A stretch of 39,333 bases of DNA from Planctomycetaceae bacterium (GTDB lineage Bacteria; Planctomycetota; Planctomycetia; Planctomycetales; Planctomycetaceae): positions 1-39,333 of the forward strand of contig JADZEF010000016.1 of assembly GCA_020850695.1 (NCBI GenBank), in the 5' to 3' direction. The notes below the pieces were generated by a model. The model was not told where the DNA came from. It was given only the letters and a program-made list of their open reading frames with translations, and ran no database searches. A program made the position numbers and the translations under genes. Positions 1 to 39,333 of the stretch are shown piece after piece. Each line of letters starts with the position of its first letter. The stretch's first letter is position 1.

Positions 1-684
1 GATTCGGCCAACCTCAACGTGACGTCAACCGTCGCCATCAAGCCGGGCGTCGGTTTCCAGATTGCCCAGGGAAGCACGGCCACGGTCGGGGCCCTGCCGA
101 TCGCCGTCGACCTGCCGACCTGGAACAACCTGATGGCAGGGGCGATCACCGCCGACCAGTACAAGTACAACGCCAGCACGGGGACGGTGTCGCCAGGTGC
201 GGACGGCGTGTTCGAGATCAACATCTACCCCGAGGGGACGACGAACCTGCCGCCGGGCAACCGCGGCACCGTCGACCTGGGAAGCCCCAACAACAGCACC
301 GCCGACCTCGTCCGTCAGATCCGCTACGGGCTCAACGCGAACGACCTCAGCTACTTCGGCGGATCGCTGCGCACCGACCTCGGCCCGCTCTACATCAACG
401 GCGACACCGGCATCAGTGCGGGCATCAAGGACGACCTGGCAGCCATCATCGGCCAGCCGCGGGCGATTCCGATCTTCACGACCGTCAGTGGGCCGGGCAA
501 CAACGCCACCTACACCGTGGTGAAGTTCGTCGGCGTGCGGATTCTGTATGTGAAGCTGACCGGCAGCCCGAGCCAGAAAAAGGTGATCGTGCAGCCGGCC
601 GCCTTCAGCAGCCCGTACGTCATCACTGGAAACGTCGAGATGACGAGCGATTCGTTCTACGGAAAGCCGCACCTCGTCGATTGA
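1..684 (+). CDS. TadG-like pilus assembly protein, C-terminal part (5' truncated by window edge)
   Basis: The reading frame is open from base 1 and ends at the TGA at 684, so at least 227 residues of the C-terminus are present and the true start lies upstream of the window. The segment looks like the extracytoplasmic C-terminal part of planctomycete TadG-type proteins: a repetitive, Gly/Asn/Thr-rich beta-type sequence containing LPPGNRGTVDLGSPNNSTAD and GDTGISAGIKDDLAAIIGQP. No membrane segment lies in the visible part; in TadE/G proteins the single N-terminal helix would be in the missing half. A TadE-like gene follows 165 bp downstream, which supports a Tad (Flp-type) pilus locus continuing to the left. 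The family call is from recognition of this conserved C-terminus plus context; the exact role in pilus assembly is inferred. Confidence 0.7.
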   Translation, partial: DSANLNVTSTVAIKPGVGFQIAQGSTATVGALPIAVDLPTWNNLMAGAITADQYKYNASTGTVSPGADGVFEINIYPEGTTNLPPGNRGTVDLGSPNNSTADLVRQIRYGLNANDLSYFGGSLRTDLGPLYINGDTGISAGIKDDLAAIIGQPRAIPIFTTVSGPGNNATYTVVKFVGVRILYVKLTGSPSQKKVIVQPAAFSSPYVITGNVEMTSDSFYGKPHLVD

Positions 685-705
685 AGCGATGCCTGCCCCG
701 CTGCA

Positions 706-745
706 CGCGAAGTCCCGGCGAGTGCCGCCTCGCCGGGACTTCGCG
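706..745 (+). terminator. Strong hairpin downstream of the TadG-like gene
   Basis: A perfect 17-bp inverted repeat (706-722 with 729-745) encloses a 6-nt loop (TGCCGC), 22 bases after the stop codon at 684. It is followed by GGGGGC, not by a T-run, so it is not a textbook Rho-independent terminator, but stem length and position fit transcription termination or 3' end protection between the TadG- and TadE-like genes. Confidence 0.6.
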
Positions 746-849
746 GGGGCGCACGCTTCGACTTTGCATCCGCCTCCGCACGACATTCCACGCCGCCGAC
801 CCTTTTCGATCGGCCGCGCTCACCGAACACGATCGAAAGCCCATTCGTC

Positions 850-1299
850 ATGAAAGCCCTTCGCCGTCCTCCGCACCGCAAGCAACGCCGCGGCGCCGCC
901 CTGGTCGAAGCCGCCCTGGTGCTCCCCGTCTTCGTCGGCGTCACGCTCGGCATCGTCGAGTTCGGCCGGGCGATGATGATCGGCCAGCTGGTGACCAACG
1001 CGGCCCGCGAGGGGGCCCGCCTGGCCATCATCGAAGGCTCGACCAACAGCGATGTCGAAGCCTCGGTCCGCAACTTCCTCCAGCAATCGGCGGGAGCGTC
1101 CGCAGCCAACGTGGGGATCACGATCACGATCGCCCAAGCCGCCGGCAATCCGAACCCGGGTGGCAGCCTGGAGTCGTCCCACAGCAAGGACGTCGTCACC
1201 GTCCGCGTCGAAGTCCCGTTCAGCAGCGTGAGCTTCGTGAAGGGCTCGTTCCTCGAGGGAAAGAAGCTCGTCGGACAGAGCACGATGCTGCACGAGTGA
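850..1299 (+). CDS. TadE-like pilus assembly protein
   Basis: This 149-residue protein has the classic TadE layout: a short basic N-terminus (MKALRRPPHRKQRRG), then GAALVEAALVLPVF and a hydrophobic helix (about residues 16-40) ending in IVEFGRAMM, followed by a small extracytoplasmic domain. The conserved Glu (VEAALVLP) in the helix is the TadE/G hallmark and resembles a pseudopilin processing region. TadE-family minor pseudopilins take part in Flp/Tad pilus assembly and are processed by the TadV prepilin peptidase (family knowledge). The ATG at 850 is chosen because it places the positive residues directly before the helix. The gene lies just after the TadG-like gene and converges on the C14 gene at 1381. 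Confidence 0.85.
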   Translation: MKALRRPPHRKQRRGAALVEAALVLPVFVGVTLGIVEFGRAMMIGQLVTNAAREGARLAIIEGSTNSDVEASVRNFLQQSAGASAANVGITITIAQAAGNPNPGGSLESSHSKDVVTVRVEVPFSSVSFVKGSFLEGKKLVGQSTMLHE

Positions 1300-1302
1300 G
1301 TC

Positions 1303-1336
1303 GGCGGGCTCCGCCTGCGAGCGTCACGTTGCTCGC
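1303..1336. terminator. Two small adjacent hairpins between convergent genes
   Basis: GGCGG(1303-1307)/CCGCC(1311-1315) is followed at once by GCGAGC(1317-1322)/GCTCGC(1331-1336). They sit in the 81-bp gap between the convergent TadE-like and C14 genes and could terminate from either side. No T-run is present, so confidence is modest. Confidence 0.4.
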
Positions 1337-1380
1337 TCTCCCGGTCAACGCCGGAAGAACGCCGCCAAACCTCAGTGGCG

Positions 1381-3489
1381 CTATTTCTTAGGAGCGGCCG
1401 CCTTCAGCGGGCCAACGGCCAGCGGGTTCAAAAGGTAATTCGCCGCGGGCGAACCAAGATTGAGCCGGATGCCGCGGAAGGGGCCGTATCCGTCCGCCGG
1501 CAGAGCGACCGCTTTCGTCTGGCTGCCATCGGCCGTCATGCGGAAGATTCCCTCCTGTCGCTCGAGCCGCAGTCGAATCGGTTTGTTGTATTCGTAGGGG
1601 AAGTGGGCATCGTTCGTTCCGACCCGGAGCGTCATTTGGCCGGCCGTGGCCACCTTGACGGGGAGCGAAGGCCAGTCATCCTTGCCCAGCAGAGTCATCT
1701 CGATGATGGTGTGCGACTTGTAGATGACGTCCATTTCGACATAGAAGTCGCCGACGATTTCCATCGGATCCGAGATCACCTGCTGCTGACCATTCGGCCC
1801 GACAACTCCCACCGGCGTCCATCCTTTCGGAAGCTCTCCTCTCTTGAGAGCCCGAACGTTGGGAATAACCGGTTTCGTCTCGCCCACGACCTCGGTCAAC
1901 GTGAGCGGTCCCATTTTGAGCGACCGCACGAGAATCGATGACTGGACCGAGCCGAATTCGAGCTCGATTCCGTACAGCGTCGGCACTTCGTCCCCTCGCA
2001 GGACAATGGCGGTGCGGTCGTCCCCGTTGATTGAGAATCGAAGGTCCATCTCACGGCGTTCGATACGGCACCAGTAAGCATCCTTGAAGCCGTAATCCAC
2101 GATCTTCCGGTTGTCGCCCAGAGCCACCGCCAAGGACTGCCCGAAGGTCATCTTCAGTGTGGGACCCAACCGCCCATTCTCTTCGATGAGTTTGACCTCG
2201 AAGGTGTCCCTGTTGTGAGGGACCAGTTCGAACTCGATGAAATAGTCTCCCGGCAATTCGACCGGCGGCGACTTGAGCGTGTTCTGCACCGCCGAGCCGG
2301 CGGTCGGTGTGGCGGTGAGGGCCAGCGCCGGATACCCCTGCGAGAGATCGACGCCGACCAGCCCCTGCCCTTTCCAGGTCTTCGGAAGGTCCCCCGCGCG
2401 CACCTTGGAGATGTCGAGAGCCAGATAGGTTCCCTCGCCTTGATCGACCGGCCGGACCGCCGTGTTTGTCGGCGGCGCGTTTTTCGGAGCCGGCGTGTTG
2501 CCCGATGGCTTGTTGGGCATCGGACTGGACGAGACGGGTTTGCTCGTTGTCGTGCCGGCCGTCTTCATCGGCATCGGCTTGGTCGACGGCGTATCCGGAG
2601 CCGACTTGTCATAGGTCCGCAGCACCCATCGTCCAGACGAGGCACCGTGAAGCTCGGGGGTCTGAACGGCTTCGAGCGTGTTGCGGGCGAAGGCTTCGGT
2701 CTTCTTGCGGGTCTGATAGACCAGGTCGTCGAGCGTCAGTTCCTTGTCGGAATCGACGCCTTTCTTCCAGACGTCGAGGATGTGATAGAAGAAGACGCCG
2801 TGCTGAAGTTCGGGCCACTCGAAGCTTTGTTGACCAGCCGAGCAACTGAAGAAGGCCATGACGCTTTCCGGCACCGCCTGCTTCTGCGGGCGGGTGACGC
2901 TTTCGAGGTCGACCGTCTTGCGGCTGCGTGAAACGGTGGTCCGCGGATCGTTGCGGCAGGCGTCGACCAACAGCAGCTTCTTCTTGGCCGGGCACGCCTT
3001 CATGGCGTCGTAGACTTCCTTCAGCGGAATCAGTGTCTCCTTGTTCTCGAGGACCACGTCGAGCGGGCAGAAGTAGCTCGACGGGTCTCCCTTGAACTGC
3101 ACGCCGTGCCCGGCGAACGCGAGGATGATCGTGTCGTCCTCGTCGCGCCCCGAGAGGATCAGCGTGAGCTGCTTGCGGATCTTGGCGGCTTCGGGAAAGA
3201 GCCGGGCGGGGATCGTCCCGGCCGGATCGTCGTGCATCAGCGTGATATTCTCTTTCTTGAACCCGGACGCCAGCAGGACCTCGTTGAACTCGAGAATGTC
3301 ATTCCGCGAGTACGGGAGCTTGTGCAGTTGCTTGGCATCGTATTCGCCGACGGCCACGAGGAACGCGTAGTTCTCGCCGGCCAGTACGAGGTTCCGGGGA
3401 CTCGCGATTGCGAACACGATGACAGCGAAGATAGCGAAAAAGGAGATCAGGCGCCGAAGGCAGCCGATTGCCGAGGCGGATGGACGCAT
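1381..3489 (-). CDS. Caspase-family (peptidase C14) protein with two C-terminal beta domains
   Basis: A 702-residue predicted cysteine peptidase. An N-terminal hydrophobic helix (about residues 12-31) acts as signal peptide or anchor. The caspase p20-like domain (about 40-295) carries both catalytic residues: His128 in FAGHG and Cys178 in LLLVDACRND. A p10-like part follows (FFSCSAGQQSFE, then GVFFYHIL). Residues about 296-350 form a Pro/Thr/Ser linker. The rest is two tandem, related domains (about 358-530 and 544-696), each opening with LPKxW followed by a GDFYVEMDV-like strand, probably LamG/jelly-roll type sandwiches. The start has AGGA eight bases upstream. Bacterial C14 proteins cleave after basic residues and are linked to signalling or cell death in general; the substrate here is unknown. 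Transcribed opposite to the Tad genes. Confidence 0.85.
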   Translation of the reverse strand: MRPSASAIGCLRRLISFFAIFAVIVFAIASPRNLVLAGENYAFLVAVGEYDAKQLHKLPYSRNDILEFNEVLLASGFKKENITLMHDDPAGTIPARLFPEAAKIRKQLTLILSGRDEDDTIILAFAGHGVQFKGDPSSYFCPLDVVLENKETLIPLKEVYDAMKACPAKKKLLLVDACRNDPRTTVSRSRKTVDLESVTRPQKQAVPESVMAFFSCSAGQQSFEWPELQHGVFFYHILDVWKKGVDSDKELTLDDLVYQTRKKTEAFARNTLEAVQTPELHGASSGRWVLRTYDKSAPDTPSTKPMPMKTAGTTTSKPVSSSPMPNKPSGNTPAPKNAPPTNTAVRPVDQGEGTYLALDISKVRAGDLPKTWKGQGLVGVDLSQGYPALALTATPTAGSAVQNTLKSPPVELPGDYFIEFELVPHNRDTFEVKLIEENGRLGPTLKMTFGQSLAVALGDNRKIVDYGFKDAYWCRIERREMDLRFSINGDDRTAIVLRGDEVPTLYGIELEFGSVQSSILVRSLKMGPLTLTEVVGETKPVIPNVRALKRGELPKGWTPVGVVGPNGQQQVISDPMEIVGDFYVEMDVIYKSHTIIEMTLLGKDDWPSLPVKVATAGQMTLRVGTNDAHFPYEYNKPIRLRLERQEGIFRMTADGSQTKAVALPADGYGPFRGIRLNLGSPAANYLLNPLAVGPLKAAAPKK

Positions 3490-3873
3490 CGCATATTTCC
3501 TGAAATGGATGGGTCAGGCGTCGGGAGCGTGCCCGATGAGCCATCGTTGGATGTCGCGCAGGTGACGTGCGGACGCCCTTATTGCACAAATCCCGATCCG
3601 CGAAAGCAAGACGTTTCTGCCGGATCTACTTGGACTTAGAGGAAGCATGTGGAGGTGTTTACCCGATTGCCCGGGAGGCACTGCACAAGCCGAACTCGCA
3701 AGCGGATCTCGGTTGTTGAGAACGCTTCCAGTGAGCGGACATCACACGGATAGACATCACAACGTCAAAACGGCGGGACTCTTCCCTTGGAAATCTGCGA
3801 GGCAATTCATGCGGCGAACGCCGGTGAAGGAGAGGCAGGAGGCCAACTGAGATCGGCAACCAGCAGACCCTTC
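3490..3873. other. Intergenic region upstream of the C14 gene
   Basis: 384 bases between the 3' end of ilvA and the 5' end of the C14 gene, both on the minus strand. It should hold the C14 promoter; no convincing -35/-10 pair, hairpin or small gene was recognised. Short frames in both strands lack ribosome sites and family resemblance. Confidence 0.5.
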
Positions 3874-5394
3874 CTACCTGAGAAACATGCGATACGCCGG
3901 ATTGTCCGTCTCGTCGACCCACGGGTAGCCGAGCGACTCGATGAACTGCTGGAACGCGGCGTCATCCGTGGCGGGGATCTGCAGGCCGACGAGAATACGA
4001 CCGTAATCGGCCCCCTGGTCGCGGTAGTGGAACAATGTAATGTTCCAGGTGGGACGCATGCCGTGCAGGAACCGCATCAGCACGCCGGGCCGCTCGGGGA
4101 ACGTGAAGCGATAGAGCCGCTCGTCGGCCGCCTGAGTACTGCGGCCCCCCACCATGTAGCGGACGTGTTCCTTCGACAGCTCGTCTTCGACGAGGTCGAC
4201 TGCGGTGAAGCCATGCCCGGTGAACTTCTCCCGAAGTCGCGCGGCGTCGTCGCGGCTCGACGTCGAGAGCCCCAGCAGCACGTGGGCGTCCTGACGATCG
4301 CAGATGCGGTAGCTGAACTCGGTCACGTTCCGCTGGCCGACCAGCTCGCACAGCCGCCGCAGGCTCCCCGCGTGCTCGGGCATCGTGATGGCGAACAGCG
4401 TCTCACGCTCTTCCCCCACCTCGGCCCGCTCGGCGACAAACCGCAGCCGGTCGAAGTTCATATTCGCCCCGCACGTGATGGCGATGAGCGTTTCCCCTTT
4501 CAGGTTGTGCTGCGCGGCATACTGCTTGAGGGCCGCCACGCCTAAGGCTCCCGCCGGCTCGAGAATGCTCCGCGTGTCCTCGAACACATCCTTGATCGCC
4601 GCACACACCGCATCCGTGCTCACCAGCACGTAGTCGTCGACGAGCTGCCGCGCCAGCGCGAAGGTCTCCTCACCCACCTGCTTGACGGCCGTGCCATCGG
4701 AGAACAATCCCACATCGTCGAGCCGCACCCGCTCTCCGGCCCTTACGGATTTCGCCATCGCGTCCGAATCGACCGTCTGCACGCCGATCACCCGGATCTC
4801 GGGCCGCACCGCCTTGATGTACGCCGCCACGCCCGCAATCAAGCCCCCGCCTCCGATCGCCACGAACACCGCATGGATCGGATGCTGGTGCTGCCGCAGG
4901 ATCTCCATCCCGACCGTTCCCTGGCCGGCAATCACGTCAGGGTCGTCGAAGGGATGCACGAAAGTCAGCCCCTGCTCGCGACCGAGTTCGACGGCCCGCG
5001 CGTAGGCGTCGGAATAGCTGTCGCCGTGCAGAACGACCTCGCCCCCCAGAGCCTCCACCGCTTCGAGCTTCAGCCGCGGGGTCGTCACCGGCATGACGAT
5101 GACCGCACGGCAACCGAGCCGTTGAGCGCTCAGCGCCACGCCCTGAGCATGGTTCCCGGCCGACGCGCAGATGACTCCACGAGCCAATTGCTCCGCGGGG
5201 AGCCGCGCCATCTTGTTGTACGCGCCGCGCAACTTGAAGCTGAAGACCGGTTGCGTGTCCTCGCGCTTCAGCCACACCCGGTTTCCGAGCCGCGCCGAGA
5301 GCTTCGCCGCCGGCTCCAGCGCCGACTCGATCGCGACGTCATAAACCCGGGCCGTCAGAATCCGCTGCAGGTAGTCCATCAAGGAGACTGGCAT
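3874..5394 (-). CDS. ilvA: Threonine ammonia-lyase (threonine deaminase), biosynthetic type
   Basis: This 506-residue enzyme converts L-threonine to 2-oxobutanoate and ammonia, the first step toward isoleucine, using PLP. The PLP lysine is Lys54 in FSFKLRGAYNKM; the SAGNHAQGVALSAQ loop (about residue 78 on) and the glycine-rich phosphate loop IGGGGLIAG are intact. The catalytic domain covers about residues 1-320. The C-terminus holds two ACT-like regulatory segments (about 330-410 and 425-506; the second includes RFTFPERPGVLMRFL), so the length and layout match the long, isoleucine-regulated IlvA of E. coli rather than the short catabolic TdcB. No other isoleucine gene is adjacent. ATG at 5394 gives a family-typical N-terminus; ATG five codons later is an alternative. 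Confidence 0.95.
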   Translation of the reverse strand: MPVSLMDYLQRILTARVYDVAIESALEPAAKLSARLGNRVWLKREDTQPVFSFKLRGAYNKMARLPAEQLARGVICASAGNHAQGVALSAQRLGCRAVIVMPVTTPRLKLEAVEALGGEVVLHGDSYSDAYARAVELGREQGLTFVHPFDDPDVIAGQGTVGMEILRQHQHPIHAVFVAIGGGGLIAGVAAYIKAVRPEIRVIGVQTVDSDAMAKSVRAGERVRLDDVGLFSDGTAVKQVGEETFALARQLVDDYVLVSTDAVCAAIKDVFEDTRSILEPAGALGVAALKQYAAQHNLKGETLIAITCGANMNFDRLRFVAERAEVGEERETLFAITMPEHAGSLRRLCELVGQRNVTEFSYRICDRQDAHVLLGLSTSSRDDAARLREKFTGHGFTAVDLVEDELSKEHVRYMVGGRSTQAADERLYRFTFPERPGVLMRFLHGMRPTWNITLFHYRDQGADYGRILVGLQIPATDDAAFQQFIESLGYPWVDETDNPAYRMFLR

Positions 5395-5465
5395 GCCTGC
5401 ATGATACGGACCTCAATCTTTCCGCACCAACGCGACACCTGCACCGGTGCGGCGCCGTCGAGCCA

Positions 5466-5499
5466 GCACCCCGGCTGCGGCTCTGAGCAGCCGGGGTGC
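5466..5499. terminator. Perfect hairpin 1 downstream of the nucleoside hydrolase-like gene
   Basis: A 13-bp perfect inverted repeat: GCACCCCGGCTGC (5466-5478) pairs with GCAGCCGGGGTGC (5487-5499) over an 8-nt loop. It lies between the minus-strand nucleoside hydrolase-like gene and ilvA. It lacks a T-run and is built of the same GCACCC...GGGTGC ends as the next hairpin, suggesting a repeated element used as a terminator. Confidence 0.5.
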
Positions 5500-5539
5500 C
5501 GTAGCAAACGGCTCACGAATCCTCACGTCGCTTGATTCG

Positions 5540-5573
5540 GCACCCAGGGTGCCCAGAGCTGCACCCTGGGTGC
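5540..5573. terminator. Perfect hairpin 2 downstream of the nucleoside hydrolase-like gene
   Basis: GCACCCAGGGTGC (5540-5552) pairs perfectly with GCACCCTGGGTGC (5561-5573) over an 8-nt loop, 12 bases beyond the stop codon of the minus-strand gene that ends at 5586. Each arm is itself nearly palindromic (GCACCC-A-GGGTGC), so alternative small hairpins can form. Confidence 0.55.
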
Positions 5574-5585
5574 GAGGAAAGACGC

Positions 5586-6629
5586 TCACGGCTTCAAGGC
5601 CCGCGGCGGCTGGCTCGTCAATTGGACGAGGGCTTCCTGCACGCGGGCGCGTTGCGTCTCGTTCATCTTGAGATAGCGGTGCCGTCCCCCGTCCTTTCGC
5701 TCGAACTTCGAGAAGCCATCGTTCTCGATGGTGACGCGTCCCGGCGGAGAGAGGTCGAAGTAGCCACGGTCGGGATGGACGGCATAGAGCACGCTCGTCA
5801 GGTCCCACGTCGGACGGTTGTGCGGGGGAGGGTTGTAGCGGCGATAGGATTCCGCCACCGGGTGATCTTCGACGTAGCCGAAGTCACGGAGGATGCTTTC
5901 GGCCGGATAGGGGACGGCGATCCCGATCTCGAACCCGCTCCAGACGACCTCAGTCGGCCACTCATCGGCGAGCTTCCGGCAGTTCGCGATGTCCTGGACG
6001 ACGTTGTACTCGCAGTAGTGGGCGTTGCCGTTGATCGGCGTGAACGCGCCGGCCATGACCGACAGAACCTTCACCTTTTTCGCGACGAGATCGCGGCCCG
6101 CCAGCGGCGAGACGTCGTCGGCTTTGGAATCGAGCAACCGCGCGAGATTCGTCGAGAAGCCGACCTGCACCAGGGCGACCGAGCCGTCCGGTTGAGCGGC
6201 GAGCAGCTTCCGCAGCAGCGCGACCGCCTCGGGGGCGTTGCGTCCGCTTTCGAGGCGGTGCGGGTAGCGGAAGTGGTCCCCCTTCTTTTCGCCGGCCAGA
6301 GGCAGATACTTTCCCGGGTCGGGCGTCTTCCCGTTTCGGACGACGCCGATCGGGATGTCCGGCCGGCCGTAGAACGTGTTGATGAGGTCGACGAAAGGGC
6401 CGGCGAGGTCGCTGTCTTTCGTGACGGTGACCCCCAGCAGCCGGCATGCGCCGCGCGATTCCAGTGCGTGGAGGACGCCCAGCGCCAGGACGTCATCCAC
6501 GTCATTGCCGACGTCGGTGTCGAAGAGGACGGCGACGGGCTCGCTGCCCGCGACAATTCTCCCCGGCAGTAGAGAAGTCAGGGCCATGATCACCAGGAAC
6601 AAACGGCGAGCGAGGGAGCGAACTTGCAT
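5586..6629 (-). CDS. Secreted nucleoside hydrolase-family protein (IU_nuc_hydro type)
   Basis: The 347-residue protein opens with a signal peptide (about residues 1-28, RRLFLVIMALTSLLPGRIVAG) and then DTDVGNDVDDVLAL, the Asp-cluster that binds Ca2+ and ribose in inosine-uridine-type nucleoside hydrolases. LVQVGFSTNLARLL and SVMAGAF match further family blocks. Family members split the N-glycosidic bond of ribonucleosides; periplasmic planctomycete versions often have unproven substrates, so the activity is inferred. GTG at 6632 directly precedes the chosen ATG at 6629. The gene is in line with ilvA but separated by two hairpins, so probably a separate transcript. Confidence 0.85.
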   Translation of the reverse strand: MQVRSLARRLFLVIMALTSLLPGRIVAGSEPVAVLFDTDVGNDVDDVLALGVLHALESRGACRLLGVTVTKDSDLAGPFVDLINTFYGRPDIPIGVVRNGKTPDPGKYLPLAGEKKGDHFRYPHRLESGRNAPEAVALLRKLLAAQPDGSVALVQVGFSTNLARLLDSKADDVSPLAGRDLVAKKVKVLSVMAGAFTPINGNAHYCEYNVVQDIANCRKLADEWPTEVVWSGFEIGIAVPYPAESILRDFGYVEDHPVAESYRRYNPPPHNRPTWDLTSVLYAVHPDRGYFDLSPPGRVTIENDGFSKFERKDGGRHRYLKMNETQRARVQEALVQLTSQPPRALKP

Positions 6630-7467
6630 CACGGTATCCGAGAGAATAACGCGGAAGCACGGGAACAGCCTGTCGCGGAGATACTCAAGGAATTCGACAG
6701 GGGAACATATTCGGGCACGTGACCGAAGGCGGGGACGCTCGCCTCGACTCTCCGCAGGAGGGTCCCACTCGTCCGACTCACGCTCTTCAAGGAGACAATT
6801 GGCACGACGTGCGGCGTCCGAACAAACCCTCGGGCGGTGTCGAAGTCAAATGGTTTCGGGCGAATCGTTCGGATCGACTCCGCGGCTGCCGGGTGAACCT
6901 GACTTCGTGAGTATCTCGTCAAAGCTGTGATCCCGCAACGACTTCGCTCGCTACGAAGCGGCATGCTACTGGCTGTCGGCCCTTCTGGTTTATGGACACG
7001 GACCGAAAAACATGATGTTTAGACTTATCGACATCAAGTTGAACGCTGGGTCTCGCGGGGGCGGAATGTCCCTCGATGCGACCCTCACTGAGGTCTTTTA
7101 CTCGGCCTTCCGGCAGATTCCAAGAATTCGATTCCCTTGTTTCTCCATGATCAGTTCGCCAGAATCACGTCTGTCGATGCTTCGGTCAAAGAGGAACTTC
7201 CCCTCTTGAGCGTACTTGATTGGTTGAAGCACTCGACTCCCGCCGATAATCCCCCGCCCCCCCGCAATCCCCGCCCGGCAACAGTTTCGTTTCCCACATC
7301 GATGACCTTGGTGACCTTGTCGAGGGACGGGTCTGGCTGTCGCTTTTTCCCTCGCTCCCTTGTGCCCCCCTGCAATTGTCGGGAGAGGGCCCTGCCTCGG
7401 GCGGAACGTTGTATTCCTTCCTTCGTCTCACCTTCCTCTTTGTCAAAGTCCCTTTCTGGAGAATTCG
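6630..7467. other. Long intergenic region between divergent genes
   Basis: About 840 bases between the divergent nucleoside hydrolase-like and DUF1559 genes. It must hold both promoters. A weak -35/-10-like pair, TTGAAG (7224-7229) and GATAAT (7245-7250) with a short 15-bp spacer, points toward the DUF1559 gene. No RNA gene, long repeat or convincing small protein gene was seen; frames such as 7012-7209 have no family resemblance. Confidence 0.5.
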
Positions 7468-8409
7468 ATGCCTCGCCGAACTCGCCGGACGACCGGATTC
7501 ACGCTGATTGAACTGTTGGTGGTGATCGCGATCATCGCCATTCTGATCGCCCTGCTTCTGCCTGCCGTGCAGCAAGCACGGGAAGCCGCCCGCCGCTCCA
7601 CCTGCCAGAACAACCTGAAGCAGATGGGCATCGCCATGCACAACTATCATGACGTCGTCCAGGTCTTCCCGCCCGGCGTCATCCACAGCCTCACCAACGA
7701 CCCCATGGGCATCGGCACCGGATGGTCCTGGGGAACGTTCCTCCTCCCTTACATTGATCAGGCGCCGATCTTCAACCAGTTGAACACCCAGCGCCCCATC
7801 GATCCCACCAACGCCACTCAGTTGAGCCTGATCCGGACGATCATCCCCGTCTACAACTGCCCGTCCGACCCGCATCGCAACAACTCCGAGAACCCGTACG
7901 CCACGATTCGGATGTCGGGAGCCTCCACGGGGGTGGCGATCGGCAAGTCGAACTACCGCGCCGTCTTCGGACCGGGCGAAGCGAACTGCGTGCTGACCGA
8001 CGGCGGGGGGATGTTCTTCGCCAACAGCAACATCCGCATCCGCGACCTCAGCGACGGATCGACGAACACGTGGATGATCCTGGAATGCGACACGATGCTG
8101 TATCCCGCTCGGACGGGCGTCACGATCGAGCGTCACCAGGCGGCCAACTGGGCCGGCACTTCCGCCCCCAACTGCGCCGACACCAATTACGACATCCAGA
8201 AGGTTCTCGGGTACGTCCATAACACGTACGCCGAGATCAACGGCTCGGCCACGCGCATCGACCGCCGCGACCCGGGAAGCCAGCACCCCGGCGGCATGCA
8301 GATCGCGCTGGCCGACGGATCGGTGCGGTTCGTGAGCCAGAACATGAACATCGCGCTCGCAAAGAGCCTCTGTGCTCGCAGCGATGGAACGATCCCCGGA
8401 GAGTGGTGA
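7468..8409 (+). CDS. DUF1559 pilin-like protein
   Basis: A 313-residue protein of the family greatly expanded in Planctomycetota. The type IV prepilin motif is clear: basic leader [10 protein letters not shown], cleavage G10|F11, Glu at mature position 5 (FTLIE), then a hydrophobic helix to about residue 35 ([20 protein letters not shown]). SMART-typical [17 protein letters not shown] follows, and the C-terminal H-X9-DG type block is visible as [21 protein letters not shown] at 7458-7461 sits six bases before the ATG at 7468; an in-frame upstream extension to 7360 is rejected because it would bury the leader. A TTR-like lipoprotein gene follows after 124 bp, the usual planctomycete pairing. 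Function is unknown; probably a secreted pseudopilin-like surface protein. Confidence 0.95.
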
Positions 8410-8533
8410 TCGATGCGGTGTCTGGACTTCGGGCGGAGCATCGTGTCGGCGCTGGCCTGAGCCGGGCCGACGGCTGCTCCGCATTTCTTTTTCCGCGCCG
8501 TTTCTGGTTTTCTCTCCGCCGAAGAGGCCTCTC

Positions 8534-8941
8534 ATGTCTGCTCGCATGACGATCCTTCGCTCACTGACCGTGTCTCTCGCCCTTTTCGGACTTGCGGGTT
8601 GTGGCGGAGGGCCGAAAGACCAGCCCACGCTGCATCCGGTGCATGGCGCCGTCACTCTCGATAGCCAGCCCTTGCCGAACGCCCGCGTCACCTTTACCCC
8701 CGCCAAAGGCCCTTCGTCGGCGGCCGTCACGGACGAGGCCGGCAAGTACACGCTGATGCACCGCTCCGGCGAGAAAGGGGCGGTCGAAGGAACCCACACC
8801 GTCGAAGTCAGTACCGACCTCGAGGGGAAGCACACGAAAGACGCCGAGAAGGTTCCGGCCAAGTTCAACACGCAGACCAATCTCTCGTTCATCGTGAAAA
8901 AGGGAGACAACGAATACGACATTCCGTTGACTTCGAAATAG
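8534..8941 (+). CDS. Small lipoprotein with transthyretin/carboxypeptidase-regulatory-like domain
   Basis: A 135-residue protein with a lipoprotein signal (LFGLAGC, lipid Cys23) followed by a single beta-sandwich: HPVHGAVTLDSQPLPNARVTF then DEAGKYTL, typical of the carboxypeptidase regulatory (TTR/CnaB-like) fold. In planctomycetes such lipoproteins regularly follow a DUF1559 gene and are thought to form an exported pair; partner binding is inferred from this linkage only. The ATG at 8534 is chosen because it starts the signal peptide; upstream in-frame codons encode no leader. Confidence 0.85.
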   Translation: MSARMTILRSLTVSLALFGLAGCGGGPKDQPTLHPVHGAVTLDSQPLPNARVTFTPAKGPSSAAVTDEAGKYTLMHRSGEKGAVEGTHTVEVSTDLEGKHTKDAEKVPAKFNTQTNLSFIVKKGDNEYDIPLTSK

Positions 8942-9360
8942 TCCGGGACGACGGCGACCGTCCTGTCGGGCGCGCGGGTGCCCGGCATCCCCCGCCGACT
9001 CCCTGTCCACCGTCATCGGGAAAGCCTTGCCGAACCCTCTCTGTGACGCGCTGAGAGGGCGGCCGCTTCCAAAAGATGTCCGGAGCACCGGCACGGACGA
9101 CTCGCTCTGTGCGGCCCTCGGGCTGACGTGTCGCGGCCGACTGTTCGACGGACTCTCCAAGACGGCGATTTCACAGTCGCCGGGGCCGTTCGTATCCCGA
9201 ATACCTGTCGTGCCGACAGGGGTTCACAGCCACTCCGAGTCGGGAATTAGGGACGATTCTGCTTGTCAACCTGGGTGAACGGGGCCACACTCACGCTCAA
9301 AGCGGTTTCTGTGGCGGCCGATCGTCGCCACCCGGGTTCGCACTCAGGAAATGGTGTCCC
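8942..9360. other. Intergenic region with several small stem-loops
   Basis: This 419-base gap holds GGCGA(9164-9168)/TCGCC(9177-9181) and CCTGTCG(9204-9210)/CGACAGG(9214-9220), the latter nested within CCCGA(9196-9200)/TCGGG(9240-9244). They could be terminator hairpins or a structured 5' leader of the downstream gene at 9361. No tRNA cloverleaf or known riboswitch core was recognised. Confidence 0.4.
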
Positions 9361-10497
9361 ATGAAGCGCGTCGTGCTTTGCGGTTTGATCGCAATCGGAA
9401 TGGGTTGCGGCGGCGAAGCTCAAAAACCGGCGCCGGAGGCCACCCAGCCGTCTCCTGCGAGCGCGGCCGGCGCGGACGCGTCGGCCCCTCTGCCGACGAA
9501 TGGTGCGCCCCCAGCGCCGGCGACGGAGAAGCCGGCGCCCATGGACGATCCGAAGCAGCCCGCCGATCCGCTCTCGGTCGCCCAGGAGGCCTTTGACGAG
9601 GGAGACGCCGACAAGGGGCTCGCCGCCCTGGACGGGTTGCACAAGTCCAAGAAGCCGACCGTCTACAGCCTGGTCTTGACCGCGACCTTCCACGAAATGC
9701 GGGGACGGTCGGCCATCAAGAGCGATCCCAAGGCGGCTGCCGGCCACTTCGAGCGCGCGATCGAGAACTATCAACTGGCGGACAAGGCGTCGCCTGACGG
9801 CCTGATTCCCTTCACGAAGCAGAAATGGGGAGCGGCGACGTACGACCTCGCCTGCGCCTATGCCTTGTCGGGCGACCCGAAAAAATCGCTGACGACGCTG
9901 GAGAACGCGTACGCGCTGGGTTTCGACAACCTGGAGCACTATGCGACGGACGGTGATCTCGCGTCGGTCCGCGAGCTTCCGGAGTATGAAGAGTTTCTGG
10001 CCCGGGCCCGCGAGGCGGCCAGGCAGAAGCTGCGGAAAGAGATCGCCGAGTTCCAGCCGGTCGACGTCTCGTTCGAGGTTGCGGCGCTCGATGGCAGGAA
10101 GATCTCGACGGCCGACATGAAAGGGAAGGTGCTGGTCGTCGATTGCTGGGCAACGTGGTGCCCTCCCTGCCGGAAGATGCTTCCTTCAATGGTCAAGATC
10201 TACGAGCAACACAAGGACAAGGGGCTGGAAGTCGTCGGCCTGAACTTCGAGCGAGGGGACGGGGACGAGGCCAAAGAGACCGTCGAAGAGTTCCTGAAGT
10301 CGACTCCGCTGCCGTACCCGTGCAGCCTGGAGGGAAAGGCGGTGAAGGACAAGTTCCCGCCATTCAGCGGCATTCCGACCTGCTTTTACATCGACCGGGC
10401 GGGAAAGATCCGCTTTCAGACCGTTGGCCTCCGCCCCGCCGCCGACATCGAGACGATCATCGCGACGCTGCTGGAAGAGAAGCCGCCAGCTCCGTAA
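9361..10497 (+). CDS. Exported TPR/thioredoxin-fold (TlpA-like) protein
   Basis: A 378-residue protein. A short hydrophobic N-terminus ends near Cys16 (AIGMGCGG), suggesting a lipoprotein with a weak lipobox. An Ala/Pro-rich linker (about 20-70) leads to a helical TPR-like region (about 71-225) and then a TlpA/ResA-like thioredoxin domain (about 232-378). The active site is WCPPC at residues 266-270; the cis-Pro is in SGIPTCFYID. Family members reduce disulfides or act in cytochrome c maturation outside the cytoplasm; CPPC favours a mildly oxidising or reducing thiol exchange role. ATG has AGGAAA upstream. It stands alone between the DUF1559 pair and the E2 gene, so its substrate cannot be read from context. 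Confidence 0.85.
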   Translation: MKRVVLCGLIAIGMGCGGEAQKPAPEATQPSPASAAGADASAPLPTNGAPPAPATEKPAPMDDPKQPADPLSVAQEAFDEGDADKGLAALDGLHKSKKPTVYSLVLTATFHEMRGRSAIKSDPKAAAGHFERAIENYQLADKASPDGLIPFTKQKWGAATYDLACAYALSGDPKKSLTTLENAYALGFDNLEHYATDGDLASVRELPEYEEFLARAREAARQKLRKEIAEFQPVDVSFEVAALDGRKISTADMKGKVLVVDCWATWCPPCRKMLPSMVKIYEQHKDKGLEVVGLNFERGDGDEAKETVEEFLKSTPLPYPCSLEGKAVKDKFPPFSGIPTCFYIDRAGKIRFQTVGLRPAADIETIIATLLEEKPPAP

Positions 10498-10882
10498 CGC
10501 CGAGGGAAGGCCAGGAGAAGTCGGCCAGCCGACTGCTGCCGATCGTCGAGCGTCCGCTGACGGCCCACGGTGTGCGTCAAGTGGCGACGCTGGAGACGCT
10601 CCAACGCCTCGTGATCTCGCACCCGCCGTCTGACGCGGAGACGGTGCTCTCGAGACGAAAGCTCAGCGAGATTCGCGAACGACGGTGCTGAAACACGACC
10701 TGTGGGCCGAAACGCGCGGCGCTGCGGGCTTCGATTCAATGGACGTGTGGCAGTCCGTCTCTTCGACGTGACCAGAGGTGCCAGCCTTCGCCGCATGCGC
10801 GGAGGAAGTGTATAAGGGGATGCTTACGTGCCCACGTTTCCCGCAATGAGAAGCCGACTGCTCCACCAGGTGAGAATAGCGA
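10498..10882. other. Intergenic region upstream of the E2 gene
   Basis: 385 bases. A short inverted repeat AGTCGGC(10519-10525)/GCCGACT(10528-10534) lies 21 bases after the preceding stop and could be a weak terminator. AGGTGA at 10867-10872 is the likely ribosome site of the next gene. No gene is supported in the rest. Confidence 0.4.
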
Positions 10883-12211
10883 ATGGATTTTCGAGTGCCT
10901 GAACTGGGCGAAGGGGTCTACGAGGCGGAACTCGTCGAATGGCGGGTCCGTCCCGGCGATGTGGTCAAGCCGGCCCAGACGCTCGCCGAAATGATGACCG
11001 ACAAGGCGGTGATGGACCTCCCCGCACCGTTCAGCGGGACGATCGAGGGACTGCAGGCCGAAGCGGGGGCGGTCGTGAAGGTCGGACAGGTCATTCTGAC
11101 GTACTCTCCGTCGGGGGCCGCCGCACCAGCCTCCGAGCCGGCATCGGCCGTTGCACCACAGCCAGCGGCCAAAGCCTCGCAAGAAACGCCCCGCCCGAAG
11201 AAGCCTGCCCCGAGTCCCGCGACCACGGCACCCGTCGCGGAGGCCCCGCTCCCCGCCGACACACTGCCGGCCCCCACATCCAGCCTGCCCCGCCCTCCGG
11301 CCGCACCGTCGGTGCGGCGAGTGGCGGCGGCCCTGGGCATTGATCTGTTGACGGTCCGCGGCACGGGACCGGGGGGGCGTATTCTGCTCGAAGACGTCAC
11401 CGGCCTCATGAAAACGTCTGGAGAATCGAAAGCCGGGGCGCCGAAGCGCAGCCCCATGCCCGCGCCGCGTCGCCAGCTTCCCGCCGATCTCGGCACCCCG
11501 GGAGCCCGCATTGCCTTCCGCGGGATGCGGCGGAAGACGGCCGAACGCATGGTCCACTCGGCCCGCACCATCCCGCACTACGCCTACATCGACGAATGCG
11601 ACGTGACCGAGCTGGTCCGGTTGCGGGACGCTCTCCGCGAGCCGTTTGCCCAGCGAGGAGTGCATCTCACGTTCCTGCCGTTCTTTGTGCGGGCGGCAGT
11701 GGAAGCCCTCCAGGAAATTCCGCTCGTCAATTCATCGCTCGATGATGACGAGGACGAGATCCTGCTGCACGACCGCTACGACATCGGAATCGCCACCGCG
11801 ACTCCGCGCGGACTCGTCGTCCCTGTCGTCCGCCGGGCCGATCGATTGACGCTCGGCCAGATCGGCCGCGAGATCGAACGCCTGAGCGGGGAGGCCCGCA
11901 CCGGCACTCTCCGCGTTGACGACCTGGGACGCAGCACATTCACGATCACATCGATCGGCAGCATCGGCGGGCTGATCTCGACGCCGGTCATCAATCATCC
12001 CGAGACGGCCATCCTCGGCATCGGCAAGATCGTGAAGCGACCGGTCTACGATGCGGCGGGACAGATCCGGCCGGCCGACATGGTGTACCTGTCGTTTTCG
12101 TTCGACCACCGCGTCATCGATGGGGCCGTGGGCGCGGCTTTCGGCAATGCGGTCCTCAAGCGGCTCCAGAATCCGGCGGCACTTCTGCTGGCCGACGACT
12201 CGGTAGATTAA
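10883..12211 (+). CDS. Dihydrolipoamide acyltransferase (E2) of a 2-oxoacid dehydrogenase complex
   Basis: This 442-residue E2 has the full architecture: an N-terminal lipoyl domain (about 1-77) with the lipoyl Lys in MTDKAVMDLP; an Ala/Pro-rich flexible linker; a peripheral subunit-binding domain (about 135-172, PSVRRVAAALGIDLLTVRGT) that would hold E1/E3; a second linker; and the catalytic core (about 210-442) with the active-site DHRVIDGAVG. It transfers acyl groups from lipoyl-Lys to CoA. The motif pattern is compatible with pyruvate or branched-chain complexes; substrate cannot be decided. No E1, E3 or lipoate gene is adjacent: the neighbours are a thioredoxin-like gene and a convergent PilZ gene, so the partners must lie elsewhere. 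Confidence 0.93.
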   Translation: MDFRVPELGEGVYEAELVEWRVRPGDVVKPAQTLAEMMTDKAVMDLPAPFSGTIEGLQAEAGAVVKVGQVILTYSPSGAAAPASEPASAVAPQPAAKASQETPRPKKPAPSPATTAPVAEAPLPADTLPAPTSSLPRPPAAPSVRRVAAALGIDLLTVRGTGPGGRILLEDVTGLMKTSGESKAGAPKRSPMPAPRRQLPADLGTPGARIAFRGMRRKTAERMVHSARTIPHYAYIDECDVTELVRLRDALREPFAQRGVHLTFLPFFVRAAVEALQEIPLVNSSLDDDEDEILLHDRYDIGIATATPRGLVVPVVRRADRLTLGQIGREIERLSGEARTGTLRVDDLGRSTFTITSIGSIGGLISTPVINHPETAILGIGKIVKRPVYDAAGQIRPADMVYLSFSFDHRVIDGAVGAAFGNAVLKRLQNPAALLLADDSVD

Positions 12212-12234
12212 CGTCAATTGCCGGGAAGTCCCTC

Positions 12235-12262
12235 GTAGTCCGGCCTTCCCAGGCCGGACTAC
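12235..12262. terminator. Hairpin between convergent E2 and PilZ genes
   Basis: GTAGTCCGGCC (12235-12245) and GGCCGGACTAC (12252-12262) form a perfect 11-bp stem with a 6-nt loop, 23 bases after the E2 stop. It is followed by AAAACCC on the plus strand. Likely a bidirectional terminator; its symmetry also resembles the dispersed palindromic repeats seen elsewhere in this window. Confidence 0.6.
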
Positions 12263-12330
12263 AAAACCCGCGCGAGACGATTCTCAGGCGACAGAGTCCC
12301 AGACGGAAAGTTGTCGGCGAGCCGCAGCGC

Positions 12331-12681
12331 TCAGTCGGGCTTCTTCAGGAACCGGCCGCCGCTCAGGAACATCCCGTTGCTGACGGGGTGGCACCACTCG
12401 ATCAGCACGCGATATTCGAACTCGCGCGTCTCGCTGGCCATCCGCACCGTCACCGGGCCGGGTTGCAGCGCGCCGCGATGGAACAATCCGACGCCACTCC
12501 GGCTGATCTCGCGCGTCATGGCGGGAACCGTGTTGCCGCGGGCTGTCGTCACTTCTGCCGGAACCGAGAGGTCGAGCCGCTCGGCCGCGCGAAGATTCAC
12601 CGCACCGTCGGGACGGTCGATTGTTTCGAGGACTTCCTGCAAGTCCTTGAGCGTCGGGCGGCTCCAGGGATCGGACGACAT
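12331..12681 (-). CDS. PilZ-like domain protein
   Basis: A 116-residue single-domain protein. The central region reads like PilZ: RAAERLDLSVPAEV supplies the R-x3-R-type start, and the block EISRSGVGLF corresponds to the (D/N)xSxxG c-di-GMP motif with Glu in the first position. A C-terminal beta segment follows (EYRVLIEWCHPV). PilZ domains bind c-di-GMP and alter motility, adhesion or export; binding here is predicted from the retained Arg and S-x-x-G pattern. ATG at 12681 is chosen; a TTG two codons upstream is possible. It converges on the E2 gene and diverges from the helicase gene. Confidence 0.72.
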   Translation of the reverse strand: MSSDPWSRPTLKDLQEVLETIDRPDGAVNLRAAERLDLSVPAEVTTARGNTVPAMTREISRSGVGLFHRGALQPGPVTVRMASETREFEYRVLIEWCHPVSNGMFLSGGRFLKKPD

Positions 12682-13034
12682 CGGCAAGGTTCCGGAAGGG
12701 ACACGCAGCCACGAGACCCCGCAACTCTACCTCACAATTGCGGCAAGGCTTCGACGCGATGCACCGATCCAAACGAATTCCCGGCCACATGTCCCTACAC
12801 TTTGCCCCCTCGGCTCCCTCCCTCGCGTTACAGCCCGCACATTCCCTTCCCGCGACACGCTCGAATCGAATCCTCCCGATGAAACCACGATCGACAGGAA
12901 GTGTCCACGAGAAAGCGTGAGCCGCGCTGGGCATCCGTGGTTCAAACTCCTGCCACGACGGGCTTCCGCGACCGTCAAGCCGCCGACTGATATAATCACG
13001 CCGTTCGATCTCTCTCCCACCGCGCAGGCTGACC
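12682..13034. other. Intergenic region between divergent PilZ and DinG genes
   Basis: About 350 bases expected to hold both promoters. No hairpin, repeat or convincing promoter pair was recognised. Confidence 0.4.
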
Positions 13035-15023
13035 GTGTCGCTCGATGTCGAATCCGTGCTCGGCGAGAAAGGCCGCATCGCCGCACGCCTCGACCGCTAT
13101 GAGCAGCGTCCTGAACAGCTCGAAATGGCCAGGGCCGTCGAGCAGGCCATCGCGACGAAGACGCACCTCGTCGTCGAAGCGGGGACCGGCGTCGGCAAGA
13201 GTTTCGCCTACCTCGTCCCCGCCGTGCTGGCCGCCGCCGCCCACTCGGTCGGCAAGGGGGAAAGCGACAAGAACAAGTTCCGCATCGTCATCTCGACGCA
13301 CACCATCGCCCTGCAGGAGCAGTTGATCCGCAAGGACATTCCGTTCCTCAACTCGGTGCTGCCCATCGAGTTTTCGGCGGTGCTCGTGAAGGGGCGGTCG
13401 AACTACATCAGCCTGCGGCGGATGAAGGGGGCGCTCGAACGCTCAAAGACGATGTTCGGCGACGACGAGGCGTCGCGGCAGCTCAAGCAGATCGGCGATT
13501 GGTCAAAGACGACGACCGACGGCAGCCTCTCGGACCTCAGCTTTCAACCGATTGGGTCGGTGTGGGACGAGGTGCAGAGCGAGCACGGGAACTGTCTCGG
13601 CAAGTCGTGCCCGACGCATGCCTCGTGCTTCTACTACGCGGCCCGGCGGCGGGTATGGAACGCCGATCTGCTCGTCGTGAATCATGCGTTGTTCTTCTCG
13701 GACCTGGCGTTGCGGCGCGAGGGGGCGAAGCTGCTGCCCGATTACAACGTCGTGGTGTTCGACGAGGCCCATACGGTGGAGGCGGTGGCGGGTGACCATC
13801 TCGGGCTGTCGGTCTCAAGCGGGCAGATCGACTATCTGCTCAACAAGCTCTACAACGATCGCGGAAACCGCGGGTTGCTGCGGAGCTTTCATCTGGAGCA
13901 TCTCGAAGAGCCGGTGCAGCGGCTGCGGATTCAGTCGGACATGTTCTTCGACGAGGTCCGCGAATGGCGGCAGCGGGCGGCGCGGTCGAACGGACGGTTC
14001 GTCGATCCGCCGAAGATCGACAACCGGGTTTCGGTCGAGCTGAAGGATCTCGGTTCGAAGCTGGTCGAAGCGGGGCAGAAGCAGAAGCGCGACGAGGACA
14101 AGGTCGAGCTGAATGCGGCGGGGGAGCGGTGCTTTGGACAGGCTCAGGCGCTCGATTCGTGGATGAAGCAGGAGGTCGACAGTGCGGTCTACTGGCTGGA
14201 GACCGCCGGCCGCCGGCAGCAGAACACGAAGCTGGTGTGCGCTCCGATCGACGTCGGCCCGCTGCTGCGCGACGAACTGTTCGAGCAGGTGCCGACGGCC
14301 ATCCTGACCAGTGCGACGATGGCGGTCGGCCCGCAGAGCTTCGACTTCATTCGCTCGCGGCTGGGGCTGACGCAGGGGACCGACCTGAAGCTCGGCAGCC
14401 CGTTCGATTACAAGCGGCAGGCCCGGCTGGTGGTCGCCACCAACATGCCCGACCCGTCCGAGCAGGCGGCTGCGTACGAGACTGCGGTCTGTGACAAGAT
14501 CCGCAAGTACGTGCTTCAAACCGAGGGGCGGGCGTTCGTCCTCTTCACCAGCTACAAGATGCTCAACTTCTGCGCCGAGCGGCTTCAGCCGTGGCTCCTT
14601 GCGCAGCAGATTTCCCTCTATTCGCAGGGGGATGGGACGCCGCGGACGCTGCTCCTCGAGCGCTTCAAGAAGGACGTGCGGGCCGTTCTGTTCGGGGCCG
14701 AAAGCTTCTGGCAGGGGGTCGATGTTCCCGGAGACGCCCTGCAGAACGTCATCATCACCAAGCTCCCCTTCAGCGTGCCGGACCACCCGCTGTTGGAAGC
14801 GCGGCTCGATTCGATCCGGCAGCGTGGCGGGAACCCGTTCATGGAGTACCAGGTCCCCGAGGCGATCATCAAGTTGAAGCAGGGCTTCGGCCGGCTGATC
14901 CGATCGCGGACCGACACCGGCCAGGTGGTGATCCTCGATCCGCGCGTGAAGACGAAGCGCTACGGCAAGCTGTTCCTCGAAAGCCTGCCGAACTGCACGC
15001 TCGAATTCGACGAGGAGGTCTGA
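13035..15023 (+). CDS. dinG: DinG/XPD-family ATP-dependent DNA helicase
   Basis: A 662-residue superfamily 2 helicase. Walker A is AGTGVGKS (residues 49-56); motif II is the DEAH box at 243-246 (VFDEAH). The C-terminal helicase half includes LTSATMAVG, an FWQGVDVPG-type motif and the motif VI segment KQGFGRLIRSRTD. An iron-sulfur region is visible as Cys187, Cys192 and Cys198 (NCLGKSCPTHASCFY). The usual first cluster Cys, found in a NYLC motif in many relatives, is Ser126 here (GRSNYISLRR). XPD/DinG enzymes unwind 5'-to-3' and deal with R-loops, forks or damage. GTG at 13035 is needed: the first in-frame ATG, at residue 31, would remove conserved sequence before the Walker A box. Convergent with the kinase gene. 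Confidence 0.9.
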   Translation: MSLDVESVLGEKGRIAARLDRYEQRPEQLEMARAVEQAIATKTHLVVEAGTGVGKSFAYLVPAVLAAAAHSVGKGESDKNKFRIVISTHTIALQEQLIRKDIPFLNSVLPIEFSAVLVKGRSNYISLRRMKGALERSKTMFGDDEASRQLKQIGDWSKTTTDGSLSDLSFQPIGSVWDEVQSEHGNCLGKSCPTHASCFYYAARRRVWNADLLVVNHALFFSDLALRREGAKLLPDYNVVVFDEAHTVEAVAGDHLGLSVSSGQIDYLLNKLYNDRGNRGLLRSFHLEHLEEPVQRLRIQSDMFFDEVREWRQRAARSNGRFVDPPKIDNRVSVELKDLGSKLVEAGQKQKRDEDKVELNAAGERCFGQAQALDSWMKQEVDSAVYWLETAGRRQQNTKLVCAPIDVGPLLRDELFEQVPTAILTSATMAVGPQSFDFIRSRLGLTQGTDLKLGSPFDYKRQARLVVATNMPDPSEQAAAYETAVCDKIRKYVLQTEGRAFVLFTSYKMLNFCAERLQPWLLAQQISLYSQGDGTPRTLLLERFKKDVRAVLFGAESFWQGVDVPGDALQNVIITKLPFSVPDHPLLEARLDSIRQRGGNPFMEYQVPEAIIKLKQGFGRLIRSRTDTGQVVILDPRVKTKRYGKLFLESLPNCTLEFDEEV

Positions 15024-15213
15024 CGATGCCTGACGCGAACCCCCGCTCCCCGGGATCTCCGGCCAAAATCCAGAAAAGCGCCCCAGCGCGCCGCTAACCC
15101 CTTGAAGGGTCCTTCCATATCAGCGAGAGGGCTACCTTCTTTGACCGCGCGACTTGTCCTCTCGGTGGCCGTCCTCGCTATCGCAACTGCGCGCAGCGCA
15201 TGGCGACCTGCAA

Positions 15214-18021
15214 TCACTTCGCCAGCCGTACCTCGGGCCTGGCGGGCTTCGCATTGATCGCCTCGGACCCGGCCGCCGCGCTCGACCCCTTCGGCTCGAA
15301 CAGCACCGGCGACTGCCGCCCGCCCCCGTCCGCCGGCATCTGTTCCATCTTCACCTTGAGATGGTTGAACAGTTCCCCGGCCGTCAGATGCAGATCCCGG
15401 TCCGCATCGCCGTTCCCCGAAAACGCATCCGCCAGCGCCCGGGCGAATACGCCGTTGTCGCGATCCTGAGCCAGCAGCCCGCGCTGCCCCGCCGCACACC
15501 CCGCAATAATCACCGTCGACTTCGGCGGCGACTTCAGCGACTGCACCATCTCCTCATTCGACGGCTGCTTCTCCAGGTCGCGGCCCACCCCCTTGCGGCT
15601 CAGATCGAGCAGCAGAATCTTGTCCTGCGACGCACACGCATCCATCCGCGTCACCACCCACTCCAGCGGCACGCCCGTCTCGGCCAGCTTGTCGTAGTGC
15701 AGGTCCTTTCCCGCAATGTAAACCTGACCGTCATCCCCCTTGTAGGCATGCCCCGACAGGTAGACCACCATCTGCGACCCCGACCGCGCCCCGCCCAGAA
15801 ACCTCTCAATCTCACTCTGAATCGTCTTCCCCGTCTCGTCCTTCAGGAACTTGATGCGGTCCTCGCCCATCGCATACCGCCCGCGTAACGTGCGATACAG
15901 CAACTCCGCATCATCGATGGCTGTCGGAATCGTCGTGAGAAACTTGTCCTCGTAAACCTCGCCTCCGACCAGCACCGCCCAGCGATCGTTTCGCGGCCGG
16001 CGGATCGCATACACCGAGCTCGCCACGGGCACCTCGGTCGACTCGTCGTCGTAGGCGATCTCCACCACGTCGTAGAGCCGCAGGTCGGCCAGCGTCACTG
16101 CATCCTTGTCGAGAGTCACCTCGTTCGCCTTCTCGACCGTCGCATCGATCCGGAACGCGACTTCCTTCCCCGTCGACGTCGTCACCACCAGCTCGCGCGT
16201 CGCCGGCCGCGTCTCCTTCACGATCGCCGACATCTTCTTGGCATCGCGCGTCACCACGATCTGCCGGAATTCCGTGTCATACGCGACGCGAATGCGGTCA
16301 TCGCGAACCAGATCCTCCAGCGACAGCTTCGTATCGCCCCCCGTCTTCGCCTTCAACACGATCTCGCAATCGGCCGCGATCGGCAGCGACCGCGAATCGG
16401 CCACCGCCCCGGCGCCAAACCGAATCGTCAACCGCTTGCGGGGCGCATCCACGTCCCCCACAAAACCCACCGCCTCGGTCAGCCGCCGCACCGCCACCTC
16501 ATCTGCAAGCCGCACTCCCTGTCCCGAAAGATCCGGGAAGTGCTTCACCGCCACGGAATCCCCCTCGGCTACGTCGCGCAGCGGCTTGTCGGCTCCGTTG
16601 ATCTTGATGCCGGCCCGCTCGGGCACGCGGATCGGAACCTCCTCGCGAGTGTCCCCCTCCTCAACGCCAATCACGATCTGCCGCGTCTGCGCATTGATCG
16701 ACCGCACCCGCCCATAACTCGTGTCAGGATGCGACACCTTGAACTGCGCGACCGGCCCGCTGCTCCCATCGGCCGAAATCGGAATTTCCACGCGGTCCTT
16801 CGGTTCCACCTGCCGCAACAGAATGTTCTGCTTCTTGTTCAGCAGGAAAATCTTCGGCGTCCGCGCCACCTCGATCTCGCGCGGCGTCCCCGTCTCGTCG
16901 TCCTCGACGACGATCGTCCCCGCCTCCGCATTCACCTCACGGACCAGCCCATGGAACACCTTCGGCCCCGCCGCAACCCCAGGCTTGCCCCCGCCGCTCG
17001 GCAGGAACAGCAGCGCCAGGCTCATCAGCAGCGAACCGCCAAACGCGCACGCCGCAATGATCGTCCGCTTCCTGCTTGCCGCCGCCCCCTTCGACTCGCC
17101 CGCCTCTGACTCCTCGTCACCGCCCCCCTTCTGCACCACCTTGATGTCGATATTCAAATCCGACAGCGCATCGTCCGCATTCCTGTATCGTTTCGACTGA
17201 TCCTTCTCGACCAGCTTCTGAATGACGTGCCGCAAGTCGTCCGGAACTCCTTCCAGCACCCGCCCGATCTCCGGCAACCGACGGTCGCGGGCCGCATGCC
17301 ACATCATCCACGCGACCTGCTTGTTCCGGCCGAAGGCGCTCAACCCCGGAAACAGCGACTCGAAGTTCGGCCCGCACATCAGCTCATAGGCCGTAAACCC
17401 CAGCGAATATAGATCGCTCGCCGGCCCCACCTCGCCGAAGTCCTCCGATACCACCTCGGGAGCCATGTACTTCGTGGTCCCTTTCAGCAGGCTCCCCTCA
17501 TCGTCCGACACGCGCCGCGCGAGACCGAAATCGCCAAGCTTCACCCGCTTCCGGGCGTCAATCATGAGGTTGCCGGGCTTGATGTCCCCATGCACCACGC
17601 CACGCGAATGCAGATACTTCAGCGCCCGCAAACAGTGAGCCAGCGCCGTCCGCAGCGCCCGCAGGTCCATCTGCCGCCCTTCCATCCGCTCGGCCAGATT
17701 TCCCTGCATCAACTCGAGGATCAGCCAGCCCCGATCGCGATAAATATCAAAGATCGTGACGATGTTCGGATGCTGCAAAGACGCCAGCAGCTGAGCTTCC
17801 TGCCAGTATCGATCGAGGTGTTTCGGCTCGGCAAGGAACTGCTCGTGGATCTGCTTGACGGCGACTTCGCGGCCCAGTTCGCGATCGCGGGCGCGGAACA
17901 CCGTGGCGAAGCTGCCGGCGCCGATTTTTTCGAGTAGTTCGTAACGACTCTCCAGATCCACCGGTGGCCTCCCCGCTGATGCGACGTCGATCCGATCGAT
18001 TATGTCAGCGCGGTTGGCCAT
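15214..18021 (-). CDS. Transmembrane Ser/Thr kinase fused to a caspase-like domain lacking the catalytic Cys
   Basis: A 935-residue protein. The kinase domain (about 27-290) has the Gly loop IGAGSFATV, Lys56 in VAVK, HGDIKPGN (catalytic Asp146, Asn151), DFG (Asp164) and APE, so it should be active although HRD is HGD (a non-RD kinase). One TM helix covers about 320-340. Four related beta repeats of about 80 residues follow (about 354-430, 436-510, 517-593, 597-673). The C-terminus (about 680-912) is caspase-like: VVYLSGHAY keeps His758, but the catalytic position in KILLLDLSRKG is Ser808 rather than Cys; GCAAGQRG matches the p10-side block. The domain is therefore probably a non-proteolytic sensor or binding module. 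Start at 18021 is backed by AGGGAC upstream; an in-frame extension to 18123 is less likely. Confidence 0.88.
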   Translation of the reverse strand: MANRADIIDRIDVASAGRPPVDLESRYELLEKIGAGSFATVFRARDRELGREVAVKQIHEQFLAEPKHLDRYWQEAQLLASLQHPNIVTIFDIYRDRGWLILELMQGNLAERMEGRQMDLRALRTALAHCLRALKYLHSRGVVHGDIKPGNLMIDARKRVKLGDFGLARRVSDDEGSLLKGTTKYMAPEVVSEDFGEVGPASDLYSLGFTAYELMCGPNFESLFPGLSAFGRNKQVAWMMWHAARDRRLPEIGRVLEGVPDDLRHVIQKLVEKDQSKRYRNADDALSDLNIDIKVVQKGGGDEESEAGESKGAAASRKRTIIAACAFGGSLLMSLALLFLPSGGGKPGVAAGPKVFHGLVREVNAEAGTIVVEDDETGTPREIEVARTPKIFLLNKKQNILLRQVEPKDRVEIPISADGSSGPVAQFKVSHPDTSYGRVRSINAQTRQIVIGVEEGDTREEVPIRVPERAGIKINGADKPLRDVAEGDSVAVKHFPDLSGQGVRLADEVAVRRLTEAVGFVGDVDAPRKRLTIRFGAGAVADSRSLPIAADCEIVLKAKTGGDTKLSLEDLVRDDRIRVAYDTEFRQIVVTRDAKKMSAIVKETRPATRELVVTTSTGKEVAFRIDATVEKANEVTLDKDAVTLADLRLYDVVEIAYDDESTEVPVASSVYAIRRPRNDRWAVLVGGEVYEDKFLTTIPTAIDDAELLYRTLRGRYAMGEDRIKFLKDETGKTIQSEIERFLGGARSGSQMVVYLSGHAYKGDDGQVYIAGKDLHYDKLAETGVPLEWVVTRMDACASQDKILLLDLSRKGVGRDLEKQPSNEEMVQSLKSPPKSTVIIAGCAAGQRGLLAQDRDNGVFARALADAFSGNGDADRDLHLTAGELFNHLKVKMEQMPADGGGRQSPVLFEPKGSSAAAGSEAINAKPARPEVRLAK

Positions 18022-18230
18022 CCGAAAGTCCCTGATCATCAACCCGTTGCGGGAGCGGGGCGAGGCCGGAACAACCCGGCAATACATTCCCCCAAAGGTT
18101 GAACGAATTCCGCGCGCCGTCATCCACAGGACTTGAGAGTCGACTCAGGGATAGCATCGCTCGTCCGGTTGAGTGCGATTCCCCATTTCACTCGTCTCAA
18201 CGTCCGCGCCTATTGAGTTAGACCGGAAAC

Positions 18231-18252
18231 GGCGAAAATCATCGCTTTCGCC
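18231..18252. terminator. Possible terminator hairpin
   Basis: GGCGAAA (18231-18237) and TTTCGCC (18246-18252) form a perfect 7-bp stem with an 8-nt loop, 58 bases beyond the stop of the minus-strand gene ending at 18310. The T/A content of the stem is unusual for the region. Weak T-run. Confidence 0.4.
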
Positions 18253-18309
18253 AAAACGCGGCGCCAGTTCAGGTAGCAGACCGCATTTCAATGGTCACGC
18301 GACGAAGAC

Positions 18310-18684
18310 TCATCGAAGCTTCAGCAACTGCTTCAACTCATCAATGTCGTGAACCGCCGCCAATGAGATCACGTCCGGAGAAGCCTCTTCGGAGAAGGCA
18401 AAGACGTCCCGGCCGTACTCACGCTGGATCGACAGCGCAGCGGTCAGTCCGACGTCGTGATAAGCACCGACAGTCAGGCATCCCGAACCCCGCAGGAGCG
18501 TCACGGGAATCGGCCATGCGCTCCCCTCAGGTATCGGTAGGGAGTACGCAAGGACATTCTTCGCAGACTCTTGCTCGGGCCGCGGAACAGCTCCGGAGAG
18601 ACTTTCAATGGCTCGGCGAATCCGCGGAACGTCGAATCGTTCGCGCCCATCCGCGGACGCCATCAAGTAAATCCTCTGCATCAT
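18310..18684 (-). CDS. Small hypothetical protein
   Basis: A 124-residue protein of no recognised family. It has no signal peptide or membrane helix. The middle (SAWPIPVTLLRGSGCLTVGA) looks like a small beta region and the C-terminus (VHDIDELKQLLKLR) an amphipathic helix. The ATG at 18684 follows GAGG by eight bases; a second ATG is directly adjacent. Third codon positions are visibly less G/C-rich than in neighbouring genes (for example CTA, ATA, TCA and TTG codons), which may mean transfer or weak selection. It is divergent from the PadR module, whose promoter lies in the 139-bp gap. Coding status is supported by the ribosome site and frame length only. Confidence 0.5.
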   Translation of the reverse strand: MMQRIYLMASADGRERFDVPRIRRAIESLSGAVPRPEQESAKNVLAYSLPIPEGSAWPIPVTLLRGSGCLTVGAYHDVGLTAALSIQREYGRDVFAFSEEASPDVISLAAVHDIDELKQLLKLR

Positions 18685-18752
18685 GGCCACATCCTCATTT
18701 CGAGCCGCCGATATTATCACGTCTCTGATCAGATGAAATGGGGACCCGCCTC

Positions 18753-18780
18753 TTGACGCGCCGTCTCGAAATGATACTAT
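18753..18780 (+). promoter_or_regulatory. Sigma70-like promoter of the first PadR module
   Basis: TTGACG (18753-18758) and TACTAT (18775-18780) are separated by 16 bases, close to the consensus for a housekeeping sigma factor. It points at the PadR start at 18824, and the -10 box is inside the inverted repeat at 18774-18794. Confidence 0.6.
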
Positions 18781-18794
18781 GCCATACATAGTAT
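18774..18794. promoter_or_regulatory. Probable PadR operator
   Basis: ATACTATG (18774-18781) and CATAGTAT (18787-18794) form a perfect inverted repeat with a 5-base centre. It overlaps the -10 box and the likely transcription start of the PadR gene. PadR proteins are dimeric winged-helix repressors that commonly bind AT-rich inverted repeats in their own promoter; the AT-rich motif stands out against the GC-rich surroundings. Autoregulation is inferred. Confidence 0.6.
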
Positions 18795-18823
18795 GCATCA
18801 CAGCATCTGCGGGGAGGCGAGCC

Positions 18824-19189
18824 ATGCGAGTCGAACGGGAGCTCATGCGGGGGGCGGGGCCGGTCGCCGTCCTCAAGCTGCTGGAGTCGGGAGCGAAGTA
18901 CGGGTACGAACTCGTCGAGACGCTCGACCGGCAATCGCAGGGAGTCCTGGCCATGGGCCAGTCGACTCTCTACCCCATGCTCTACAACCTCGAATCGCAG
19001 GGCCTGATCAAAGCCGAATGGCGCGAGGCCGAGTCGGGCCGCGGGCGGAAGTATTACTCCCTCACCCGCCAGGGAAAGAAGCGTCTCGCCGACGACACCA
19101 AGCAATGGGAATCGGTCGTGCGGGCGCTGGCGTCCTTGGGCGTCGTCAGCGGCAACCCGCTGCCTCAAGTCGAAGGAGCCGGCGCATGA
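18824..19189 (+). CDS. PadR-family transcriptional regulator, copy 1
   Basis: A 121-residue winged-helix repressor. The PadR pattern is clear: YGYELVETLDRQSQG, then STLYPMLYNLESQGLIKAEW (recognition helix and following strand) and the wing with GRGRKYYSLTRQGKKRL. It is the short, single-domain PadR type that dimerises through a C-terminal helix. GGGGAGG lies just before the ATG at 18824. Its stop overlaps the start of the next gene by four bases (ATGA, 19186-19189), implying translational coupling. Protein sequence is identical to the second PadR at 21204, although the genes differ at 19 bases. Likely represses its own operon through the 18774-18794 repeat. Ligand is unknown. Confidence 0.93.
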   Translation: MRVERELMRGAGPVAVLKLLESGAKYGYELVETLDRQSQGVLAMGQSTLYPMLYNLESQGLIKAEWREAESGRGRKYYSLTRQGKKRLADDTKQWESVVRALASLGVVSGNPLPQVEGAGA

Positions 19190-21096
19190 GCGGCTCTGAA
19201 GCACTCTCGAATCCCGGCGATCGTCCCCTGTGGAAGCGCGTGCTCTCGACACCTCTGTTCGACCTGATTCGCGGAAGAGTCGGGGCCGATTCGACGGTCC
19301 GCGTCGCCGTGGCACGGGCCAATTTGCCGGCGGCCGTAGCTCAACTCATCGAAGACGTCGTCCGCCGGACGCGGCTCTGGCGCGGAGAGCGCACCGATGT
19401 CGCCCGCGAACTCATTACCCACTTTCAAGACGGAATCGAAGCCGGCGCCACCCCGGACGACCTGGTCCGACGGTTTGGCGATCCGCAGCAGGCCGCCGAA
19501 CTCATCCGCCGCGCCCGCATCCGCTGCCGCAACCGCGTCTGGCACGCCTGGCGATGGGCATTGCGAGGTGCCGCGGCCCTCTTCGCAGTCCTCTGTCTCG
19601 TTCATGTGGTGTTGACCGTCCGCTACCTGACCGGGAAGTCGGTCATCTCACGCGACTACGTCGCCGAGTGGAACGCCGAATCCGAAAAGATCGCCGAATC
19701 CGACCGCGCCTGGCCCCTCGTTCGAAAGGCCTTCCTCAGCTACCACAAGCCCGCCCCGCTCGCGAACCGCTGGAGCGACTCGTCGCTGGAACTTCCCGAC
19801 GATGATCCCGACTGGCCTCGACTGGTTGAGCACGTCCAAATAAACCAGCAGTCTCTCGCCCTCATGCGGCAGGCTTCCGCACTCCCCGGTCTCGGGCTCC
19901 GTTTCAACGACGCGCAGGACGACGAGTTCCGCACGCATTTCTACGGTCGAAAAGCACCCACCGCGGAATCGCCCGGGATGCTGCTCACAATGCCTGTGCC
20001 GCAACTGAACGCCATCTATCAAATGGTTTTGCTTGTCTGTGCCGACCTTCGGGTGTCACTTAAAGAGCACGACGCCCATGCCGTCCGACAGGACCTGAAG
20101 GCCCTCCTGGGAATCTGCAGGCGACCTGCGGAACCTCCCATTCTGGCCGCCGAGATGTATCAGAAGGCAACCTTCGAATTGGCACTGAAGGCCGCAAGCG
20201 ATGTGCTCGAAAAAAGTCCCCATCTCCTTTCCGAAGCGGATTGGATCGGGTTGGCGCACGAGATTGCGACCTATCACGGCGGCGGCACGCTTCGATTCCA
20301 CTCCCATGGTGAACAGGATTCTTTCGAAGACTTTCTGCAGAGAACGTTTACGGACGACGGACACGGCGATGGGCGGCTCACCCCCGAGGGCGCCGAGATC
20401 ATGGTCGATACATCCGAAGCCTTTTCCAGTCAGGTCGTCGCCATCATGCGGTCCCCGCCGTGGCTCTTCCAGGCGGCTTCGAAATACGCCGTCGGCCCTG
20501 CCGTCATGGCATTCACCGCAGGACGTCGCGAACAACGGGAGCTGGCAGCAAGATTAAGGGAACGTTCCGAATCGGAGAATACCGGTCCGTTCTATACATG
20601 GAAGGTCTCAGCATCCGAGAGCGAGTTGATGTCGCTGCATTCCAACTACGACCTCAGACTGCGGTACGCTCCAGTGGTCCTTTACTTCCCCGCCATGCAG
20701 TATCTGGCTTCTTATGGAGAACAGATCACGCAACTCCGGGACGGCGTGTTGACCGCCATCGCACTCGAACTCTACCACCGCTCCGAAGGGAAGTGGCCCG
20801 ACACACTCGACGCGCTGGTTCCCCGTTACCTGCCAAACTTGCCGTTGGACCGCTTCACGGGCAAGACGCTCTCCTACAAGCTTCGGAACGACAAGCCGCT
20901 GATCTACGCATGCGGCGGGGATGCCCAGGATGACGGAGGCCGCGCCTCGATGGAGAAACGCGCCGACCGCCGATACGGCGACACCATCGGCGGGTCGGCA
21001 AAGTCCCTGAAACCGGGCGAAGGTTATGACTGGGTGCTCTTCCCGCGTCTGCGCTTCCCGCCCGAGCCAATCGAACCGGAAGCAGTGCAGCCGTGA
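19186..21096 (+). CDS. PadR-coupled membrane protein, copy 1
   Basis: A 636-residue protein translated in overlap with PadR copy 1. Residues about 66-112 form a helical segment (RELITHFQDGIEAGATPDD, then RRFGDPQQAAELIRRAR) resembling the DUF1700/HAAS-type accessory region found in PadR-linked membrane proteins. One TM helix covers about 125-147. The remaining ~490 residues are predicted outside the cytoplasm, mostly helical, and end in a block with KWPDTLDALVPRYLPNLPLD and a DAQDDGG-like acidic loop, similar to the C-terminal metal-binding turn of type II secretion pseudopilins. No enzymatic motif was recognised. A PadR pair with a single-pass sensor-like partner suggests envelope sensing, which is inference. 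Confidence 0.85.
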   Translation: MSGSEALSNPGDRPLWKRVLSTPLFDLIRGRVGADSTVRVAVARANLPAAVAQLIEDVVRRTRLWRGERTDVARELITHFQDGIEAGATPDDLVRRFGDPQQAAELIRRARIRCRNRVWHAWRWALRGAAALFAVLCLVHVVLTVRYLTGKSVISRDYVAEWNAESEKIAESDRAWPLVRKAFLSYHKPAPLANRWSDSSLELPDDDPDWPRLVEHVQINQQSLALMRQASALPGLGLRFNDAQDDEFRTHFYGRKAPTAESPGMLLTMPVPQLNAIYQMVLLVCADLRVSLKEHDAHAVRQDLKALLGICRRPAEPPILAAEMYQKATFELALKAASDVLEKSPHLLSEADWIGLAHEIATYHGGGTLRFHSHGEQDSFEDFLQRTFTDDGHGDGRLTPEGAEIMVDTSEAFSSQVVAIMRSPPWLFQAASKYAVGPAVMAFTAGRREQRELAARLRERSESENTGPFYTWKVSASESELMSLHSNYDLRLRYAPVVLYFPAMQYLASYGEQITQLRDGVLTAIALELYHRSEGKWPDTLDALVPRYLPNLPLDRFTGKTLSYKLRNDKPLIYACGGDAQDDGGRASMEKRADRRYGDTIGGSAKSLKPGEGYDWVLFPRLRFPPEPIEPEAVQP

Positions 21097-21203
21097 TGGA
21101 CGGGTGGTGGAAGTGGGAGCGGGCGACAACTGTCTGAGGGATGATCCGGCAGAAGGTCGCAACACGACGCATTGCCAGCGTCACATTTGCAGGAGATCGA
21201 GCC
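21097..21203. other. Gap between the two PadR modules
   Basis: 107 bases. It contains a ribosome site (AGGAG just before the ATG at 21204) but no copy of the ATACTATG...CATAGTAT operator and no clear promoter, so the second module may be read through from the first. Confidence 0.5.
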
Positions 21204-21569
21204 ATGCGGGTTGAACGCGAGCTGATGCGGGGGGCGGGGCCGGTTGCCGTCCTCAAGCTGCTGGAGTCGGGAGCGAAGTACGGGTACGAGCTCGTCGAGA
21301 CGCTCGACCGGCAATCGCAGGGGGTGTTGGCCATGGGCCAGTCGACTCTCTATCCCATGCTCTACAACCTCGAATCGCAGGGTCTGATCAAGGCCGAATG
21401 GCGCGAGGCCGAATCGGGTCGCGGACGCAAGTATTACTCCCTCACCCGCCAGGGAAAGAAGCGTCTCGCCGACGACACAAAGCAATGGGAGTCAGTCGTG
21501 CGGGCGCTGGCGTCCTTGGGCGTCGTCAGCGGCAACCCGCTGCCTCAAGTCGAAGGAGCCGGCGCATGA
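21204..21569 (+). CDS. PadR-family transcriptional regulator, copy 2
   Basis: The 121-residue product is identical, residue for residue, to copy 1 at 18824, including the winged helix and wing. At the DNA level 19 of 366 positions differ and every change is synonymous; the last ~80 bases, running into the start of the next gene, are unchanged. AGGAG precedes the ATG. As in copy 1, stop and next start overlap as ATGA (21566-21569). Since the proteins are identical, the two regulators must share DNA target and ligand, yet no operator is seen in front of this copy. Confidence 0.93.
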   Translation: MRVERELMRGAGPVAVLKLLESGAKYGYELVETLDRQSQGVLAMGQSTLYPMLYNLESQGLIKAEWREAESGRGRKYYSLTRQGKKRLADDTKQWESVVRALASLGVVSGNPLPQVEGAGA

Positions 21570-23455
21570 GCGGCTCCGAATCTCTCCCTCAATCGAACGA
21601 CGCTCCCGTCTGGAAGCGCATCCTCAGTTCTCCGCTCTCCGACCTCCTCCGCGGCCGCGTCGGAGCAGCAACGTCCGTCGACTCCCTCATCGCAGCCGCG
21701 GGCCTGCCAGTATCCCTCGGCCAGCTGATCGCGCGGACCGTGAAAGCCACGCGGCTCTGGCACCGCGAACGGCTCGACGTGGCCCGCGAACTCATCTCCC
21801 ACTTCCACGAGGGTCTCGAAGCCGGCGCCACCCCCGACGACCTCGCCCGTCGCTTCGGAGACCCGCAACAAGCCGCCCCCCTCATCCGCCGCGCCCGCAT
21901 CCGCTGCCGCAGCCGCGCCTGGCACGCCTGGCGATGGTCGCTGCGAGCCGTGGGAGCGCTGTCAGTTCTGTTCCTCCTCTCCTACGGCCTGCTGATGGTG
22001 CGATATCTCAGCGGCCGGTCGGTCGTGTCACGCGACTACCTGGCCGAGTGGAACGCCGAGCTCAAGCAGGTTCCCGAGGAAGACCGCGCCTGGCCTTTCT
22101 ATCGTCAGGCCATTGTCCTATTTCAGAATCCGAAAGATTCAAAGCGGGAGTCGCGGTGGAACGTTCAGGACGTCGATCTCCCGGACGACGATCCCGATTG
22201 GCCAATCCTTGTCGAGCATGTGAAGTCCAATCAGAAGTCGATCGCCCTCACTCGGGAAGGGGCGGCCCGGCCGCGATTCGGATTCCGCTACAACGACCCG
22301 GGTGACGAGGCTTACCTGAAGCACCTCGGCCGCGATCGTCCAATTCCGGAATCGGACACTCCCCTGTGGGAGATCCTGCTTCCTCAATACCAGGACTCGC
22401 GCCGGCTGGCGCGGCTCTTGGGAGTGGGTTGCCGTCTCGCCCTCAAGCAAGGCGACGCGGACTCGGTTCGCCAGAACTTGCGGGCGCTGGTCCAACTGGC
22501 CCAGCACGTGACCGATAACCAGTTCCTCATCGCCGATCTCGTCTCGTACGCGATCTTCTCCACCGCCCTCAGTGCCGCCGGCGAGGTGCTTGAAAAACAG
22601 CCGGCGCTGCTGACCGAGAAAGACTGGATCGATCTTGCCCATCGACTCTCGAGTTACCATGGCGGCGGAACGATTCGATCGTCCCTGGAAGGCGAGCGAA
22701 ACATGTTCAGCGATCTGCTCCAGCGGGCCTTCACCGACGACGGACACGGGGACGGTCGATTGACGCACGCGGGATTTCAACTGATCGCCGCGCTCTCCGG
22801 CCCGTCGGACTCTCCGACGGGCAGTGTTCTGGATAACGCCTTCCAGACTCAACCAGGGTCGCGATTTGCCCTCGGTCCCGTCGCAATGACGATCGTCGCA
22901 GGACGACGCGAGCAACACGACCTGGCCATGGACCTGATCAATGAGTCCGAGCGGGAGCACGCAGGCCCCCTGTTCACATGGCCCGATTCGACCGAGGATG
23001 CGCGGATCAAGCAGCTCGTCGCACCGGTTCCGAATCGGCTCCGTTACGCCCCCATCGCTTTGTTTCTGCCAGCGACCGTGAACGTCGCCAGGGCTGGCGA
23101 ACGGCTCACTCAACGGCGGGACGGCCTGCTGACCGCGATCGCCGCCGAAGTCTTCCGTCGCGAACACGGAGACTGGCCGGAGTCACTGGAGAAGCTGGTC
23201 CCGCAGTATCTCCCCGCACTGCCTCTCGACCGCTTTACCGGCAAGTCGCTCACCTACAAACTTCGCGACGGCAAGCCGCTCGTCTATGCCTGGGGCATGG
23301 ACGGCCAGGACGACGACGGACGGCTATCCGGAGAGAGCCGACCCCACTTCTGGTCGGAGATCATGTCCAAACCGCAAAAGCCCTTGAAGCCGGGCGAAGG
23401 ACACGACTGGGTTCTCTTCCCGTCGCCGCGACAGCCGCCGGAGAAAATCGAATAG
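21566..23455 (+). CDS. PadR-coupled membrane protein, copy 2
   Basis: A 629-residue paralogue of the protein at 19186 with the same layout: conserved WKRILSSPLSDLLRGRVG start, helical HAAS/DUF1700-like segment (ARELISHFHEGLEAGATPDD, RRFGDPQQAAPLIRRAR), one TM helix (about 125-147), then a large extracytoplasmic region and the WPESLEKLVPQYLPALPLDR plus DGQDDDGR end. The N-terminal 150 residues and the C-terminal ~100 are well conserved between copies, and the motif YHGGGT...FTDDGHGDGRLT in the middle is nearly invariant, while other middle parts differ widely; overall about half the positions match by eye. This is the opposite of the perfectly conserved PadR partners. Function unknown. Confidence 0.85.
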   Translation: MSGSESLPQSNDAPVWKRILSSPLSDLLRGRVGAATSVDSLIAAAGLPVSLGQLIARTVKATRLWHRERLDVARELISHFHEGLEAGATPDDLARRFGDPQQAAPLIRRARIRCRSRAWHAWRWSLRAVGALSVLFLLSYGLLMVRYLSGRSVVSRDYLAEWNAELKQVPEEDRAWPFYRQAIVLFQNPKDSKRESRWNVQDVDLPDDDPDWPILVEHVKSNQKSIALTREGAARPRFGFRYNDPGDEAYLKHLGRDRPIPESDTPLWEILLPQYQDSRRLARLLGVGCRLALKQGDADSVRQNLRALVQLAQHVTDNQFLIADLVSYAIFSTALSAAGEVLEKQPALLTEKDWIDLAHRLSSYHGGGTIRSSLEGERNMFSDLLQRAFTDDGHGDGRLTHAGFQLIAALSGPSDSPTGSVLDNAFQTQPGSRFALGPVAMTIVAGRREQHDLAMDLINESEREHAGPLFTWPDSTEDARIKQLVAPVPNRLRYAPIALFLPATVNVARAGERLTQRRDGLLTAIAAEVFRREHGDWPESLEKLVPQYLPALPLDRFTGKSLTYKLRDGKPLVYAWGMDGQDDDGRLSGESRPHFWSEIMSKPQKPLKPGEGHDWVLFPSPRQPPEKIE

Positions 23456-23624
23456 AGAAGGGCGTCCGCCGAACGGTGTGGGAACCTGCGGCAGCACCCT
23501 GCCGCGGGGGCGACTGTCAGCCGCCACGAGTTTGCGTGCGAAACGTGTGGCGGTACGATCGGACGCATTCGGACTGCGTCCGGCGATCGACATTCCCATT
23601 GCACTCGCTCGTGGAACTCCACAC

Positions 23625-24338
23625 ATGGCCGCTCCCTCGCGAACACCACACCGCCATCTGGTCATCGCAACCATCGCTCTCGCCAGCCTGGCCGCCTCGA
23701 CTCTCGACGCCGACGACACCGCGCCCGACGAAAAGAACGGCCTCAAGCTTCTCTTCAGCGAAAACTTCGAAAAAGGGGCCGACCGCTGGGAACCGACCGA
23801 CCCCAAGGCCTGGAAGGTCGTTGAAAAAGACAACAACCACGTCTTCAGTCAGTTCGTCAAGAACAGCGCCTACAAGCCCCCGCACCGTTCCCCCTACAAC
23901 CGGGCGATGATCAAGGATCTCGTCGTCGGCAGCTTCGTCCTCGACGTCAAGCTGCAGTCGACCATCCCCGACTACGCCCACCGCGACCTCTGCCTCTTCT
24001 TCGGCTCGCAGGACCCCGCCCACCTCTACTACGTCCACCTCGGCAAGCGGATGGATCCCCACGCCAACAACGTCTTCATCGTCAACGCGGCCGACCGCAA
24101 AAGCATCTCGATCACCACGACCGAGGGGACGCCGTGGGACGACGACTGGCACCATGTCCGCCTCATCCGCGACGTGAAGTCGGGGAAAATCGAAGTCTAC
24201 TTCGACGACATGCAGAAGCCCGCGATGACGGCCGAAGACAAGACCTTCACCTGGGGCCGCGTTGGCATCGGCTCGTTCGACGACACCGGCAACTTCGACG
24301 ACGTGCGGGTGTGGGGGGAAAAGGTCGAGGCGAAGTGA
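23625..24338 (+). CDS. Secreted LamG/concanavalin-like beta-sandwich protein
   Basis: A 237-residue protein with a signal peptide (about residues 1-30, HLVIATIALASLAASTLDA) and one jelly-roll domain. Typical features are LLFSENFEKGADRWEPTD near the start, FGSQDPAHLYYVHLGKRMDP and the repeated strands ending in WGRVGIGSFDDTGNFDDVRVWG, as in LamG/DUF1080-like domains of planctomycete secreted proteins that bind or cleave sugars. No catalytic acid pair could be assigned. ATG at 23625 starts the signal peptide; an in-frame extension to 23478 lacks a leader. The gene follows PadR module 2 by 169 bp and may or may not be in the same transcript. Confidence 0.78.
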   Translation: MAAPSRTPHRHLVIATIALASLAASTLDADDTAPDEKNGLKLLFSENFEKGADRWEPTDPKAWKVVEKDNNHVFSQFVKNSAYKPPHRSPYNRAMIKDLVVGSFVLDVKLQSTIPDYAHRDLCLFFGSQDPAHLYYVHLGKRMDPHANNVFIVNAADRKSISITTTEGTPWDDDWHHVRLIRDVKSGKIEVYFDDMQKPAMTAEDKTFTWGRVGIGSFDDTGNFDDVRVWGEKVEAK

Positions 24339-24346
24339 GAGAGTGG

Positions 24347-24365
24347 CACGAGACTCCGTCTCGTG
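24347..24365 (+). terminator. Short hairpin after the LamG-like gene
   Basis: CACGAGA (24347-24353) pairs with TCTCGTG (24359-24365) over a 5-nt loop, nine bases after the stop codon. Probably a terminator without a T-run. Confidence 0.45.
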
Positions 24366-24431
24366 AAGCAGCCTGGCGGGTCGACGAACTCGCCAAGGCC
24401 ATCGACTCGGTAAATCGGCAATTGCGGTGTC

Positions 24432-24595
24432 GATGAGCTTCGGAGAGGTCGTCGAACCGCCCGTCGCGGATTCACGCCGGGGACCGGCGTGCCACATTGA
24501 CTCCGCAAAGAGCAATTCTGCGAGCCGATGAGCTTCGGAATGGACTTCGGACCACCCATCGAGGATTCACGCCGGGGACCGTCGTGCCACATTGA
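24432..24595. repeat. Two direct copies of a ~69-bp sequence
   Basis: 24432-24500 and 24527-24595 are imperfect direct copies: both begin GATGAGCTTCGGA, share GATTCACGCCGGGGACC and end GTGCCACATTGA. They are separated by 26 bases and lie between the convergent LamG-like and threonine aldolase genes. No reading frame or known element explains them. Confidence 0.8.
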
Positions 24596-24597
24596 TT

Positions 24598-25704
24598 TCA
24601 CGCGAGCCGCCCCGCGATCTCTCGAACATCGGCCGCCAGTGCATCGACGTCCGCCTCGGTCGTGCTCCACGAGCACATGAACCGTGCCCCGCCCGCCCCG
24701 ATGAACGTGTAAAACTTCCACCCCTTCTCGCGCAGCCCCTCCAGCACCGCCGGATCCATCTGCGCGAACACCGAGTTCGCCTGCCGCTGCGAGACGAACT
24801 TCACGCCGGGAACCTGCGACAGCGCCTCATGCAGCCGCGCCGCACACCGGTTCGCGTGCTCGGCATTCTTCAGCCACACCTTGTTCTGCAGCATCCCCAC
24901 CCACGGGGCCGACAGGTATCGCATCTTCGACGCCAGTTGCCCCGCCTGCTTGCAGCGGTACGCGAACTGCTCGGCCAGCTCGCGGTTGAAGAAAATGATC
25001 GCCTCGCCCACGGCCATGCCGTTCTTCGTCCCGCCGAAGCACAGGACGTCGACGCCAACCTTCCACGTCACCTCTTTCGGGGGAAGCTTCAGCGTGGCCA
25101 GGGCATTGGCAAAGCGGGCCCCATCCATGTGGATGCGAAGCTCGAACCGACGGGCCACCTCGTTCAACGCCCGCAATTCATCGAGCGAATAAACCGTCCC
25201 CAGCTCGGTCGCCTGCGTGAGGCTCAGCACGCGCGGCTTGGGAAAGTGGATGTCGTCGCGGCGCGTGACCACCTCCGACACTGCCTCGGGCGTCACCTTC
25301 CCCTCGTCGCCCGACACCAGCATCAGCTTCGTGCCGTTCGAGAAGAACTCGGGCGCCCCGCACTCGTCCGTCTCGATGTGCGCCCGTTCATGGCACACGA
25401 TGCTGTGATACGACTGGCACATCGCCGCCAGGGCCAACGCGTTCGATGCGGTCCCGTTGAAGGCGAAGAAGACCTCGCACTTCACCTCGAACAGCTCGCG
25501 AAGCAGGTCGGCCGCCTTGAACGTCCAGACGTCGTTGCCGTAGGCGGGCGCCGGACCGGCGTTCGCCTCGGTCATCGCCTGCCACGCCTCGGGACAGATG
25601 CCGGCGTAATTGTCGCTGGCGAACTGACAGCGTTGCGGGTCGGCGACGAGATGCGAGTAGTTCACCACGGAGTCCTGCGTCGGGTCGGACGGAACATCAA
25701 ACAT
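24598..25704 (-). CDS. Low-specificity L-threonine aldolase-family PLP enzyme
   Basis: A 368-residue fold-type I PLP enzyme of the beta-eliminating lyase/threonine aldolase family. Landmarks are FASDNYAGICPEA near the N-terminus, FNGTASNALAL (phosphate-binding turn), HIETDECGAPE, HMDGARFANA with the PLP-pyridine Asp194, and the Schiff-base Lys227 in CFGGTKNGM. These enzymes split L-threonine or L-allo-threonine to glycine and acetaldehyde. A related family member could prefer phenylserine or another beta-hydroxy amino acid, so substrate is inferred. The ATG at 25704 gives about 25 residues before the conserved start, slightly longer than E. coli LtaE. It converges on the LamG-like gene across the direct repeats. 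Confidence 0.9.
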   Translation of the reverse strand: MFDVPSDPTQDSVVNYSHLVADPQRCQFASDNYAGICPEAWQAMTEANAGPAPAYGNDVWTFKAADLLRELFEVKCEVFFAFNGTASNALALAAMCQSYHSIVCHERAHIETDECGAPEFFSNGTKLMLVSGDEGKVTPEAVSEVVTRRDDIHFPKPRVLSLTQATELGTVYSLDELRALNEVARRFELRIHMDGARFANALATLKLPPKEVTWKVGVDVLCFGGTKNGMAVGEAIIFFNRELAEQFAYRCKQAGQLASKMRYLSAPWVGMLQNKVWLKNAEHANRCAARLHEALSQVPGVKFVSQRQANSVFAQMDPAVLEGLREKGWKFYTFIGAGGARFMCSWSTTEADVDALAADVREIAGRLA

Positions 25705-26377
25705 GCCACGATTCTCGATTCCGGCGCGCGCGGCTTCAAGAGTACAGATTGTCGCAATCGGTCATCCGGCGCAGGAGCAGATGTCTGCAGAACTGACCGA
25801 TGTGGGTCCCGAGAGACGTCGAATGAGGGGTTCGCAGTCGCCAAAAGGATCTCTCCGCCGAAGGCGCTAAGAGTACAACGCCTTCGGCGTGAAAACGACG
25901 AGCGTCCGGAAAACAACGACGACTTACTGCACTCCGGGTGCCGGGTGCATCCTTCAGGGGGTGCCAGGTCTGCGACACGGTTGGCACTTGTCGTCCCGCA
26001 ACGCACCATTCACCGCGGATGCTCGGAGAAATCGAAGCCAGAAAGGCGACACGCATTCCACAGGAGTGAGCAGAGGAAACAGAGAGAAGACAAGCCGAGG
26101 CAGGAAGGCTCATGTCACGTGACGTATCGGCCACGTCACTCGAGACATGCATTTCCCGTGCTCCCTCCGCTTGCTCCCGTTTCCAGGACAGCGAGGCATG
26201 CGGGGCATGGGCGAGGCAGGGAGACAGGGGAGGCAGGAGTCCGCGAATTCCCATCTTTGCACGAATCAGGAATCTGCTAGCATTCCGCGCGGACCGGTTT
26301 TTCATGGAATCGAATTCGAGGTTGCGACGGGTCGCTCCGGCATCCGTCGCTCGCCATCCACGGAAGGGTGCGGAGCG
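25705..26377. other. Intergenic region carrying a dispersed repeat
   Basis: About 670 bases between the divergent threonine aldolase and DUF6263-like genes. Roughly 25772-25936 is one copy of a repeat whose other copy lies at 33066-33201 on the opposite strand. The rest (25940-26377) has no recognisable gene; it holds the ribosome site GGAG before the ATG at 26378. Confidence 0.6.
25772..25936 (+). repeat. Dispersed repeat, copy A
   Basis: Matches 33066-33201 on the opposite strand. Shared blocks are TCTGCAGAACTGACCGATG, CCAAAAGATCTCT/CCAAAAGGATCTCT, CGCCGAAGGCG, GTCCGGAAAACAACGA and ACTTACTGCACTCCG. Copy A has about 20 extra bases around ACGCCTTCGGCGT (25878-25890). It resembles the decayed 3' end of a small coding element plus flank. 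Confidence 0.8.
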
Positions 26378-27577
26378 ATGCGAAAGACACTGCGTGACAA
26401 CGGATGTGGCCTGGCCGCCGCCCTGGTGACGGCCGCGCTGGCAGCCACCCTCTCCCTCCGGACGGGAATCGCCGCCGACAAGGCTCCCGCTCCGAAGGCG
26501 CCAGAGCCCGCACGCCTCGACCTCTCTCCCGCGGCCAGCCCGCTGAAGCCGGTCCCACCCAAAGCCGCAACCATCGTCCCCGCGTCCAATGACGCGCCGT
26601 CGGATGCTCCGGCCCAGAAGGGCTCCAAGGCCGCCGAACTTCTGAAACCGGAGGCCGTGCCCGCTCCCGCGCCCCCCGCTGCCGCCACGGGAGCCGCCCC
26701 CAAGGGGGCCGTCATGCTGAAGTACAAGTGGGAGACCAACCAGATCTTCTACTTTGACTCGACCAGCCTCATGAGCATCTCCACCCGGAAAGACCAGACC
26801 GCCGAGACCGCCATGAACGAGTCCCGGTCGTTCAAGCATTACCGCGTCGTGTCGGTCGATTCGGAAGGCAACGCGCTGCTCGAGCTCATCATCGACCGGG
26901 TGAAAATGCTCGCCCGCTTCGGCGAGAATGACCCCCTGACCTTCGACAGCGATTCGAAGTCCGCCCCGCCGCCCCAGCTCCGCGGAATCCGCGACGGCAT
27001 CGGCAAGCCGACCGCCCGCGTGCAGGTGTCGATGCACGGAACTCTCAAGGACGTCACCCGCCTCGGCGACGCAGCCCCCGGCAAAGGGGCCGTGCCCGAC
27101 AACGATCCGAGCAACAACTTCCTGACGGTGCTCCCCGAGAAGCCGATCGAAGTCGGCGGAACCTGGAGCGAGAAGATCGATGTCCGCGTCTCCGTGTCGA
27201 AGGAACTGACGCAGAGCGTGTCGATCCTCCGGAAGTTCCAGCTGGACGCGATCGAGGGAAACATCGCCCGGATCAGCATGGATTCGACCGTGCTGACCCC
27301 CGTCAACGATCCGATGATCAAGGGTCAGCTCATTCAGCGGACCCCCTCGGCGAAGATCGTCTTCGACATCGAGAAGGGGCAGATCGTCTCGCGCGAGACG
27401 CGGCTCGATAAGACGGAGATCGGCGTGCTGGGCCCCAACAGTTCGATGCGGGCGGTGGGAGAGTTCGTCGAGCGGATGGTGACGCGTGACCAGATCGCGA
27501 AGCTCGGCGAGGAGCCGCTGCGGTCGGCCGTGGAAGTGAAGAAGACCGCCAGCGAAGACAAGGGATCGAAGAACTAG
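26378..27577 (+). CDS. Secreted DUF6263-like protein
   Basis: A 399-residue exported protein. Signal peptide about 1-32 (AAALVTAALAATLSL), then an Ala/Pro/Lys-rich disordered linker to about residue 108, then a beta-rich domain starting at GAVMLKYKWETNQIFYF. The motifs FYFDSTSLMSIST and FLTVLPEKPIEVGGTWSEK are characteristic of planctomycete proteins annotated DUF6263; the fold probably measures or binds a lipid or envelope component, but no function is established. GGAG lies four bases before the ATG at 26378. The larger in-frame opening from 26147 is not used because it hides the signal peptide. No operon partner is evident. Confidence 0.75.
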   Translation: MRKTLRDNGCGLAAALVTAALAATLSLRTGIAADKAPAPKAPEPARLDLSPAASPLKPVPPKAATIVPASNDAPSDAPAQKGSKAAELLKPEAVPAPAPPAAATGAAPKGAVMLKYKWETNQIFYFDSTSLMSISTRKDQTAETAMNESRSFKHYRVVSVDSEGNALLELIIDRVKMLARFGENDPLTFDSDSKSAPPPQLRGIRDGIGKPTARVQVSMHGTLKDVTRLGDAAPGKGAVPDNDPSNNFLTVLPEKPIEVGGTWSEKIDVRVSVSKELTQSVSILRKFQLDAIEGNIARISMDSTVLTPVNDPMIKGQLIQRTPSAKIVFDIEKGQIVSRETRLDKTEIGVLGPNSSMRAVGEFVERMVTRDQIAKLGEEPLRSAVEVKKTASEDKGSKN

Positions 27578-28360
27578 CCGATCGGTCGAACGCTTCGGCA
27601 ACGCAGAAAATTCCCAAGTCCCTCCGGCGCCCCAGACGGTTCCGGGGGGACTTGCGTTTTGTCAGCAAGCAAAGCATGGAACTTCAATCCAGAACGGTCT
27701 TCACCACGGAGTCACGGAGTCACGGAGAAAGGCAGGAACAACTGATCGAGAAGTAGCAACCGCGGAAAGCCCGGCGCGGGAGACCCGCAGCCCCGTGGAT
27801 GAGCGCATGACTGAGTTTGCCGGGGGTTTCCCTCTAATTCCGTCGTCGGAGAGGTTGAATGAGGAACCCAGGAAGGCAGGAACAAGACAGGATAACAAAC
27901 AGAAGCCTCGTGAAGTCCCAATGCAGGCTTCCATCTTCCAGGGTGTTCCTGTGTTTTTTCCTGCCTTCCTGGGTTCCTCATTCATCACTCTTCCCGGTTT
28001 GCGTCCGTTGTGCACGCAGCGAATCTTTGAGTGGCGCAAAGATTTTGAAGGTGAGTCATACGGAGGGTACGGAAGAAGTGGCCCGCAGTGGCAGTAAGGG
28101 CGATCGGATAAGGATTGGCCTTCTTCCGTACCGTCCGTCGCTTTCGTGGTTCCTGTTTTCTGCCTCTCTCCGTGACTCCGAGTCTCCGTGGTGGAGCTCC
28201 CTTCTCCACTCCGACATCGCATCCGATGTCGCATCCGATGACCGCCGGGGTCGCATTCGGGGTCGCGTTGGGTTACGCTCGAAAGGAATGACAGAGAGCC
28301 GCCGGCCCGCGGGCCGACGGCGGTATTTCGATCAACCCCATGTAATGAGGCCTGATTGCG
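27578..28360. repeat. 783-base non-coding region filled with nested inverted repeats
   Basis: Outer arms: 27702-27739 (three tandem CACGGAGT-like octamers from 27705) pair imperfectly with 28149-28193. Inside lie a perfect 26-bp inverted repeat (27857-27882 with 27958-27983) enclosing GAAGCCT(27902-27908)/AGGCTTC(27925-27931); AATCTTTG(28022-28029)/CAAAGATT(28037-28044); and 28060-28078 with 28120-28138 (18 of 19 match). Such CCACGGAG-type repeats occur in many environmental bacterial genomes and are often mistranslated as proteins. No gene is supported here. Confidence 0.8.
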
Positions 28361-29212
28361 ATGATGCGAGCGACTGCATACGGTCTCGCCGCCATGGCGG
28401 CGGCCGTGCTTTCCTGGACGGCGGCAGTCCGCGCCGAAGACGGATACGGAGACCTGGTCGGCGAGTTCGTGCTGGAAGGCGAGATTCCGAAGCCCACGCT
28501 GTTCCACAAGGCCGGTGCGGCGACGGTGAAGGACGCGGCCATCTGCGCCGCCGAAGACACCTACGACAACGAAGTCGTGGTCGATCCCGAGTCGAAGGGA
28601 ATCGCCAACATCTTCGTCTACATGACGTCGGTGGAATTCAAGAAGATCAAGGACAAGATGCATCCGGATCTTGCGGCCAGCAAGGAAAAGGAACTCGTCC
28701 TCGACCAGAAGGGATGCATGTTCTTCCCGCACGTGATGCTGGTTCGGCTCGACCAGACGGTCCGCGTCAAGTCGATGGACGCGACCGCCCACAACACGCA
28801 CAGCTCCCCCATCTCGAACGATCCCGAGAACTTCACCATCGCCGCGAACGATCGGAAGGGGAACACGTTCCAGAAGTTCGAGAAGGCCGAGCGCGTGCCG
28901 ATTCCCGTGAAGTGCGACATCCACGGCTGGATGGTCTCGCACTGGCTGATCCTCGATCATCCGTACGCCGCCGTCACCGATAAGAAGGGGAAGTTCACGA
29001 TTCCCAAGCTGCCGGCCGGCGAGCACACGCTCCGCCTGTGGCACGAGCGGCAGGGTTACATCAAGTTCGTGAAGCCCGGCGAGGTGTTCGTCGGCGAGAC
29101 CGATCCGAACATCAAGACGACCGACCTGAAGGTGAAGATCGAATCGGGCAAGTCGACCGACGTCGGCAAGATCAAGATCCCGGTCGCCAAGCTGGCGAAA
29201 AAGGCGTCGTGA
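28361..29212 (+). CDS. Exported cupredoxin/TTR-like two-domain protein
   Basis: A 283-residue protein with a signal peptide (about 1-25, ending AVRAED). The middle (about 30-200) looks like a cupredoxin-type domain: His144/His147 in ATAHNTHSS and the CDIHGWM cluster (Cys185, His188, Met191) resemble a mononuclear copper site. The last ~85 residues (about 203-240 KKGKFTIPKLPAGEHTLRLW) are a carboxypeptidase-regulatory/TTR-like fold. Such proteins are frequent in planctomycetes, often labelled methylamine-utilisation-like, with unproven roles in electron transfer or copper binding. GAGG lies about 11 bases before the ATG at 28361. The ABC transporter genes begin 156 bp downstream on the same strand. 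Confidence 0.75.
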   Translation: MMRATAYGLAAMAAAVLSWTAAVRAEDGYGDLVGEFVLEGEIPKPTLFHKAGAATVKDAAICAAEDTYDNEVVVDPESKGIANIFVYMTSVEFKKIKDKMHPDLAASKEKELVLDQKGCMFFPHVMLVRLDQTVRVKSMDATAHNTHSSPISNDPENFTIAANDRKGNTFQKFEKAERVPIPVKCDIHGWMVSHWLILDHPYAAVTDKKGKFTIPKLPAGEHTLRLWHERQGYIKFVKPGEVFVGETDPNIKTTDLKVKIESGKSTDVGKIKIPVAKLAKKAS

Positions 29213-29368
29213 CGCCGGTTCGAAAAATCACAACATTCGCCATCCGCCGCCGGATGCCCTACAATCCAGGGCCTCCTGGCGGCGGTTGCTTTTTCCATCG
29301 ACGCACATCTCCAACGCGGTCGCGCGACGTGCGTTCGTCCATCAAGGTGCGGCAACTCTGAGGACCGA

Positions 29369-30070
29369 ATGTCGAAGGCATTGAGCGTCGAAGTCCGTGA
29401 CGTCCATAAATTCTTCACCCGCGGCGGCGAGCGGCTCGACGTGCTGAACGGCCTCAGCCTCGACGTCCCGCAACAGGAATTCCTGGCCCTGATGGGGCCC
29501 AGCGGGTCGGGCAAGACCACGCTGCTCAACCTCATCGCGGGGCTCGACACGCCGAGCTCCGGCGAGATCCAGGTGGCCGGAGCCGTCATCTCGCAGATGT
29601 CCGAAGCGGCCCTGGCCACCTGGCGCACCCGCAACATCGGCTTCGTGTTCCAGTTCTATCACCTGCTGCCGGTCCTCTCGGCCCTGGAGAACGTCGAATT
29701 GCCGCTGCTGCTGTTGCCGCTGTCGGCGAAACAGCGTCGCGAGCAGGCGCTGAACGCCCTCGATATCGTGGGCCTCGCCGACCGCGTGCATCACCGCCCG
29801 GGGCAGCTGTCCGGCGGACAGCAGCAGCGCGTCGGCATCGCCCGGGCCATCGTCACCGATCCGGCGATCATCGTGGCGGACGAACCGACGGGCGACCTCG
29901 ACGCGAAGTCGGCCGAGGCGATCCTCGAACTGCTCGTGCAGTTGAAGTCGTCGCTGGGCAAGTCGATCGTGATGGTGACGCACGACCCGCGGGCCGCGCA
30001 GCGGGCCGATCGCACGCTGCATCTCGACAAGGGACGCCTCGTCGAGTCGGGCATGCTGGAGCATGCGTAG
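29369..30070 (+). CDS. ABC transporter ATP-binding protein (LolD/MacB type)
   Basis: A 233-residue nucleotide-binding subunit. Walker A is GPSGSGKTT (about 43-51), the Q-loop region reads VFQFYHLLP, the signature is LSGGQQQRVGIARA (from 147), Walker B is IIVADEPTGDLD (from 167) and the H-loop is VTHDPRAAQRADR. The FQFYHLLPVLSALENVELP pattern is typical of the MacB/LolD/FtsE family that drives mechanotransmission rather than classical import. It is followed by two FtsX-like permeases, completing a LolCDE-like set. GAGGA precedes the ATG at 29369. Substrate could be lipoproteins, an envelope factor or a drug. Confidence 0.93.
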   Translation: MSKALSVEVRDVHKFFTRGGERLDVLNGLSLDVPQQEFLALMGPSGSGKTTLLNLIAGLDTPSSGEIQVAGAVISQMSEAALATWRTRNIGFVFQFYHLLPVLSALENVELPLLLLPLSAKQRREQALNALDIVGLADRVHHRPGQLSGGQQQRVGIARAIVTDPAIIVADEPTGDLDAKSAEAILELLVQLKSSLGKSIVMVTHDPRAAQRADRTLHLDKGRLVESGMLEHA

Positions 30071-30232
30071 TTGGGTGGAGGTTGATAGTCGATTGTGGAT
30101 GGTTGATGGTCAGCATCCGCAGGGCGGCCGCGGGCGGTGCATAGCGGCAACGGCTGTCGCTTGCGGGTTCGCAATGCCTTCGTCTGGTCAAAGTCTCACC
30201 GCTCAGTCCCCAAGTCTCTCTCGGCTTCGCCG

Positions 30233-31498
30233 ATGAAATACCTCTCGCTCATCTTCCGCAATATCAGCCGCAACCGCGTCCGGTCGATCCTGACCGCGCT
30301 GGGGACGATGGTCCTCGTGCTGGTGGTGACGCTCGTCTGGTCTGTGCTCGACTTCCTGCAGAAGGCGACGAGCGAAAAGAACGCCAACATTAAGGCGATC
30401 GTCACGGAGAAGTGGCAGTTCCCGAGCCAGATGCCGTTCTCGTATGCCGGGCCCCTCAGCGAAGGGGGCCCGCGCGAGAAGGGGGATTACCGCGTCAAGC
30501 CGGACGATTCGATGACGTGGCAGTTCTACGGAGGGAGCCTGGTCCAGGACCCCAAGCAGCGCAATCCCCTGGAGAACCTCTTCGCGTTCGCGATGGAACC
30601 GCGCAAGATCATGACGATGATGGACGACCTCGACGACCTGCCGAAGCGCGATCCGAAAGCGGCGGAGGAATTCAAGAAGGTCATCGAGAAGATGGAGCAG
30701 ACGAAGAATGGGCTGATCGTCGGCAAGGACCGATTGAAGCTGTTGAACAAGACCGTCGGCGACAAGTTCAAGATCTACAGCATCAATTACAAGGGCATCG
30801 ACCTGGACTTCGAAGTCGTCGGCGTCGTCCCTCCGGGCCGGTATGACGGAAGCGTCTTCATGCGGCGCGACTACCTGCTGGACGGTCTCGACCAGTACGA
30901 GCGCAACAATAAAAAGAAGCACCCGCTGGCGGAGAAGACACTCGGTCTCGTCTGGCTCCGCGTGCCCGACCAGCCGACCTTCCAGAAGGTGGCGAAGCAG
31001 ATCACGACGAACCCCGCTTTCTCCAGCCCTGCCGTCAAAGTCGAGACGTCGTCGTCGGGCATCGGGGCGTTTCTCGACGCCTACCGCGACCTCTTCTGGG
31101 GGATGCGTTACCTGCTGGCGCCCGCGATCTGGGTCACGCTGTCGCTGGTCATTTCGAACGCCATCAGCATCAGCGTTCGCGAGCGGCGGCTGGAGTTCGC
31201 GGTGCTGAAGGTTCTCGGGTTCCGCCCCGGCCACATTCTCTGGATGGTGCTGGGCGAGGCGCTGCTGCTCGGACTGAGCGCCGGACTTCTGAGTGCGGGG
31301 GCGACATGGTATTTCGTCAACAAGGTGATGATTGGCATCAAGTTCCCGATTGCGTTTTTCCCCGCCTTCTTCATTCCGATTGATGCCCTCTGGTGGGGTG
31401 TGATGGTCGGGGGTGTGGCGGCCTTGGCGGGGAGCCTGCTTCCCGCCTGGTCGGCCCGCACCGTGAAGGTCTCGGACGTCTTCGCCAAGATCGCCTGA
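30233..31498 (+). CDS. ABC transporter permease with FtsX domain (1)
   Basis: A 421-residue permease. An N-terminal TM helix (about 17-38, ALGTMVLVLVVTLVWSVLDF) is followed by an extracytoplasmic MacB_PCD-like region (about 40-285) and three C-terminal TM helices of the FtsX type. Conserved SVRERRLEFAVLKVLGFRPGHI marks the cytoplasmic coupling loop to the ATPase. ATG at 30233 (MKYLSLIFRNISRNRVRS) is chosen since it starts the typical amphipathic prefix. The ATPase stop lies 162 bp upstream; the next permease starts within about 65 bp or overlaps, indicating an operon. Confidence 0.9.
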   Translation: MKYLSLIFRNISRNRVRSILTALGTMVLVLVVTLVWSVLDFLQKATSEKNANIKAIVTEKWQFPSQMPFSYAGPLSEGGPREKGDYRVKPDDSMTWQFYGGSLVQDPKQRNPLENLFAFAMEPRKIMTMMDDLDDLPKRDPKAAEEFKKVIEKMEQTKNGLIVGKDRLKLLNKTVGDKFKIYSINYKGIDLDFEVVGVVPPGRYDGSVFMRRDYLLDGLDQYERNNKKKHPLAEKTLGLVWLRVPDQPTFQKVAKQITTNPAFSSPAVKVETSSSGIGAFLDAYRDLFWGMRYLLAPAIWVTLSLVISNAISISVRERRLEFAVLKVLGFRPGHILWMVLGEALLLGLSAGLLSAGATWYFVNKVMIGIKFPIAFFPAFFIPIDALWWGVMVGGVAALAGSLLPAWSARTVKVSDVFAKIA

Positions 31499-31563
31499 AG
31501 AATTCGCGCCTGCCTTTCCCCGGTTGGCTCGATCCGAATTACACCGTTCTCACGGCTTCCGCA

Positions 31564-32904
31564 ATGCTGCTGTCGCTGGTTCTCATTCAGAAGCTTTACA
31601 TCGGCTGCGCTCTTGGGCTGCTGGTCTTCGTCGCGCATGCCCTGCTCGGCAGGGTGCCGCTGTCGTACAACGTTCGCAATCTGTCGTTGCGGTGGAAGAC
31701 GACGGCGATGACGGCCCTCGCCTTCACGCTCGTGATGGGGCTGCTGACAGTGATGCTGGCGTTCGTCAACGGGATGTACCTGCTGACGATTTCGAGCGGG
31801 CAGCCGGGGAACGTGATGATCCTGGCGGACGGCTCGACCGACGAGAGCTTCAGCAGCCTCGGCTACTCCGACATCGGCGACATCGAGAACCAGGCGGGAA
31901 TCCTGCACGAAGGGGAGCAGCCTCTCGTCAGCCGCGAAACGTATCTCAACGTCAACCAGCCGATCGAGAACCCCAGGCCCGGCCGGCCCAACCGGCGGTT
32001 CGTCCAGCTGCGCGGAGTGAATGATCCGGTGCTGGCGGGGCGCGTGCACGGCCTCTCGCTCTACGACGGCGGAACCTGGTTCTCCGATGCGGGCGTGGAA
32101 GAAGCGGGCGAGGGGATGTCGCTGATCCAGGTGGTGCTGGGCGAGGGAGTGGCCCGCGTCATGGCCGGCGACCGCACCGACGAGCAGCGGCGCTCGGCCA
32201 GGAATCCGGACCGGCTGGAAGTCGGCGACACGTTCAGCCTCGGCGGGCGGCAGTGGATCGTCAAAGGGCTGCTCAAGTCGGCCGGGTCGACGTTCGATTC
32301 CGAAGTATGGGCAAAGCAGTCGCTGGTCGGGCCAATGTTCGGCAAGACGGCGTCATCGACGCTCGTCGCCCGCACCGCCGGCCCCGACGAGGCCCAGAAG
32401 CTTCGGGATTTCCTGGCGACCGAATACAAGAAGTCGGCGGTCAACGCGCAGGTCGAAACGAAGTACTTCGAGAACCTCTCGGCGACGAACACGCAGTTCC
32501 TGTATGCGATCGCCGTCGTGGCGGGCGTCATGGCGGTCGGGGGGATGTTCGGCGTGATGAACACGATGTTCGCCGCCATCAGCCAGCGGCGGACCGACAT
32601 CGGCGTGCTGCGGCTGCTGGGGTTCACGCGCGGCCAGGTGCTGCTGTCGTTCCTGATGGAGTCGATGGTGATCGCCCTCATTGGCGGGCTGATCGGCATC
32701 GCCCTGGGAAGCCTCTCGCATGGTTGGTCGACGACGAGCGTCGTGAGCGGCGGCGGAGGCGGCAAGTCGGTCGTGCTGAAGCTGGTGGTCGATCAGACGA
32801 TCATCGCCGCGACGCTCGCCGCGACGCTGGCTATGGGATTCTTCGGCGGATTCATCCCGGCCCTCTCCGCGATGCGGTTCAAGCCGCTCGATACGCTGCG
32901 TTGA
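31564..32904 (+). CDS. ABC transporter permease with FtsX domain (2)
   Basis: A second FtsX-type permease, 446 residues from the ATG at 31564. N-terminal hydrophobic stretches, a prefix NVRNLSLRWKTTAMTALAFTLVMGLL, a long extracytoplasmic region, and three C-terminal TM helices with QRRTDIGVLRLLGFTRGQVL as the coupling loop. Start choice is uncertain: the frame is open upstream through RLPFPGWLDPNYTVLT, and a CTG at 31495 would overlap the previous stop as CTGA, suggesting coupled translation of a longer product. It forms a heterodimeric permease with the 30233 gene. Substrate is unknown. Confidence 0.88.
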   Translation: MLLSLVLIQKLYIGCALGLLVFVAHALLGRVPLSYNVRNLSLRWKTTAMTALAFTLVMGLLTVMLAFVNGMYLLTISSGQPGNVMILADGSTDESFSSLGYSDIGDIENQAGILHEGEQPLVSRETYLNVNQPIENPRPGRPNRRFVQLRGVNDPVLAGRVHGLSLYDGGTWFSDAGVEEAGEGMSLIQVVLGEGVARVMAGDRTDEQRRSARNPDRLEVGDTFSLGGRQWIVKGLLKSAGSTFDSEVWAKQSLVGPMFGKTASSTLVARTAGPDEAQKLRDFLATEYKKSAVNAQVETKYFENLSATNTQFLYAIAVVAGVMAVGGMFGVMNTMFAAISQRRTDIGVLRLLGFTRGQVLLSFLMESMVIALIGGLIGIALGSLSHGWSTTSVVSGGGGGKSVVLKLVVDQTIIAATLAATLAMGFFGGFIPALSAMRFKPLDTLR

Positions 32905-33320
32905 TCGCCCCAGCCGGGCCTGGCAGAGTTTCGTTCCTGTCGTGCGCTCGCGGTCGTACCCCCTCGCGTACAGGACCTTCCCGGGAGATTGATTCCTTGC
33001 TCCCGGTTCACGGTTAGATCAGCAGCCCTCGGACAGGCGGGAAAAGACTCCTGAGTTCGGAATATCGGAGTGCAGTAAGTTTTCGTTGTTTTCCGGACGT
33101 TCGTCGTTGTTACGCCTTCGGCGTAGAGATCTTTTGGTGAACGAAACCCTCGCGCAACGTCTCGGAGCCCTCATCGGTCAGTTCTGCAGAAATCTGCTCC
33201 CACGTCCGCATATCGTGCCCGTCGACGCATGGTTTCCACCGCCCGTCCCCGCTGGTAAGACACTGCGTTGTCGACCTGAAATCGGTCCTTCCGCAATCGT
33301 CTCCAGTGCAGGGTTCAATC
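32905..33320. other. Intergenic region carrying dispersed repeat copy B
   Basis: 416 bases between the permease and the hydrolase gene. Roughly 33066-33201 is the second, opposite copy of the repeat at 25772-25936. A ribosome-like AGGG (33309-33312) precedes the ATG at 33321. No gene is supported. Confidence 0.6.
33066..33201 (-). repeat. Dispersed repeat, copy B
   Basis: Opposite-strand match to 25772-25936. Read on the minus strand it contains a short frame ending EQISAELTDEGSETLREGF and HQKISTPKA before a stop, whereas copy A has diverged from this reading, so the element may derive from the 3' end of a small gene or mobile element. Lacks the ~20-base insertion seen in copy A. Confidence 0.75.
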
Positions 33321-34208
33321 ATGCGATCGTTCGTCCGCGCTCTCGCGTTCGCCGCCTGTGGAGTGGGCATCTCGGCATCGGCCCTCGCCGCCCCTCCCGA
33401 AATCCGCCTGTGGCCGAAGGGGATGCCCGAGCCCGTCGTTCCCGCCGATCCCGCGGAGCTGGTGGAAAAGAGGGCCGACGGCATCCAGCGCCGCACCAAC
33501 GTCTCCGACCCGCGGCTCTTCGTCTATGAACCGCCCGAAGGAGTGAAGCGCACCGGCGCGGCGGTCATCGTCGTCCCCGGGGGCGGCTTCGGCGTCCTGG
33601 CCGATGAGCACGAAGGCTCGGAAGCGGCCGCGTGGCTGGCGAAGCAGGGCATCGTCGGCTTCCAGCTGGCCCACCGCGCCCCGACAAACAAGCACCCCGT
33701 GCCGAACGTCGGACCGTCGCAGGACCTTCAGAAGGCGGTGATCGAAGTCCGTCGCCGCGCCGTCGAATTCAAGGTCGATCCGAAGAAAGTGGGCGTCCTC
33801 GGATTCTCTGCCGGCGGCCAGGTGACGCTGGTCGCCGCCACCAACGAGCGGAAGTTCCCGCTCGAGGGGGAGGCGACCTCCCACAAGCCCGACTTCCTGC
33901 TCCTGCTCTACGCCTACCAGATCTACGACCCGAAGTCGAAAGCCCTGCGGGCCGACATCCTTCTCGACAGCGGGCTCCCCCCCACGTTCATCGCCCAGAT
34001 GGGAGACGACCGCGGCTCGCTCCCGCAGGGAAGCACGCTCCTCTATCTCGATCTGATCACCCGCAACATTCCCGCCGAGATTCACATCTACGAGAAAGGA
34101 GGCCACGGCTTCGGCATGCGAGCGCGGGCGGGAGCGACCGGCCCGACCGACTGGCAGCAGCGGGCGATCGATTGGCTGCGGCTGCGGGAATATGCCGCGA
34201 CTCCGTGA
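33321..34208 (+). CDS. Secreted alpha/beta hydrolase (esterase-like)
   Basis: A 295-residue exported hydrolase. Signal peptide about 1-24 (VRALAFAACGVGISASALAA). Oxyanion-type loop is VPGGGFGVLADEHEG (about 85-99); the nucleophile is Ser163 in GFSAGG; the catalytic His is His262 in EKGGHGFGM; an acid residue is probably in MGDDRGS (about 227-233). The pattern matches the BD-FAE/acetyl-xylan-esterase-like group of planctomycete secreted enzymes that remove acetyl or feruloyl groups from polysaccharides, so the substrate is inferred. ATG at 33321 has AGGG upstream; a GTG at 33306 gives a slightly longer leader. Confidence 0.88.
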   Translation: MRSFVRALAFAACGVGISASALAAPPEIRLWPKGMPEPVVPADPAELVEKRADGIQRRTNVSDPRLFVYEPPEGVKRTGAAVIVVPGGGFGVLADEHEGSEAAAWLAKQGIVGFQLAHRAPTNKHPVPNVGPSQDLQKAVIEVRRRAVEFKVDPKKVGVLGFSAGGQVTLVAATNERKFPLEGEATSHKPDFLLLLYAYQIYDPKSKALRADILLDSGLPPTFIAQMGDDRGSLPQGSTLLYLDLITRNIPAEIHIYEKGGHGFGMRARAGATGPTDWQQRAIDWLRLREYAATP

Positions 34209-34221
34209 CGTCGCGAAAAAA

Positions 34222-34273
34222 GCCCCCGAGTCACTCTCGCGGCCCTGCCGGGGCGAGGAGCGTCTTCGGGGGC
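34222..34273 (-). terminator. Rho-independent-like terminator for the minus-strand gene at 34326
   Basis: GCCCCCGA (34222-34229) and TCGGGGGC (34266-34273) pair as the outer stem, with CTCGC/GCGAG inside. Read on the minus strand the stem is followed by TTTTTTCGCG, so it fits a genuine intrinsic terminator for the gene ending at 34326. It also sits 13 bases after the plus-strand hydrolase stop. Confidence 0.7.
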
Positions 34274-34325
34274 AATCGAGGGGACGCGGAATGTCGTCGC
34301 GAGGCGTTTCTGGTCGAGCGGCCGG

Positions 34326-34763
34326 TTACCACCGGTCATAGCCACGGCGCAAGCTCAGGCGATCGAAGCCGGAGTTGCCATAGCCGGAGTTGTCATAGCC
34401 GCGATAGCCGTTGCGGTTCCAGCTGGTGTCGTACCGCGACGTCCACCGGTTCGAGTCATAGCCCCGCGAGCAGCGGTCGTTCGACCAGTTGTTGTTGCTG
34501 ACCGAGCGGCCGTAGCTCCAGTCGTTGTTCCGCCACGATCCGTAGTTCGAGCCGTAGTTCGAGCCGTAGCGGTATGCGTCGCGAGAACCGTAGCGATCGG
34601 AATTGGCCCCGTTCCAGCCGGTGTTGTACGAGCGATCGGGACCGCACGCGGTGCGGACGCCGTCGTAGGAAGCGTAGGAGAAGTCCTGGGCGCTGGCCGC
34701 AGACAGGAGCATTCCACCGACGAGTCCGAAACCGATCGCGAGGATGAAGAAGTTGCGAGTCAT
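34326..34763 (-). CDS. Secreted Tyr/Asn/Ser/Gly-rich low-complexity protein
   Basis: A 145-residue protein with a signal peptide (about 1-24, ILAIGFGLVGGMLLSAASA). The mature part is almost entirely Gly, Ser, Tyr, Asn, Arg, Asp and Trp with short repeats such as YGSNYGSNYGS and GYDNSGYGNSG, a composition suggesting a disordered or adhesive exported polypeptide. One or two Cys (for example DRCSRG) are present. AAGGA lies about eight bases before the ATG at 34763 and only two bases before an ATG at 34769, so the former is chosen. The neighbouring terminator supports it being a real transcript. Family unknown. Confidence 0.72.
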   Translation of the reverse strand: MTRNFFILAIGFGLVGGMLLSAASAQDFSYASYDGVRTACGPDRSYNTGWNGANSDRYGSRDAYRYGSNYGSNYGSWRNNDWSYGRSVSNNNWSNDRCSRGYDSNRWTSRYDTSWNRNGYRGYDNSGYGNSGFDRLSLRRGYDRW

Positions 34764-35684
34764 GGCCATGGTCCTTCGTGGCAACATCGACGGGAGAAGA
34801 CGTGAAGCGTGCCGTTTTTCACATCCGTGCGATGCGGGTTCACTCGGCCTCGCATCGTTGTTTGATGGAAGCCTGACATTGCAGTCGCCGTGCCATCGCC
34901 GAAAGGCGGCGATTTTTTTCGGGGCGGGCTGCGACCGGCAATCGAGGCCGGAGAGCGGCAAGGTCTCGTGAGCGCGGGGAAGCTCCGACGCCGTCAATCG
35001 ATGGTGCGAAGGGCCGCGCGCGGAGTGATTTCCAGGCGGCAGGCATCGCGGACGTCAGCACCCTTCGGCGCGGAGGCTTCGCGCCCGACGCATTGCAGAA
35101 GGCTCCCTTTTTCGCGGTCGGTGATTTGCCATCGCGCGAGCACGCCACGCAACCGCTGCGTTGTGGGCTGCCGACGCGGAGTCTGATGGCCGCTTCCGGC
35201 AGTCACGGGTGTGTGCGTCACCAAAGTGGGGAATAGAGGCTCGAAGCGCTTCGAGCCGTCACTACGCGAAGGCGTCGAGGTCTACTGGCTTTCGCCCTGA
35301 AGGGGCCGAACTCAATAGCCTGGGCCAAGCGCAGCGCCGGCCCAGGTCAAGCACAAAGAGAATTGCCGAGGCCTGTAGGGCCGTCACTCTTCGGGTGTCG
35401 GCGAGAAGAGGAGTTTCGGCCCTTCAGGCCTTCGGAACGAGTCTTGGGCTCTCTCCTGGGGCGGCGCTATCGCTTGGCCCAGGCTATCGAGTTGCGCCCC
35501 TTCAGGGCGAAATCCGAAGAAACCCTGCGAGCCGCGGTTTTGGCCCCCCATCTCCAACCACTTTTGTGAAGCACACACCAATCACGTTCAACGAACGGGG
35601 ACGGCTACACTCACGCCCCGCACTGCCGTACACTCAAGTCTCCGCGCAGCGCATGCTCTCACTGGAACCGCCCCCTTTTTCCCA
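34764..35684. other. Long intergenic region with a nested inverted repeat upstream of recQ
   Basis: About 920 bases between divergent genes. Left half (34764-35220) has no recognised gene. A perfect 20-bp palindrome lies at 35238-35257 (centre AAGC|GCTT), and a large nested inverted repeat fills 35291-35511. The recQ promoter must lie to the right of these; none was recognised. Confidence 0.6.
35291..35511. repeat. Nested inverted repeat with ~56-bp arms
   Basis: 35291-35346 and 35455-35511 are reverse complements with only a few mismatches and a one-base indel (about 50 of 57 match). A second, inner pair, 35366-35383 and 35417-35435, matches with one indel and one mismatch. The arms begin TTCGCCCTGAAGGGGC and contain ATAGCCTGGGCCAAGCG. 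The full structure folds as a long hairpin over about 220 bases; it has no coding content and resembles a REP/MITE-like element. Confidence 0.85.
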
Positions 35685-37874
35685 ATGCCCGACGCCTCCG
35701 ACCTGCTCCCGCTGCTCAAGCGTCATTGGGGCTTCGAGCGCTTTCGCCCGTTCCAGGCGGAAGCGGTGCGGGCCGTGCTGCAGCATCGCGACTCGGTCGT
35801 CGTCCTGCCGACGGGCGGGGGCAAGTCTCTCTGCTACCAGGCTCCGGCGGTCTTCATGGACGGGCTGGCGGTCATCGTGTCGCCGCTGATCTCGCTGATG
35901 AAGGACCAGGTCGATTCGCTCCAGTCGAACGGGATCGCGGCCGCCAGCGTCAACAGTTCGAACTCCACGGGCGAGCGGCTGAACGTCGCCAACGACATCC
36001 GGAGCGGGCGGCTGAAGCTGCTTTATGTCTCTCCCGAGCGACTTTGCACCGAGCGCACGCTCAGTTTTCTCGAAGGAGTGAAGGTCTCGTTCTTCGCGAT
36101 CGACGAGGCCCACTGCATCAGCCAGTGGGGGCACGATTTCCGCCCCGAGTACCGGATGCTGTCGCTCCTGAAGGAGCGGTTCGCCGGAGTGGCCGTGCAT
36201 GCCTACACCGCCACGGCGACCGAGCCGGTGCGGAAGGACATCGCGTCGCAGCTCAACCTGAGCGATCCGCTGTTCCATGTCGGTTCGTTCGACCGTCCGA
36301 ATCTGACCTACCGGGTCGAGCCCCGCGGGGACATCACGCAGCAGATCCACGACGTCATCGGCCGGCACAAGGGGGAGTCGGGGATCATCTACTGCATCTC
36401 GCGCAAGCAGACGGAGGAGATCGCATCCGAGCTGACGTCGAAAGGGATGAAGGCGCTTCCGTACCATGCGGGGCTGCCGGACGTGGTCCGTGCCCAGACG
36501 CAGGACGCGTTTCAGAAGGAAGTGATCGACGTCGTCGTGGCCACCGTCGCCTTCGGCATGGGGATCGACAAGTCGAACGTGCGTTTTGTGGTGCATGCGG
36601 GGTCGCCGAAGTCGCTCGAGCATTACCAGCAGGAAAGCGGACGGGCGGGCCGCGACGGCCTGGAGGCGGAGTGCGTGCTGCATTACGGCCCCGGGGACTT
36701 CCTGTGGTGGAAGAAGGTGGCTGAGGAGATGCCGCCGGAGGCTCGCGGGATTGCGAAGGCGACCGTCAAGAAGATGGAGGATTACTGCCAGGGGGTGACG
36801 TGCCGGCACCGGGCGCTGGTCGAGTACTTCGGGCAGGAGTTCGAGGGGGAGAACTGTGCGGCGTGCGACGTCTGCCTGCTCGACCTCAACGTGACGCCGG
36901 ACGCGCTGGTGGTGGCGCAGAAGATCCTCTCGTGCGTGGTGCGGCTGAAGGAACGGTTCGGAGCCGGCTACACGGCGCAGGTGCTGTGCGGGTCGAGCGA
37001 GCAGCGGATCGTGCAGAACGGCCATGACAAGCTGACGACGTGGGGGCTTCTGAAGGACGCGGGGACGTCCGCGGTGCGGCTGTGGATCGAGCAGCTCGTT
37101 TCGCAGGGATATTGCGAGAAGTATGGCGACGGCGACTACCAGTTGCTTCGCGTCACCCCCTCGGGGTGGAAGGTGCTTCGCGGAGAGGCGACGCCGCGGC
37201 TGCTGCAACCGCCGAAGAAGAAGCAGAAAAAGGCGAAGCGGACGGAGGCGGCGGCCGATCTGTGGGCGGGGGTCGACCAGGGGTTGTTCGAAGCGTTGCG
37301 GGCATTGCGGCGCGAGGTGGCGTCCGAGCGGGGCGTGCCGGCCTTCGTCGTCTTCGATGATCAGTCGCTGCGGGACATGGCCCGCCGCCGCCCGACGACG
37401 CTCGAAGCGTTCCTCGAATGTCACGGCGTCGGCGAAAAGAAGCAGCGCGACTTCGGCGAGGCGTTCGTGGGGGCGATTGTCGCGTATTGCGAGGCGAACA
37501 AGGTCGAGGCGGACGTCGACAGCGACGTGGCCCCGACGCCGGACGAAGAGAATCTGACGAAGAGCGCGGCGCGGCACCAGGCCTTCTCGTATTTCGAGCA
37601 CGGGATGCCGATCGATCAGGTTGCCGAGCGGGTCAATCGGGCTTTCTCCACCACGCGGCAATACCTGGTTGAGTTCATCGCCCACACCGGCCGCCTCGAT
37701 GCGCAGCCGTGGGTCGATGAGCAGACCCAGTCCCGGGTGGAAGCGGCCATTCCCGGCCTCCCGCAACTCAGCCTCAACGCGCTCAACGAGCACTTTCAGA
37801 AGGCGATCGACTACGACAGCCTGCAGATCGTCCTGGCCTGCTGGCGGAACCGCCCGACCGCGATGCCGAAGTAG
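35685..37874 (+). CDS. recQ: RecQ-family ATP-dependent DNA helicase
   Basis: A 729-residue RecQ. Q-motif-like FERFRPFQ (18-24), Walker A TGGGKS (43-48), DEAH at 140-143 followed by CISQWGHDFRPEYR, motif VI QESGRAGRDG and a Zn-binding domain with four Cys (YCQGVTCRHRALVEYF, then NCAACDVC). An HRDC domain follows (about 529-606, LFEALRALRREVASERGVPA). The C-terminus has a further helical HTH-like region (about 625-729, including FSYFEHGMPIDQVAERVNRA), seen in some bacterial RecQ. RecQ unwinds 3'-to-5' in recombinational repair. No other repair gene is adjacent. ATG at 35685 agrees with family starts. Confidence 0.95.
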   Translation: MPDASDLLPLLKRHWGFERFRPFQAEAVRAVLQHRDSVVVLPTGGGKSLCYQAPAVFMDGLAVIVSPLISLMKDQVDSLQSNGIAAASVNSSNSTGERLNVANDIRSGRLKLLYVSPERLCTERTLSFLEGVKVSFFAIDEAHCISQWGHDFRPEYRMLSLLKERFAGVAVHAYTATATEPVRKDIASQLNLSDPLFHVGSFDRPNLTYRVEPRGDITQQIHDVIGRHKGESGIIYCISRKQTEEIASELTSKGMKALPYHAGLPDVVRAQTQDAFQKEVIDVVVATVAFGMGIDKSNVRFVVHAGSPKSLEHYQQESGRAGRDGLEAECVLHYGPGDFLWWKKVAEEMPPEARGIAKATVKKMEDYCQGVTCRHRALVEYFGQEFEGENCAACDVCLLDLNVTPDALVVAQKILSCVVRLKERFGAGYTAQVLCGSSEQRIVQNGHDKLTTWGLLKDAGTSAVRLWIEQLVSQGYCEKYGDGDYQLLRVTPSGWKVLRGEATPRLLQPPKKKQKKAKRTEAAADLWAGVDQGLFEALRALRREVASERGVPAFVVFDDQSLRDMARRRPTTLEAFLECHGVGEKKQRDFGEAFVGAIVAYCEANKVEADVDSDVAPTPDEENLTKSAARHQAFSYFEHGMPIDQVAERVNRAFSTTRQYLVEFIAHTGRLDAQPWVDEQTQSRVEAAIPGLPQLSLNALNEHFQKAIDYDSLQIVLACWRNRPTAMPK

Positions 37875-38054
37875 CCCGCCCAACCCTCACAACCGTCACA
37901 TCCCGCCCTTGCCCCCCGGAATTCACTCCCGGACTCCGGCTTTTTCCGGGCGACGCCTCCCCCTGCCGGTCACACTCCGGTGGCACTCATGCCATTGTGT
38001 GCCGCCCGCCACGGGTCGGCAGAATCCGCGTTCATAGACTCCGGGAGCCGTACC

Positions 38055-38492
38055 ATGACGCTGCGTGGGACCGTGAAAGGGGCCGCCCTGGCCCTGGGTT
38101 TGATTGTGGGAGCCGCGATTCCCGCCGAGGCGGGAATCTTCATCGGCGTCGGGCCGGTCGCCGTCGGCGTCGGACGCTCGCGCTATCTCTATGGGCCCCC
38201 GTACGGCGTTCCTGCCTACGCTCCCGCATACTACGCGCCGCCGGTCTACGGCCCCGCGTATGCGCCGCACCCTTACTACCCGGTCGGCTACTTCGGCGAT
38301 TCCTCCGAGACCTACTACTCGCCGTACCCGACCGGCTACTACATGCCGCCGGCCCGCACCTATCCGCCGTATGGCATGCCGACGTATGCCCCGACTCCCG
38401 CCGCCGCGGTCTATCCCTACGCCTATCCATACCGCAAGGTCGAAGTCGAGTACGATCGCCACGGCGGCTACGAAGTCGAGTTCAAGCGCTGA
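38055..38492 (+). CDS. Secreted Pro/Tyr/Ala-rich small protein
   Basis: A 145-residue protein with a signal peptide (about 1-26, GAALALGLIVGAAIPAEA). The mature chain is dominated by YAPAYYAPPVYGPAYAPHP-like Pro/Tyr repeats and ends with a charged tail EVEYDRHGGYEVEFKR. No domain was recognised; composition suggests a disordered exported or cell-surface protein, common in planctomycetes. ATG at 38055 starts the signal peptide; the frame is open upstream without a leader. A clear hairpin lies 30 bases after the stop. Confidence 0.75.
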   Translation: MTLRGTVKGAALALGLIVGAAIPAEAGIFIGVGPVAVGVGRSRYLYGPPYGVPAYAPAYYAPPVYGPAYAPHPYYPVGYFGDSSETYYSPYPTGYYMPPARTYPPYGMPTYAPTPAAAVYPYAYPYRKVEVEYDRHGGYEVEFKR

Positions 38493-38522
38493 TCGCGATA
38501 CGACCGACTCGCGCGACACTCA

Positions 38523-38553
38523 AGGCCTCCCCGCACACGCTGCGAGGAGGCCT
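38523..38553 (+). terminator. Terminator after the Pro/Tyr-rich protein gene
   Basis: AGGCCTCC (38523-38530) pairs with GGAGGCCT (38546-38553) across a 15-nt loop; followed by GTTCGCATTTCG. Likely intrinsic terminator without a full T-run. Confidence 0.55.
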
Positions 38554-38642
38554 GTTCGCATTTCGGTCGGCGCAAGTCTGTTGTAAGGTGCGTGACGGCG
38601 GCTGATGGACGCCGCCAGGCGATTCATCCCCTCGTACCACCC

Positions 38643-39095
38643 ATGTCCGACTTTCTCATCCCGGCCGCCATGGCCGCTCTCGGAGTGCTGACCGCCTGGG
38701 CCATCTGCAAAGCCTGGGCCGCGCCTGGACAGCGTCCCCCCGCATCGCAAACGGAAGTCGCTCTCTCCGCGCCGCACGAACCGCCGATCGTCGATTCGTC
38801 CCATCGCGAGATGCCCCGCCCCGCGTCTCCGAGTCACTCGCCAGCGCCGCCGCTGCCGCGCCTTCTCTCTCCGTCCTGGACGCGCGGCGCTCCGCGGGTT
38901 GCGGTCGCGATGGTCGCGTTCGTCGCCGCCGGCAGCGACCTGACCGCCTGGCTCCAATCCCCCGCAGAGACCCCTGCACGAGCGGGCACTCGGACCGTTG
39001 TCATCGCCTGGAGCCTCGCTCTCGTCGCCAGCGTGGTCCTCTCGATGCCGTCAATTCGCCGCAGCGCTCCGGAAGAGACATCCGACTCGGTCTGA
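38643..39095 (+). CDS. Small two-TM hypothetical protein
   Basis: A 150-residue protein beginning MSDFLIPAAMAALGVLTAWA, a TM helix (about 4-22), then a Pro/Ser-rich loop to about residue 85, a more hydrophobic segment (PRVAVAMVAFVAAG, about 85-99) and a C-terminal TM (about 117-133, VVIAWSLALVASVVLSMPS). No family was recognised. The ATG at 38643 matches the start of the first helix. No operon partner is visible inside the window. Confidence 0.6.
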   Translation: MSDFLIPAAMAALGVLTAWAICKAWAAPGQRPPASQTEVALSAPHEPPIVDSSHREMPRPASPSHSPAPPLPRLLSPSWTRGAPRVAVAMVAFVAAGSDLTAWLQSPAETPARAGTRTVVIAWSLALVASVVLSMPSIRRSAPEETSDSV

Positions 39096-39143
39096 ATCAC
39101 CGGCTGCGATTGTGGGACACGCAGCCCTGGATGTTTGTGCTTT

Positions 39144-39309
39144 ACGCCGAAGGCGTTGTACGCAGTAGCCCAGGGTCGCGAGGCTTTGCGAGCGCACCCT
39201 GGGTTCACGACGAAGTTCCCCGGTACCCCAACGGGGTACGACGATCAGCGTCGAAGAAGCGGAGTAATCCGAGCCCACCCGCACGCAGAGTAGAACCCCG
39301 TTGGGGTTC
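39144..39309. repeat. Cluster of palindromic repeats at the window end
   Basis: Contains ACGCCGAAGGCGTTGTAC (39144-39161), which is the exact reverse complement of 25873-25890; CCCAGGGT(39169-39176)/ACCCTGGG(39196-39203); GTACCCC(39223-39229)/GGGGTAC(39233-39239); and GAACCCC(39293-39299)/GGGGTTC(39303-39309). The ACCCTGGGT core also appears in the hairpin at 5540-5573. No gene is supported from 39096 to the end. Confidence 0.7.
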
Positions 39310-39333
39310 GCATCGTTTTCCACTGTCCACCCA

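What the first reader, a model, noticed from the sequence alone, without database searches (positions are those of the whole stretch)
18824..23455. Tandem PadR + membrane-protein modules: identical regulators, diverged partners
The two PadR genes encode the same 121 residues but differ at 19 DNA positions, all synonymous. Their ATGA-overlapping partners, 636 and 629 residues, differ at about half of positions by eye. So the duplication is old enough to accumulate silent changes, yet the regulator has been held absolutely fixed, while the sensor-like partner has been free to change. One regulator read-out with two different extracytoplasmic inputs would explain this. Alternatively, gene conversion could be acting on the PadR gene: the last ~80 bases are unchanged.
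Basis: partly seen in the sequence, partly recalled or inferred. Interest (0 to 1): 0.8.

Follow-up and report, generated by a model that had tools for sequence, protein, structure and literature searches.

The report
Twin membrane sensors sharing one repressor
In a planctomycete bacterium two neighbouring copies of a gene pair encode exactly the same DNA-binding regulator but two half-different membrane proteins; the regulator copies have most likely been kept alike by gene conversion, so that one repressor would serve two predicted surface sensors.

Summary
In detail: padR1 and padR2 encode the same 121 residues with 19 silent differences, and their ATGA-overlapping partners share 323 of 627 aligned residues. 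It is a tandem copy of a known kind, the HAAS-PadR dyad. Trees of the outer and inner parts of the partners conflict: the sensors split before related lineages did, while PadR (and, in the nearest relatives, the HAAS segment) stayed alike across copies. Recent gene conversion of the cytoplasmic half is the best reading. Selection probably acts too: no replacements against 19 silent changes (P about 0.001 at the median orthologue rate, 0.055 at the slowest). New: a 21-bp palindrome on the -10 upstream of padR1 is conserved upstream of padR in relatives and occurs once in this genome (up to 3 mismatches); padR2 lacks it, so both modules are probably one self-repressed operon. The sensor's last domain has a predicted major-pseudopilin fold. 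PadR-HAAS contact, transcription and signal are untested.

The parts
18753..18780 (+). promoter-like site TTGACG-16-TACTAT upstream of padR1
   Evidence: consensus scan: the only promoter-like site in 18400-23800, but one site is no more than shuffles give (mean 0.7); its weight comes from the conserved palindrome that lies on its -10
18774..18794 (.). 21-bp palindrome ATACTATGCCATACATAGTAT, predicted PadR operator
   Evidence: 0 mismatches, single occurrence in the whole genome at up to 3 mismatches; same palindrome with 2 or fewer mismatches in 80 of 91 padR upstreams
18824..19189 (+). padR1, 121 aa, PadR family (PF03551)
19186..21096 (+). P1, 636 aa: HAAS segment, predicted membrane helix, outer domain
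   Evidence: ATGA overlap; HAAS E 2.3e-5, 25.1 bits, just below the 27-bit cut-off
21097..21203 (+). 107-bp gap without promoter-like, + strand terminator-like or operator-like site; padR2 probably depends on the padR1 promoter
21204..21569 (+). padR2, same protein as padR1, 19 silent differences; predicted conversion tract limited to this gene
21566..23455 (+). P2, 629 aa: HAAS helices about 49-113, predicted membrane helix 117-149, helical outer domain to about 500, pseudopilin-like domain about 504-627
   Evidence: HAAS 27.2 bits, cut-off 27; AlphaFold2 model pLDDT 87.5; terminal domain alone

Best explanation
Two copies of a PadR-HAAS regulator and membrane-protein pair lie head to tail behind a single palindromic site, and their regulator genes, identical in protein and differing at 20% of silent sites against 66% in their partners, have most likely been equalised by recent gene conversion, so that one repressor pool would answer to two diverged predicted envelope sensors. 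Shown: the single palindrome on the -10 hexamer, its conservation upstream of padR in relatives, its absence upstream of padR2, the low silent divergence of padR, and the conflict between HAAS and sensor trees among the nearest relatives. Inferred: the four genes are one transcript; PadR dimers bind the palindrome and repress it; each partner's cytoplasmic HAAS segment binds PadR and holds or releases it according to a signal seen by the outer domain; the ATGA overlap and the AAGGAG ribosome-binding site inside the end of padR match the amounts of PadR and partner. With no other strong operator seen, the main output would be the amount of the two membrane proteins themselves, a self-limiting loop. 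Recombination can still reach padR, which stays alike, but rarely the sensors, which have drifted apart; a shared operator would favour repressors that stay interchangeable.
For: padR pS 0.204 is the lowest, PadR identity 1.00 the highest and the padR/partner pS ratio 0.311 the lowest of 3081 pairs (median ratio 0.95). The 37 other pairs with partner identity 0.45-0.60 have PadR identity 0.65-0.93. Likeness stops abruptly at both ends of padR. Sensor tree: P1 with P0002 (100/98), P2 with P0004 (89/75), P0002 with P0004 rejected (AU p 0.0035); HAAS tree: P0002 with P0004 (99/92), P0002 with P1 rejected (p 0.0077). Window PadRs are identical while P0121 and P0122 share K100, G109, I116. Mosaic PadRs P0123 and P0124. 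Palindrome. Known dyad and its proposed mechanism: PMC11237479 (passages). Self-repressed PadR/DUF1700 operon in Listeria: PMC6624303 (passages and section 8).
Against: No DNA of the nearest relatives was available, so the PadR to partner pairing there rests on equal contig lengths and sources, and the PadR branches concerned are unresolved. The sensor tree does not reject P2+P0002+P0004 (p 0.078), and the HAAS tree does not reject P2+P0003+P0004 (p 0.062) or P1+P0001+P2+P0003 (p 0.059). L156, with two partners around one padR, shows no HAAS-over-sensor contrast. A promoter-like site is no more than chance by itself.
Confidence: 0.7

Rival explanations
1. padR2 is not an old copy that was converted but a later insertion of a padR copy in front of P2, in an operon that had been operator-padR-P1-P2.
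For: L139 has one operator, one padR and two partners in tandem, so such an ancestor is plausible; it would give the same low silent divergence.
Confidence: 0.17
2. Selection alone holds PadR; the duplication is as recent or as old as padR's silent changes say and no conversion occurred.
For: No replacements against 19 silent changes; at the median omega of 10 hand-picked close orthologue pairs 6.7 would be expected (P 0.0012; 0.055 with the slowest pair).
Against: Partner pS 0.66 against padR 0.20; padR silent sites are free in relatives (window against L063: PadR pS 0.58-0.63); the variable PadR tail is identical at DNA level.
Confidence: 0.05
3. A recent whole-module duplication, after which one partner was replaced by recombination with a diverged relative.
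For: Short tracts do recombine here: P2 and the close strain's P0003 differ at 8 of 125 inner residues and 2 of 504 outer ones (Fisher p 6e-5); the HAAS and sensor trees conflict.
Against: P1 and P2 stay within one clade of six close proteins in both trees, and their HAAS part is diverged too (pS 0.51), so nearly the whole partner would have to be replaced right up to the padR stop; GC3 gives no sign of foreign origin.
Confidence: 0.08

Closest known systems
HAAS-PadR dyad (Ravi et al. 2024, PMC11237479; passages read)
   Same: standalone PadR gene beside a gene with a HAAS domain fused to a membrane-linked sensor; three-helix HAAS with a GxP-like motif
   Different: two modules in tandem with identical PadRs and one operator; a sensor with a long helical outer domain ending in a pseudopilin-like domain, an architecture not mentioned in the passages I saw
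Listeria LltR-Lmo0600-Lmo0601 operon (Hauf et al. 2019, PMC6624303; passages and section 8)
   Same: PadR repressor followed by a DUF1700 membrane protein; the repressor represses its own operon (150.6-, 118.0- and 106.8-fold in the mutant), and in the table rows I saw other induced genes rose 12.7-fold or less
   Different: single PadR, multi-span partner, a Gram-positive; no twin module
NCBIfam TIGR03433 padR_acidobact
   Same: same PadR type: E 6.4e-27, 93.6 bits over residues 10-104
   Different: below that family's cut-off of 101.8 bits
Type II secretion major pseudopilin (GspG/EpsG)
   Different: Foldseek E only 0.016; the domain ends a membrane sensor and its helix is internal, not at the mature N-terminus

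Membership tests
HAAS-PadR dyad | standalone PadR-like winged-helix protein | tested here: met
   PF03551 78.3 bits, cut-off 27, 121-aa protein with no other domain above cut-off
HAAS-PadR dyad | neighbouring gene with a HAAS domain | tested here: met
   PF22564: P2 27.2 bits (cut-off 27), P1 25.1 bits (below it); 47 of 51 aligned partners match at E up to 0.1
HAAS-PadR dyad | alpha-helical core with a conserved GxP motif | tested here: met
   helices 49-62, 66-85, 90-97, 100-113 in the model; G98 in 51 of 51 and P100 in 31 of 51 aligned partners
HAAS-PadR dyad | HAAS joined to a membrane-linked sensor | tested here: met
   33-residue helix 117-149 after an arginine-rich stretch, then a long outer domain; the membrane span is my reading of the sequence, no membrane predictor was run
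HAAS-PadR dyad | HAAS binds PadR and changes its activity | not testable with these tools
   no complex prediction or experiment available
TIGR03433 padR_acidobact | score at or above the family cut-off | tested here: not met
   93.6 bits against 101.8
Type II secretion major pseudopilin | major-pseudopilin fold | tested here: met
Type II secretion major pseudopilin | N-terminal prepilin leader and hydrophobic helix at the mature N-terminus | tested here: not met
   the matching helix is internal (504-534) in a protein that begins with the HAAS segment; the leader rule itself is recalled

The most novel reading that the evidence does not exclude
The operon is a receptor-diversifying cassette: PadR plus the cytoplasmic HAAS segment is a constant region renewed by gene conversion up to the membrane helix, and the outer sensor is a variable region free to change or be swapped, so that paralogous sensors keep feeding one repressor and one promoter. 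The same pattern would recur in the nearest relatives (P0002/P0004: 94% inside, 51% outside), between strains (8 changes in the inner 125 residues of P2 against 2 in the outer 504), in mosaic PadRs (P0123, P0124) and independently in the L139 clade.
Probability: 0.25. Interest if true: 0.75.

Novelty: new variant of a known kind. Interest (0 to 1): 0.55.

Why it matters
HAAS-PadR pairs have been proposed as an alternative to two-component systems, but the contact between the two proteins and the way such pairs multiply without harmful crosstalk are open. Here two sensors seem to be left crossed onto one repressor. The locus offers a defined operator, a short interface (PadR plus about 115 residues) and natural sensor variants, which makes the proposed contact directly testable, and it would be a clear bacterial case of domain-resolved concerted evolution inside a signalling operon.

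Tried and rejected
Testing 'multi-copy PadRs are always identical' failed for want of cases: only this genome has two close PadRs among 27 positive of 170 family genomes and 20 positive of 392 phylum genomes (overlapping sets; E up to 1e-25). None of 80 genome-contig loci (the best 80 of 182) has a second PadR at E up to 1e-4 within the held stretch; a partner match is present in 78 of the 80.

L139 as a second proof of conversion: its two sensors are rejected as sisters (p 0.0012) but its HAAS grouping is unresolved (sisterhood not rejected, p 0.13), so it is only suggestive; its HAAS silent divergence is lower than the rest (pS 0.44 against 0.64) but orthologue controls vary. L156 shows no contrast (0.56 against 0.51), a result against generality. 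Clustering of strain differences in P1/P0001 is not significant (p 0.09). GC3 gives no sign of foreign origin.

Paper searches (listings only) for PadR with HAAS, gene conversion, planctomycetes, DUF1700 and for concerted evolution of tandem regulators: no row listed describes this arrangement, but the lists are partial (12 of 64, 15 of 385, 10 of 595; the others were listed whole: 2, 3 and 6).

Rows dropped before counts: in the set, padR copies identical to one already held were left out, and 12 of 91 padR loci had no partner ORF over 1400 nt and are not in the 3081 pairs. The 10 orthologue pairs behind the omega figure were picked by hand from the close pairs.

Full report
WHAT IS THERE. 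The window is a whole contig (C16, 39,333 bp) of an 8.6-Mb, 440-contig genome. Relatives found by PadR are titled Planctomycetota, Planctomycetaceae, Gimesia, Phycisphaerales and a few Gemmatimonadota; a family genome contig (G086:C215) has the same length, 14,837, as JAQCEJ010000124.1, titled Planctomycetota. padR1 (18824-19189) and padR2 (21204-21569) encode the same 121 residues with 19 silent differences; each overlaps its partner by ATGA: P1 (636 aa) and P2 (629 aa), 323 identical of 627 aligned residues. PadR is PF03551; the partners carry HAAS (PF22564; P2 just above and P1 just below the cut-off; 47 of 51 aligned partners match at E up to 0.1). This is the HAAS-PadR dyad of Ravi et al. 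2024 (PMC11237479, passages).

ONE OPERATOR. A 21-bp palindrome, ATACTATG-N5-CATAGTAT, lies at 18774-18794 on the -10 hexamer of the only promoter-like site in 18400-23800 (one such site is no more than shuffles give). In the whole genome it occurs once at up to 3 mismatches; the reversed control pattern occurs twice. In 91 padR upstreams it is present with 2 or fewer mismatches in 80 and 4 or fewer in 89; the two exceptions are padR2 and L172. Reversed controls reach 2 or fewer in 0 of 91 and 4 or fewer in 10 of 91; shuffles reach 2 or fewer in 0 of 4550 and 4 or fewer in 19. Of 27 family genomes with this PadR, 26 have a match at up to 3 mismatches; in the part of that output that was listed (10 genomes besides this one, the last cut) every match with at most one mismatch lies upstream of padR, while at 3 mismatches the genomes with many matches have about as many in the control. 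An ORF that overlaps padR by 4 bases follows it in 22 of 26 family loci, short in two of them (L075, L079). So padR2 and P2 most likely depend on the padR1 promoter; no terminator-like site was found on the + strand.

WHY CONVERSION AND NOT SELECTION ALONE. Silent divergence (NG86) is pS 0.204 (dS 0.24) in padR and 0.66 (dS 1.55) in the partners, 0.51 in their first 125 codons and 0.69 after. At fourfold sites of identical residues 8 of 43 differ in padR and 67 of 110 in the partners. Among 79 padR+partner sets (77 loci plus the two window modules, 3081 pairs) the window pair has the lowest padR pS, the highest PadR identity and the lowest padR/partner ratio (0.311; next 0.351; median 0.95). 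The 37 other pairs with partner identity 0.45-0.60 have PadR identity 0.65-0.93. The likeness ends abruptly at both ends of padR: 6 shared bases before the start, and about 26 of 40 bases just after the end. The last 75 bases of padR plus 7 more are identical, although in each of the nine close orthologue pairs examined the PadR tail is less conserved in protein than the rest.

TREES. The nearest relatives in the protein search are P0002 (635 aa) and P0004 (637 aa); P0001 and P0003 are near-identical versions of P1 and P2 (99% outside the HAAS part), by my reading from another strain. P0002 and P0004 are 94% identical in residues 1-125 and 51% after, the second largest excess of HAAS over sensor likeness in 32,107 pairs; the largest, and many near the top, involve L139. 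The sensor tree groups P1 with P0002 (100/98) and P2 with P0004 (89/75) and rejects P0002 with P0004 (AU p 0.0035). The HAAS tree groups P0002 with P0004 (99/92) next to P2 (100/98) and rejects P0002 with P1 (p 0.0077). Not rejected: P2+P0002+P0004 in the sensor tree (0.078), P2+P0004 and P1+P2 of the window in the HAAS tree (0.062, 0.059). So the sensor types split before these lineages did, and the cytoplasmic part was later equalised across types. PadR fits: the window copies are identical, while P0121 and P0122 share K100, G109 and I116. I pair these with P0002 and P0004 because contig lengths (7,989; 23,124) and sources agree; that is inference, and the PadR branches concerned are unresolved. 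P0123 and P0124 are mosaic: 80 of 82 residues identical to the window PadR in 40-121 but 25 and 23 of 39 before; the next of 120 scored PadRs is far behind.

SELECTION TOO. With 19 silent changes since equalisation, the median omega of 10 orthologue pairs (0.104) predicts 6.7 replacements; none is seen (P 0.0012; 0.055 with the slowest pair). Conversion equalises; selection seems to keep the equalised protein unchanged.

GENERALITY. L139 (titled Phycisphaeraceae) has one operator, one padR and two partners in tandem, 86% alike in HAAS and 43% in the sensor; its sensors are not sisters (p 0.0012) while its HAAS grouping is unresolved. L156 has two partners around one padR and no such contrast. 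The pattern is recurrent at most, not universal.

MECHANISM. Shown: arrangement, palindrome, divergence pattern. Inferred: PadR represses its own promoter at the palindrome; the HAAS segments bind PadR and relay signals from outside; both sensors act on one promoter whose product is mainly themselves. In Listeria the PadR-type LltR represses its own operon, which holds a DUF1700 membrane protein, more than 100-fold; the other induced genes in the rows I saw rose 12.7-fold or less, and excess of the membrane protein Lmo0600 caused the mutant's cold-growth defect (PMC6624303, passages and section 8).

VERDICT. A real and unusual tandem of a known kind. The regulator's identity is best explained by gene conversion plus purifying selection, and the one-repressor, two-sensor operon is the likely working form.

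Noticed in passing
L066-L070, L072, L073, L075, L077, L079 (family loci, mostly genus g10): Partners of about 735-746 aa in several of these loci show two HAAS-like stretches behind one padR, a possible within-protein version of two HAAS per regulator.
   Followed up: no
L075 and L079 downstream of padR: The ORF overlapping padR is short (198 and 81 aa) and the rest of the partner continues in another ORF; broken partner genes or sequence errors.
   Followed up: no
L148:2162-5311: Two further ORFs resembling the sensor part without the HAAS part lie upstream of the padR operator.
   Followed up: no
window P2 residues about 490-595 (23033-23350): The last domain alone matches many other open frames across the family's genomes, so this pseudopilin-like domain is probably widespread in otherwise unrelated planctomycete proteins.
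   Followed up: partly
window 15214-18123 (-) and 1381-3489 (-): A protein kinase joined to a caspase-like domain, and a second caspase-like protein, on the same contig.
   Followed up: no
window P2 residues 24-69, against P0003: Most differences between the window's P2 and its close relative fall in the inner part: 8 of 125 against 2 of 504, a sign of a short recent recombination tract.
   Followed up: partly
G000:C217:1935-2225 (-): A third, distant PadR (37% identical) elsewhere in the genome; my one family scan at its locus used a wrong strand or frame and gave nothing.
   Followed up: no
window 23478-24338 (+): ORF after P2 with a weak laminin-G-like match below the cut-off; probably a separate secreted protein.
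   Followed up: no
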